Source: Isoetes taiwanensis
Lineage: Eukaryota > Streptophyta > Lycopodiopsida > Isoetales > Isoetaceae
DNA: 64,000 nt
Assembly: GCA_021234155.1 (NCBI GenBank)
Contig: JAJEKV010000035.1
Location: 11,594,407 to 11,658,406 of the forward strand
Direction: 5' to 3'
Part shown: positions 1 through 64,000 of the stretch, piece by piece
Numbering within the stretch: the first letter of the stretch is position 1
Layout: the number at the start of each line of letters is the position of its first letter
The notes under the pieces: model-generated
What the model saw: the letters and a program-made list of their open reading frames with translations, nothing else
The model's database searches: none
What the model was told of the DNA's origin: nothing
Program-made: the position numbers and the translations under genes

Positions 1-2300
1 GGTTCAGACATTGGGATTAACACATCTTATGCATGCATTGTGTTTGAGGCGTGGTTACGGATGATAGTTCCCAATCTTGCTTTTGATTAATGGCTCTTGA
101 TTTCTGCAAAGCCTTAAAATTGTTAGACATACTTATTGAATGCCTTACGGACAGGTCTATGAATTTAGCTGCTAAGCTTAAATTTTGCAAAGTTTTATGA
201 TTAAAGTGCAAGTGTTCATTTAATGAAAAATGGATTTTTTTTGAATTAGTCATTGTGGATATGCTATTGAAGCGTTGTTGTACCAATATACTTGGACAGG
301 AGGTGATTTTTGTGTACCGACTGCTACGAACTTGCAAAGATAGAAAGTGGACTCTTGCGTGCGTTTCAAAAACAATTGACCTTTTAGTGTTGCATTTTGT
401 TTGGCCGCCTTCAATCTAAATTTCTATTAGAAAGCTTAGTCAACTACTCTTGGTCCAGCCAAGATGCAAACCTGGCTTTGTTTATAAACAATTTTTGGAT
501 CATTTTATCTTGGACAAGCATGAATTATCGAGCTTTTGATTCTATATTGCTAGAAACTTCATTTGTTAGTCAAATCATTATGGCACCATATTGTAAGCTT
601 GCACAAGAACAATGCCATTGTTATACTATTTTGTAACTTGAGGCAATAAGAATGTTTTGAAGTCTCAGGTTCATTAGATTCTTTTTGTTAGTGGGACTAA
701 CAATGGGAGCTATACATATATGGAGCAATTTGTACTGTCGAGCTAGTAAATATACAGATTATCTAATGGATTTATAAGTTTCAATTCTTAAAACAAGATC
801 TAACTTATCCTTTTACATTTTGAAATAATTATCACATGTTCAAAATAGGTCGGATTACCTATTCCTATTGACTTAAAACTCCAATTAAATACAAGAACAA
901 TTGCACATAACTATAGGTCTATATCTCATAACTCAAGCAGAACTCAAAAGATAATAAAGAAAATCCCAAAACATGCACAATTCACACAATAATTTTAACA
1001 AACTACTAGTAGTTTCAAAGGATCACTATAGTATATGATACAACTCTCATAAACCACAAATAATTTTAACAAACCACTATAACATTGATAAACAATGTCG
1101 ACAACCATGCCACAATCATTATCTGTTTCAAAAAACTACTACATAGTGTGGTTTTCTTTTATTAAATAAACTCATGCATAAGAAACCACGGTTTTTATAT
1201 CATTAGATAATAGTTAAATATAGTAGTTCATTTTTGGGGACCTTGAATCTAAGAGTGGCCTATTAAGGTTAGGGTTTGAACCATATATATGTCTAGGACC
1301 TTAGATCGATTTAGATATGTGGCAATATTTTGAAGATAGCTATGTGGATGTAGAAACACTAGATGGTCAGGTCATTGGTCGAAAGCAGTTGTAGCTCACC
1401 CTAAGGAAAGTCCAAAATGCCATGTTGAAAAGGAAAGCGGTCTTGAAAAACTAGTCGTTTCTCTGACTTTATGGTATTGAGCTTCCCCCAAACCAAACGA
1501 CTCCACTTGTTGCTAGTTTCAGGCCAAATGGTGATGTAAGAGTTCAAAATTCTAAATCACGAGAATTTACCGTCTTCACATGACCCAAACAAGCAAAGGC
1601 ATATCTCGTCAAGATTCTAGATGAAAGACAGAGTATAGATATGACCAAAAAGGAACGACAAATGTGGAAACCAATTATGACTTGATCTTGTCTCCACAAT
1701 TTCAATTTTATACGTCTTTAGAAATTGAACCATGCCGTGTTATGTACTACGCATTAGAGGAAATTTGAGATCTCATTTCATCCCTATAAGAATCCTCCAA
1801 TGGAATGCCTACCCTCTATTAACTGCAATTAATGCAGCACCAACAACTTCATTGCTATTGTTTTCCCCGCATAACTTTTGATCCACTTATCAAAATGCTG
1901 CGGCGTTTGTTGCATTAGATGCGGAATGAAAAGATCTTTCCAATGATATATGGTTATGATGTATTTCAATATGGTCATATGCGTTAACCTTAAGAAAATA
2001 TGATTTTTTGCTTATTTCTTGTACATTTATATCATAAAAGATGTATGAATGGGTTATCACTAGATAGATCTTGTGAAGACGAACCCATTGCTACAAAAAG
2101 TTTTTGAATCGGAGTTCTGGATCAAAAGTTATAATGGAAAAAAGATACTACAGAAGTTAGTTGCAGTTGCATTAATTACAGGTTGCCACATAATACTGAA
2201 ATGAGATACACTGGAGCTCTTCTCTTATTGGACAGTTTGAAAAGCTGACATGGCATTTTAAGCATCCCTTAATGGGACAAAATGTGATCTCATTTTTCCT
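1..2300. other. AT-rich stretch, no gene recognised
   Basis: No reading frame here resembles a protein I know; the longest frames are about 80-105 codons and look random. A loose inverted repeat lies at about 1750-1960 versus 2040-2210: both arms contain a 'taacttttgatcca' core, an 'aattaatgca' block and an 'atctcatttca' block in opposite orientation. This suggests an old MITE-like element. The rest shows nothing I can assign. Confidence 0.4.
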
Positions 2301-2305
2301 CTAAT

Positions 2306-2467
2306 GTAATGCACGCCTGGAAAAGATTCTGGCATATAATTTTTCGAGGCGGCTCCGCCAGACGAGGCGGTGCACGAACGGCAGAGCCGCGAGTCCGCAA
2401 GTGCGCCGCCGAGTCTGGCAGCCGCCGAGAAAAATTGTACGCCGGAATCTTTCCAGGCGTGCATTAC
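2306..2467. repeat. Palindromic hairpin element, about 160 bp
   Basis: The left end 'gtaatgcacgcctggaaa' is matched in reverse complement by the right end 'ttccaggcgtgcattac'. The arms continue inward through 'attttt' and 'ggcggct' blocks to a GC-rich middle. The whole segment could fold into one long imperfect hairpin. It is far more GC-rich than its surroundings. No protein is encoded; open frames on both strands are a by-product of the palindrome. It could be a small foldback MITE; I cannot identify a target duplication. Confidence 0.65.
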
Positions 2468-2769
2468 GGGACGTAATGTAGCATCCAGAACATTCCTTCT
2501 TCTTGGTTATGGTAGAGCATTAGGGCGGATTTGGGATCTCAAAATGGCCCATAACTTGGATGCTAGAATTCCACGTCATGTTTCTCGCGACCAATGATGT
2601 TTGCGCATTTTTTTCCAAATTGGCAAGTAGAAAGAGGAGCAGGCTTACTTGGCATCCACATGGCGAAATTTCATAGGACATGTTTGTGCATTCATTGCAA
2701 CCACATTAATGGCCCGCATTTTTCGAAAATCGTATCGCGGACCAAAATAATGGCTACTTTTTCCGCCTA

Positions 2770-3270
2770 CTATGCACATAGATTGCCCCTTCCTGCAGAG
2801 TAATGCAAAAAGCTTTGTTTCTTTCCATTGAGGATTTTGTTGGCAGAGTGGTCTGGAAATGTCTGCAACATTTCTTCAAACATTTGTTCTAAAATTGTGA
2901 AGTTGTCTCCAGCTATGTGCAGAGGAGTATCCCCTTCGTGATCGCTCTTTAGCAAATCTGAAGCGGCAAAATTCTGCAGTAGTATATCCACTACATCTGC
3001 TTTATGATATGCTGTAGCAGCATATAAAGGCGTGATCAGCCTATCCCCAGCCACAACATGAATATCAGCTCCATTTTTTAGCAAATTCTACATTTCTTCC
3101 ACATTGCTGTCAAAGCATGCCTGGTGCAATGGCAGGAATCCAAACTCATTCTCGAGGTCCTTTGGCAGATACTCATTACTCTGAGCAACTGATTCCTCAG
3201 TAAAACAAATAGACATTTCTGAAACGTCTGTTCCGAGTCTTGATCGTGTAAAATTTTGACTATCATGTTG
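2770..3270 (-). pseudogene. Ankyrin-repeat protein fragment with in-frame stop
   Basis: Read on the minus strand, this encodes consecutive ankyrin-type repeats. Visible signatures are FLPLHQACFDSNVEEM, then TPLYAATAYHKADVVDILL, then DTPLHIAGDNFTILEQM and SFLHYSAGRGN. Ankyrin repeats are protein-protein interaction modules; in plants they often occur in membrane proteins with a C-terminal PGG domain, but no such domain is seen here. A TAG codon at 3085-3087 interrupts the reading frame between EEM and NLLKNGADIH, and the frame is otherwise continuous, so this looks like a point-mutation pseudogene. The downstream stop at 2770 truncates it after about three repeats. Upstream, the frame runs into the hairpin at 3336-3433, which is not ankyrin sequence. 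An intron at the stop is a less likely alternative because the repeat register is kept. Confidence 0.75.
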
Positions 3271-3335
3271 CCGCATATGTTCCAATTTAGAAGAGAAAAA
3301 ACGTGTCCAATTTAAAGAGACAAAACATATAAGAG

Positions 3336-3433
3336 AAAGCCCTTTTAGTAGGCTTTCTGCGTTGGAAAGCGGGCCGACGCGCGTCAATGCGGAGGCCCAC
3401 TTGACAACGCAGAAAGCCCATTAAAAGGGCTTT
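3336..3433. repeat. 98-bp hairpin with 29-bp arms
   Basis: Left arm 3336-3364 and right arm 3405-3433 are inverted copies, 27 of 29 positions matching by eye, beginning 'aaagcccttttag'. The 40-bp loop is GC-rich. It lies directly upstream of the ankyrin pseudogene and creates the spurious N-terminus of its minus-strand frame. It is probably a tiny MITE or snapback insertion. Confidence 0.7.
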
Positions 3434-3439
3434 ACCTTA

Positions 3440-4845
3440 ACGTAGAGTACAGTTAGGCAACGTTCTGCCATGTAATGCAATAATACATGCCAATGGCATA
3501 TTATACAAGAGCAATGTACCCACCTGAAACAGTTGATTTTTTATTTTTTTATTTTTTTTTTATGGTAGCGCAGTTTCATGTGAAATTATAAGGCATTGCT
3601 TTGGAAAGAAGAAGAGGCATGAGCAAATCTGTATAAATATCTTTAACATGACATCTTTTGTTTAGGAAGTCCAGTAGAGCTAATTAAGCATTGATTGCTT
3701 TGCTTCCTTTTGGTAAATTTGGCAAAGCCATTTCGATGATGATAACGATGCCTGGTGATGATTCTATCTGTAGGTGGCAATTGCTTTCTGCGGTACTGGC
3801 AATAGCGATGGCAGATCCAAGGGATCTATGCATTGCATCCACGAGAGCCAGTGCAAATTAGAATTTGAGGTAGCATCAGATATGTGACATTGTGATACAT
3901 ATTTCTGAGTATAGTTTGTTGCTTAAGCCTGTGTTGATCTTTGTTTGTGAAGCTAGAATCAAGCATCTGTGGTACTTTTGTGGTTCTGAATTCGGGTTGC
4001 TTCTGTACTAAAATGAGATAACAATTAGAAGATAAATCACAAACTTCAGAAGCTACTCTATCTTGAGGTTCTTATGGGGCATCACTTTTGGCGGACTATT
4101 TGCTCTATATGTTTTGGCTACAAGTGAAGCAAATGGAAAAGGTCTGAATAAATTACTTTGTGATTTTCTAGTGATTAGCAAGAAGAATGACATCATTACA
4201 CTTCATTACCCTCACATATATGATAGAAATTGAGCATAGAATGAGTATGCAGTTTTGCATAAAAAGGACTGCCTAAAGAATTAGAAGACATTGGTCGCCC
4301 CTTTTTCCAAAGCAAAAAAGTTATAAAACAAGAATTATATCGTGTACTATTCCTTGAGTAATGAACAACAAAAATAAAATAAATTTACGCAAATGATATA
4401 ATCCCTCAAACACACATAGGGTCGAGAAAAAGAAATGTTGCCGCCGCGATAAATTTCTTGTAGTGTTAAATCAGTTTCTATAGATGTCTTTCATTTTCTA
4501 AATGATTATATATTTGGTTGCATTTCAATTGGCTGCCAGTAATTTTAGACTACTGTGTAGGTGAGGTGTTCGATGAATATCCACTGATGAAAAACGTAAG
4601 GAAGCCAGATATATAAAAGATAACATAAAAGATATATAAAAGACTAGTTACGGGTGCCCAGCGTTGCCATGCATAAATACATGCCTATTGTTGGCAATGA
4701 TGAAGCTGTAGACAAACTTACAATACATATATCAAAAATCCTGATGCTAGATGTATAAAATTGTTCAAAATAGGGCAATAACTTATATTGTATCCAAATT
4801 TATCAATTTACGCATGGCAACTATTTTAATGGTAGTTTTGTGTAC
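3440..4845. other. No gene recognised
   Basis: AT-rich sequence with no convincing reading frame, splice-bounded exon or structured repeat. I see nothing assignable. Confidence 0.4.
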
Positions 4846-5140
4846 GGAACATTGCCTGGATGTATTTATGCAGATGGCTCATCGTGGCTTTCTCTATCCT
4901 AGATACAGTACCAAGTCTTTCTAGTGCTAAGTCTTCCTAGCCCAGATACTACTACAACAATGATTGAGGATATACATTATCAGAATGATTCTTTTTAAAA
5001 TGGTAAGCACAACCAACTCTTATGGAGTACCAAATGTGCTATTCAAGAAAGTACTATCTAGAAAAGTCTTGTAAGAAAGAAGCTACAAACTCAATTTCCA
5101 TCTACTTATGTTTTAGAAATGTATGTCTTTGCATGTTACA
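4846..5140 (+). repeat. Direct repeat copy 1, ~300 bp
   Basis: This segment recurs at 5352-5665 in the same orientation. Shared blocks include 'cgtggctttctcta', 'accaagtctttctag', 'caaatgtgctat' and 'agtctygtaagaaagaag'. The copies differ by many substitutions and small indels, so the duplication is not recent. No coding content. Confidence 0.7.
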
Positions 5141-5335
5141 GACTGCAATCACGTCATATGACTACTTTTTACAATAGATACTAAAGATGACTTCATCCTT
5201 TCCATATACATGATAAACTTAAAAACTTCCTAAAAATAATATAACTTTTATTGCAACTGTATGAGATCTCACGAGTTAATTCTTTGAAATAATGTGTTCG
5301 AAAGTACCAAATACATAACCCATGAAGTTTTTAGT
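5140..5335 (+). repeat. Dispersed repeat, second copy at 14757-14985
   Basis: The sequence starting 'actgcaatcacgtcatatg' and running through 'gatgacttcatcctttcc' and 'gagatctcacgagtta' to 'acccatgaagt' is repeated at 14757-14985. The copies differ mainly by short insertions. Non-coding dispersed repeat of unknown class. Confidence 0.7.
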
Positions 5336-5351
5336 GAAGGCAATGCTTTAT

Positions 5352-5665
5352 GGTACGATGTAGATGATGTTTTTATGTGGGTGGCTTGTCGTGGCTTTCT
5401 CTACCCTAGATACGGTACCAAGTCTTTCTAGCATTAAGTCTTCTTAGCCCAGATACCACTGCAATAATGATTGACATAGAAAGTCTTCCTAGCCCAAATA
5501 CCACTGCAACAATGATGAGGACATGGATTGTCAAAATAACTCTTTAAATGGTAAATGGGGTATCAAATGTGCTATCCAAGAAATAGAAAAGTCTCGTAAG
5601 AAAGAAGTTACGAACTTGACTTCCATCTATTTATGTTGTAGAAACATGCCTTTAAATCACACACA
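5352..5665 (+). repeat. Direct repeat copy 2, ~300 bp
   Basis: Partner of the repeat at 4846-5140. This copy carries an extra internal duplication of the 'agtcttcctagccca' block at about 5440-5510. Confidence 0.65.
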
Positions 5666-5739
5666 CCCCAACATTTGGTCCACAGCTGAAAACAACAGTA
5701 AAAACAAAATACGAGTTGTTTTTTTTGAAGATTTGAAAA

Positions 5740-5990
5740 AACCCTATACGTAGTTATATGGGGGTGTGGTTTTCCAAGGATATGCTGTAGTTTTTCTTAA
5801 GGATATGTAGTTTTTTTTTTAAAGAATGGGTGGTTTCTTAAGGAGGTGTAGTCTCTTATTTAAGGATGTGTTGTTTTCACAGGCAGTATGGTTTTTTGAA
5901 GGGATTTTTTTTTTAAGGTGTTGTTTTTTAAGGTAGTGTTTTTTTGAGGTGTGGTTTTTTAAGGTTTTCTAAGAATCCGTGTATGACCAA
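5740..5990 (+). repeat. T-rich degenerate minisatellite
   Basis: Repeated, imperfect units of the type 'gtgtggttttttaagg' with a period of roughly 20-25 bp fill this stretch. No coding content. Confidence 0.5.
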
Positions 5991-6072
5991 ATTGTCCACA
6001 TGCCATTACTGCCACAAAATGGCAGCATACAAGAGTTATATATGCTTGACACACTTCACTAGCATTTGACTT

Positions 6073-8030
6073 CAAACATGCTACCTAGGCTCCAACATGC
6101 AAGGTGGCTCCCGGACATGCCAAAGGTGTCTCCAACATGGCAACTAGGCTTCAATATGCCAAGGTGGCTCAAACATGCCACCTAGGCTCCGACATGCCAA
6201 GGTGGCTCAAACATGCCAAGGTGGCTCAAACATGACACCTAGGCTCCGACATGCCAAGGTGGCTCAAACATGCCAAGGTTGCTCCAACATGGCACCTAGG
6301 CTCCGACATGCCACGGTGGCTCAAACATGCCACCTAGGCTCCAACATTCCAAGGTGACTCAAACATGCCATACGAGCTCCAACATGCCACCTAAGCCCAA
6401 ACATGCCAAGGTGGATCAAACATGCCATCACGAGATCCAACATGCCAAGGTGGCTCCAACATGCCACCTAGGCTCCAACATGCCAAGGTGGCTCCAACAT
6501 GCCACCTAGGTACAAACATGCCAAGGTGGCTGAAACATGCCACCTAGGCTTCAACATATGCCATGTGGGCTCCAACATGCCACCTAGACTCCAACATGCC
6601 ACCTAGGCTCCAACGTGCCACCTAGTCTCCAACATGCCAAGATGGCTCAAACATGCCACCTCGACTCCAACATGCCACCCAGAATCAAACATGCCAAGGT
6701 GGCTCAAACATGCCAGCAGGCTCTAACATGCTAAGGCGGCTCAAACATGCCACGTAGGCTCCAACATGCCACCTAGGCTCCATCATGCCAAGGTGGCTCA
6801 AACATGCCACCTAGGCTCAAACATGCCAAGGTGGATCAAACATGCCACGCAGGCTCCAACATTCCACCTAGGTTCCAACATGCCAAGGTGGCTCAAACAT
6901 GCCACGCGGGTTCGAACATGCCACCTAGGCTCAAACATGCCATGCGCGCTCCACGATGCCACCTTGGCTCCAACATGCCAAGGTGGCTCAAACATGCCAC
7001 ATGGGCTCCAACATGCCATGGTGGCTTAAACATGCCGCCTAGGCTCAAACATGCCAAGATGGCTCAAACATGCCACCCGGGCTCCAACATGCCACCTAGG
7101 CTCAAACATGCCAAGGTGGCTCAAAGATGCCACGTGGGCTCCAACATGCCACCTAGGCTCAAACATGCCAAGGTGGCTCAAACATGCCACGCGGGCTCCA
7201 ACATGCCAAGGTGGCTCAAACATGCCATGTAGGCTCTAACATGCCACCTAGGCTCCAATATGCCAAGGTGGCTCCAACATGCCACCTAGGCTCCAACGTG
7301 CCACCTAGGCTACAAACATGCCAAGGTGGCTCAAACATGCCACGTAGGCTCAAACATGCCACACAGGCTCCAAAATCCACCTAGGCTCAAACATGCCAAG
7401 GTGCCTCAAACATGCCATGCAGGCTCCAACATGTCAACTAGGCTCAAACATGCCAAGGTGGCTCAAACATGCCACGTGGTCTCCAACATGCCACCTTGGC
7501 TCCAACATCCACCTAGCCTCAAACATATCAAGGTGGCTCAAACATGTCACGTGGGCTCCAAAATGCCACCTCGGCTCCAACATGCCATAGCTCAAACATG
7601 CCACCTAGGGTCCAATATCCACCTAACGCTTAAACATGCCAAGATGGCTCAAACATGCCACCTAGGCTCAAACATGCCACCTAGGCTCAAACATGCCACA
7701 TGGGCTCCAACATGCCAAGGTGGCTCAAACATGCCACGTGGGCTCCAACATGCCACACAGGCTCCAACATGCCACTAGGCTTCAACATGCGAAGGTGGCT
7801 CAAACATGCCACCCATGTCAAACATGCTAAGGTGGCTCAAACATGCCAAGGTGGCTCAAACATGCCACCGGAGCTCCAACACGCCAAGATGGCTCAAATA
7901 TGCCACCTAGGCTCAAACATGCCAGTTTGGTTGAAACATGCCATGTGGGCTCCAACATGCCACCAAGGCTCCAACATGCCAAGGTGGCTGGGCATGCCAC
8001 CTAGGCACCAATATGCCACCTAGGCACTCC
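6073..8030 (+). repeat. 19-bp tandem array, about 100 monomers (left arm)
   Basis: Two alternating 19-bp monomers, 'aacatgccaaggtggctca' and 'aacatgccacctaggctcc', with substitutions and occasional deletions, fill almost 2 kb. The cores CCAAGGTGG and CCACCTAGG are near inverted complements, so neighbouring monomers can pair. Because 19 is not a multiple of three and the unit holds no stop codon, long frames appear in several reading phases. These encode only repeats such as MPPRLKHAKVAQTCHLGSN and I do not regard them as genes. Confidence 0.9.
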
Positions 8031-9379
8031 AAGCGGTGACATGGCATGCCAACTAAGCAAGGCCAAGTTTTGACTAGGCCAAAAATGAAAAGATGTCCAT
8101 CTTTGGTCTTTTCATTGGGTGATGTTGGCAAATTTTGGTTGACATGGCTAGATGGTGGTGATGTGGACATGATGACTAGGACTTTATGCAAGAAATATGA
8201 TAACCTTTAAAAATTTTGGTAGAGGAGTTTGGCAAGGGATAGAATAGAGGGATCTTGAAGAACTTAAACGGCGACACCCTTCCCCAAATCGAACCGAGGC
8301 GGGACTTTGCCCGGCTTCCTCACCCGGAGGAGAGAGTGAGACCCGGGCGGGCGGACCTCAAAAGGTTCGCGGAGGTAGCCTTTCCTGCCAACGCGATCCT
8401 CCTGGAAGGCAAATGCCAATGCCCGCCTCCTGGAGCTCGGTTTCCTATCCGACTATTGAATCCACCATTCAAGCAACACCACGGTTTTTTCGAGACCATA
8501 TCCCTGTCCCGATTAGACCGGGATCTTGCACAATGTCATCACGTGAGGGAGGGGGTTGATGCGGAAGATGGACCCTTAAAACCTTTCAAAAGCGGTTCAT
8601 CCCAAAGGTTTTCTCCCAAAGGCCCTTGGCCACGGGCGGACAACTCTCCCACTCCCGAAATTTTAAACTGACCATGCCAATGGACTCAAAACATCGAGAT
8701 TACCCTGGGACCAAGGTTTGTGGGCAGAAGACCACCCTTTCTCCAAGAAGCGCCAAAGTAGCTCATGTCCAATACGTTCCTAGTCAATTGGCGTAAGAGA
8801 TGGCTGCAGAATATTGTCATGTAGAGGGTTCGTGTTTCTTTCGTTGCAAAAAATGACCATATAACTTGGCCCCTAGGGTAATGTCACTATTCCGGATGAC
8901 ATGGCGAAGTCGAATCTCCATTTGGGCCTTTGTAATTTTTCGAGCGACAAAACACTTGGGTTTCTACATGGTCGAAAGGGCGCTTCACGCGACTTGATAA
9001 GTTTCTCCGGACGGATCTTGGATTTTTTTGAACCTGCTCGAAGCAGGTTACTTGAACGGTGGATTCAACAGTCGGATAGAGAAATTGAGCTCCGAGAGGA
9101 AGTCGCGCAAAGTTCTGGCCTGGTTCGATTTGGGGAAGGGTGTCAGCGCAAGATCCCTCTATTCTATCCATTGCCAAACTCCTCTACCAAAAATTCCAAA
9201 GGTTATCATATTCCTTGCATAAAGTCCTAGTCATCATGTCTATGTCACCATCATCTAGCCATGTCACCCAAAATTTGCCAACATCGCCCAATGAAAAGAC
9301 CAAAGATGGACATCTTTTCATTTTTGGCCTAGTCAAAACTTGGCCTTGCTTACTTGGCATGCCACGTCACCATTTGGAG

Positions 9380-9670
9380 TGCCTAGATGGCATGCTTGAG
9401 CCTAGGTGGCATGCTTGAGCCACCTTGGCATGTTGGAGCCTAGGTGGCATGTTGGGAAGCTGGAGTGTGGCATGTTTGAGCCACCTTGGCATGTTGGAGC
9501 CACATGGCATCTTGGGAGCCCACGTGGTATGTTTGAGCCACCTTGGCATGTTGGAGCCCACGGGCATGTTTGAGCCACCTTGACATGTTTGAGCCATCTT
9601 GTCATGTTGGAGCCTAGGTGGCATGTTTGAGCCCCCGTTGGCATGTTGGGCGACCTTGGCTCCAACATGA
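9380..9670 (-). repeat. 19-bp tandem array, inverted (right arm)
   Basis: About 15 monomers of the same 19-bp repeat in the opposite orientation ('tgagccaccttggcatgtt'). This arm is much shorter than the left array, which suggests unequal expansion or contraction. Confidence 0.85.
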
Positions 9671-9829
9671 GGAGCCTCATCCCCATACCAAGTTGTAAAC
9701 ATGAGAGAACTCGTAACTATACCAAGCTTGCATCGCAAACTAGCCTTAATAAAGCATGCCCCTTAGCTATACACCGCAACCAATAAGGCCGGGTACCATG
9801 ATAAATAATAATAAAATAGGATATAGCTA

Positions 9830-10930
9830 AGCACACAATGGGGGGAGTCATACATGCACCATGGAAAATACATAATATCATACAAGGGTCCCCAAAAAAG
9901 AGGACACAAATGGCTCTCCCCTCCTTAATCAAGTCGAAGTTTGAGTCGAAACATACCTATAGTAAGAACATGACCACTAACATGGGGGGACTCGTACCTC
10001 CATCAAGTGTGAAATACGTGACAAAGGGTAGGAACCCTTGACCGTCTAGCCTTGGGGCATGCCCTTAGCTATATGCCACAACCAATAATGTTGGACATTA
10101 TGCTATAAAAAGAAAGAAGAAGGTACCTAAGTATCAAACACAAGGAGGGACTAATACCCCCACCATGTGAAAAAACACATCTATCGTAGAGCTTAAATAA
10201 TCTCGAATGGCACAACCCTAAGAACACCATCCCTCCCTCTAGATGAGACCAAGAAAGTACCTAAGTATCACGGACACAAGGAGGGACTAATAACCCCACC
10301 ATGTGAAAAAACACATCTATCATAGAGCTTAAATAATCTCGAATGGCACAGCCCTAAGAACACCATCCCTCCCTCTAGATGAGACCAAGAAAGTACCTAA
10401 GTATCAGACACAAGGAGGGAACTAATAACCCCACCATGTGAAAAAACACATCTATCATAGAGCTTAAATAATCTCGAATGGCACACCCTAAGAACACCAT
10501 CCCTCCATCTAGATGAGACCAAGAAAGTACCTAAGTATCAGACACAAGGAGGGACTAATAACCCCACCATGTGAAAAAACACATCTATCATAGAGCTTAA
10601 ATAATCTCGAATGGCACACTAAGAACACCATCCCTCCTTCTAGATGAGACCAAGCGAACCTCATCTCCAAATAGACATACAAACAAACGGGGGGACTCAT
10701 GCATCCAACATGAGCTCAATACAATATGAGAAAGTACCTAAGTATCAGACACAAGGAGGGACTAATAACCCCACCATGTGAAAAAACACATCTATCATAG
10801 AGCTTAAATAATCTCGAATGGCACACTAAGAACACCATCCCTCCTTCTAGATGAGACCAAGCGAACCTCATCTCCAAATAGACATACAAGCAAACGAGGG
10901 GGACTCATGCATCCAACATGAGCTCAATAC
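9830..10930 (+). repeat. ~135-bp tandem repeat array
   Basis: The marker 'gtacctaagtatc' occurs at 10123, 10257, 10393, 10527 and 10734, giving periods of 134, 136, 134 and 207 bp. The last two units carry an extra ~72-bp block (about 10653-10725 and again about 10860-10930). Diverged relatives of the unit ('ggggggactcgtac') occur from about 9840 to 10060. Non-coding; a local minisatellite or a decayed element. Confidence 0.8.
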
Positions 10931-11315
10931 AATATGAGAATTCGAACTCTTGATCTCACATCCCAGGAAGAAACTCTAAACTTAACATCGTGACCATGAG
11001 AGCTAAGCTCAACAACCATAAATGAATATCTTCCCATAGGAAATATCACCAACATAAGGAAGGCTCTTACTTTGCTACTTATTGAAATCAGTGTGAATCA
11101 ACTCCATACAACATCAGATATTGAAACTACAGTAATAGATTTATTGGCATAGGGTGTTCTTGAGCAGTAGCAAGAAATACCTTGGCTACATCATGAAGTT
11201 TTTGTGATTTGAGTTGTGTGATATTATACCTAAACTTTAGGTGCTTATAGTAGGCTTATAGTACTAGAAGGAAGCAAATTAATGTACTGTCAAATCCCAA
11301 AGGCATTTATGGACT

Positions 11316-12180
11316 TTTCAAAAAAAGGATTCAAGGCAAATGCAACTTATATGAGAAATAGTTGACATATGCCAATGACTTAACAAATTGTTGTGATGAC
11401 ATGGCAAAAGTGGCATGATGATTTGGCAAAGTGTTATTCTTGCAATTTCTACAAGATAAGTGGAAGAAATAAAATTTACAAAAGTTGACCGCGAAATATG
11501 ATGACATGGCACTCCAAGTAGGTGACATGTCATGCAAAATAAGCAAGGGCAAACAAGAATGAAGTACAATCTTGGTCTTTCATGGGGTGGTGTGGCAATG
11601 TTTGGGCGATATATCAAGATAAGATGATGTGAACATGATGACTAAGCATTTTACAAAAATATGACAACTTTTAACGTTTCATAAAGGAATTGGCAAGGGA
11701 ATTTAGGGGCACTAAGAAAAACCTCTTATCTCACTAAAAACCCTTTTTCAAAAAAAAAAAAGCCTAGTCATTTTCTATCTAAAGTGCATAAAATGCTTGG
11801 TCATCATGTGACATGTCACACCATCAAAAAAATGCCATGTCACCATGGAGAAATATGTTTTTTAAAAGTTGTCAATTTGTCCTATGCACATTCTTCATTT
11901 TCTACACCTTCATATTTTGCCATCTCATCACTCATCTTTGCCACCTCATCATACTCATGCCATGTCATCACCCATTGCATATAGTCACTTTCTCCCAAAA
12001 AAAAAAGTTTGCTTGCTCTTTTTTATGCCACCTCATTATTTCTAGTGCCATATCATTGCCATGTCACCTTGTGTGCCACTATTCCACTTTGCACCAACGA
12101 AGCGATTTTAACAACCTCCCCAAACCTAAGGCAACGTTGGATTCGACCAGAATTGGGCACCATGTCATCACGCGTTTGGG
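11316..12180. mobile_element. Diverged relative of the foldback element
   Basis: The block about 11500-11700 matches the inner left arm at 8031-8250: shared order 'ggcactccaag', 'ttggtctttcat', 'gaacatgatgactaa', then 'ggaattggcaaggga'. An inverted counterpart begins near 11787 ('ataaaatgcttggtcatcatg'). The outer parts are rich in degenerate 'ccatgtcatca' and 'ccacctcatca' motifs instead of the clean 19-bp array. A poly(A)/poly(T) run occurs at each of 11750 and 12185. Probably an older, separate insertion of the same family. Confidence 0.55.
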
Positions 12181-12249
12181 TTTTGTTTTTTTTTTTTTTT
12201 TTTTTTTTGGGGGTGGGGGGCATTAACATATGACCTTATGGAATATCAA

Positions 12250-14280
12250 AACCTATAGGTTATGCTAAAAGAAGCAATTACCTTAAGCATGACATCTCGG
12301 TGTATCCAAAACTCAAAGCATGTAGAATTGAAGTGTAGTTGAAAATTTGACTAGATGCCATAAGGTTTCCACTACACGTTTTCATCCGTTTTTAAAAAGG
12401 TTGAGAAGGGTTTTTAATATTCTAGGTAGTTTCAAATGTTTATTTTTGGAAAGTCCATGCGTGTCACATGGGCTTCCTTTTTGACCAAACATTTTTCTTG
12501 CAGTGCGACGTTGATAACTGGGATTCCATGGCCAGAGGGGGCTTTGTTGAAGAGGAGCGATGGCGGTGAATTTGTTCTCTATAGGTTTTGGCAAATTCAA
12601 TGCTAGAAAAATTAGTTTGAAAAACAAAATGATTTTTAAGCAAGCATAAGCGATAAACATTCAAGAACTTGAATTCAAATTATCCCGCCCTCCCATGCAA
12701 CAGGCGGGATAAATATTGTCTTTATTCTTCAAACCCTTATTCGAAACCCTATTCTTCATGTTGAAACCCTATTCTCCACGTCCCACTCCGGTCCAACTCC
12801 GACCTCTTGGCGGATCAACTCCGACCTCGATACCGGCTGGCTCCCAGTTAGGAAAAAGATCGGCTTTGGATACAAGATGAAGATTCCGGTATCTCCCCGT
12901 CCCCGTTTGTATAACTCTGTTCCAATCCATCTTCTTTCAGCCATTTCTATTTGTATAACTTCACGGGCAAATATGCTAAATGCCCGATCTTCGGGGACGG
13001 ATCGCCTTTTCCTCCGTAAAAGATCTTGGCTTCTAAGATTATTCCATAAACTGCGGGGATTTAGCTCGATGGAGGTTGAGGTAATCTGGCTCGCTAGTTC
13101 ACAAAAGCCTGAGCGAGATTGGCGATAAAGCAGTGTAAAGAACTGAGCTACTGCAGTGTACAAGGGATCAAACATCCAGAAAATACATATGAACAAAACA
13201 CTGTTCATTTGAATTCGTCACTGTTCATAGACCATTCTCCATGTGCTGTCTTTGCAAAAGCTGAGCGTCCAGACTGCAGCTACATTTCTGTAAGTATTTG
13301 TTATTTGCTTGAGGATGTGGGTAAAGGATTTTGCACCTACGCACGGAAGTCGATTGTCTTATTTATTTTTAGCTCCATATAAAGCATAGATCTATTATTA
13401 TCAGTATAATATTGTTTTTGCAGGTTGTGCTTATGCAGGTTTTGGTAGGCTTCTGTAGGTTGGAATCTTTGTAGCATAGTTGGGCCTGCAAGGATTGTCT
13501 AAATAATCTCTAACACCCAAACAGGTACTCTGTTTTCCAGTTTTTTATTTATCTTTTTTGCTCTATTTTTCTAACCCGAGTTTGTTTTTGTTTTGTTACA
13601 GCTGTTGTATCTTGTTGAATCTTTTAAATCCCAACTATAGAATAGATAAACGTGTTGGCGGCATAATGGATCTCAGATAGCCCTTCCCTGGTATCAGATT
13701 TATCTCTTTATGCTATATTTTCTGCACCCTAATGTTGTAAAGGTTACACAATAGTGGTAAGGTTACACGACAGCAGTTGCTGGCAGTTTATTTTTTTTTC
13801 TAATCTTCTCTCTGCTATCAAAGAGACGATCTGGCAGTTAAAGATGGAACAAAGATGATCCCGACGGTAAAAGACGGAAGGGAGAAGTGATCGATTTTAG
13901 AAAGCTGAAAATATTAAGTAATGTGTCACTATGGCGACATCCTCCGAAGTTGAATGCAATTCGAGAACAATATGACCCACATTACCTGTTTTACCGTCAA
14001 TTTCATGGAGATCCGCCACAAAAATGCATGTGGCTGGGTTGCAAACTTGCAAGCATGCAGAAAATGTTTACTTTTCATTCAATAATACCAAGAATGATCA
14101 TCTTATTTTTCTCAATGCCTTTGTTTACAATCAAGAATTTAAAATATTTAAAATGTACAAAGTTGTATAGGAAATAAAATATGAATGTATTGACTATTCA
14201 ATAACATGTTAACCTATGGTTATTAATTTTTCTACAGTTATTACCCTTTCTTGATGACAACTGAAAACAACGTTGTTCTT
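12250..14280. other. No gene assigned; possible transcribed region
   Basis: A GC-richer patch at about 12760-13110 has open frames on both strands of 83-150 codons (minus 12756-13208, plus 12877-13128), neither resembling a known family. Downstream there are T-rich tracts followed by 'ag' near 13420 and 13555 that could be intron 3' ends. This may be the 5' end of an unrecognised transcript, but nothing in the translation identifies it. Confidence 0.3.
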
Positions 14281-14750
14281 AAGTTTTATATATTTGTTGT
14301 TTTGTTTTTAAAACTACACTAGAAAAAAAAAACGTGTTATTATATAAAAAAAACAATGCATGGTTGCACTTCAAACAATGAAAACAACACGTGGACATAT
14401 GAAGGAAACCCATGCTAAAAAGTCTTACAAATGAAGACCATGCATTGTTTTTATGTGAATACCACACCTAAAAATCATGTGCAGTTTTTGTTTTTGAGCA
14501 AAAATCACACATAGAATTTACATGTTGTTTTTCTTGAGAACCATGGCAAAAACTACACATAAAAATTACGGGTCGTTTTTGTCTAAAAACCACGCATGAA
14601 AACTACACGTTCTTTTTGTGTGAGAAACTGCACTAAAAAACTACACATTGTTTCTAGCATTTTCGGAACATTACTATGGGTGATTTTTAAGTGTTGTTTT
14701 TTTGTGAAAAAGACAGCAAAAAACAACACATAGAGCCAACTTTGGGGTTA
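14280..14750. repeat. Degenerate A/T-rich tandem repeats
   Basis: Imperfect units with alternating 'aaaactacaca' and 'gttgtttttgt' motifs, period roughly 55-60 bp. It precedes the dispersed repeat at 14757. No coding content. Confidence 0.45.
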
Positions 14751-14756
14751 TAGTGA

Positions 14757-14985
14757 ATGTTTCAAACTGCAATCACGTCATATGTCATATGACTACTTTT
14801 TTCCCACCATAAAACTTACAATAGATACTAAAGATGACTTCATCCTTTCCATATATATGATAAACTTAAAAGATCTAACTTCCTAAGAAAGTATTAACTT
14901 TTATTTATGGAACTGTGAGATCTCACGAGTTAAATTCCTTGAAATAATGTGTTCAAAAGTACAGATATATAACCCATGAAGTCTG
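14757..14985 (+). repeat. Dispersed repeat, copy of 5140-5335
   Basis: Same order of blocks as at 5140-5335, with a short duplication of 'tcatatg' and a ~15-bp insertion. Confidence 0.7.
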
Positions 14986-14999
14986 ATTTGTTGAAATCT

Positions 15000-15870
15000 A
15001 ATGTGTTTAGATATCGTCTACGCATTTAATATCAATTCCAACAACCACAAAGCCAGTTTGCAAATATGAGAATAGATCTGCATTATCTGTCTTGTCTTGC
15101 AAGCTTCTAACAGCTCTGAATGAAGCTCCAAGTTCTACCAGTTAAAATATCAAGATGGCATGGGTCAATAATCAAGAGAATAGATCAACATTCAACAGCA
15201 TATTCAACAACTCCAGGCCGTTTCAAATCCAAAAAGATATACAACAAGAGTTTCCAAAATCTCCAAATGATGAGTAGTTCAGAGAACATAGCAAATTCGG
15301 TTTTTATAATGTCTCAACTATATATGCAAATGATGAGCGAGAATGATAAGAAAAGGCTCGTGAAATAGAAGCCTTGTGAAAGCATATATGCAAAAGCACA
15401 GAAGCTGCACAACATCGAGGTAATCCAATTAGATTAGTTTATAGAGACATGTATCTGATACTAAAACATTAACCCTGGTGCAGTACCACCACTTTTCTTG
15501 CTCTAGGCATTTCAATGATACACAAATTGTTGCATTGATTCTACATTACCTATTGCACTGATTCTATGTTGACCACTCTACAGATGCAGCATGAGGAATA
15601 GAGAACTCCCACGGAGGGACTTCACTCTTGCTATAGTCTACACAGTATATGAACTTGCAAGAAGCCGTTGTTAAATCTTTGTTGCATGGAGCTTTGAAGC
15701 ATGGAGTTTCTCTTACCGGCAACAGCTTGCAAACAAATCTTCCACAAATAAATCTTAGAATAGCAAGGGTGGGAATCCATATTGATGTGTCTTGCTAATT
15801 CTTCATGACTACGCCTGTGCAACTAATACACAGTACACCATCCAAATACATAACTAAGAAAGAAGAGATC
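15000..15870. other. No gene recognised
   Basis: No frame resembles a known protein. Nothing assignable. Confidence 0.4.
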
Positions 15871-15874
15871 CATC

Positions 15875-16325
15875 ATTAACTACCACATAACAACCACTAA
15901 CATTAATTAATACAAACCATTGCATCTAACACATTTAAATTAAAATCCCCCTGAAACCCCCTTTGGTTTGGGTGCATATTCACACGGGGGGTGATGCAGG
16001 GCAGCGAGAGCCACTATAATTATGTTTGCACGTACCAAATCAATACCATATAGTATATTGCCTGAAATCCTATAGTATTTTGCAAATCTTGTTATACAGT
16101 ATAAAAATTTTTATACATCCATACCCCACAAACGAGGAACTTTGTGTACGGTCTAGATTAAGGAATAAGGGGTGAATATGCCTATCCAACAACTCTCGTT
16201 GCCCGGAGTCACCCCCGTGTGAATATGCACCCAAACCAAAGGGGGTTTCAGGGGGATTTTAATTTAAATGTGTTAAGATGCAATGGTTTGTATTAATTAA
16301 TGTTAGTGGTAGTTATATGTTAATT
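15875..16325. mobile_element. MITE family copy A, ~115-bp terminal inverted repeats
   Basis: The left arm (about 15875-15992) and right arm (about 16208-16325) are inverted copies containing 'ccctttggtttgggtgcata', 'cacacgggggtga', 'atttaaattaaaat' and 'ccattgcat' blocks. The ~215-bp middle is non-coding. Related copies lie at 27345-27540, 32481-32665 and 40104-40450. Exact ends and target duplication cannot be fixed by eye. Confidence 0.8.
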
Positions 16326-17335
16326 GCTATATTAACAAAAATTTTGGGCCCTTCGCGCTTTTAGTCACATGTTAGAAACAATGATACAAATTATACTAAA
16401 TGTTAGAAACAATGAGAGAGACTATATTAAATGAGGCAATGTGTATATTATAAAATTCGAACATGCAATACAACATGGTTTGGGCCTCTTAACACATTTA
16501 CAATATTGTACAAGCATCTCTTACACACATTCACAAAAAATATACAAGCAGTAAAACCTCCCCTTAGTAAAACCTCCCCTTGGGAATCGAATCTGGATAC
16601 TCCAAGCCTCCTCTATCCCTTCTCTTCCAACAAATCTCTCCTTCTTGTCCTTCCAGAGCGAACGCAACGCAACCAATCATGGGCACATCTGCTGCACATA
16701 TACTTTTCAACGTAGGATTCCAACCACAATGGCTTAAAAATCCTGCAACAGCCTCATGATCCAAATGATACATGTAATACTGTAATACTGACATTGTTTT
16801 CTATTTGTCTAACCACTCTAGGTACCTTTTGTTTGATATGCTATGCGTATTTCTTCTTCATTATCTCCTAAGCCCAAAATAAAGATGGCAATAATGGTCC
16901 CACTGCTAAATAACTTGAGCTCTGCATTAGAATATCTCTCATTGCCCTTGTTTTTACTGGTTCACCTCGTCAAAATTACTTGATAGAACATGTTTTACTC
17001 GGGATAATGTTTCATATCCCTTATTGATCACTGCTAGTTTTTCTGATTGAGTGAAGAACAATACAGGCAAGTCTGTAGGCTTCAAAAGCATGCTAGGAAT
17101 AAAGTTAATAATCTCATCCTTGATATTTTTCCTGTTGATCCTGCATACAGTAATAACTAATTTCATTATTGTTATTGGGCTAACTTCCAATGCAAACAAG
17201 AAAAGAAGTTATTATCAACATATAATATATTACCTGTAACAAGAAAAGGTCCTCGACCTATGTAAAGGAAGAAAAGGTCCTCGACCTATGTAAAGGAGGC
17301 TGCAGAATGGACAAACAGCATCTCGGATCAACACT
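16326..17335 (+). repeat. Segmental duplication, copy A
   Basis: This interval, together with the adjoining right end of the MITE, recurs at about 32481-34855 in the same orientation. Shared landmarks are 'tttgggcccttcg', 'aacaatgagagagact', the UGT fragment, and 'ggaggctgc' followed by 'cagcatctcggatcaaca'. Copy A lacks the two transposons found in copy B and so serves as an empty-site reference. Confidence 0.8.
16564..17210 (-). pseudogene. UDP-glycosyltransferase (UGT) pseudogene, copy A
   Basis: Plant family-1 UGTs transfer sugar from UDP-sugars to small molecules in the cytosol and carry a C-terminal PSPG box. On the minus strand the fragment near 16700-16740 reads [17 protein letters not shown] followed by VPMIGCVAF, which is the middle of a PSPG box. 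Upstream at 16954-17199 a separate frame reads LLKPTDLPVLFFTQSEKL and VLSSNFDEVNQ, typical of the mid-region of these enzymes. Between them the frame is broken and YLAVGPLLPS appears in another frame. Only about 200 codons of a normal ~450-500 remain, so this is a decayed fragment. A paralogous copy is at 33860-34740. Confidence 0.75.
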
Positions 17336-18000
17336 TGGCCGTGAATATGAGTAGTGCTACATCTATAACTTCTGAACCGGCTCTACATAATCGGAATTCT
17401 TCTGCCATGTATATTCAGCTTCTACAACTGGCTCTACTGAATCAGAATTTGGCATCTAAAATATCAACAAAAGTAATGACGGGATGAATGATAGGAGAGG
17501 ATCTTTGGGCCGAGTTTGGTCACATTCTGAGCAAGGTATTGCTTCAAAGAAATAATAGGACAAAAACGATAACTGTGTGAAGCAGGCGGAATGCATCAAG
17601 CACAAACTGGTTTTTTTCGATTGATAAACTCACCTGCGGGGGTTTCTTCAATCGCCCAAGAACTCTAAAATTCCACGAGATTGCCTTTTGTTTTTACGTC
17701 AAAGTCAGTAACAAAACCTAAGGCATGTGTCCATCCATCTTTGCTAAACGCAGGTATTCTGGTTTCAAGCCCCGGAAAATCGGGTTCACGGTTGTATCCA
17801 AGGACCTAGCTCTGCTGGGAAAGACCGAGACCACTTCGGGCATCTCTGTTTATCAGAAAAAATGATTCAGATTCTACCGAAAAACATACTACTCCTCAAT
17901 AACGCAAAACGAAAAGAGAATTCCTTAGTTCGCAGAAAATAATTCATATCCCATTACCTGATATTGCAGCTGCTTCATCCTCGGAAAGTAGTGCAGCGAT
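17336..18000. other. No gene recognised
   Basis: No convincing frame; sequence context gives no assignment. Confidence 0.4.
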
Positions 18001-18300
18001 CGACCAAGACCCTAATATAGGCTGCAAACAAACCCTAAAGCTAAGCTATCGAGCCCTGCATGCCTTTAGATTTTTTTTTTGTTTTTTTTTTCCTTTTTTT
18101 CTTTTTTAAACATGGGTCAAACCATTGGCAATTGCCATAAAAAAAATATGAAACTGTATGCGCACTCTAGATGTACGCATTAGTACATCCACGAGATTAC
18201 ACAACCAAATTATATAAAAACCTTAGGGAAAAAAGTATAAAAATACAAAAACAACCCCCTGTTATTGTGCTACATATTACAACAACTCAATTATTACATG
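18000..18300 (+). repeat. Dispersed repeat family R, copy 1
   Basis: Blocks 'aagctatcgagccctgcatg', a T-rich run, 'catgggtcaaaccattggc', 'tgcgcactctagatgtacgc' and 'acaaccccctgttattgtg' recur in this order at 39848-40103; the later part recurs again at 41308-41430. Non-coding. Confidence 0.75.
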
Positions 18301-19090
18301 GATTATAAAGCTTCCTTCACAAGAATCAAACGTTGATATGTATCCTGCTCAAAACAAAAATATACACTCAATGCCTTTCAGCTATGCACATGACATTATT
18401 TACAATTTTATGCCCCATTATTTACCATTTTCTACCGCTTCATGCACCCATTTAAAGATCTATTGAAGAATCAAGTAGTTACCAGAGAGCTCTGTTACCA
18501 TCCCGATCAAGAGGCCTTGTATCAAGAACATTGTGTTAAAGAGTCTGAGCAGAGGCCTCTGGCTATGTCCATCTCTGTTCACCAATTTAACAATCTAACG
18601 AGTAAACACATAGTAGAGAAATGCATCATATGTATCTGCTACATGTGCATTCTTGAATCATTGCTTTAAACTCAGACACAGCTACTAAGAAAAAGCAAAA
18701 GAAAATGTGTTATTTGTTTACGTCTAGTCGCTTGAAGATTCCACGCTAACAGTGCATGGACCACCATCTTTATCAAAAGTTTCAAAAATTTGGCAAGACT
18801 CACCTCGAAGTTATAACAAATTATTACAGCACCAGCCATAAGAACCTAAATAAAACACTGTGAACCACACTTATTTTCCTTGTGGCTGGTTTGAACTGGA
18901 TGTTCCCAAAATTGAATCCTGTCAACAACATGGTGTCAAATTTTGTATTTTTAACAGTTACTTCTGATCAATTCTTTGATCACTTTCTGCTTGGTTGCAG
19001 ATTTACTTGTATGTCCTGTTCTATTTCTTATTTTGTAACAGTTCCTTCTATTTCTGGTGCTATTTCCGATTTCCCCTGCCGATTTCTCCT
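18300..19090. other. No gene recognised
   Basis: AT-rich. One 75-codon frame at 18442-18669 has no recognisable homology. Nothing else assignable. Confidence 0.35.
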
Positions 19091-19106
19091 GCCCTGGCCC
19101 GCCGGT

Positions 19107-19484
19107 GGGTTCGCTTGGGCGAACCCGGCAGGGCACGGTTTACGGCGCCGACAACCCCGACAACCCTGCAATGGCCAGCCAACCCACGTGAGGGCGAATC
19201 TGACGACCTGACAACCTCCGGACGACCTGCTACCACATCGGTAATAATGCCCCCGCCGGTGGGTTCGCCTGGGCGAACCCGGCAGGGCAGCCATAGCCAC
19301 TGCAATCAATGCCATCACACGGGTGGCCGAACCGGGGTTTGGGTTCGCTTGGGCGAACCTGGTAGCTGTTGCCACGCAAAATCTTACCCCCGCGACGCTC
19401 CCGCCACGTCAGGGGCTTGGGTTCACTTGGGCGAATCTGGCGGGTTCGCCTGGGCGAATTCATGGGGTTCGCTTGGGCGAACCT
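19107..19484. repeat. Cluster of six palindromic GC-rich 20-mers
   Basis: The sequence GGGTTCGCYTGGGCGAACCC, or a close variant, occurs at 19107-19126, 19261-19280, 19341-19360, 19419-19438, 19442-19461 and 19465-19484. Each unit is an 8-bp perfect inverted repeat (GGGTTCGC/GCGAACCC) around a 4-bp centre. Units are irregularly spaced (3 to over 130 bp) in a GC-rich island inside AT-rich DNA. Frames on both strands here are caused by the repeats. Confidence 0.8.
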
Positions 19485-19499
19485 GGTTGGCTCCTGGAG

Positions 19500-21130
19500 T
19501 TAATTTCGGGAGCCGATCGAAGCACCGACATGATCTATGGATAATATGACTGAAGGCCTCAGAAAAATAAAAGGCCCTGCACAAACAAGCTCCACCCTAC
19601 AGCATGTCAGAAAACGCAAGATAAAGTTAAACTATTCATCCAACATTCCTATACTGAAACCTAGCTATAAATTCACATGAACAATCTCTTACATCCTACA
19701 ACACGGACATGAATGAATAAGAATGGCAACAAACCTGAAATAATAGATTTATGCTCTGGAGGCAGGGGAGTAAGGGAAATAATATAAGTAGTACCATCAG
19801 ATATGTTTTTGCTGATAGCAATCATGAATATGCAAGAACAATTCATAAAGAGAGATAAAGAAGGAAATAGAGAATCATGCAGAGAAGAAAGGCATGAATA
19901 ACTATGGTCTTTATCAGGAAGATGCCAAAAGCAAAGAGTTACGACTTGCAATTGCTCTAGTTTCAAAATTAGATCAAATATATGATGCTTACAAATATTC
20001 AACTGGAGTTCACATTATTTCATCTGAATAGGATAGTTCATTCTATTTTGACAGAACCAAACCGCAGACGATGAAGAGAAATTTTCAAGGACATGGTCGA
20101 TTAAATGCATGAATCTGTAGGACGTCATGGCAGCTTCTGCAGCTTGCATGTGTCTTCTTAAACCTGAAAAAATCAACCGCCAATATGATTACGTAAAGAG
20201 TATCCAGAAGAAAAATATGTCAAGCAAACTCAGGCAAATCCGTTTCTAATGCTTACCCTTTTCTAGCTTTCGAGATGTCAACTTTGAGAGCCGAAAGGCA
20301 AAAGAAAGCTTACAACCCACAGGCACAGTTTTTAGCAACGGTTTTGATTCCAGGCTGCAAATTACGGCGCAGTAAATGGCGGCATGCATAACAGCTGCAA
20401 TCCGATAACAGTAAGGACATGCATGCCGAAAATTGAAACGGAGCAAATCGATCTGCGAAAATTGGATTGGAGAAATTGAAATCCAAATCATATTTAAACA
20501 ATACATATTCTGATTTTTTGGAAATCGGTATTTTTTTCCAGCAGCCAAAAGGGCCCAAACCTTAGGAAAATCATGTAGGGAAAAAACCAAAAAGGTTTTC
20601 CTCCAAATCGAAAAATCCTAATTTAAACAATAGAAAACAAACTTGTAGCATATAATACCCAAATAAAATGGGGATGCAAATTTCCCTTACAATTTGCTTC
20701 ACACTGCTATTGTTCCCAATTAACACAAACAAGTACAAAGTCTCTCACATTGCTTAACGTTCTTATTTTCTAGAAATCCCAATGGTTATATATGACGTAA
20801 GATCATATTAAATGTGATTTGAAACAAACACATCCTTAGTGGTTGCCATGTGTCATATTTGTTATCTTTGTTATTCCCCATTTACTCTATGTGCAAGTAG
20901 CATTAAAATATGTTTATAAGGATATAAAAGCCGGGTGAAGATAAAGTTACCCCAGTTTTGGTGATTCCGCGGCAGAGATATCCCTTCCGACGAAATTACC
21001 ACCAAAAAATTTTGACGCATGCAATCACTCGCCCAAACTGCGCAGTAATGCAGTAAGTGTGCATTTTGAGGGCAATTTTTTGCCCTTATGAAATTAGCTG
21101 AATCCGGCGGCGCTTGATCTGATTTTTGGT
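19500..21130. other. No gene recognised
   Basis: AT-rich, no known protein. A 'caaaccttaggaaaatcat' block near 20555 recurs in diverged form near 42063 and 61187, so a dispersed repeat is present. Otherwise unassigned. Confidence 0.35.
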
Positions 21131-21138
21131 TTGCATGG

Positions 21139-21348
21139 ATGGCCTCCTCTAATCCGTCTCATTCCAACCCACATAGAAGTGATCCGAATCTATTTGGAGC
21201 TCGATCGGTCGGGGTATTCAAGCTCAAAGATCTGAGGAAAAAATGGTTAAGGGGTAGACGCAATCAACGTGACTGCGCGATTTTGGTGCTTTGCCGGAAG
21301 GGAAATCCCCATACATTGGAATATGCTACTGGATATCTTCACGCGTAA
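21139..21348 (+). CDS. Small hypothetical ORF or first exon
   Basis: A 69-codon frame begins with ATG: MASSNPSHSNPHRSDPNLF, followed by a basic stretch VFKLKDLRKKWLRGRRNQR. The preceding sequence at about 20950-21130 has a promoter/5'-UTR-like composition. A 30-bp segment at its end ('atccccatacattggaatat...') is duplicated at about 21349-21378, so the 3' part may be disrupted. I do not recognise the product. It could be the first exon of a longer gene or chance; it lies about 430 bp upstream of the first dirigent gene. Confidence 0.25.
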   Translation: MASSNPSHSNPHRSDPNLFGARSVGVFKLKDLRKKWLRGRRNQRDCAILVLCRKGNPHTLEYATGYLHA

Positions 21349-21688
21349 ATCCCCATACATTGGAATATGCTACTGGATAATAAAAAAGTTAGAAAGTGAG
21401 ATTCATTTGGACTTGAGTTCTTAGGAAGGATGCATCTTGTCTTTTTCTCGTCTTTACATAACCGAACACACAGCTGATGATGAAAACAAGTTGATCACTT
21501 GCCGTCGATTTTTATGCAAAAGGTGCCAAGGAATGTTATATCCAAGGTAGGGAAGACCCGGTCGGCACACGTTTTGTCTCTGGCAACATGGCAATTTTTT
21601 TAACTCAGAACATCGCTGAACTAACTCGGAAGAAGCAAGCGGTCTTATGCAACATGAACTTGAACTCTCTAAATAACTATAGACTCTG

Positions 21689-21696
21689 TATATAAG
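21689..21696 (+). promoter_or_regulatory. TATA box of dirigent gene 1
   Basis: TATATAAG lies 78 bp upstream of the ATG at 21774. All three dirigent genes have the same octamer at a similar distance, preceded by 'aactct' or 'gactctg'. Confidence 0.7.
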
Positions 21697-21773
21697 CACC
21701 CAAATTTCTCATCAAATCCCCGAGTTGCTCCTCATCAAGTTAATATTCCTTGTCTCTGAACTTCTGAAGCAAA

Positions 21774-22280
21774 ATGGCAAGCTTCAAATATGGAATCTGC
21801 TTCATTTTCCTAGCTCTGTTTGCATTAGAATGCCAGGCCAAATTTACAAATCTTGAGTTCTATTTTATGGGAGGAGCTCCAAACACTTCGAATGAGATTG
21901 TTGCTGGGCCAAACAACGATGTGAGCAAGGCTCAATTTGGCACAATTTTTGTGTTTGATGATAAAATCACAGACGGCCCCAACAATCAGACCTCCAAAAT
22001 TTTGGGCAGAGCACAAGGCATTGTGGCAGTGACAGATGTTGCCACTACCAGCTCTACTTACTATTTCACTGTTCTGTATGATCATAATGGTCTCAAAGGG
22101 CAACTGATTTTGTTGGGCAGAGATACAATTGGAACTGGCGGAGTTAGTGAATTGGCTATTGCTGGAGGAACTGGCGATTTCAGATTTGCTTCAGGATATG
22201 CCAATTTCACATATACCACATTCTTACAGCTCTCCCTCACTGCTTATGTCTCTGCTACCATCTACCAGCCTATGCATTGA
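21774..22280 (+). CDS. Dirigent-like protein 1
   Basis: 168 codons, no intron. Dirigent proteins are secreted beta-barrel proteins that steer stereoselective coupling of phenoxy radicals in lignan and lignin-related metabolism; the specific substrate cannot be read from sequence. Residues 1-22 form a signal peptide ending in CQA. Family signatures follow: NLEFYFMGG (27-34), FGTIFVFDDKIT (55-66), ILGRAQGIVAVTD (76-88), FTVLYDHNGLKGQLILLGRD (98-117) and ELAIAGGTGDFRFASGYANF (126-145). Potential N-glycosylation sites are N37, N71 and N144. The length matches the small single-domain members of the family. The ATG is the first after the TATA box at 21689 and starts the signal peptide. It is one of three tandem copies and differs from copy 2 at about five residues. 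Intact and probably expressed. Confidence 0.93.
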   Translation: MASFKYGICFIFLALFALECQAKFTNLEFYFMGGAPNTSNEIVAGPNNDVSKAQFGTIFVFDDKITDGPNNQTSKILGRAQGIVAVTDVATTSSTYYFTVLYDHNGLKGQLILLGRDTIGTGGVSELAIAGGTGDFRFASGYANFTYTTFLQLSLTAYVSATIYQPMH

Positions 22281-22494
22281 GCTTTTCATTGATTTGTTTT
22301 AAATAATATATTTGTTTTAAATAATAGCTGGCACAAATTAAGCCAAATAAATGTGGCAATTGTAACCTTTCAATGAGATAATTCAAATTGCTGCTTGTTA
22401 GATTCAACCCAACTGTAATTCATCTGTTGATTCAGGTTTCCAGAATGGGAATTCCATATTGTGAGAGTAGCATAATTCATTGAGAGTCTATATT

Positions 22495-22665
22495 TTAGGC
22501 GTGGCAAACATTTTATATCGTTTCACTGTTCTATATGATCATGGTGGCCTCAAAGGTGAGCTTATTTTGCTGGGCACTGGCTGTGCAATTTCTTTTTTAC
22601 ATCTCATTTCTTGCACGCAGTCTCACTACTTATGTCATTGCAACTATTCACTGGCCTGTCTGAGC
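22495..22665 (+). pseudogene. Truncated dirigent copy
   Basis: Between intact genes 1 and 2 there is a fragment reading YRFTVLYDHGGLKGELILLG (about 22515-22575), followed shortly by SLTTYVIATIHWPV and a stop (about 22620-22664). These match residues near 96-115 and the C-terminal beta strand of the intact proteins, while the intervening IAGGTG region is deleted and the N-terminal half is absent. It is a relic of a fourth tandem duplicate. Confidence 0.8.
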
Positions 22666-23695
22666 TAGTTTACATTGGTTAACTTAACCAAGGACTCAAG
22701 TATAGTTGAACCACTTAACTTGTCCATAAACTTGTAACAGTTCTAAGAAATAAAATTTCCCCCATTGTTTTGTAAATTTATGCTGCTACATGCATTATAC
22801 TCTGTTCTTAATTCTTGAACTTTCATGCCATACATGTAATTATGCCAGGCTTCACCAGGAAGCAGAGATGATCATATAAATGATAAACACACAATAAGAA
22901 GAAAGGAGAGGAACTCTGTAATTTTCTGTATTGTAAAAGACGGTGGATTGTTTTAAAAAATCTCAATTTATGAGAGATATATGATTTTAGACATATTTGG
23001 ACTAGTTTGTCAGTTAAGGTGTATACAGGTGTAAATTACATTACTCTTGCATCAGATGGTACAATTTAAGTTTTAAGGAATTGTGTAGTACTTACTGGAA
23101 ATGTAATCATCCATGTTTAAAAATAGATGCGGGTGGAGCTTTTCCATTTACACCATCAGTAGATACAGGAAGAGATAATTAACCATATCTCTTCGAAGTT
23201 GGATAATCGATCGTAGTAATGTCATGACTTATCAAGAAGATCAGACCATAAAAATCAATCGAATAGGATATTAAACATTTTGATGTCCTGGTCCATGCAG
23301 CCAAGTGACATATCAAGGATAAATTAGACAAGAGGATGTAGGCCCACGTTTGGATAAAAAGTCTAAGTTACTTTGCATCTTTGTTGAAGTAAGTTATGCA
23401 AGCGACAAGAAAGTGATGCAGATTTCAAAATTCTAGATCATAAACACCACCGCCATAACCATGCCCCACATATGCATGTCATCTTCTTCCTCTGTCAAAC
23501 TTTCACACCAACAAACGAGTTTGCACACACAAGAAGATGCAGAAGAAGACAGCAAAATAAAAAACGGACCCATTCAACAGGAACGTGGATAAATCAACCA
23601 TAGCTTGACTTGAACCTTTCCAATGTCAGACATAACTTCATTTAAGCCTGAACATTTTGAACCATCGAATGCATGGGACCTGCAGATATAAACTC

Positions 23696-23703
23696 TATAT
23701 AAG
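23696..23703 (+). promoter_or_regulatory. TATA box of dirigent gene 2
   Basis: TATATAAG preceded by 'gatataaactc', 95 bp before the ATG at 23799. The block 'atataaactctatataag' is identical upstream of gene 3. Confidence 0.75.
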
Positions 23704-23798
23704 CATGTCTTGTAACTTATTTTTCATCAAATCGCAAAGCTTTCGCTCGCCGCTGCATATTCTAAGTATCTATTCCACTGTGTAATTTTGAAACAAAA

Positions 23799-24305
23799 AT
23801 GGCAAGCTTCAAATATGGAATCTGCTTCATTTTTCTAGCTGTATTTGCATTAGGATGCCAGGCTAAGTTCACAAACCTTGAGTTCTATTTTATGGGTGGA
23901 GCTCCAAACACTTCCAATGAGATAGTGGCTGGGCCAAACAACGATGTGAGCAAGGCTCAATTTGGTACAATTTTTGTGTTTGATGATAAAATCACAGACG
24001 GCCCTAACAATCAGACCTCCAACATTTTGGGCAGAGCACAGGGAATTGTGGCAGTGACAGATGTTGCCACTACCAGCTCTACTTACTATATCACTGTTCT
24101 GTATGATCATAATGGTCTCAAAGGGCAACTGATTTTGTTGGGCAGAGATACAATTGGAACTGGCGGAGTTAGTGAATTGGCTATTGCTGGAGGAACTGGC
24201 GATTTCAGATTTGCTTCAGGATATGCCAATTTCACATATACCACATTCTTACAGCTATCCTTGACTGCTTATGTTTCTGCAACTATTTACCAGCCTGTGC
24301 ATTGA
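23799..24305 (+). CDS. Dirigent-like protein 2
   Basis: 168 codons, intronless, nearly identical to copy 1. By eye the changes are L15V and E19G in the signal peptide, K75N, F98I and M167V. Signal peptide 1-22, dirigent motifs FDDKIT, GRAQG and AGGTGDFRFA are intact, and so are the three N-glycosylation sequons. The changes are few and conservative, so the copies are recent duplicates or kept similar by gene conversion or selection. Promoter sequence resembles that of gene 3 more than that of gene 1. Confidence 0.93.
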   Translation: MASFKYGICFIFLAVFALGCQAKFTNLEFYFMGGAPNTSNEIVAGPNNDVSKAQFGTIFVFDDKITDGPNNQTSNILGRAQGIVAVTDVATTSSTYYITVLYDHNGLKGQLILLGRDTIGTGGVSELAIAGGTGDFRFASGYANFTYTTFLQLSLTAYVSATIYQPVH

Positions 24306-24309
24306 GCCT

Positions 24310-25600
24310 TCCACGATCATTGAGCCTGTGCATTGTAACCTTCCACGTTCAATAATAAGCTTGATTTTGGAAAACTATAACTAATTATACCTGTTTTACT
24401 TGAAGAATCTGTGTGTGTTCTGTTTAGGAATGTTTATGTTATAAACTTTATAATACAAGTCTCTTCATTGCATCACACCTGCAATTTACCCAAGTATTGC
24501 AGAGCAGGGCAGAGATGCTTCTGGACCAGCAGATTTGTTCACCATAGGGGTACATTAATAATAGAAACTGCCGAACCTTGAGCACTATGCAAGGATAGCA
24601 TTATCCTTGGTGTTAGAGCTACCCATTTTTATTATTATAGTGTGATGTTGAATCTAAAGCAAAAAGGCAATTAAAGCTTACAACCATCTTACAAGCATAA
24701 AGAATATAGTACAGCTAAGATCAGCTGCTTGTTACAACCTGGACAACATCTCAGACAATAGAAAGTACTATGATTAAGGTCGATATGTCCTAGTAAGGAA
24801 TAAGGTCCTATGTTTTGTTTATGACATGAGATAATTAGTGACAGATCTTGAGAGGACTAGATACAGTAACTTGATTTTCATCTGTAGGTCAATCAATTCG
24901 ATAGCCAGACAGGTAAAAACATGATTAGTATATCGAGTAAGAGAATGAGAGAGGTAGCAGAACAAATTGAACCATTGATTCTGGGAATGAACCACTGATT
25001 CTGTAAATGCACTCAGATGGGCCAGATGGTCTCTTGGACTTGGGCATGCATGCACACCGAATTCAGAAATGAACTACTTAGAAACTGATTTTTTATGCAA
25101 AAGGTTAGAAATTCCTTGAAATATTTATTTCAAAGTTCTTCCCCAACAGCAAAACAACGTGCTTTGATCTTGATCCTTTTGTCCCTTGTAAGAATAAACT
25201 GGAAAATATGTCCCACATACTTCTGGTAAATATATCTTGGTGGAAGTTCTTACCCAACAAGTTGACAAATCTAGGACAAATTTGGGACCGTCAAAAAGAG
25301 GACGAAGACAAGTTGATCACTCTGACATGAAATAATTTCTCTTTCTATGCAAAGGGTATGAAAAGGTTGTTTCTGAACAGAAGACTAAAGATTAAGCATG
25401 TCCCACATACTTACTTGTCGTCTTCTTAAGTACCAAATATATGATCCTGGTCAAAAATCTTACGCCAACAAAGTCCACCAGAACAAATTCAAAACTTCGG
25501 ACCAAAAGAGCACAGGACTCACGCGGATGGATGAAACAGCCAATTTCAAATCGATACGCAACATGAGCTAATAACTTAATGCAGAGTTTGAAGAATTCAA
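24310..25600. other. Intergenic, no gene recognised
   Basis: Sequence between dirigent genes 2 and 3. A 'gacaagttgatcact' block near 25310 also occurs upstream of gene 1 near 21485, so the duplicated unit includes some 5' flank. No other gene is seen. Confidence 0.45.
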
Positions 25601-25620
25601 ACTACTGCAAATATAAACTC

Positions 25621-25628
25621 TATATAAG
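25621..25628 (+). promoter_or_regulatory. TATA box of dirigent gene 3
   Basis: TATATAAG in the block 'atataaactctatataag', 92 bp before the ATG at 25720. Confidence 0.75.
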
Positions 25629-25719
25629 GGCCCAAGCTCCTTTGTATTTCTCATCAAATCACCTAAGACCTTGCTATTCATCACCTCAACTATTCCTTTG
25701 AGCGAATCTCTGAAGCAAA

Positions 25720-26226
25720 ATGGCGAGCTTCAAATATGGCATCTGTTTCGTTTTCCTAGCTATGTTAGCATTAGGATGCCAGGCCAAGTTTACACACCTT
25801 GAATTTTATTTCATGGGTGGAGCGCCCAATACCTCGAATGAGATTGTAGCAGGGCCAAACAACGATGTGAGCAAGGCTCAGTTTGGCACAATTTTTGTGT
25901 TTGATGATAAGATCACAGATGGCCCCAACAATCAGACTTCTAAAATATTGGGAAGAGCACAGGGGATCGTGGCAGTGACAGATGTGGCGACTACAAGTTC
26001 AACTTACTATTTCACAGTTTTGTATGAACATAAGGGTCTGAAAGGCCAGCTTATTTTGCTGGGCAGAGATACAATTGGAACTGGTGGCGTTAGTGAACTG
26101 GCTATTGCCGGTGGAACTGGTTCTTTCCGATTTGCTACCGGCTACGCCAATTTCACATATACCACATTCTTACAGCTCTCTCTCACTGCTCATATCTCTG
26201 CTACTATTTACCAGCCTATCCACTGA
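25720..26226 (+). CDS. Dirigent-like protein 3
   Basis: 168 codons, intronless. Same architecture as copies 1 and 2: signal peptide (MASFKYGICFVFLAMLALG...), FYFMGG, FGTIFVFDDKIT, ILGRAQGIVAVTD, ELAIAGGTG and a C-terminal beta strand. It is the most diverged of the three. Differences from copy 1 include N26H, D103E and N105K (YEHKG for YDHNG), SFRFAT for DFRFAS and AHIS for AYVS. All glycosylation sequons are kept. The substitutions cluster in loops, not in the core motifs, consistent with a functional protein that may differ in binding specificity. Confidence 0.92.
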   Translation: MASFKYGICFVFLAMLALGCQAKFTHLEFYFMGGAPNTSNEIVAGPNNDVSKAQFGTIFVFDDKITDGPNNQTSKILGRAQGIVAVTDVATTSSTYYFTVLYEHKGLKGQLILLGRDTIGTGGVSELAIAGGTGSFRFATGYANFTYTTFLQLSLTAHISATIYQPIH

Positions 26227-26229
26227 TTT

Positions 26230-27340
26230 TTTCTTTCACTTCTTTTCAATAACAAATGCCTCAATTTGAGCCTCATAATTGTAACCTTTTGCATTTAAAA
26301 ATTGCAATTGGTGCTTACTTTGATTAAATTCGTATCATCCATCTTCTTAAGAAGTCCATATATAGCGTAATTCATTGAGGATCTACATTTCTGGAGCTCT
26401 ATTCTCCAAAATTATAAGATTTGTGGCATTATTGTGACTTGGAAAATATGCATTATCATTGTTATCCAACACTTGTTTATATATTTCCTATATACTAGCT
26501 TAAATGCAAAGTGAAATCTAAGCAAAATAAAAAGATTGTGGTCTTGTGTGCTCAACTTCCAAGTGGTAATTCGGAAAGTGCTTTTACAACTGAAATTGGA
26601 TATAATGCAATTGATCAGCTCAAGCTGCAAATTGTCTGTATGATTCAAATCCTCCTAAAATAGTAGTTCAGAGCATGGGATTTGAGGAGCTATAATGCCA
26701 AATGTCTCCAGTATTTTTAGTATTATCCTAAGGAAACAGATCGTGAAAAAGAGACGGGAATAAGTTAACCATTGGAAGCAATCTACTTGTCACATGCAAG
26801 AGGTGTGGAAAAGGATGTACTTGACATCTCCCAATTTCCTTCTATTTTGTCATTAAGAGCATGCCTAAAACAAATCTTGTCGTCTTTTCTTCTAGTTGAC
26901 ATAATAAGTAGTGTGAATTTAGTCTTTAAGTATGGAAACCTCGAACTTGAGTTATAGTTTGACATTTCAACTAAAAATGGGGCCAATATTTGTAACTTCT
27001 CAATTTCTATATAAGCAATTTTTCTTTAAAGAACCTTTGTTTATGGTTCAATGATATATAACGGCGAAACAAAGTATACCATTGCCAGACATCAAGGCTA
27101 ACTTTATTTTCACCTGCCATTAAACTACTAAATTAAATTAAATATTGGAAAAACTACAAATATGACTTTACAATTAGACCCATTGATGAGAAAGTTACCA
27201 TGAGTTTATCAATTGTCAAGCCCTTGGTCAATCATAATATATGAAGTATATAAAACTAAATGTCTTAAAAATAAAATATGTACTAAATACGCGAGACTAA
27301 TCGGTGATGCCGGGACTTTGTGTTGGCAATCCAACACTTT
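26230..27340. other. No gene recognised
   Basis: AT-rich 3' flank of the dirigent cluster. No known protein or structured repeat seen. Confidence 0.4.
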
Positions 27341-27344
27341 AAAA

Positions 27345-27540
27345 ACTTAATACCCCCTTAAACACCCTTTGGTTTAGGTGCATACTCACACAGGGGGTGA
27401 CTCAGGTCATCGAGAGCTATTGGATGGGCATATTTGCAAGTTATTCCAAAATACCACATTATACAGTATACCCCCGTGTGAATATGCACCCAAACCAGAG
27501 GGGGTTTCAATAGAATTTTGATTTTAAAATTTTAAATGGT
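27345..27540. mobile_element. MITE family copy C (internal deletion)
   Basis: Same terminal inverted repeats as copy A ('ccctttggtttaggtgcata' at about 27363 and its complement near 27485) but a middle of only ~60 bp. A deletion derivative of the family. Confidence 0.75.
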
Positions 27541-28090
27541 GTCAACTTAGAATTTTTGTAGCCTATTGGGGCCTTGGAAAACTAAAATACACTGTTGAAT
27601 ACAATATTTTAGAATATAGAAGCGATGGAATATATAATTGGCAATAAAGAAAGACAAATAAGAAGTAGTGAAGGCACTATTAAATACAATATTTTAGAAC
27701 ATAGAAGCAATGAAATATGAGGGCGGCAATAAACAAAGACAATTAAGTTGATAGCTTTGCTTACGAAGAACTAAAGACGAACTACCATTTTCACTGCAAG
27801 TCATCCGTAATCTTTTTGACAATAATGGCAAAATAGCTTACATAAGTCAAACTATTTATAGAGGCTTATATAACAAAGGGACTGCTTCCTTTTGTCAATA
27901 AAACTAGAATTAACATATGCATTGAGAACATAAATACATGTGATGCATTCGGTTATGGAACATTGCTTCAAACAAATCAAGAACAAGAATAGCTGCAATT
28001 GCGTTTATTCGTTGCTGAATGTATACTGTAATGAGACAAGCAAACCATTGAAACATGCTCTTCTAACCATTAGCTTCAACCAGAGCACTG
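27541..28090. other. No gene recognised
   Basis: Contains an imperfect direct repeat of ~80 bp ('caatattttagaa...tagaagc' near 27600 and 27690). No gene. Confidence 0.4.
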
Positions 28091-28094
28091 CCTG

Positions 28095-28756
28095 ATGCTT
28101 GCCAGTTCTGATCCTGAGCTTTTGCAACAATATCTTAATGGTCGTTTTTCTCAAAAGATATGGGACGCAGTTACTTTGGCCCAAGTGAAAACTGGTCATT
28201 ATCATGCACACATAAATCCCACTTTGGCACCAGGGCCCCAAGCTTATTTGCTTGCTTCATTGTCCAGGAACAAGCTTGTAGCTATTGCATCAATTCGCAC
28301 GGGGTCCCACAGGCTACGGATTGAGACAGGTAGATGGGAGCGGCCGCAATTGCCGCGAGAAGCGAGACTATGTGCCTGTTGCCAGTTACAGGCTATTGAA
28401 GATGAAAGCCATACTCTTCTGAGTTGCCTTGCTTTTGAGATAGTCCGGAATCATTTTTCGACCTTAGCATTCCATTCCACGCTTCCACAACTTCTCAGCG
28501 CACCATCTGTGCATGACTTGGCATTATACATACTTGAGATTCTAGATAAACGTCGCAATTCGGAGCCCCTCAGTAGTCATTATCTAAGCTTGTCTAGTAT
28601 CATCATTACTGCAAAGGTTTTTCCCTTGAAAACCTTTCGACGCAGGGGTTTTTTAATCCTAGTAGTAATATTGTACTAGCCCATTGTATGGGTCCCATGA
28701 CCTATTGGTCTCAGTGGACGTTAAAAAAACTATTCTATTCTATTCTATTCTTTCGT
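28095..28756 (+). mobile_element. LINE 3' fragment
   Basis: A 194-codon frame (28095-28679) encodes the C-terminal part of a non-LTR retrotransposon ORF2. It contains KLVAIASIRTGSHRLRIETGRW followed by a CxxC...HxxxxC cluster (CACCQLQAIEDESHTLLSC), the C-terminal zinc knuckle-like region of plant LINEs. Reverse transcriptase and endonuclease are missing. The 3' UTR contains 'aaaggtttttcccttgaaaa' and 'ggtctcagtggacgtta', then a (CTATT)n tail to about 28756. The same protein and 3' UTR are seen at 31980-32470. A 5'-truncated insertion. Confidence 0.85.
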
Positions 28757-29324
28757 TGTAACTCTTGCACATTTGAAATAACACATAGGAAGATAACCAA
28801 TAGCATTGTGTAAGAGTTGAATATGTAATCATCATCTGCCAGACATCTGACATTAACAGATATCAAAGAATATTCAAGTCTGGTTATCTACCCTTCTTAT
28901 GAACTGATGTCTACATCTTGATTGCAAAATTGACCACAGGAAAAAACTAGAAACATATGAGCGAATTGGTGATATGCTAGACATTGAACCCATAATTGCT
29001 ATCCATTTGCAGACCAATTACACGACTAGCAAAATATACGGCTATCATGCGCAGCTTCTAAATATATGGCAAAACATATGTAGCTTCTAATTCTTTGAAT
29101 CACATAAACATATACACAATTGTAGAATTGTGAAGAACTAGTTAAATTTCAGCTTGAGAAACAAGAAGCAAGTAAATTAACAATTATAAAGTTACAAACA
29201 AAAAAAAGTTACAAAATATAAAAGATTCTAATTTTGGATGCTTCTAAGATGTGCTTAGGTTTAGCCTCTTGCCTCTTTGTCATTCAGAGTCATGGCTAGC
29301 TTGTGATGTGCCTGCTTCAGCCCA

Positions 29325-29605
29325 TCTTTTGAAGCTTTTAAACCTTTATCTGGATTTGGGAGACAACAGTATCATAGGCACCATCCTTCCTCAACTAGGT
29401 CATTAAGCCAATCTTGATTTGCTGCATCTGGCAACAATCAGCTGAGTGGTTATATTCTTGCGAGTCTTGGAAACTGCACTAAAATGTAGTATAAATTTTG
29501 AAGCTTAGATACAAACAACTTTGGGGGTCCAATTCCACAGGCACTTGGACTCTATACCCATCTCAATCAGCTATGCCTTCAACAAAATAAACTGAATGGA
29601 CCATC
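29325..29605 (+). pseudogene. LRR receptor-kinase fragment
   Basis: Translation in shifting frames gives leucine-rich repeat signatures: LYLDLGDNSIIGTILPQLG, LSGYILASLGNCTKM, then NFGGPIPQALGLYTHLNQLCLQQNKLNGP. These are plant extracellular LRRs (LxGxIPxxLGxLxxLxxLxLxxNxLxG). Stops (after LGH, in CTKM*) and shifts break the frame, and no kinase domain follows. A decayed fragment. Confidence 0.7.
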
Positions 29606-29668
29606 TCGGTTACAACGCCAGAGGTTTCCCTAGCTTTGGACACTATAAGAAAGCTAGGAACAAGGGAA

Positions 29669-29956
29669 TGAGAGAAGCTTGGACAGAAAAGGGAGGAAAA
29701 AATACCTCTTTGAGTAACACAAATTGCAATGTGCTACTCAGAGAAAAAGTGCAATATTTGCTCTTGCACCTTGTCCTCAACCACCATCATCTCAAATAGT
29801 CGTATTCTACCCTGAGAGAAGCTTGGACAGAAAAGGGAGGAAAAAATACCTCTTTGAGTAACACAAATTGCAATGTGCTACTCAGAGAAAAAGTGCAATA
29901 TTTGCTCTTGCACCTTGTCCTCAACCACCATCATCTCAAATAGTCGTATTCTACCC
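29669..29956 (+). repeat. 144-bp exact-looking tandem duplication
   Basis: 29669-29812 is repeated at 29813-29956 ('tgagagaagcttggacagaa' through 'gtcgtattctaccc'). The copies appear identical by eye, so the duplication is recent. It lies just downstream of the LRR fragment. Confidence 0.9.
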
Positions 29957-30170
29957 TTATGCCCTCGCCATTTCAAACAGCCCCATTCCAGCTTCACCAA
30001 ATCCTATTTTGACATCCCTCGACTTCTACAGGTATATGAAGATAACTCTTATTATGATTCTCATGAAAAAATGCTTCTATTTTGTAGACCCTTAGATTAA
30101 AAATGTAGTGATAATCTTGGCCTTGAGATGGATAGGGGGAGCAAAAACCATTAAGAATGTGGAATTAAAC

Positions 30171-30366
30171 ATTAAAATACAATGCAACACTCTAGGTGTT
30201 TAGTATATCTCATGGAATAGGCTCTCAAAATCATATGAAGACCATTTTAATAAACATATAAAGATTAAAATTAAAATACAATGCAACACTCTAGGTGTTT
30301 AGTATATCTCATGGAATAGGCTCTCAAAATCATATGAAGACCATATTAATAAACATATAAAGATAC
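30171..30366 (+). repeat. 99-bp tandem duplication
   Basis: The unit 'attaaaatacaatgcaacac...' at 30171-30269 is repeated from 30270 with about one or two mismatches. Non-coding. Confidence 0.85.
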
Positions 30367-30699
30367 AAAGAAATTCATATGTTATATGGTAGAGTAGAAT
30401 GGAGTGTGTAGGTGGAATGGAATCGTGTGAATATAATGATGGCATGTGATATTTTATTTATTGTACAGATGAAGATGAAGATTAATGATATATTATTATA
30501 AGAACTGCGTACATCTAGCATTAACCTCTATCAATGGGAAGAGAAGATGCTATGTAGCTTCAACTCATATATACTTTGCACAATCATGGTCAGCTCCCTT
30601 TTTGCAAAATTGTTGATTGGCATCTTGAGCAAAATCGATTGACGATATAGGCGAAAATAAAAAGCGGGGAGTGCATGCTATTTTATTTATTGATACTGA

Positions 30700-32480
30700 A
30701 GCGAAGATTAATGATATATTATTATAAGAATCTGGCTCAGACATTCTACCATTGACCATATTTTCACCTGAGAACACTGATTGAAGATAGCAGGAATCAC
30801 AAGCAAAACTGGTACTGTTGTTTTTTGGATTTCGCAAAGGCTTTTGACAAAGCACCCGTGGACAAGTTGTGGGACAGATTGAAGCAACTGGAGACCTCTG
30901 TCGGCTTGCAAAATGCAATATACCAGTTATATGAGGAATGATAAGGCCGTCTCACACTAATAGGACAGCCTGTCACCAGTAGTATTGGTGTGCGCTAGGA
31001 TTTCCACTCTCCCCAATGCTCTTTAGCCTTTATATTGATCAGTTAGAAGACTGGCTCGCTGAGCATGGAGGGGCAGGCGCTTAACTCATGCACGACCATA
31101 TAATTTGACAACTCATATACGCTCTACTCCAGAAGATATGCAACGTCGCCTGGATGCTCTAGACACTTTCTGCCGGTTCATTGGCATGTGAGTTAACTTG
31201 GCCAAAACTAGAGTGTTGTTTGTTTCATCCTCCCCTCAGCCAAGGTCGCCCTCCTTCACTTTCCAAGGATAAAATGTGGATGTGGCTCTGACCTATATCT
31301 GGGGATTGAGTTTTCTGCTACAATACACTAGGATGCTTCCATCAGGTTGTGTGTCACAACAGGGTGAAAGCACCATATGTCATGCAAAACAATAGCCACA
31401 ATGCAGAGCTATATGCCTGGGTTTCATCAATCCTTGCATCAATCGCACTTGTTTAGGGCCTTGATCGAGCTAATTCTCCTGTATGGGGCAGAGGTATGGG
31501 ATTCGGTGATATCCCTCGCCACCTGTAATGACCTGGAGCAGGTACAGAAGGCCTTCCTAGCATAAGCACTCGGGGTAGAGTCCACAGTTCCATATCAGAT
31601 CCTGCTTCAGGAGATAGGTTTCTTGCCCTTTCAGAGGGCTGCACTAGACCATCATATCATTTACTTTCAAATGGTAGACCATCATATCATTTACTTTCAA
31701 ATGGTAGTTATTATGGGAGATACCCGCTTGCCCAATCTTGCTTTGACCGCAGTAATGGGTGGTCCACAGCACCTCAAAGTTTGCTGGAAGGACAAGCAAG
31801 CTCAATGGTTCTCACGATGGAATGTACAGGCACATAGATGCATGCAGGTACAGACAGAGAAGGACTACAATGCATTGAGGTAGTACTGGGATGCAGATGC
31901 TTTGACGCATGTCAAGATGGCACATTATTGACAGCAAGTCAATCCTAGGCATGCATGAGGCCCACAACACTATTTACACATCCACTTACCCATGAAGAAG
32001 CGTAGATTGATAGCTTCCATTCGCACGGGTGCACATCGCCTCCTCATTGAGATAGGCCGATGGATTTGGGAGGCACGTGAGGATAGGATCTATCAGTGTT
32101 GTCAATAGGGCGCCGTTGAGGATGAACGCCATGCCCTTCAGACCTGCCCGACATTCAATCATATTCGGGCACGGTATGTTCAGTTAGTTATGCCTGACTA
32201 GCCGTTGCATGTGCTGTTGAACACGATCTCTGTGGGCTTGTTGGGATCATACCAGGAGGTTATGGATGCACGGACTCAGTTGTGTCTTTCATGGCAATAT
32301 TGAATTATCTTATATAATTGTACAGTCTACCAGCATACTTGTTACTGCGAAGGTTTTTTCCTCGAAAACCCTTCAGAGCAGGGGTTTCTAAATCTCGACA
32401 GTAATATGCTTGTTGTTGTCTTTGTTTGGCTCCCATAGGCTATTTGGTCTCCGTGGACGATAAAAACACATTCAAACCCC
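30700..32480 (+). mobile_element. Decayed LINE: RT and C-terminal region
   Basis: Plus-strand fragments of a LINE ORF2 in shifting frames. LRHSTIDHIFT occurs near 30735, CCFLDFAKAFDKAPVDKLWDRL (RT block with the first catalytic Asp) near 30820-30880, and PLSPMLFSLYIDQLEDWL near 31005-31060. STPEDMQRRLDALDTFCRF (about 31120-31180) follows the expected YxDD position, but the YxDD motif itself is degraded. The C-terminal part reads RLIASIRTGAHRLLIEIGRW with CCQ...DERHALQTC near 31990-32150. The 3' UTR matches the LINE at 28600-28740 and ends near 32480 against the MITE fragment. Multiple stops and frameshifts make it inactive. Confidence 0.8.
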
Positions 32481-32665
32481 ACATGTACGAAATCAACACC
32501 ATGTGGTATATTACCTCAAATCTTATAGTATTTTGCAAATCGAGTCACCCCCGTGTGAATATGCACTCAAACCAAAGGGGGTTTCAGGGGGATTCAATTT
32601 AAATGTGTTAAATGCAATGGTTTGTGTTAATTAATATTAATGGTAGTTGTGTGTTGTTTGTTATA
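32481..32665. mobile_element. MITE family copy B (right part)
   Basis: Matches the middle and right arm of copy A with an internal deletion after 'attttgcaaatc'. The left arm is missing at the junction with the LINE end. It is part of segmental copy B. Confidence 0.75.
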
Positions 32666-32676
32666 TGAAAAAAAAA

Positions 32677-33579
32677 GGGAAAATTCTAAAATTACCCCAA
32701 TATTTCTTAGAAATTATGAATATGCCCTTGTATTTATTTTAATTGTTTAAATGCCCTTACGTCACATACAACTAAATACGAAACGAAAATAGGATCGTTC
32801 TTTGTCTTCGGATCTGCTGAGAAAGCCATCGGATCTGCTGAGAAAGCCAGTAAGAAGCATCTAAACAATCAGAGAAAGTGCCAGGCTAGTTGGTTTTGCC
32901 ATTCCACGGTTCCTCGCGCTCCTAAGTTTGATAAAAAGGGTTCATGTCTGGATTTCGAACTGTAACTGTGTATGGAATAAACAGAGCTCCTGGAGCAGGT
33001 TACCTCCGTTTTATGGCCAGAGACGAAACAAAAACCAGGACATATATGCTCAGGCCAGAGAAATTTTGCAGCATAAGCTAGAAAATTCGAGTATTCAATT
33101 ATCATTGCTGCATTCTATGAAAATTTGGAAAGAAGGATCCATCCAAATGGGCAATTTGCTTGTTTACGCAGGGTTGAATGCTGCCAGCACAGTAAACTGG
33201 AAAGGGGCAACAGCAAACTCGAACTGCAACAGTAAACTGGAACAGCATTTAACAAATCTTTAACAGCATTTAACAGCATTTCAATGATGCCACAAACTGA
33301 GAACCTGCATTTAACAAATCTTATGATGCCTTTAGCTCAAACCTGCAGCATCATTCCTCATCATTCTAAAGAGCAAAGTGTAATCTCCTGCAACTTCCAG
33401 ATTAAGATCATACATGCTTTGGTGAAACAACAAGAAGAATCGGATTTAGCCCGGTCTGCTTCTGGCGCGAAATGGAGTAGCCGTTTGCCGAAAAAACAAG
33501 GGTAATTTGATATTTTTTGTAAATACAGGGGTAATTTCATAATTATATTAAAATATAGGGGTAATTTTAGAATTTTCCC
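32677..33579. mobile_element. Mutator-like non-autonomous element, 903 bp
   Basis: Terminal inverted repeats begin GGGAAAATTCTAAAATTACC at 32677 and its complement ends at 33579; the first 22 bp match. The element is flanked by nine A residues on each side (32668-32676 and 33580-33588), consistent with a 9-bp target duplication, the size typical of Mutator-like elements, although in an A-run this is weaker evidence than a unique sequence. Paralogous copy A (about 16325-16350) lacks the insertion. Internal sequence has frames of 111 and 73 codons (32928-33263, 33284-33505) without known domains; captured gene fragments are possible. A 21-bp direct duplication ('cggatctgctgagaaagcca') is at about 32809-32850. 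Confidence 0.7.
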
Positions 33580-33859
33580 AAAAAAAAATTTGGGCCCTTC
33601 GGGCCCTAACAAAGCAATCGAAAGAGCAATGCACATTCAATGCCTTAGAAAAGGTATTGCATATAAACAGGCCGTTTAAATTATAATGATTTTATAAAAG
33701 AAATTTAAGAACTATGAACTATACTAAATGTTAAAAACAATGAGAGAGACTGTTAAATGAGGTAATGTGTATTTTTTGGCCCTTCGGGCCCTAACAAATT
33801 CGAATATGCAACACAACATGGTTTTCATGGTAGGACATCTTAACACATTTACAAAGCCT

Positions 33860-34740
33860 CCTCTATCCCTTCTCTTCCAACAAATCTCTCCTTCTCGCCC
33901 TTGCAGAAGGAATGCAACGCTACCAATCATGGGCACATTCGCACGTATACTTTCCAACGTCGGATTCCAACCACAATGACTTAAAAATCCCGCAACAACC
34001 TCACAATCCAAATGACACATGCAATACTGACATTGTTTTTTATTTATCTAACCACTCTAGGTACCTTTTGTTTGATATTCTCATTTGTTCTTCATTATCT
34101 CCTAAGCCCAAAAATGAAGATGGCAATAATGGTCTCACTGCTAAATAACTTGAACTCTGCATTAGAATATCTCTTATTGTCCTTGTTTTTACTAGTTCAA
34201 GCTCGTCAAAATTACTTGATAGAACATATTTTTGTCGGAACAATATTTTATATCCCTTATTGATCCCTGCTAGTTTTCCTGATTGAGTGAAGAACAAGAC
34301 AGCCAAGTCTGTATGATATGGTCTGTGGGGTATGGGATAAAGCCTGGAAAGGTTGGGGCCCATTGGATAACGATTTCCTTGAAGGATCCGCCCTTTTAAT
34401 GTGTTGGTTACCACTAGAGGTGCTAGTGTATAACATTTGGTATCAGAGCCAAGGTTCAATTCCTCGTGACAACATTGGTGTGTTCCACATGCTTGAGGGC
34501 AAGCATCTCGAGGAGGGGAGGAATTGATATGGTCTGTGGGGTATGGGATAAAGCCTGGAAAGGTTGGGGCCCATTGGATAACGATTTCCTTGAAGGATCC
34601 GCCCTTTTAATGTGTTGGTTACCACTAGAGGTGCTAGTGCGTAACACTGTAGGCTTCAAGGCCATGCCAGGAATAAAGTTAATAATCTCATCCTTGATGA
34701 TTTTTCCTGTTGGTCCTGCATACAGTAATAACTAATTTCA
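33860..34740 (-). pseudogene. UGT pseudogene, copy B (split by TRIM)
   Basis: Minus-strand PSPG-box fragment [17 protein letters not shown] with VPMIGSVAF at about 33915-33985. Upstream on the same strand, 34040-34310 reads LAVLFFTQSGKLAGINKGY, VLSSNFDELE, RDILMQSSSYLAVRPLLPS. This copy keeps one frame through the mid-region that is broken in copy A, but the TRIM element at 34314-34646 interrupts it at the codons for KPTD. The remainder, LEA/KPT and VITVCR, is found at 34650-34740. Non-functional. Confidence 0.8.
34314..34646 (+). mobile_element. TRIM retrotransposon, 333 bp, complete
   Basis: Two direct 122-bp terminal repeats, 34314-34435 and 34525-34646, both starting TGATATGG and ending AACA. 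They differ at only two adjacent positions near their 3' ends (TA versus CG). Directly after the left repeat is a primer-binding site TGGTATCAGAGCC (34438-34450), complementary to plant initiator-Met tRNA. Just before the right repeat is a purine tract GAGGAGGGGAGGAA (34510-34523). The element is flanked by a 5-bp target duplication CTGTA (34309-34313 and 34647-34651). The paralogous site near 17070-17080 has a single CTGTA. An internal region of only 89 bp without genes defines a terminal-repeat retrotransposon in miniature, which needs enzymes from another element. Confidence 0.95.
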
Positions 34741-35451
34741 TTATTGTTATTGGGCTAACTCCCAATGCAAACAAGAAAAGAAGTTATTTATCAACATATA
34801 ATATGTAAAGGAGGCTGCGGAATGGACAAGCAGCATCTCGGATCAACACAACTACAAAAAGAGTTGGGCCCTCAGCTTTTTGTGACGTCATTAAACAGTG
34901 GCAACAGTTGTTGGAGCCCTTCTGCTTTGTTTTTGCCAGGAAAAGAACATGTAGGTTCTGAGTTCTAAGAGAGCCACCTTTGTTTGAGCGTCACCACCCA
35001 ATTCCTTATATAATACCAACTTCCCTTTGCATTGTTCTTGCTGCAGCGGTAGACCCTATTTCTCACATATAATAACCATACCACCTTCAGCTGTAGCTTG
35101 CCAGAAAGGTTTTCCTCACTGGAATCCTAAAGTAGCCATTTCAAAATTTGGTCTAGGGTGCAAAATTTAATCTAGAGTGCCTGTCAAGATGCAGCTTCAC
35201 AAACTCTCTTGCATCACCAGACAAAGGTTCGCTCTCGATCATACCACAATGATGCAGATCATCCCCACAAGAGCTGTCTCTAGACTCGGGTGCAAGAATC
35301 TATTCAAAGCATCAAAGAAATTAAAGTTCCTGCCAATGCCTCAGAGTCAGACCCTTCACCATCACCATCACCATCACCATCACCATCACCAGCTTCTTGC
35401 TCTAAAAATTCCTCTGCACCTGCCACATAAAGGCAAATTTTTGTTCATGCT

Positions 35452-35809
35452 TGTTAACCACCTAGTGGTTAACATTGTGCATGCACATGTTAGGTGCATG
35501 CACATGTTAGGTGTCAGTGGTGGCAGACTGACACTTGGCATGATTAGGTTAACATAAGTGTAGGGATTAGATTTAGTTAGATGTAATGGCTCCGGATTTA
35601 AGGTCTACACTATATTAGACCGGAGCCTCTTCATTTGTACTCAGGTTTTATCTCAAATTTGGAGAGCCTCACTTGGCACGTTTCCCTCATTCTTTTGTGC
35701 ATATTTCTTTGTCTTGTTCTTGTTTTGTGATCATGAGCATGGCAGCTTTGTAGCATCCGGCAGTCATGGACTGCTGCTGCAGGGTGTATGCCAAGAACTC
35801 AAACTAACA
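35452..35809 (+). repeat. Left LTR
   Basis: 358 bp, TG...CA ends. It has an internal palindrome at its start (GTTAACCACCTAGTGGTTAAC) and a short direct repeat 'gcatgcacatgttagg'. Confidence 0.93.
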
Positions 35810-38025
35810 CTGGCGCCGTTATGCCGGGTTCGCTCGTGATCACCTTCTTCAGCCTTGCTGTTTTGTTGTTGTCTTTGCTGCTCTTATTCTACTCAGTTCT
35901 TGAATACTTCTTGTACACTATTCTCACCCTTCAATCCCTTTATTTGGCCCAACCAGTTGTTGAAATGGTCCGGCTGGAGGCCCCTTTGTCAATCAATTCC
36001 TTAGCACTTAGTTTAGTTATGAAAATTGTTTTCAAAAACTCGCTTTTCATGCCGCAAAGAAGTACGAGTTTTACAAATAGGGGGATTTCTCGAGTGGTGA
36101 CAAAGACTCTCCTCTGCAACAAAATAAAAAAAAAAATCAAGTGGTTTTTATCTTTTCTCTGCTGAAAAAGCTATCAGAAAAAATCCTGTCTTTGATCATT
36201 TTTATCATCTTCTGTTTCTCTTGGCTTATCAGAAATTGTGCCTTTGCACCCCAAAAAAATTTGTCTCAAGAGGCAGGACGTCATTCTCTGCCATTATTTC
36301 TTCGTAAAATTAGCGGCGGTGCTTGTTGTTGTTGCACACCAAAAATATTACTCCTCTGCAGTCTTTCCTGATTTCCAAGAGCACGCACCGTAGCGTGGCT
36401 CGATATTACGTTTCAAAAATTTGCGAGAGGACCAAAGACTTGGCTAGCCCCCTATAAGTCCTCAACTATCTCTGCAGGATATTCGTTCTTTTTCTATCGG
36501 CATCACCTGCAAGAAAGCACAGTTCAAGCAACAGTTCAAGCGAGAATCATTTTTCTAGGCATCATATCCAGAACAGGAAGCCAGCACATCCTCCGGCAGC
36601 TTGTTAACTGGTTTACGGGAGTTATTCCTGCACCTTAAGCATCTGCAACACATAAACTTGTCTGCTTCCAGTATCTATTCTTATTCAAGTTTTTCAAGAG
36701 GGCCAGCACTGTGGCTAGCCCCCACCCATCTGCCGCAGATATACAGGTTGCAAAGCAATTTTCAAGTCAGCTATCTGTGAGGAAATTTTCGAAGTCTCAG
36801 GTCGGATTTATTCGGTTCCTTGGTCTCGATCATCTGCAAATAAACAAAATCTTTGCATCAGTCAAGGCTAGAAGATTCAATTCAAACATCTTTGTTGAGC
36901 AGAGTCAGATTTTTTTCTTTCCCGCACAGTTTCTACAGTCTATTTTCTCTCTTCGCGTTTATCCAACAAATGGTCAGCAAGCAAGATTTTGTTCCGCAAG
37001 CAGAGTTTCCTGTCTGCATCTTCGACACAGGAAAAACCGGCCCTACTTATCTATAGCAGCAGAATGGGCTTTGCACTCTGTGTATCCCTGTTGCATTGAT
37101 TTCTTCTTGACATAGCAGGATGCAGCACCGCTCCAGGCAACCAAATGGCTCTGTTCCAGCAAACATTCGGCCAGTTCCTATCTATAGCACTACAATTTCG
37201 GCATCACATCAGACTTTCCTTCTGCAGATCTCTCTTTAGCATGCGCACTTCCAGGCAGATATTAAGCTCCATTCGACACCCTATTTTCTGGAAATAGCAA
37301 TAGCAGTATATCTTGGCAGCTCAGAGAGCTTCACCGCCATGCCTAGCCGCCGCAAAACCCTTTTAGGTTTCGAAATTTTTAGGGTTTAAGGCCTTGTTAT
37401 GCAGGCTGATCACGGGTCACGCCGTGGGTCAACCGTTCTTGCTCACGCTCGTGGAACTCCAGAACGCCACGCTCCACGCTGGCTGATAACCGCCCACGGC
37501 CACGCCTCACGGGCCCCACGCTGACCCACGCTGACGCTCAACTCAAGCCTTCAGAAGCCACGCTCACGGGCTAGGGCCCACGGCCACGCTGACGGGCCAC
37601 GGGCCACGTTCATGTTGACGCCCAGGGCCACGCTCTGTTCTCATGCCCCACGCTACCGTCACGTTCTTCCAGATTTTGTGCAAGTTTTCCATGGCTGATC
37701 ACGGGGTCTGCATTCTCATGTTTATATTTTAAGGCCCCCATTCCTATTAAAGTGGCATTTTTGTCATTGTTTGACTTATCCATGATGATATGAGGGTAAG
37801 TTATTATATTTTTTAGCCCACTTACTTATGGCCCTCAACATCGACAATATTTGGGCCCTCAATTTCGACATCACGCGCTCACGCTCATCTTTCAGCGACA
37901 CAACAAACCATTACCAGTACTATCCTTTCTGCCCCTAAAATTTTTGGCACCATGTTGTAATTGTCGGACTTGTCTTATAAAAGTCTGTACATATTTTTGT
38001 GCTAAAAACTTTTAGGGGGAGGCAG

Positions 38026-38381
38026 TGTTAACCACCTAGTGGTTAACATTGTGCATGCACATGTTAGGCGCATGCACATGTTAGGTGTCAGTGGTGGCAG
38101 ACTGACACTTGGCATGATTAGGTTAACATAAGTGTAGGGATTAGATTTAGTTAGATGTACGGCTCAGATTTGCGGTCTACACTATATTAGACCGGAGCCT
38201 CTTCATTTGTACTTAGGTTTTATCTCAAATTTGGAGAGCCTCACTTGGCACGTTTCCCTCATTCTTTTGTGCATATTTCTTTGTCTTGTTCTTGTTTTGT
38301 GATCATGAGCATGGCAGCTTTGTAGCATCCGGCAGTCATGGACTGCTGCTGCAGGGTGTATGCCAAGAACTCAAACTAACA
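38026..38381 (+). repeat. Right LTR
   Basis: 356 bp partner of 35452-35809. Most differences cluster around 38160-38175. Confidence 0.93.
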
Positions 38382-39847
38382 ATGCTTCACATATTGGTTG
38401 CCTTGTATGGATCAGGAACTGCTGTGTCTGAGATGAGTGATCATGGTTCTTTAGAGGTGCCAGAGAGCTTAAACTCTCTTGTCAGATCCCTCTTTGCACT
38501 GCCTGTGTTTTTGCCTGTTCTTCCAACTGCTCTCAGAGATCAAAGCGTTGTCTTGGCTGGTTTGGAGCTTGGATTTTGGGGATTATTGCACAATGTACTT
38601 GGAACCTATAAGGCAAATGCTGGTGTCTCAAATGAAGTTTCTCTTATATTTGGACTCACGGTAGGCAAATCTCTCAAAGTCTACTGCCATTTTTATAAAC
38701 AATGAAAACTATAAGGTTCTAAGTCTAACCATGCCCACAACCCAATTTGCAGATTCTGTTTCTACCCATCTTGATGCAATTTTCTGCTGGCAGATCTGTG
38801 AGCAGGTTCACATGGATGACATCCATAGTCTCCATATTAGGTAAGTGCTTTACAAAAGTTGTGCAAACATCACTTGATGTGTATTTAGATTGGACGTTGA
38901 TCTCTTGTTTCTTGATAATCACAGATCTGGGCATATTGGAAGGGGAAGGAGCTGGATGGAGTAGTATTTCTGTTCCCAAACTAGGAGGCTTTTGGTCCAT
39001 TCTCGATCTTGTAATCTCAGGAATCCAAATGTTGAGATCTGAAGCTCTTTTTGGAAAACTAGATGGCAAAGGATTAAATGCAACAAGCTTGGCAGCGGAC
39101 TTTAGTTCTCAATACGTTTTGGGAAATCATTAATATAGCCATCACCCACATGGAATCGGTGACTTTGTACAAGGAATACAGGGGATTTTCATGGTGCCCG
39201 CTTTTTATAGCGGTCCGGTATGCGCAGAATTTGTAGCCTACTTGAATGCTTTGCGACCTTAGAGACATTTGTGCATCGACGGCAATATCCAGATATATGA
39301 CAATCCCAAATCGGGGGCATTTTTTGCCTATTACCAAAAGAAAACAATTTGCCGATCTTGCTCTTCTCTCTCCTTCCTCAGTAGGTGGATTTGCAAGCAC
39401 GCATACGTCGTATGACCATTTTAAAAGAACCCGATTGTCAAAAACATGAAATACGGTCTAGAATTGCGAGAAAAAGACATACCGCAAACCGAACACCGGC
39501 GAAAAAATGCAGCCCAAATTCTTCCCACGGCAAAGAAATCAAGAAGTTCAGAATTTAATGATTCTTCAGAAAATATGAGCTCGGCCTCTTCGGCAGCAAA
39601 TTGGATTGCACTTTTGTTAAAACATACTCGCAGGGCGATATTCTCGCGCACGGATCAAAAAGATGATAGAACAGAGCTCTCAATCTCGCCCAAGAACTAA
39701 TGTTTGAGAGCTTTTGTGAATCAGAACTAATGCTAGAAATGGAATCTGCAACTTGCATCTTGAACTATAACTCTGGCAAAACTATAACTCTGGCCGATTT
39801 GGATGACTGCAAATCGAGGAAGCCTAGATGCCTTCCATGCCTTCCGA

Positions 39848-40103
39848 CCGACCAAGCGAAAATCAACCCTAAAGTTAAGCTATCGAGCCCTGCATGCCTC
39901 TAGATTTTGTTTTTTTTTTTTTTTTTTGGGGTTTTTTTTTTTTTGGCATGGGTCAAACCATTGGCAATTGCCACTAAAAAAACATGAAACTGTATGCGCA
40001 CTCTAGATGTACGCATTAGTACATCCACGAGATTACACCACCAAATCATATAAAAACCTTAGGGAAAAAAGTATAAAAATACAAAAACAACCCCCTGTTA
40101 TTG
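39848..40103 (+). repeat. Dispersed repeat family R, copy 2
   Basis: Same block order as 18000-18300. It ends abruptly after 'ccccctgttattgtg', where MITE copy D begins. Confidence 0.75.
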
Positions 40104-40450
40104 TGACTCCGGCCAACGAGAGCTGTTGGATAGGCATATTCACCCCTTATTCCTTAATCTACACCGTAGGTAAAGTTCCTCGTTTGTGGGGTATGCAAGT
40201 ACAAAATTTGCTATACTGTATAACAAGATTCACAAAATACTATAAGATTTCAAGCGGAATACTATATGGTGTTGATTTCGTACGTGCAAAATACAATTAT
40301 GAGGGCTCTCGCTGCCCTACGTCACCCCCCATGTGAATATGCACCCAAACCAAAGGGGGTTTAAGGGGGATTTTAATTTAAATGTGTTAGACCCAATGGT
40401 TGTGTTAATTAATGTCAATGGTAGTTACGTGTTGGTTGTTAATGTCAATG
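40104..40450. mobile_element. MITE family copy D
   Basis: The middle is the reverse complement of copy A's middle, so this copy is inserted in the opposite orientation. One complete arm ('gtgaatatgcacccaaacca', then 'atttaaatgtgtta') lies at 40335-40450. The other arm is absent at the junction with repeat R. A short duplication 'gttaatgtcaatg' follows at about 40410-40450. Confidence 0.75.
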
Positions 40451-41307
40451 ATTGTTATGTGTTGGGGGATTTAATTTTTATATGTTGGATGTTAATGGTT
40501 TGTGTTGCATTAGAATTCAAACCAGAAAAAAACTAGAATTCCATTTGAGGCTTTCATCACCTGTAGCTTTTGAATTTGATCACAATAAAACAAATAGAAC
40601 ATAAGTAAAAGTTACCATAAAGATAGAGCAGATTGATCCCATTATTCTAAAAGTCATAAAATTTGCAACACCCATACACAAACATTTTTCAACTAGAATT
40701 TAACAGCAGCCTTTGGCCTCCATGGATTCTTGTGGTGAGAAACCAAAGTGGGAAACTTTTCTTCTTGTTAGCACAAGGATCTAGAAGCCTTGGAATTTGC
40801 TTAATAACTGTCTCAAAATCTAAAAATGCATGGTAATTTTTTGCAAGCTTCATTCGGAATGAGCCATAAAACAATATCCAATAGCGCAATCCTGTATTAA
40901 TCAGCTGGTAGGATGTGAAAGCCTACCAAACCCGGCCGAAAAATTGCTGTTTTAGCATAGATAACTTAACCAAACATATCCATATCATACACTATCAAAA
41001 AGATTTCGGAGAGAGCTTTCCAACGCAATAAAAATCATCTCAAACAGAGCTCTAGATCAAAAGTTATGATAAGAAATGTGTTGCCGGCGGGGAAACTGCA
41101 CTACATGCGCCCTTCAAACCCTTCGTGTGCCCATTATGGGCTTTTGTTGTGAGCCATTGGTTGTTGACCATTGAAAAAAAAGGCTAAAATCAATGGCCCT
41201 TCATGTGCCCATTATGCACCACACACACAAAAAAAGGGCTTTTGTTGTGAGCCATTGGTTGTTGACCATTGAAAAAAAAAAAGTCTAAAATCAATGGCTC
41301 AGAAATG
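40451..41307. other. No gene recognised
   Basis: No known protein. A block 'gggcttttgttgtgagccat...ttgaaaaaaaa' is duplicated directly at about 41140-41180 and 41226-41280. 'agctctagatcaaaagttatga' near 41050 resembles the inverted repeat motif at 1870 and 2115, pointing to a shared dispersed element. Confidence 0.4.
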
Positions 41308-41430
41308 GTGCACTCTAGATGTACGCATTAGTACATCCATTTGAATACATCACGAAATCATAGGAAAACCTTAGTGAAAAGTGTACAAAAACACAAAGAA
41401 AACCCCCTGTTATTATGCTACATATTTGTT
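41308..41430 (+). repeat. Dispersed repeat family R, copy 3 (partial)
   Basis: From 'gcactctagatgtacgcatt' to 'aaccccctgttattatgct', matching the later half of the copies at 18000 and 39848. Confidence 0.7.
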
Positions 41431-41639
41431 TTATACTAGGAAATATTAAATGGTTTACAATGCTAAACATATGTATTGGGCAAAAAGAAGTGTACATGTG
41501 GGTATGAAGTGGAAAATTCTCATGACATGTTATTATCGTAAAATAGGTCAGAATTTCACCCCTTGGCACTCCACCTTAAATAAGACCACCGCTTTCCTAT
41601 CTCCAACCTTTGCCCTTTTTTGTTATTTTGTGTTTATTT

Positions 41640-41785
41640 ATTTTTATCTTATATTTAGTTGTGTTTGGTGATGGGGCTTAGTCCCCTGTTCGGGCATTCG
41701 CCATTTGCATGTACCCGTCCCATAATCCCCTTGGGTTCCAGTGGAGATAAAAATTCCATCCATCCATCCATCCATCCATCTTCAA
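41640..41785 (+). mobile_element. LINE/SINE-like 3' end with (CCAT)n tail
   Basis: The sequence 'cccataatccccttgggttcc' then 'agtggagataaaaa' resembles the 3' terminal motif of the LINEs at 28700, 32430 and 44100 (cccatag...ggtctccgtggacgataaaa). It is followed by a (CCAT)n run at about 41755-41780. The preceding ~90 bp carries no protein. A very short 5'-truncated LINE or a SINE that borrowed a LINE tail. Confidence 0.5.
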
Positions 41786-41789
41786 GAGG

Positions 41790-44050
41790 GCACGCACGAA
41801 AAACAAAGAATCTATGCCTTTTTGGTTTCTAAAGATATGGAGACAAGTTTAAAGCTATTATTAATATAATCAAAATCTTCTTGTTATTTTTCTTTGAAAT
41901 TGACTTTTTAGGTCAAAATTGATACACTCGGGTCACTCCGCACTGATGGCCCCTGCGTCGCGAATGCAGACGAGTTCCGCGTGGAGTAACCCGAGTCCCT
42001 CTTTGTTGCAAAAAGGCACAAACTCGATTTTTGGAATACTGGAAATTTTTTCGGCAGTTAAAACCTTAGGAAATCATCCGTAAATGAAAATCCAAAAAAT
42101 TTCTGGATAATCAAGAAAATCAAATTTAAACAATAGATTTTAGTCTCAATTATTTCTCCGTTTGATTTTCAAGTGTTAAACGCCCTAGGAATGTTTCATT
42201 TGTCTGACCATTATGAGTACATAATAGATCAAAACCTGCCAATATATTAGAAGTTTATTAAAAGTAATGTAATGAGCAGTAGAAGTGTGTGACTTCTGTT
42301 ATACTTACAGGGCACTTGTGATTTTTGCGTTATTCTAGGTTACAAGCCCCCCTCTGGAAACACAACATAAGTTGTATCTGAGAAGATATTTTCAATATGT
42401 AATACAGATTATATCTTTTAAACAGGAGGCCAATCATATTCTGCGTGTTGACATCACATTAGAGGGTACCCATTTGGCATTTTATGAAGTTGCTATTCTA
42501 GCATGAAGACATTATTTGGCCATGAGGGGGTTCAACATGTCAACAACCACTTGGCATTTATCAAGTGGCCGCATTGGCTTTATGTATGGGAAAAGAAAAT
42601 TGGGGATCCTTTTCTAGTTCAGCCACATCAACATGCCTTTTCTGCCTCTACCAACTCTTAAGTATGAGCTTTTCAATTCACCTTGCTCTTCAAAACTCCT
42701 AGAAAGACATGATAACTTAAATTAGCGCCATCAAACAGATGAAAGAATAAGTTGTTATACCTGTTGCAATGTTACAAAAAAGCTCTTTGTATGTTCGTGG
42801 ACAGATAAGTTGTATCTACCACAACATATAAGTTAATGCAAGTGAATCTCTGTAGATAGATTCTTGTCACAATGATACCATGGGCAACTTTCTGATTTGC
42901 ATTCCTACGATGCAATGCATTAATGCAGTAGCTCACGTGCAAATAAATTTGCATAGACAGCAATATCCCATCATCCTTAGAGCATTAAAACCATGGGCAT
43001 GAATGTGCCCATTCTTGGTTTAAACATCAAGATCTGCAGGTGATAATTTAAAATGCTAAACATGATTACCATTTAGCACATTACAAAAGAATGAACATAC
43101 CTTCAAACATCGTCGTTCTATTCCAATAAGGAGGACAACTCAGAACATTCCTATAGAGGCTTCTATAGTCAATATATACTTTCTTGAGAATATATTTGCA
43201 TGCCTAAATGCCAAATCCAAAGACTTCAAGGGTCTGTCCTGCTCAAATCTAATGCCAATGAAGGCTGTAGAGGATGCATTTACTAAGATAAATCCTCTAT
43301 TTATCTATGACCCAAATAAAGAAAATAAAGAATAATGTTGATATTCTTGTTTCTGAACTCATGATCATCATTGCAAATCCCAACAGCACATAAACCTAAG
43401 CAACCATGCTGTGGTGAAAGAAAATAACCTTGAAAACCTTGAGCATGAACTGTAGGCACATTCCAGTATTAAAGATCGATTTGAAGGGATCTTCACTACC
43501 AATTGGAAGGAGAAAACACCTTAACAACTTTGATAGAGAGTAATATGAGAATGATCTTCACTACCAATTGGGAGGAGAATAAGCAATGTTAAAAGCTTTG
43601 ACAGAGGATAACATGAAAATGAGAACGGAGTACTTGGGAAGATGTCCTTTGCCTGTTTTGTATAAATCTGTATGCATGAATTTTAGATGGCAGACGAAAT
43701 GTACTATCCATGTGCATCTTTTCCCGATATGCTTTGTATCCAATCCCACTGCAAGATTCATGCAACTCTGGGAATGTTGAGCTTTAGCACAATGAAGAGG
43801 AAGTTGAGATGATATTTTTTGGAGAAAGATATTCAAATAAAGCAAGGAATTAACAGATGTTCCTTATGAGATCTGCGATGTATAGCTCATATTCTACCTC
43901 AGACTTAGGGAAGGCCAAAATAACAGCATTACCTGGGATGAATGCTGCCATTACTTGTAGATAAGCATAAGAGATTGATCTCATAATATTTGCTCAATCA
44001 CCATAGATTCATGCCAAGTTACTTAGTTAGAGAAGAACACTTCTTAAACA
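41790..44050. other. No gene recognised; one local duplication
   Basis: No known protein. A ~67-bp unit ('gatcttcactaccaattgg...') is duplicated at about 43488-43554 and 43555-43625. Otherwise unassigned. Confidence 0.4.
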
Positions 44051-44199
44051 TTTGCTTTTGTCAAAAGGAAGGAAGGAAGGAAGGAAGTTTATTTTAACGT
44101 CCACGGAGGCCAGAGGCCTATGAGACGGTACATGCAGAGAACAGGCAAAAAAGCCAAAAACCCCAACACGAAAAACAAACAATGTAACTGTACAGTAGA

Positions 44200-47100
44200 A
44201 CCCTACTACCGGCCGATGAAAAAACCCCCACTTGGGAGGAAAAACCCTAACAGTAGGCTCTCAAATACCATGCCCCCGAAGAGCAAGTCCGGACGGCCAA
44301 ATCTGCGGGATGTAAGCTCCCGGTCAAGGCTACCATAGGTGATCGAAAGTAACTGCGGATGTAGCGTGTGTCGAGCATCTAAGATCGGTGTACACCGCTG
44401 ACATGGGCATATCTTTGGGCACCGCTGAGGGTATGGTGCTCATCCTCTATCACGTGTATCTCACAACACCGACATATCCTCTCCTCCCCGGGGGATCCCG
44501 TGCACCCATTCACCCCCAAAGACCTATTTCAATTCGAGGTAATGGGAACCCGTCCTTATGGCAGCAATAGCTCTCCGCTTTACGCACGTGAGATGTGTGC
44601 TTTCAAAACCGGATGGGGTCCATGCTCAAGGATGGGATTAATCTGGCGTGATAGTGCTCGTCTTTGGGCTTTGCAAGAGTAGAGGCATCCCACGGGGTGG
44701 CAAATAGCCCGCATCCAATTGCCCATTCGCAGCATCGAATGCGCGGTTGCCACCATCCGTTGGTAATCCATAGACCACCTCCTAAACCATCCCTTTACGA
44801 TTACTTTCGTGCCATACCCTCTTCACTGGGGCCCCTGCGTTAACAACACGGCTTGTGGGGGCAAGCGATGCTCATCCATCCCATCCTCCTTATGGAAGCA
44901 AGTAAGATGCTGCAAGATAGCGTAATCTTTGTAAAGGCCAAAACCCCGTCTCATACAACAAAATCTGATACAGTGCGGTGTCCTTCACTCCCAAGCTATA
45001 TGTCAAGAAAGCTTTACACCCTTTCCAACCTATCCCACGTGTTTTGCTAACTTCTGGCCCCAAACCTCCACCCCATATAGCAGCACCGCTCGACCAAAGC
45101 CCTAAACAGTGTGTGCTCTCCTCGCCCGATCCGCGAGATCTATCCGGCAACACGCGCTTTGCACGCATATAAAGCCTTCCAACACCGCGCGGCTCTCCCT
45201 CTCCACACACTCATCCCACAAAGATGTTAATAGTGAAATCAATTCCCGGATACTTGAAGCTCCGCACCATCTCCACTTTCTCACCCCCGTAATATAACTT
45301 TCTGGGATAGGGTGTTGCGCGGACAGATCGCGAGAAGCTTAGTTTTGTGCAAGTTCATCATCATTCCGTTGCCCCACGAACCCAACCGAGGGCATCCAAA
45401 TGCCGCTGCATACCGCTGGCCGTGTGTGGGCTAGCAAAGCTACATCATCCGCGATATAGTAATCGGCTCACGAGGTCGCCTCGGATAATTGCACCGGCTC
45501 CCCATGGTGCTGCATCCACATCTCCAAGCTATCAATGTACAACCCAAAAGTGTTGGAGACAACGGGCAGCCTTGCTTAACTCCCATAGTGCTAGCTACCC
45601 GATCTTCATAAGGCGGTCAAAGATGAATCCCATCATAAAGCTGGTGCACCCCATTCCCGCAACTCCTGTGGAACTTCGCAAAGTCTTGCAACCTCCGCCA
45701 CAAAGATGTCTCGGGGACGATTATCATATCGCCTTCTTAAAATCTACAAAGCAAAGAATACAAGTCTCATCACGATTCGGCTTGCCTCCATCAACACTCT
45801 CAAAGTGAAGATATGGTCGGGTCGGGAGTGAGTGGGGCGAAAGCCCGCTGGCCAATTGCTCGCACCCCCCTCCTCGCCCACTTAGTGAGTTTCTTCTCCA
45901 CCACCCCGCCAGGGAGCTTTGCAAACAGCGAAGCTTACCATAATCATCCGTAATTCGGCCGGCTCATCCGTATTACCAGCTTTATGCATGTGAACAACCT
46001 TACTAACCATCAACTCCCGGGAGCCCCTCGCCGAGCCCGGTTAATGATCACCGCCGGGGGCCCTACCACGGATGGGCCACCCCATTTCAACAGCTTCGCC
46101 TGCGGCCCCCAGAAATCCTTTTGCCTTGCCATTTGCCGGATGCCTGAGACCCTGCTGGACATCCTCCCGCGTGAGCTGCAGCACTTCTCCTACTTGATCC
46201 GGGACCCTAGCATTAGCTTTTGGGGGTCCATATAACTCCTGCAAGTGGTGCATCCATTGCTCCACACTTACATTACCAGCCACCTGGCGCTTCTGGTATA
46301 ACACCTTACGCTCCCCTTCTTGGCTTTTAGGAAGAGCTTATAGTCTTGCAGGGCCTATGGCCGCAACTGTGGATCTATGACCAAGCGCAGCTGGCTCTTT
46401 AGAGCCTTGCAATCAGCATCAAACCACGGGTTCTCAGGAAAATGCGCGGTGTCCCTCCTTGGAGGGCCCTTCACTACAAAGGAAGCCCCAGCCGCTGCAA
46501 GCAGCGCCCTCACCAGCCATGCACACCTGTCTTTGCAAGTCGCGTAAAGCTATCAAACCCACAGAACTCCCCGCACCAACACAGATTCATCTTTGTCCCT
46601 CGCCCGATAGCGTGGGATGTATGGTAACCCTCCACGCCCCCTTTGCGGTGTCTCCACTATTGAGTGCTCAAGGTAATCCAACACACTAACTCCCCCATCC
46701 TGCCTATCACTCCTGCAAGTAACACCCCCTGAGTGTGGCCATCGCTGCATACCATTACAATTACCATGTCAAAAACCGGCAGAGCTGGACCAGGATGCAC
46801 GCCAAATGGTCTAGCCACCATATCCCGGGGAGTGCCGTGTATCTTTGAATAGCGGCCGCTCTCAAGCCAAAGCGGATCAACATTAAGCGTCACCTTGAAG
46901 GTCACCGACCGCAAGCTACGCGCCGTCTGAGCATTGAAATCTCCTAGCAAAAACACCTGTCCCCTCGCTTGTCTATAGCGGTCTATGTCATCATACGCTT
47001 CCCTATACGGCATCCGGACATCCGTGGTTCGCATCATGTACTGGTAGAACTTAGAGCCCTGCATGGGGAATGTAGCGACTAGCAAGAAACAATGGGACAT

Positions 47101-47435
47101 GACCGGACTCTAATACCATTACCCACATGTAGCGGTTAAATGCATCAAACTTCTGAAGTGTTGATCTTGCATGCTAAAGGCGTCCCCTAAAGTAGCAAAG
47201 CCACTCCACTTTGTACCAGCGTCGCCATGGCGCCATTAGCAAGTGAGAAATCTGCGATATCCTCGAATGTATGGCAATCGATGCCCTTCATACTCCCATG
47301 TCTCCTGCGGAGGAAGGCGATGTCCATGTCTGCCGCGATCCCATTCAAGCCACCGCCCTTACGCCACGGGGAAGCCCCTACAATTCCGAAACAATGCGAA
47401 GACACTTTCCCTATCTTTTGCGGTCGTGGACCCAT
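44200..47435 (-). pseudogene. LINE ORF2: endonuclease and reverse transcriptase
   Basis: ORF2 encodes the endonuclease and RT that carry out target-primed reverse transcription. Endonuclease: frames 47435-47187 and 47100-46657 include HCFGIVGASPW and the motif LLGDFNAQTA near 46926-46950. RT: CFVDFKKA near 45727-45760, and the catalytic YIADD at 45444-45458 followed by VALLAHT in a frame ending with VGQRNDDELAQN. The C-terminal region near 44580-44771 reads MVATAHSMLRMGNW, the position of the conserved 'IASIRTG..LRIE.GRW' block in the other copies. The many frameshifts make it inactive as written; small sequencing indels could contribute. Confidence 0.75.
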
Positions 47436-48694
47436 CCGAAAGTGCCCGAGGACGATGTTGTGGTTGGAATAACTTGGGCAGCCTGCTGATGGGACCCTGA
47501 TGGATGTGCTGCAGTTGTGGAAGGCCTCAATCCGCCCTCTCCCTGGCCTGCCTGGCCTGATGCCCCTGGACCGCTCTGCCCCTGCGACGCAGCTGTTCGT
47601 GGGAGTGCTGCCTCCGCAACTGTCTGACGAGGAGGCACATATACCTTCATCTTGCCATTAACCAAACCAGCAGCCCCTCCAGCTTGTCGAATCTCTCTTA
47701 TCTTGACCAACTCTTGGCTTCTTTCCCGTTGTTGCAGTGGCGTGAGATCCAGATCCAGGTATATGGACGTACCTTTCAAGCGACTGGTGCGGTGCAACAA
47801 CAAAGATTTTGCCTCCCAATCCAAGACTGCAAACTTAACTAGCCGAGGTCTCATGCTCGGTCCTCCGACCCTGATTGGACTCTTGATAACCAAATACTCA
47901 GTGGAGCTTTGCAAGTACCGGGTGGTAAGCTTACCTACAGCAAATCCTCGCCTTGCTCCTCCGGCAATCCCCGCAAGACAATAAGGTTGAGGCGGCGTGC
48001 ACGGATGTCTTGCTCCTCACGGCACCGCGATTCCCCTCGAGCCACCTCGGCCTCTGGTATGGGGGGTGCTGGTGCAGACGACTATGGTGCACTCCGGACT
48101 CGTTGCACCTCCATTCGGAGGTCCTGCATCTCTTGCTGTAAGTGGGCCATATGGTTCTCTATATGTGAGCATCTTCCTGACATCTCCTGCCTATCTGCCT
48201 TTGCTTCATCAAGGAATTGAGAGCTGCCCGCACCACTTCCACATCCTTTTCCTTAGCATCTATCCCACCAGCCATGCTTGTGACTTGTACAATCATTCGC
48301 GGAACCCCTTCATGTCAGCCCGTGCTTGCGCCATGTCTTCCATCCACTGCTGGTGGACCTTATCCAAGCGGTGCCCCGTCTCCATGACTAGCTGCGTTGT
48401 TGTTTGTATCTCCCCTCTTATCTGGTCATTAGCCTTTTGGGCTCCCCTGCAATCATAATACCCGAGCCGAACTTCCACAAGGGAAATTCGCTCCTTCTGT
48501 TGGAGGAGCTGCTTCTTGAGCGCAGCCCCTGGCAGATGGTCCCGTGATGCCTCCAAGCTTGCCCGCAGCACGGGGAACCGGCCGTTCTGGCCAAACCCCA
48601 TTGCCTCAGCCTGTGATACCTGCTCTGATGGGGACGAGGTATCCAAATTGCGGGCTCTTTTCTTCAACACATGCATGCTGTCAGGGGTCGCCAT
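47411..48694 (-). pseudogene. LINE ORF1 protein
   Basis: ORF1 proteins of L1-type LINEs bind and chaperone element RNA. The N-terminal frame (48694-48293) begins MATPDSMHVLKKRARNLD, includes a basic patch, then a coiled-coil-prone region (LLQQKERISLVEVRLGYY, HRLDKVHQQWMEDMAQARAD) and stops at 48293. A second frame (47914-47411) holds the RNA-binding-like part: SLLLHRTSRLKGTSIYLDLDLTPLQQ..., IREIRQAGGAAGLVNGKMKVYVP. The same core occurs in the LINE at the right edge of the window. At least one shift or stop separates the two parts. Confidence 0.7.
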
Positions 48695-48786
48695 AGAGGG
48701 CCGGGACTTTCAGGTGGATTCCGGCGACTAAAACAGAGAAAACACCATACAAAAGATAGCATTGACATAATGGGATTTTGTCAAAA

Positions 48787-49226
48787 AATCGCATTGACAT
48801 AAATTTCTAAGGGACTCACATGAATATGCAGCTCCACTTGAATGGGTGTCAATGAGAACCCAAACCTGCCTCTTCAACACATGTACTCCTTATTCCAATG
48901 ACCTGCAAGAGTAATAGGTTGTTTGAAATAACAAAAAAAAGCTATGTCATACTAATTCAATGTTATCTGAAAATGCATAAGCGCTAATATAAGCCAACAC
49001 AGTGGACAAATAGTCGTGGCCACATAGAAACATATCCATAAAGTCTCAGGATACGGGAGAAAAAGTTGCAGCAGAATACACATCTTCACTAACCTAAGTA
49101 AATCAAGAGCAAGCAGAGTTTTATCTTAAGGATGCACATCAATGCAAATGACTTAAATTAATAAATTCCTGGACATGATCGCTATGCTAAAGTGAGGATG
49201 GCAGTCTGACTCCTTCACATTGGTCT
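48787..49226. other. Short spacer between LINE and hAT element
   Basis: AT-rich, with no gene. It contains the LINE target duplication at its left edge and the hAT target duplication at its right edge. Confidence 0.6.
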
Positions 49227-49234
49227 GAACTTAT

Positions 49235-49650
49235 CAGGGATAGGTTCTATACGTACAAAATTAAAATTCCTGACGTATAAAGTCAAAAAATACGTATTTT
49301 TTAATAAAATACGTATTTAACGATATAAAACCTCTCCCGTAGGAAAAAAAAAAAAAATTTCGCGTCTGACGCCAAAGATTCGAAAAGCGTCTGTGAAAAA
49401 ACCAGCGTCTGAATATCGACTTTTTGCGTCGCAAAAGTACAGACCTGACTTTTCGACGCCGAAAAACTTGATTCAGCGCCAGACGCGAAGTTTTTTCACG
49501 ACGCGGCTTTAAGCAGCTTTCGGCGTCACGCGAAACCGGGGCGATGTTCGACGCCTGCGATTTTTCACGCGTTCACAGACGCTGAAAAAGTTTTCAGCGT
49601 CTGTGACGCTGAATCAAGTTTTCGGCGTCGCGAAATTTTTTTATATTTCT
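49235..49650. repeat. hAT left subterminal region, GCGTC-rich
   Basis: After a ~120-bp AT-rich end with repeated 'atacgtat' motifs, about a dozen GCGTC or GACGC pentamers occur within about 49360-49630, several paired as short palindromes such as 'agcgtctgtgacgct'. Subterminal arrays of short motifs are transposase-binding sites in hAT elements; that role here is inferred. Confidence 0.7.
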
Positions 49651-50880
49651 TGGTAGCGGATTCAGTTTTTATACCGCCAAAAGGTAATTTGCTGCGCCCA
49701 ACCTTGCAATTTGCCACCCAAAACCTTTTTTTTTTTGTTTTTCTTAGTTTTTAGGTTTTTTTTGTTGTTTTTTGATAGGTAGGCCAGGTTAGGTCCGCAG
49801 TTAGGCCCCCGCCTGTTGCCCCCCTGTGTAAGGGGCGTAACGATGGTGAGTGCCTTGTTCTGTGGGCTGAGCTTGGCCTATTTTAGAAAAAAAAAATAAT
49901 AATAACAATTTAAGCAAATAATAATTCAAGAGTAAAGTAAAAAAAAAGAAAACCAAAGAAGAAAAGAAATTGGTTGCCTTCCCTTAAACGACAACTGAGA
50001 GGGCTTTTTTAGGGTCGCGTGTTGCTAAGAGCATAGGCATGCCCCTTGCCTGGTATTGCCGCATTTATTTGCGCCATGCCGAGGGTGGGTGGCACTGCTG
50101 AAGCTTAAGGCAACTAGGGTCATCCTTTATTAGGAGTATAACCCTCGCCTGACGCCGTTGTTGGCCTTGGTCACGCGGTGTCGAAAGGTGTGCGTTGTAC
50201 TTTTATTAAGGGTTAGAAGAATGTTTTATTAATTCACACCCTAGTTCCTGATGGTGTTGTTGATGAAAGTCCGACACTAATATAGGAACTGGCGTATGTT
50301 TTGATAAGCATTCGATTGGTCTCGTCTTTTGAAAAAAAAGCATGACACGGGGACAAGTGCAATGCATTTAAAACTTGCTAGCCTTGCATTTTGGCGATGG
50401 GCTGGGCTATAGATCATAAATCGTGTTTTGGTCCTTTTATTTGTTACCCTATAATTGGCCTTGCACATACATACTCATGTTAGGGTCTTAGTGTAGGAAT
50501 AGGAAGCGTAAAATTAGCGTTTTGTTTTGGTTAGAGTGAGTTGATTTACCCTCATGTGCTAAGCACTAAATTCAAAGTTTTATCTTTGCTTGACTTGTAG
50601 GTGTTCTTTGTTGTCGGTTGTGTATTATCGCCTTGATCGCATTTTGCTAGTCGCTAGACAATCCTTTAAAACAAGCGATATGACTTCAAGAGAGAGCGGA
50701 AGTTAACTTGCAACCAAATGTGGCATTAGTGTCTCGGATAGAGCCAAAGCGTCTCAAACCACAGACTCTGAGCTGCAACTTTGAGTCATCTTCGCAAAGA
50801 TTTGCCCGGCGTAGAAAAAAGAAGTAGACCACAACAAGCATGGTCTACTTTGAGACCAGATTTTATGAACTGGTTGTGTA
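49651..50880. other. hAT interior, no gene recognised
   Basis: T-rich and G-rich tracts, no known protein. It may be 5' non-coding sequence of the cargo gene that starts near 50840. Confidence 0.4.
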
Positions 50881-50887
50881 ATCGGCT

Positions 50888-51232
50888 ATGCAATGCCTCA
50901 CTCAAGATTTGGAATTGATTACCGGCGCCGAGGAAGGATGGCTAGACTACCATGCAGGGCTGGTAAAAGATGCCGAGAGGGCTTTTAAGCTTCGAATGAT
51001 GGAGCTAGAGCCTGCAAAGAGTGAGCAAGAGAGGTATACATGGATAGTGGGTAATATCAGCCGCACTACCGGCAATATGATCCGCGAAGTTGCAAATTTG
51101 AGTAGTCATCGCTTGAGGCTAGAGCTGAAAGAAAAAGCCAAACACATGGAATGCGGCATGGACCAACAGAAAATTGAAGAAAGAAGCCCATCAACCCCCA
51201 TCTTGTTAAGAAAGTGTTGGCACAAACCATAA
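50888..51232 (+). CDS. Cargo ORF upstream of the kinase-like domain
   Basis: 114 codons starting MQCLTQDLELITGAEEGWLDYHAG, rich in charged residues and predicted helical (RAFKLRMMELEPAKSEQERYTW, HRLRLELKEKAKHMECGMDQQK). I recognise no family. It is on the same strand and ~80 bp before the frame that leads into the kinase P-loop at 51344, so it may be the N-terminal region of the same gene. An upstream in-frame stop at 50880 follows a possible earlier start (MVYFETRFYELVV). Confidence 0.35.
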   Translation: MQCLTQDLELITGAEEGWLDYHAGLVKDAERAFKLRMMELEPAKSEQERYTWIVGNISRTTGNMIREVANLSSHRLRLELKEKAKHMECGMDQQKIEERSPSTPILLRKCWHKP

Positions 51233-51310
51233 AAGCTAAACGTCTGGTGAGGCAGGATAGGGGAGTGGGAAGCTCGTAGAAGAGCGGATGCTAAGACTAC
51301 TTGGTTTGCC

Positions 51311-52375
51311 ATGGTAGACTCATCACAAATAATAAGCAGGACAACAATTGGTTACGGTTCATATGGCGCGATGTACAAGTGCAATATTTTAGGGTCTAGT
51401 TTTATTAAGGATGAACCTTATTGTGTAAAACTTCAACATAATAATTTTCAGTCTAGTCTGAGAACCCAATAAGTTAGTGGAAGCTATCTTTGAAGAACAT
51501 GAGGGAGTCGGGGAATGCAAGTTAGGCATGGGTGTATCATCTGTTTGCATTGGTAGCACAACCGCCTAGAAAGACAAGGCTTAATTTTCCCATTTTGGAA
51601 TGGAGGTTAGTTGGCAACCTTCTTCACAAGTCATGGGTCCAATGCCTTTCTTGAGCTTGCATTTAAGAAGTTGGGAGCTGTCCCCGAGTTGAGACGGACT
51701 TGAGGCTGCTTGAGGAGCCTTGAGAAAGAAAAGAATTATTTGTTGCATCTAGGGTTGGGGACTTAGCAATGTCATTACATGGCGGACTCACAAAAGCTCC
51801 ATCAAGAAAGATATTTGCATATGGACTTGCATCCGGGCAATATATTGCTCCATTTTGATTATGGAAAGGAGAAGGGATGTATTAATCCTCAGTACGTATA
51901 CATTGGCATTTGTGATTGGGGTGAATCGGGTTGATCCACGAGGCGGTGGAGGTAAAAGCGATGGCATTACAAGGGTATGGATGGCGAAGGTAAGAAAAGA
52001 ATTGAGATGGAAAGGGCCAGGCATCCATATATGCATGATGATCTTTTTTTGGTAGTGGCTCGAAGGCGGTGCACGCAAGGGTTGACTTTGATTTACACGG
52101 GCAGCGTACATTGTCTACTACTTAGGCGACTTTGCTAGTAAGCACTCCTACATGGAGTCAATAGGAAACTTGGAGCAGCAAGGCAAGCATCGGAGAATGT
52201 GCGACTATTTGAAACATTGCGTTGAGTCGCCAATGAGGGACAAAACACGAAAATTTGATATGGCCCGACTACTTGACACAATCGGGGGCGATTTTCATTG
52301 CTCTCCAATTCCGTGCGAGGCCACAATTGGAATCAGTTGGATTCTTCAACTTGGCGAGGTGGCGGCGATGCATTA
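51311..52375 (+). pseudogene. Protein-kinase-like domain carried by hAT
   Basis: Kinase landmarks appear in order, in shifted frames. The glycine-rich loop TIGYGSYGAMYKC is at 51344-51382, with YCVKLQH (Lys strand) ~25 residues later. An alpha-C-like segment KLVEAIFEEHEGVGECKLGMG is at about 51470-51535. The catalytic loop is HMDLHPGNILL (51818-51850; Asp 51824-51826, Asn 51839-51841) and the metal-binding motif DWG replaces DFG (51914-51922), in ICDWGESG. The C-lobe segment YLKHCVESPMRD...FDMARLLDTIG is at about 52207-52290. At least two frameshifts and stops interrupt it, so it is a pseudogene unless spliced. HMD for HRD and DWG for DFG are atypical. Kinases are not part of the hAT machinery, so this is probably a captured host gene. 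Confidence 0.65.
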
Positions 52376-52379
52376 GACC

Positions 52380-53700
52380 AAGCTGGTCCTAGTCACGCCT
52401 AAGCGTGCATATTCACTTACATTCAAACATCCTTGTATTACATAATATTCCAACTAAATTCATTAAACACTTATCGATGCTATTTGAAAGATTATTGTCT
52501 ATGTGTGTTGTGTAGCTTAGTTTTCCTTTTTAGTGTGTTTTTGTGTTATTTATTCTATGCTTTTTATATGTCGCGACTATCGAACATTATAAAGACAAGA
52601 AGTCAAAACACACCTATACAAGTCGGTCCGGTGCACCTATAGAAGTCAGCGGTCCAAATTATGTCCCACGAGCGGGGCCGAAGAATTGAATCGACCCACG
52701 GAATGTGGGTGCGTCGTCGAGCAGCGGATCAGCATGGATTTTTGGGTTCCCTCTAATTTGAGGACCCCCTCTACTCGATCTCCTTGGCATGAAGGGTTGG
52801 AGAAACGAGCTTGAGATGTCATTTGCTTTCGGCAAATGGAGAGAGCGGCGGCACATGCAAGGGCGAATGAGTTTTCGCCGCAGCGAGTTAAGAAAGGTTG
52901 CGTCGGCGATGGATGAAGTTTCAAAGAGGGATAATTGCACCATCACGAGGGTGCATAATGTAGGCTGGCGGGCGGGGGCACGGCTATTGTCCAAGTGGAG
53001 CGGACTACGACGATGTAATCACAAATTTGGACAAGAATGAGTTTGAAAGTGAGTGGCCTAGTAGGCGGGGTAAGTATAAGGCTCACGAGTGCAAGAATCT
53101 TTGTGGTTCGAGCAAAAAGCGGTCGGCGTCATGTCCAAGTGAAGGGACATTTACCCCACAAATCCGAGTTTAGTAAGAGTTTTTTGGCGACAAAGTATAC
53201 TACGAGCTTGTGAAGGAAGTGCCCGTAAATTATGGGAGTAGGAAATGGAGGCAAGGAAGCGGTAGTGGCGGCCACGAAGAGGGTCAAGCTATTGGAAGAT
53301 AGCGAGAGTGGGCCACATGGTGAGCCCATCACCATTACATACCTTGTTCTTTGGCTATCCAACTTTTGAGGTGGCAGGGGGGGGCCGCGGTGGAGCCGTG
53401 AATGACCTTGTGGATATTCCTGCCCAACTAGAGAATGAGAGAAGTCGAACCTAACACTTTCTCGAAGAGAATATTCGCTTGAAGGACCCGTGCCGATGGG
53501 TATGACAAGATGGCGGCTGAATTAGAGGGCGCTAAACGGCAACTAGCGGCATTAAACGAGGGAGGCAACGGTCCTTAGAAAAACAACGAGCACTTGCGCA
53601 ATTTGACCAGATCGTTAGACTCGACCCTTTTAGGGTGACTTGAGAGGTCGATATCCTATCTCCCTCAGCGGTATTTGTATGAGAGTCGATTGGGAAGAGC
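52380..53700 (+). other. hAT cargo, unrecognised coding-like sequence
   Basis: GC content and amino-acid composition remain coding-like. 52789-53040 (83 codons, MKGWRNELEMSFAFGKW...) is basic and unrecognised. At about 53510-53570 a short coiled-coil-like segment MAAELEGAKRQLAALNEG is readable. Possibly the linker of one long captured gene between the kinase-like and RING-like parts. Confidence 0.3.
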
Positions 53701-53720
53701 TAAAGGTTGTTGATTACAGA

Positions 53721-53920
53721 CATTGCCAATTTTGTGGTGACAACCCCACGCGAGGGTGGGCTGGTACACTCTAGGGTGTGGGCATCGTATGCACATGCGA
53801 TGTGTTCTTGATTGGATGTTGCAAAGCCGCTTACGTCCAACCTTGCAAGGCGGATGGATTTTTCCCCGAGTTACAATATGCCATATTTAATATGCAAGGT
53901 CGCATGCCGGCGTTGCCACA
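53721..53920 (+). pseudogene. RING-H2-like zinc-binding motif in hAT cargo
   Basis: HCQFCGDNPTRGWAGTL is read from 53721, then after a 2-nt shift CGHRMHMRCVLDWMLQSRL (about 53777-53833). This fits C-x2-C-x(~14)-C-x-H-x2-H-x2-C, the first six ligands of a RING-H2 finger. A CRRC at 53905-53916 could supply the last pair. RING-H2 proteins are usually E3 ubiquitin ligases. The frame is broken, so this is a relic or a spliced or mis-sequenced gene. The assignment rests on cysteine/histidine spacing only. Confidence 0.4.
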
Positions 53921-54894
53921 TTTGACCGCTCGCGCGGGAGGGATGGGCGGATGCACACTTTTCAAACCTTTGCGAGATGGAATTGTGGAGGGTGGAGGAG
54001 CCGCGTGAAGGAGAGCGATGCCCGGACATTATTAACCAGTTCTTACCACCACCTCGAGGGCCTTGGGGTGATTATATTGATCCAAATGACCAATGAAAAT
54101 GAGATATTACATTTTTAGACATGCCAAATTTTGACTGTATCATTTTGTGAATGGCGGGTATAATGGCGTTATTTCAAACAAGGTGTAATGATGTTATCAA
54201 AGGATCGAGTAGTGCTCATAGTAAAAGCATCGAGACTTCCAAATCGCTCTTTAAGTTTTACGTTTGACGAGTAAAGGCATTGAGACTTCCCAATCTCTTT
54301 TATCTGGCTTAGTCTCTTTTGTTTGTCCTCTTTGCTCACCACGGCTCACCACTTTGCTGAGTCTCCTTCGTTTCCTGTTTATCGTATCTAATTTGCCCCC
54401 TAGGATGACATCGCTCACTCAGGTGGCGAATTAGATACGTTAAGCAGAAACTTCAAAAGGAGTAAGCCAAAGGCACCCTCTTGGATGGTCATGGTTGGAT
54501 GGTGAGTGAGTCAAAACATCTGCACACGCAACCCTCTTGAATGGTTGTCAGGTCACCAGGCCTTATATTCTCCATGGCAAACAATATAGACTTCTCGAAA
54601 TTCTTGTTACCTCCTTTAGAAGGAAGCGAGCTTTGCTCTCACTCTCTTTTAGTGTCTACGTGTCAATGTATCTTAGATACTTTGCTAGGTTATATTACAC
54701 AAAGGCAGCGCAAAATGGGGGTCGGAGCAGAAATCGTTCGTTCTAGAGGAGGTTACAAGGTTTTTGAGTACTCTATTTTTATTGTGGCCACGGAGGATAT
54801 AAGGCCTAGTGGTTGCTTGCGATTCTGTGGGTTCATTAGATGTTAGTGATTGAAGCAAGCTTTGACTCCTGAATTCAAGCATCGAGACTTCCCG

Positions 54895-54980
54895 TTTTTT
54901 TCTTTCCCCGGCTCTTTGGGCAATGTAGCTTAGTTTACATGCTAAGTTCCATTGTCCAAAGAGCCGGGGAAAGAAAGGGG
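54895..54980. repeat. Strong hairpin inside hAT module 1
   Basis: 'tctttccccggctctttggg' (54899-54918) pairs with 'ccaaagagccggggaaaga' (54957-54975), continuing inward through CAATG/CATTG and TTAGTTTACATGCTAA. A diverged copy is at about 55822-55892 with compensating changes (cctcctctttggg against caaagagggg). Confidence 0.8.
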
Positions 54981-55033
54981 GGACGCTCGATGCACGACCC
55001 AGTCTCGGGCGTCGGGTGAGGCGCACTCTAATT

Positions 55034-55384
55034 TCAAGCCAAAGTGGTGCACAGGCGTTGTCCATCTATATAGTGGGCATTAGGCACCAAATCATGGAAC
55101 ATCCTAACTCCTTCTATTGATGGAGAACCTTGAGCATCACTATGACTTGAAATTGGAGGACGCGTCACGTTAACTTTGGTACGCCAAATCGGCATTTGGA
55201 TGCCATCGGGACCTATAATTTGTACCTCCATTCCTTTGGGTGGCACATGCCATGCAAACCCATTTGGGTATTCAGCGCATGTGCCACCCAGAGGAATAAA
55301 TGCAATTATAGGTCGAATAACATTCAAAGCCCAATTTGGCATACCGAAGTGTCTACATAACATTTTGGGGGTTGCCGGCCGCAT
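55034..55384 (-). other. Repeated reading frame in hAT module
   Basis: A 116-codon minus-strand frame contains FGMPNWALNVIRPIIAF, PNGFAWHVPPKGMEVQIIGPDGIQMPIWR. The same peptide core recurs in the third module copy (56422-56880), where it follows a frame with LVPKSNNFGMPNWALNVIRPIIAF. Conservation of the protein reading across two copies is suggestive of former coding, but part of it overlaps a hairpin ('gggtggcacatg'/'catgtgccaccc'). I do not recognise the family. Confidence 0.3.
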
Positions 55385-57015
55385 TGAGTTGTTTGTGTTG
55401 TAGTTAAGTAAAGTAAGTATGTTAGTGATTTTTGAACATCCTAATTAGGGACAGATGCCAATTAGGATTAGTGGACTTCCTACTTTCGAGACTTCCAACT
55501 TCGCTCACCCCTCCTCTCTTTCTCGAGACTTCTCGAGACTTCCAACTTTGCTCTCCACGGCTTAGTCTCTTTTCGTTTTTGTTTGATGTATCTAATTTGC
55601 CCCTAGGATGACATCGCTCACTCGGTGGCGGGTTAGATCGTCAAGAGAAACTTCGAAAAGGAGTAAGCCAAGAGCGCAACAACCCTCTTGAATGGTTGTC
55701 GGGTCACGGGCTTTATATTCTCCATGGCAAACAATATAGACTTCTCCGAAATTCTTGTTACCTCCTTGAGGGTTAATTGGATGTTAGTGATTGATGAGTT
55801 CAAGCATCGAGACTTCCCAATCTTTCTTTCCCCTCCTCTTTGGGCAATGTAGCTTAGTTTACATGCTAAGTTCCATTGTTCAAAGAGGGGTGAAAGCAAG
55901 GTTTAGGAAGTCTCGATGCTTGTACTCAGTCTCTTTCATCCCGGCACGGCGTGATCCTCTTGAATGGTTGTCAACTCACCGGGCTTGATATTGTTAAGCT
56001 ACAAACAATATAGACTTCTCGAAATTCTTGTTACCTCCTCTACAAAGGCGGGCTTTGTTCGACTCTCTTGTGTAGTCTCTCTGTCAATGTAGCTTAGTCA
56101 CTTTGCTAGGTTATATTACACAAAGAGGCTCACAATGGGGGTCGGAGCAAAAATCGTTCGTTCTAGAGGTTGAACTTGCTATGGCGTCCGGAGGTGAGGC
56201 GCACTCTAATTTCAAGCCAAAGTGGTGCACGGGTGTTGTCCATCTATATAGCGGTTGTTAGACACCAAATCATGGAACATCCTAACTCCTCCTTTATTGA
56301 TGGAGAACCTTGAGCATCACTATGACTTCAAATTAGAGTCTGGCGTCCCCTTTGGCAAGGTGGTGGATTGTAGGTAACAAGGTTTTTGAGTACTCTATTT
56401 TTATTGTGGCGGCGGATGATATCAGCCTAGTGGTTGCTTGCGATTACGTGGTTGCCTTGCGCCGATGGCATGCCAAATGCGCCATTTGGATGCCATCACG
56501 GACCTATAATTTGTACCTCCATTCCTTTGGGTGGCACATGCCATGCAAACCCATTTGGGTATTGAGCATGTGCCACCCGAGGAATAGAATGCAATTATAG
56601 GTCGAATAACATTCAAAGCCCAATTTGGCATACCGAAGTTATTCGACTTGGGTACCAGAAGTACCTTGTGAACCTTCGATGGATCGGTTAAGGTAGGGCT
56701 GGTCGAGAACATTTTGGCCCCTTCCATGCGTGGATTACTTCTCATCGGCAAGATTAAAGCGCATGCGAAGAGGCAAGCAACAACGGAGGTCGAGGCGGGT
56801 CTGATCCAACGAAGGTTTTCGAGAACACTATCGGTTACATGAAAAAGAAACATAGAAAGAAACATAGAAAGAACTATCATACATTAACGAAACATTTGTG
56901 ACAAAAATTATAACCAAAAACTTCTTTTTTATTAATAGTGCGAGGGGCCGGTTACAATAGTATGAAAATCCTCAAGACCAATTACAACAGTGAAGATACT
57001 CATCACATCATTTTT

Positions 57016-59505
57016 CTAGGCGCCGCCTTCTTCATCGATTTCATCATTTGCGGTTCCATCCTCTTCTTCTTTGGGGACCTAGGTTCAACCTCCGATGACC
57101 CTTTCCTTTAGTGAAAGCGTCCTCGAGGCGTGTTTTTCCTAGCCCGTTCTCTGTTTGTCAAGGTAAAGCGCCAAAGGTGAGTCCGTTGGATCCGCGTAAG
57201 CCCGATCCGTCATCAAGCGCATTGCTCGAACACGGCCTTTTTACGTATCGGACTCCTCGGTATCCTCGCCGTCGGTGATCCGATGCGAGAATATGGCTTG
57301 GTCTATATCATCTTAGTCATCAGCGAAGTGGAGTGCGTTGAATGTCTTCATCAACATGGCTTGCGGCATTTATTGCAAGCATCTCGTCCTCAATGTCTTG
57401 AAGGCCCCTCTTCCACTTGAATCTGCATCCATGAAAGGAAATCGTAGCTTATCGATTGCGGATGTACCAGCTGTTGATTCAATAGCCGCCCGGTTTGAGA
57501 AGTTGTATACAAGTTTGTGCGCCTTCTTATGTAGCAAGCGATTGGGGTGACAACGTGTATGTACTTATAGGCACTCCAATTCCTCTCACTTGCACTATTG
57601 GAAGATACCAAAGAGAGGATAGTCATTGCAATTGCCTCGCAAGGTATCGATAAACTTGCCCATGGGCTTGCCACCATGCATATGATTCCATATTTGGTTC
57701 CTTCTTATGACTCTCCAGTGCGTCGTGAAGCTCTTCATCTGCCCACCTTCCACTCAGGTTCTGGTATTCAGTTAACTCGGCAATGAAAAGCTTGTAGTCC
57801 GAGCTGTTGGGATAGAACATTTTTGCAACCTTCTTCAACGAGCCCATCACTTCTTTATCGTATGCTGGTCCATATCGTGGTTGTGTGGGTCTAAGGCATC
57901 TTGCGGCGCCATGAAGATCATTGTATGACTTCTTCCATCGTTCATTGAAGTCTCACGAGTAGTCTTTGCTTGGCTTAGCATTGTCAAATGGCGCATTGGG
58001 ACCATCACGTTCTAGGAAGGATTGAATGGAGTGCCAACACCTCCAGACCTTTCCGATTAGCTTGCCTTGAAGAATCAAGGGTTTTGATGGCATGACAAAC
58101 AGGTTGCATGCACCTCACAACATTTTTTACACCTTTCCAAAATGTCTCCCGCCCAAGCATTTCTCGAAGGGCAGCAGCTTGCTGTCGGTGTTTGGCGGCA
58201 TTTTTCCCTTTCTGCCTTCTTTCCCAATCAAAAACTCGTATGATTAAAGGTTGAGATAATCCAATCCGCGACACTTCAGCACTCTTTCAAGGCGGATATA
58301 ATTGGAACCAAACCGAGTTTGCCGGGATTCATGAGTGCTAGGCTCTTCGGCGCAATGACTTGTAAATGGCATAAATTGCGGCTTCTTTGTGATGAATTTT
58401 ACAAGCCCGGCGGCGCTTTACGAATGGGATCTTTGAACCACGTGTCTTTGTGAGAACCAGGTCCTTCAAAGAATAGGTTCAGGCAATGGCATTGGCAACT
58501 AGTAGCATGCAACCACGGAAATTGGACTCCGATGAATTGACCCGCTAGCTTGCAATTAGACGCGTTATCCATTACAACTTGAAATATTCTCTTGGTCCAA
58601 AACTCTCTATCCGGCCTTTGTTTTCTGAAAAATCCAATCTCCGGTCACTTGGTGAGTTTTGGTTTCTCACGGTTTTCAAAAATACTTCACCCCCTGGATA
58701 CCACGATCATGAAATTAATAAGATGGTCCTTGTTTACATTGCTCCAACCATCGGTCACTAATGAAGTGGCGCTTCAGTCCTGACACAACTTCATCTCCAC
58801 CCTCTCAACCATTTTTCCATGTATTTCATCAACCATTTTATTGTTGGCATGCTTGTATGAAGGCGGTCTAAAAGCGGTCCTGCTTTGGCAACTTCTTGGA
58901 AGGCTTCTTTCATTGCTTTATGCTCGAATATGTGGAGACAGCCCGGCATATAAAATGCCTCTACAACCTTCGGTTGTGTCTTCTTCAATTGCTCGATGTT
59001 AAGCAATGATCAACCCTCTGTTGCTTAGTGCATCTTTCCACTATTTCAATTGTCTCTATCATTCTCTGTTCTCCCGTGCTTATACCTATTGACCCTAGTC
59101 CGCCCTCTCGATTGGTATCTTTGTCCCCAGCGTGGGTGGTATAGTTATCTTCGCCTGCGCTTGCGCCTCGCCCCGCTCTTGAGTATTAAGTAACTTCGTC
59201 TTTTTCTCATATTATTCTTAGTTTTGCGTATCCCATCCATCGAGACAATCTCGATGGCATCCTTTCGCAAGTCGGCAGATCACGGTACAAGTTGCGACAC
59301 CGGCGTCTCGTTCACGTAAGATGTGAGCTCGAATTCTTGTTGCGCGAACCATTTACCGATGTGTATCCACAAAACACACATTCCCACTCATTTCGCCAAA
59401 CTCTTTCACAAACTCCCATTACGGGCCTCTTTTCCGACCCGCAACTCCGATCACCGCGACCATGTGCCGCGAGTTGCGGTCCCGTGGCCACCCCCGCGCA
59501 CACGC
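57016..59505 (-). pseudogene. hAT transposase (BED, DUF659, dimerization domain)
   Basis: Minus strand. The BED zinc finger is near 59270-59400: EWECVFCGYTSVNG, then after a shift ATRIRAHILRERDAGVATCTV. The RNase-H-like core near 58470-58575 has VVMDNASNCKLAGQFIG with the second catalytic Asp, then FPWLHATSCQCHCLNLF. Next come WKGVKNVVRCMQPVCHAIKTLDS and a basic helix (58274-58005), then SLKKVAKMFYPNSSDY and WADEELHDALESHKKEP (57850-57623). The C-terminal hAT dimerization motif SSNSASERNWSAYKYIH is at about 57570-57630. The tail is acidic, EEEDGTANDEIDEEGGA, ending at TAG 57016-57018. Several frameshifts and stops make it non-functional as read. It is bounded by hAT ends and a target duplication, so it belongs to this element. 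Confidence 0.88.
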
Positions 59506-59979
59506 GATCCTCGCACCTCTAGAGGTAGATGCATGACCCACTGCTGCACCTCCGGTAGATGCATGACCGGTAGCCACCATTGCTTTCGGACCGGTGACAA
59601 TGTCTCTTAATCGACTCCTTGATTACACGAACTAAAGGAAGGCGTATATATGCAAAGGAGCAAGCTCACAATGCATATGTTACGTCGGCGTTCGTCTTGA
59701 AAGAATCAAGGGGGTTGAGACGGGACCCTATAGGATATTCTATGGAAGCGGATGCCAACCCAAAAGCTGGAAACCACTGGGGCCGGAGTAAACTCACGTT
59801 CCAAAGATCCAACGTCGAGCTCGTGACTCAAAAAACGACACCTCAAAGGCAAACCGTTTCCCAAGGAGTATTTTGACTCAACTTTGGCGGTCACGCTCGT
59901 TCGGTGAATTCTAGGGCTAATCACGTTTTTTCTATATATATACTATTAACGATTGCCACAAAACGAGGCCAAACAATTA

Positions 59980-60509
59980 GGCGCAAATATTTTTTTTGCT
60001 TAGTAAATCGGGCAAAAAACAGCTTAGAAAAAATTTACGATGCACGACGAAAGCAACTAAACCGCGTCTCGCGAAAAATATTTTCAAAAAAAAAAAATTG
60101 CGTCGCTTGAAGATTATTTTTTTGCGTAAGCATACCAACACGCTGTTCAAATTATTTCGCGTGACGTTCAAATAAAATATCATAGTTGTCTAAACCGCGT
60201 GACGCGAAAAATTATTATAGAGGTTATCTGTGGATAAATAAGTTGTTTTTCGCGTCTGCTGAAAAAATTGGTTTTAAAGATTTTGCGACGCTTTTTAATC
60301 TTCGCTTTTAAAGACGCTTCCAAAAAAATATTTTCAAAAAACAAAACGCTTTTGTTTTTTGTTGTTTTTAATTTGACGCCGAAAATTTTCTCGACGCCGA
60401 ATTGTTTTTCGCCCGATTTTTTATGTTTTATACGGCAAAATTTGTGTCAGATCATTCAATTCATCATTATTCCGATAAAAAGCGTCAAACAGTATTGAAC
60501 CTATCCCTG
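59980..60509. repeat. hAT right subterminal region, GCGTC-rich
   Basis: Many 'cgcgtc', 'gacgcc', 'gcgtga' motifs in AT-rich DNA, similar to the left end in composition but not a long perfect inverted repeat. The frames at 60007, 60268 and elsewhere are low-complexity and not genes. Confidence 0.65.
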
Positions 60510-60519
60510 GAACTTATGG

Positions 60520-62260
60520 GCTATTAATAACATCAAAATAGTTTTTAAAAGGAGCAAACTTGTTGAAACAAAACAAATACCCAAGTGGATTACGAACCCA
60601 TAGTTGAAAGAAGATTAAAGTAAAGGCTTCTACTTGCCCAAAAAACAACTTATCCTACTATGCCATTCGTGCTGCAATACATGTTTTTCTAATCAAAATA
60701 TGTAGAGTACATGTTTTTCTAATCAAAATATGCAGAGTTATAGTCCAGGAGCAGAGATTACACATTTGACACCAAAGATCAACCTTCATGAAGCTGTCAA
60801 ACTACACAAATATACTCCACAAAATAGTTACAACAGGAGATGCAACTTTTACAGAACCAATTCAATAGAAAACAAAAACCTAAATGGATATAGAACAAAC
60901 AGTCCGGGCATATCCTTCAACCTCTCCGATCCAATAATGCTTCCATTCCGGCCTGAATCTACATCTAGCTTTCTCCAAACCGAAGCCTCCATATCTCTGC
61001 CTTATGGACTGCAAACTGGTCGATTTGCATCAGCATAGAATGATAGGAATGCAACCGTGACATGCATACCGCCACGCTCGAAGGGGAAAATTTTTGCAAA
61101 AAAAAAAACCATATCGAACAAATCCTTCTCGATTTTTGGTGAATCGGGAAGTTTTACCGGCAGCCCTCCCCCCGGGGCCAAAACCTTAGAAAATCGAGCT
61201 ACAAAAAAAATCCAAAAAAGTTTTTTGTCATACCGGATAATCCCAAATTAAAAGGGTTGATTCATTTACACTTAAATATCAATGTGTTAACAAGACAATG
61301 GAAAAAAAACACAAATAAGACAAGAGCAAATATAACCAACAAAAAGCAAATCATTCCAAATTCGGTATCATCGAGAAGATTCTCAAGGCATCGATTGTTC
61401 ATATTCACAACCAAATCAACCGCAAATCAGCCTTTTCCCTGCAATTTCAACCACATCCAGCCCAAATTCGGCATGTTCCCCACAAGATTCATGCTTCTTC
61501 ACTTCCTTTCAAGTATCTCAACCATAGCTCAAAAGCTTACATACAAATACTAATACGTCATAGGAAACTTAACCTTTGATCCTCTTTTCAATTCAATCCA
61601 ATAGCATGCTTGAATCTGATGACAGCCTATGAAATTACAAATAGATCAGTGAAAACCCCCACTCACCTGAAAGAAAACACTTGATGCTGATCTTCATGCG
61701 ATCTCCAAGGCCTTACATGCTCGGTGTCTCCAATCTAATCCTTCTCTGCAAAAACTCGCTTCCCAAAAAACTCTCTCTCCTATGCAAAAGTTTGCTCTTA
61801 AAAAGCTTCAAAACTTTCAAAAAGCTTTTCCAAGTATCCTCTTTAATTAGCACAACCTTCAAAAATCTTTTTCTAATAAAAGGCAAAACCCTTGCTTATA
61901 TGAGGCCTATATTGTATGCATGTCAAGCATGATACACAAGTAAATATAAAAAAAGTATATTGGCCCATCAAGTGCCCAGGACCGTTACTATCTCCTCTTC
62001 TAAAATCTTACGCATATCCTCATGGGTCGTTATAGTCTCAGAGCCAACATAGGTCATCATAAAACTTCATTGTATGGCAACTTACTCTACCAATCATCTT
62101 ACTGGACATGCCATAAAAAAATTTTACCCTCAACATCGTAAAAAATTTGCTTCCCTTATCAGTTTCATGCTAACTTCGAAGCCTTTAGATGTTCTTCTTC
62201 CTCCTGAGGACACCATCTCCAATTGTCTCTGTAATTTGTAAATCAATGTCAACAGCCAAA
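60520..62260. other. No gene recognised
   Basis: AT-rich. The frame at 60730-61038 (102 codons) and others show no known family. 'ccaaaaccttagaaaatc' near 61180 matches the dispersed repeat seen near 20555 and 42063. A 27-bp local duplication ('acatgtttttctaatcaaaa') is at about 60677-60735. Confidence 0.4.
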
Positions 62261-62269
62261 GATCCAACA

Positions 62270-62567
62270 TGCTCTGATACCAAATGTGACGTTCCTAACA
62301 GACAGGCCCTTAGCCAACTGAGCAAACTGTCTAGACATTTTATGAATAGTCGCTTCTACCCATTTATGCCGGTGTCTCGGGAACACGACACCTAGATCTA
62401 CTCGAATGGTCCCCATGGGTCCGTTACGTTCCTAACCGGCATGCCCTTAACCAACTGGGAAAAACCGTCTAGACGTTTATGAGTAGTCGTTTCTACCCAT
62501 TTTATGCCGGTGTCTCGGAAACCCGACATGCAGATCTACTCAAGCGGTATCCCATGGGTCCGTTACA
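62270..62567 (-). mobile_element. LTR with adjoining primer-binding site
   Basis: On the minus strand the sequence reads TGTAACGGACCCATGGG ... GGAACGTCACA (62567 down to 62285), immediately followed by TTTGGTATCAGAGCA (62284-62270), an initiator-Met tRNA primer-binding site. The ~283-bp LTR consists largely of two diverged ~137-bp repeats sharing 'ccgttacgttcctaac', 'gtctagac' and 'atgccggtgtctcgg'. A further partial repeat ('tatcccatgggtccgttaca') lies at about 62596-62615. No gag-pol follows, so it is a truncated element or TRIM relic. Confidence 0.75.
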
Positions 62568-62619
62568 ATCTCTCCCACTAGAACTATACTCAAGCGATAT
62601 CCCATGGGTCCGTTACAAT

Positions 62620-64000
62620 CTCTCCCCAGCCCCAGCCCCAGCCTCAGCCCAGGCACACCTGGGAGAACCAGGAGGAGGGACCGCCGCGAAAACGACCCCG
62701 GTCGGATGCCAAGGACAAGGGAGAAACCTCTTCCATGAGGAAGGAGGCCCGGGCGAAGGCCCAATCTATGAGGTTGACCCGGGAGATGGATGAAGGATGC
62801 TCCAGCCCGACACAGGCGCAGGTGAGGGCCATGAAACAAATGGAGGAACAGATTGAGAGCAACAGGACCCGGATTGCAGAACTGGCAGCAGAGATACAAT
62901 CCTCAGCGTCCCACGTACTCAAAAGACAGTTGGCAGTGGAAAGGCAATGGATTGCAGAGATGGATACCCGCGTGCAGCAATTAGAAGAGGGCTTCGCTTG
63001 GCACACTTTGAGAGGCAACAGGATAAGCAGGGCCTTGCTGACTTGCGAGCTCGCGTGGATTCCCTCATCACCACCACAGAGACTATGGCACGGGACAAGC
63101 AGAGTGTTGAGCAGGATGCAGCGGCAACTATCTCCCGCCACAAGTCAGAAGCTGAAGGGTCTGCCACCATAATCCGCAACGTCCGAGCCGCCTTCGGCCA
63201 GCCAGCCGGAGCTAAGAACCCTACATAGTAGGGGTCGGTGACACAGCACAAGAGATCACGGGGAGCTCCGAAAGCAACCATTATCCAAAGAAGGGGGGCC
63301 TCCATGCCGAGGTCCATGAACAATTACGGCAGTGCACGATGAGTTGGCCAAGCAGCAGAGATTTCAACAGGAGCTAGGCTCCCGATTCCAGGCAGCAGGG
63401 GCCGCAACCCGGGGCCAGACAAGCACACATGTTCCACAGCCCACCAGCCAAAGCAGGCATTTGGACACCACCGCTCCATCTCGCACACCACACCGCCCTT
63501 CCCGTGAACAGCCCACACGCCCGCACAACAGGCATCACCGCTGGGGCGGCTAGTGTTGCCCGCCTTCGGTGGCAAAGGGGAGGCGGGGCCAGCCCGCATC
63601 ATAATGTGGTGGTACGTGGACTCTCGGAGAAGGCAGGAGAGGATCTCACCAAGCGCATCCAGGATCAGATCCTATCTCGCATGGCATTTCAGAATGCAGT
63701 GCACATTGTTCGAGCAAGCCGCCTTAGAGCTCAACGCACAGATCGCCCGCGCGTTGTCGCCTTCACGGTGGCAGACATGCGAGTGCGCGAGGCAATTTTG
63801 CGTCAGAGTAGGCAATTGAAGGGGACTACTCTGTATGTCGATCAGGATCTTACTCCGATGCAACAGGAGTCCCGCTGGCAACAGCTGGCTCAAGTCAGGG
63901 ACGTCCGTCGCCGAGGGGGTGCTGCAGGCCTGGTCCGAGGCAAGCTTCGCATTTTTAGGTCGGCGCCTGCTGAGGTCACCGACGCAATGCGTCAAGCTGC
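62620..64000 (+). pseudogene. LINE ORF1, second element, runs off window end
   Basis: Plus strand. The N-terminal basic patch RKRPRSDAKDKGETSS leads into 62735-63172: a coiled-coil frame (VRAMKQMEEQIESNRTRIAELAAEIQSS..., KRQLAVERQWIAEMDTRVQQLEEGF). After a shift, 62947-63228 continues helical sequence. A Pro/Ser/Thr-rich linker is at about 63380-63550. An RRM-like domain begins NVVVRGLSEKAGE at 63603 and contains AQRTDRPRVVAFTVADMRVREAILR, QLKGTTLYVDQDLTPMQQ, RRRGGAAGLVRGKLRIF. This is the same domain as in the LINE at 44-48.8 kb. At least two frame breaks occur upstream of the RRM; the RRM itself is open to the window edge. ORF2 would lie beyond 64000. Confidence 0.8.

Follow-up and report, generated by a model that had tools for sequence, protein, structure and literature searches.

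Genes found within the cut-and-paste transposons of plants are for the most part regarded as fragments captured by accident. The VANDAL elements belong to the Mutator-type superfamily of DNA transposons. They are reported to keep accessory VANC anti-silencing proteins, whose target sequences are often tandem repeats (PMC5735166). Gene-carrying hATs are also already known, namely, a fungal histone-H3 hAT and the plant Pack-hATs. The histone-H3-carrying hAT of Pseudocercospora fijiensis is described as having a DUF659 transposase, a 20-bp terminal inverted repeat (TIR), an 8-bp duplication, and a full length of 9.5 to 9.9 kb; its host-type gene has reached hundreds of copies by amplification (PMC6710886). 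Pack-TYPE elements are defined as non-autonomous carriers of gene fragments (PMC8903248).

A hAT element with a kinase gene and a RING-like gene

The window, by which we mean the whole 64-kb stretch of Isoetes taiwanensis DNA that was analyzed, contains a hAT element of 11,275 bp at positions 49235 to 60509. It is flanked by two identical 8-bp target-site duplications, GAACTTAT, at 49227 to 49234 and 60510 to 60517, and is bounded by 18-bp TIRs, CAGGGATAGGTTCTATAC on the left (49235 to 49252, plus strand) and, reading inward, CAGGGATAGGTTCAATAC on the right (60492 to 60509, minus strand). Short TIRs of the CAGGG type are a trait of the hAT superfamily, and both these ends and the 8-bp duplication fit that superfamily. 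The perfect ends, the 18-bp repeat with one mismatch, and the exact 8-bp duplication of the original prediction were all reproduced in the sequence. The single mismatch is a family trait: when exact ends in contigs C1 to C390 were paired by hand, a plus end with a minus end following within 15 kb, all 18 pairs combined one T-type and one A-type end. Ends with at most one mismatch numbered 1260 and 1271 in the genome, against 5 and 3 for a reversed control pattern, which excludes chance. None of the 18 exact-end pairs was 9 to 11 kb in size; short derivatives without the cargo prevail among them, so the cargo is dispensable in cis. The left subterminal region (49350 to 49645), dense in GCGTC/GACGC motifs, is probably a transposase-binding region, a role inferred without binding data. 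The right subterminal region (59930 to 60491) is motif rich, with a middle part that aligns poorly to other copies, and the right 610 bp of the element match other copies at only 67 to 71% over the full length.

The transposase gene lies on the minus strand at 57010 to 59630, with approximate outer limits and a broken frame in the window copy. Its domains are those of a hAT transposase, with profile matches to DUF659 (1.3e-28, about 58399 to 58644) and Dimer_Tnp_hAT (1.3e-9, about 57390 to 57704). A zinc-finger-like CxxC...H stretch at about 59312 to 59518 was seen by eye and gave no Pfam BED match up to an E value of 1. Outside the transposase, some 7 kb is divided among a 5' region (1.4 kb), the kinase gene (1.7 kb), the RING-like gene (1.4 kb), and an array of hairpins (about 2.4 kb). 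Kinase-like and RING-like sequence had been predicted here, and profile matches in copies with open frames bore this out. The kinase gene (50680 to 52402, plus strand, by alignment to copy C1010) is broken in the window copy and open over 574 amino acids in C1010; an open-frame copy matches Pfam PK_Tyr_Ser-Thr at 5.2e-12. The motifs expected of a eukaryotic kinase are present in hAT-1, the subfamily of the window element: a glycine loop (GSGSYG), a catalytic lysine (YCVK), HxD (HMDLHPGN), and DxG (CDWGE), with DWG in place of DFG. In the window copy the catalytic motifs fall at about 51767 to 51934. YCVK and CDWGE are retained in all eight kinase frames, which were picked by HMDLHPGN, so that the constancy of the latter is not independent; in C941, C1081, and C13, another residue stands in place of the first or second loop glycine. 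Comparison with solved structures gave only weak kinase matches, the best being B-Raf (E value of 9.4e-4), and six peptide patterns searched against viral contigs revealed no close viral relative.

The second plus-strand gene, gene 2 (52661 to 54096), encodes a basic part, a coiled coil, and a RING-like finger, the last at about 53720 to 53840. Its frame is broken in the window copy and open at 434 amino acids in C1092 and 448 in C1075b. The zf-RING_2 match is just above its cut-off for an open-frame hAT-1 copy (3.8e-6) and below it for the second subfamily, hAT-2 (1.8e-5). Seven of the eight RING-H2 ligands are evident; the last cysteine of the final pair is not. Between the convergent genes, at 54150 to 56650, what had been read as a tripled module is instead an array of hairpin-forming units in two blocks, with the number of units differing among copies. 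An Rfam scan of the window gave no match at gathering score.

Recurrence, divergence, and selection

The kinase, the RING-like gene, and the convergent transposase recur in constant order across copies. We compared 20 element loci, whose selection was not random, as they were chosen for matching pieces of the window element; C941, C1081, C908, and C1084 were also retrieved but lie outside this set. Both ends were found in 14, of which 12 have identical 8-bp duplications, C23 matching at 7 of 8 positions and C1010 not being identical; all three genes are present in the same layout in 15 of the 20. A DNA search with the kinase scored 40 places including the window, the best of 395 first-look candidates (a rough count), and the other 39 match at 92 to 96% over at least 95% of the query. 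When protein hits were paired, 31 of 77 kinase hits had gene 2 downstream on the same strand and 24 had a convergent transposase no more than 12 kb away, with the wrong orientation found in 0 of 77 in either case; secondary pieces had been dropped beforehand (6 of 83 kinase, 4 of 121 gene 2, and 3 of 116 transposase rows). The cargo is conserved between copies, as the original prediction had asked.

hAT-2 is a diverged subfamily that resembles hAT-1 in its type of ends and in its layout; it includes elements of 9,777 and 9,131 bp with duplications matching at 8 of 8 positions. Between the subfamilies, amino acid identity is 61 to 72% for the kinase and 62 to 64% for gene 2, and silent sites are saturated (kinase Ka of 0.21 to 0.30, Ks of 2.4 to 3.1 or undefined). 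Diverged copies hold open frames. Omega is 0.20 to 0.26 among hAT-2-type kinases and 0.235 for gene 2 in one hAT-2-type pair. The cargo and transposase halves differ in divergence, which indicates that modules have been exchanged between subfamilies. Part of the divergence between hAT-1 and hAT-2 could predate capture, having arisen in host paralogues.

Within hAT-1, the kinase copies form two haplogroups, A and B, which have their ends, 5' region, and layout in common. Across 31 of the 33 copies, with one mixed and one partial copy left out, the fixed differences between A and B comprise 3 replacements and 13 silent changes, an omega of about 0.09 (P = 1.1e-5, the replacement share expected being 0.727); the sites counted had also served to define the haplogroups. 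The non-coding DNA adjoining the kinase shows 25 fixed differences in 830 bp, or 3%, in 12 copies. Given this silent excess next to non-coding DNA that differs by 3%, the kinase has, on the evidence of substitution patterns, evolved under purifying selection within the element lineage. Individual hAT-1 copies compared in pairs gave a higher omega, at 0.35 for the kinase (C1010/C1065) and 0.35 to 0.39 for the transposase; these single copies carry the presumed assembly errors. For gene 2 and the transposase, true differences within hAT-1 were too few for a selection test.

All three genes were not open at once in any fetched locus; single genes are open in other copies. For the window copy, miscalled bases at CG/CHG sites in methylated DNA are inferred to explain most of the frame breaks, with neither methylation data nor a paper in support. 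The assembly is consistent with one made from Nanopore R9.4.1 reads, and differences cluster at CG/CHG, with 16.9% substitutions at such sites versus 1.0 to 1.4% at 7 bp or more. Ordinary decay was rejected as the main cause on the basis of this clustering, the many indels (529 deletions), and a C>T or G>A share of only 686 among 2027 substitutions within 3 bp of CG/CHG. Where repeats show broken frames in an early plant assembly built from Nanopore reads, base calling may be at fault, and intact elements would then be missed.

Accessory genes or passengers

We observed a common structure, independent insertions, selection on the kinase, and unequal divergence of the cargo and transposase halves. 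The fixed order, a second subfamily at silent-site saturation, and purifying selection on the kinase lead us to consider it likely that this is a three-gene hAT lineage in which the two plus-strand genes, for the kinase and the RING/coiled-coil protein, are accessory and not passengers, although there are no transcript, protein, methylation, or transposition data. The transposon probably uses the two genes as tools, and they are probably not junk. Action of a hAT transposase on CAGGGATAGGTTC ends and subterminal regions is expected from the family, and here the minus-strand transposase would cut and paste the element through such ends and the motif-rich regions beside them. The kinase and RING pair may act for the element, most plausibly with host silencing factors or the transposase as targets of phosphorylation and ubiquitin tagging, the phosphotransfer activity of the kinase being itself inferred; the outcome might be counter-silencing or copy-number control.

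That the cargo represents separate later insertions into one hAT copy can practically be dismissed. The repeat-rich block at 54150 to 56650 might suggest it, but the cargo is colinear in independent insertions and common to copies with outer target duplications, and no inner target duplication was found within the element, the 8-bp duplications lying at its outer ends. The outcome that would have refuted the original prediction, unshared cargo made of nested insertions with their own duplications, did not materialize. It is also very improbable that the genes, after a single capture, are merely carried along and have no function. Frames are broken in many copies, and cargo-free short derivatives dominate the exact-end pairs, as neutral passengers would allow, but such passengers do not account for the silent excess at fixed kinase sites or for diverged copies with open frames, and the breaks are concentrated at CG/CHG sites.

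Repeated capture, in which the hAT subfamilies separately took paralogous host kinase-RING pairs and selection acted mostly on host genes before capture, we regard as unlikely while giving it more weight. It draws on a low-copy kinase homologue, L3 (C941, C1081, and C1058), which lies outside recognizable hAT ends, has open frames of 604 (C941) and 619 (C1081) amino acids, and is nearer to the hAT-1 kinase (Ks of 0.83 to 0.97) than hAT-2 is. L3 is the only candidate host match for the cargo, and the direction of transfer is undetermined. No gene 2 hit paired with an L3 kinase, however, and the taking of the same two genes twice, in the same order and orientation, is itself unlikely; low omega is also seen between haplogroups A and B, with their shared ends and layout, and among hAT-2-type kinases. 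L3 adjoins a Helitron Rep/Hel gene. It was not established as plain Helitron cargo, as the junction is present in two loci and split in a third and unit ends were not found. The accessory-gene reading can be extended, tentatively and with rather less confidence, to an ancient hAT lineage owning a selected kinase and RING system that manipulates the host, for escape from silencing or licensing of transposition, and that is swapped between transposase ends as a module; with L3 beside a Helitron gene, this module may move between transposon classes or be domesticated.

Comparison with known gene-carrying elements

An undescribed lineage with captured cargo had been proposed. A cargo-carrying lineage it is, but capture has not been demonstrated, as no donor gene was identified. 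Nor has novelty, which rests on a limited search of the open-access literature on gene-carrying and accessory-gene transposons; no hAT with a kinase and RING pair was found there, most hits being unopened. If our reading is true, a hAT that has retained both a kinase and a RING-type protein through long divergence would be a DNA transposon running its own signalling-type accessory system, and its dealings with host silencing would become open to direct test.

VANDAL elements are likewise DNA transposons with accessory proteins (PMC5735166), and the window element also has arrays; VANC is an unrelated protein, and an anti-silencing role of the kinase and RING genes has not been shown. Pack-hATs are similar in having non-transposon coding sequence inside hAT ends (PMC8903248), whereas the window lineage has whole genes travelling with a transposase gene. 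The presence of that gene within the element fails the Pack-TYPE criterion of no transposase gene. The hAT of P. fijiensis has in common with the window element a DUF659 transposase, short TIRs, an 8-bp duplication, a similar full length, and an amplified host-type gene (PMC6710886). As reported, it carries one histone gene of known donor, and its copies were inactivated by RIP, whereas the Isoetes lineage carries two genes of unknown donor, with kinase selection inside the element lineage, in a land plant.

A transposon family carrying a kinase gene and a RING-like gene

The hAT insertion at window positions 49235-60509 (11,275 bp) is flanked by identical copies of the 8-bp duplication GAACTTAT, and its 18-bp ends differ from each other by a single mismatch, so that both hallmarks named in the original prediction were re-found. 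The mismatch is a trait of the family and not a peculiarity of the window, since in all 18 pairs among the exact ends listed (hand-paired, a plus end followed by a minus end no more than 15 kb away) a T-type end meets an A-type end. With at most one mismatch, the 18-bp ends occurred 1260 + 1271 times genome-wide, and a reversed control pattern 5 + 3 times. Thirteen of the exact pairs spanned 532 to 780 bp, one spanned 1113 bp, four spanned 2.4 to 5.3 kb, and none of the 18 spanned 9 to 11 kb; short derivatives thus prevail in that list.

Searches covered 1,658,258,908 bases in 1110 contigs. The left 301 bp of the element (best 40 of 1422 candidates scored) gave 39 matches outside the window, all from the first base. 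The right 610 bp matched other copies over its full length at only 67 to 71%, because its motif-rich middle differs. The subterminal motif (window 49350-49645 and 59930-60491) was of the GCGTC/CAGACGC type in most copies read; a CGCGTACGCG-type motif was seen in locus C23, at the left end of C1063b and at the right end of C1072, and the two types are either two motif versions or a base-calling artefact. The proposed check of whether the cargo is conserved between copies came out positive. Matches to the kinase DNA outside the window covered 95% or more of the query at 92 to 96% identity (best 40 of 395 candidates scored), and the main matches were 87 to 94% identical for the RING region (best 40 of 513) and 89 to 95% for the transposase (best 40 of 578).

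We retrieved 14 further loci, seven diverged loci (one of only 2 kb), and one more copy of the window's subfamily, hAT-1, along with a transposase piece. Twenty loci were compared: the window, the 14, and C1049, C1031, C1075b, C1092 and C13. Both ends were present in 14 of these, 12 of them with identical 8-bp duplications; C23 matched at seven of eight bases, and C1010, whose right end carries a mismatch, had no matching duplication. All three genes were found in 15 of the 20, where a gene counted if its query protein was covered to 60% or more, even with a broken frame. C1063a, C1063b, C23 and C1072 have suffered deletions, and in C13 the transposase was not found, within the retrieved stretch only. 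Two-ended, three-gene hAT-1 copies measured 9.5 to 10.7 kb (excluding the window and the deleted C1028), and the extra length of the window copy comes mainly from its array. This array (window 54150-56650) lies between the convergent gene ends and varies in unit number, a unit of about 170 bp occurring one to four times per copy. The three units folded form long hairpins (z -12.4, -9.4 and -7.8). One array stretch was 92% identical between C1010 and C1075b, which belong to two subfamilies; the flanking genes are more diverged, to saturation.

The window copy has no long open cargo frame. In C1010 the kinase frame is open for 574 aa (564 from the first Met), and 432 aa of the same frame are open in C1065. 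Pfam matches agreed with the kinase-like and RING-like cargo first proposed: PK_Tyr_Ser-Thr (5.2e-12) and Pkinase (2.7e-11) for the kinase, and zf-RING_2 (3.8e-6) for the gene downstream of it, gene 2, which combines basic and coiled-coil-like parts with a RING-like finger, seven of whose ligands are evident. The transposase matched DUF659 (1.3e-28) and Dimer_Tnp_hAT (1.3e-9). YCVK and CDWGE were constant in all eight kinase frames, as was HMDLHPGN, but that motif had served to pick the frames. A glycine of the glycine loop is substituted in C13, C941 and C1081.

Diverged relatives

Protein searches scored 113 of 1988 transposase, 77 of 1709 kinase and 117 of 1211 gene 2 candidates, with identities as low as 64, 62 and 55%, respectively, some pulled down by stops and errors. 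At no fewer than 31 of the 77 kinase places, gene 2 followed on the same strand 497 to 1531 bp downstream, and at no fewer than 24 a convergent transposase lay within 12 kb; among these scored places, neither was ever in the wrong orientation relative to the kinase. At least 26 of the 117 gene 2 places had a convergent transposase.

The diverged subfamily, hAT-2, includes C1049 (9777 bp) and C1031 (9131 bp), with left ends CAGGGATAGGTTCTGTAC and identical 8-bp duplications. C13 and C908 were assigned to it by sequence alone, their ends not being found in the retrieved stretches. Between subfamilies, the kinases are 61 to 72% identical (Ka 0.21 to 0.30) and the gene 2 proteins 62 to 64% (Ka 0.28 to 0.31), both with saturated silent sites, whereas transposase Ks is 0.56 to 0.73 in comparisons with C1092 and 0.56 to 1.17 over all pairs; the cargo and transposase halves therefore have different histories. 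Among hAT-2-type copies, omega was 0.20 to 0.26 for the kinase, 0.235 for gene 2 (one pair) and 0.26 to 0.51 for the transposase.

A third, low-copy kinase lineage (C941, C1081 and C1058; stretches L067:1796-8096, L066 and L075) has no recognisable hAT ends. The frames of C941 (604 aa) and C1081 (619 aa) are open and 75 to 79% identical to hAT-1 (Ks 0.83 to 0.97); the related kinase of C1058 has a stop. Whether this lineage is a donor gene, a domesticated copy or a second carrier is undecided. No hAT ends were seen in C941 or C1081 at up to 4 mismatches in 18, only scattered 13-mer matches with three mismatches. About 4 kb of upstream DNA is common to all three loci, one stretch of it having three strong places among 19, and a 1901-bp alignment of C941 with C1081 shows 94.7% identity and no indel. 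A 1417-aa Helitron Rep/Hel frame (PIF1, 6.4e-49; Helitron_like_N, 1.8e-34) begins about 240 bp downstream of the C941 kinase; the same junction is present in C1058 (94%), and on C1081 it is split.

Scrambled sites and selection on the kinase

Differences between copies concentrate at CG and CHG sites, where they form short scrambled tracts. Kinase substitutions (12 copies) fell from 16.9% at these sites to 1.0% at 7 to 9 bp and 1.4% beyond, those of gene 2 (12 copies) from 13.7 to 0.5%, and those of the transposase (14 copies) from 13.4 to 0.9%. Three tandem, dirigent-like open frames at window 21768-26226 showed a weak slope (7.3% at CG/CHG, 4.6 to 5.9% elsewhere) and no gaps. A 201-aa frame at 28074-28679 resembles by eye the end of a LINE-type reverse transcriptase. 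We counted 2027 substitutions (1216 transitions and 811 transversions) and 529 deletions within 3 bp of CG/CHG sites. Only 686 of the substitutions were C>T or G>A, so that plain deamination does not account for the scrambling. Base-calling error on methylated DNA is the likeliest cause, in the absence of methylation data, and such errors in the repeats of this assembly would probably make transposon genes look broken. The Isoetes taiwanensis genome paper reports an assembly of 1658.30 Mb in 204 scaffolds and 909 contigs, built from Nanopore R9.4.1 reads with racon and pilon used for polishing (PMC8566536).

Two kinase haplogroups, A and B, were found among 33 hAT-1 copies (13, then 20 more), with the informative sites themselves serving to define them. 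Counting differences fixed at 80% or more in each (14 A and 17 B copies; mixed L039 and partial C1028 left out), we found 3 replacement and 13 silent differences in the coding region, against an expected replacement share of 0.727 (P = 1.1e-5, omega about 0.09), and a single codon holds two of the replacements. An earlier count of 12 copies had given 6 replacement and 16 silent differences, two of the former lying upstream of the ATG. Counting against selection, pairwise omega of single hAT-1 copies was higher (kinase 0.35, transposase 0.35 to 0.39), which we put down to presumed base-calling errors. Fixed A/B differences numbered 25 (30 per kb) in the 5' noncoding stretch beside the kinase (element 650-1480), 6 in the first 700 bp and about 2 to 4 per kb past position 2513, a drop that places a recombination boundary within the kinase gene. 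Within haplogroups, the raw difference rate at least 9 bp from CG/CHG sites was 0.96%, because scrambled sites affecting several copies remain; sites differing in one copy only numbered 7 in A (8786 bases) and 17 in B (10661 bases), few enough to suggest recent amplification.

Possible role and known systems

A hAT transposase is expected to move its own element. We infer that the kinase and RING-like protein would most likely serve the element by acting on host silencing or its transposase. No hAT with a kinase and RING pair was among the papers that searches of an open-access library brought up, subscription papers and repeat databases being outside that scope, and a 2026 review of plant gene capture uses neither "hAT" nor "kinase" in its main text (PMC13317346). 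Both hATs with a captured gene (PMC6710886) and Pack-hATs (PMC8903248) are already known.
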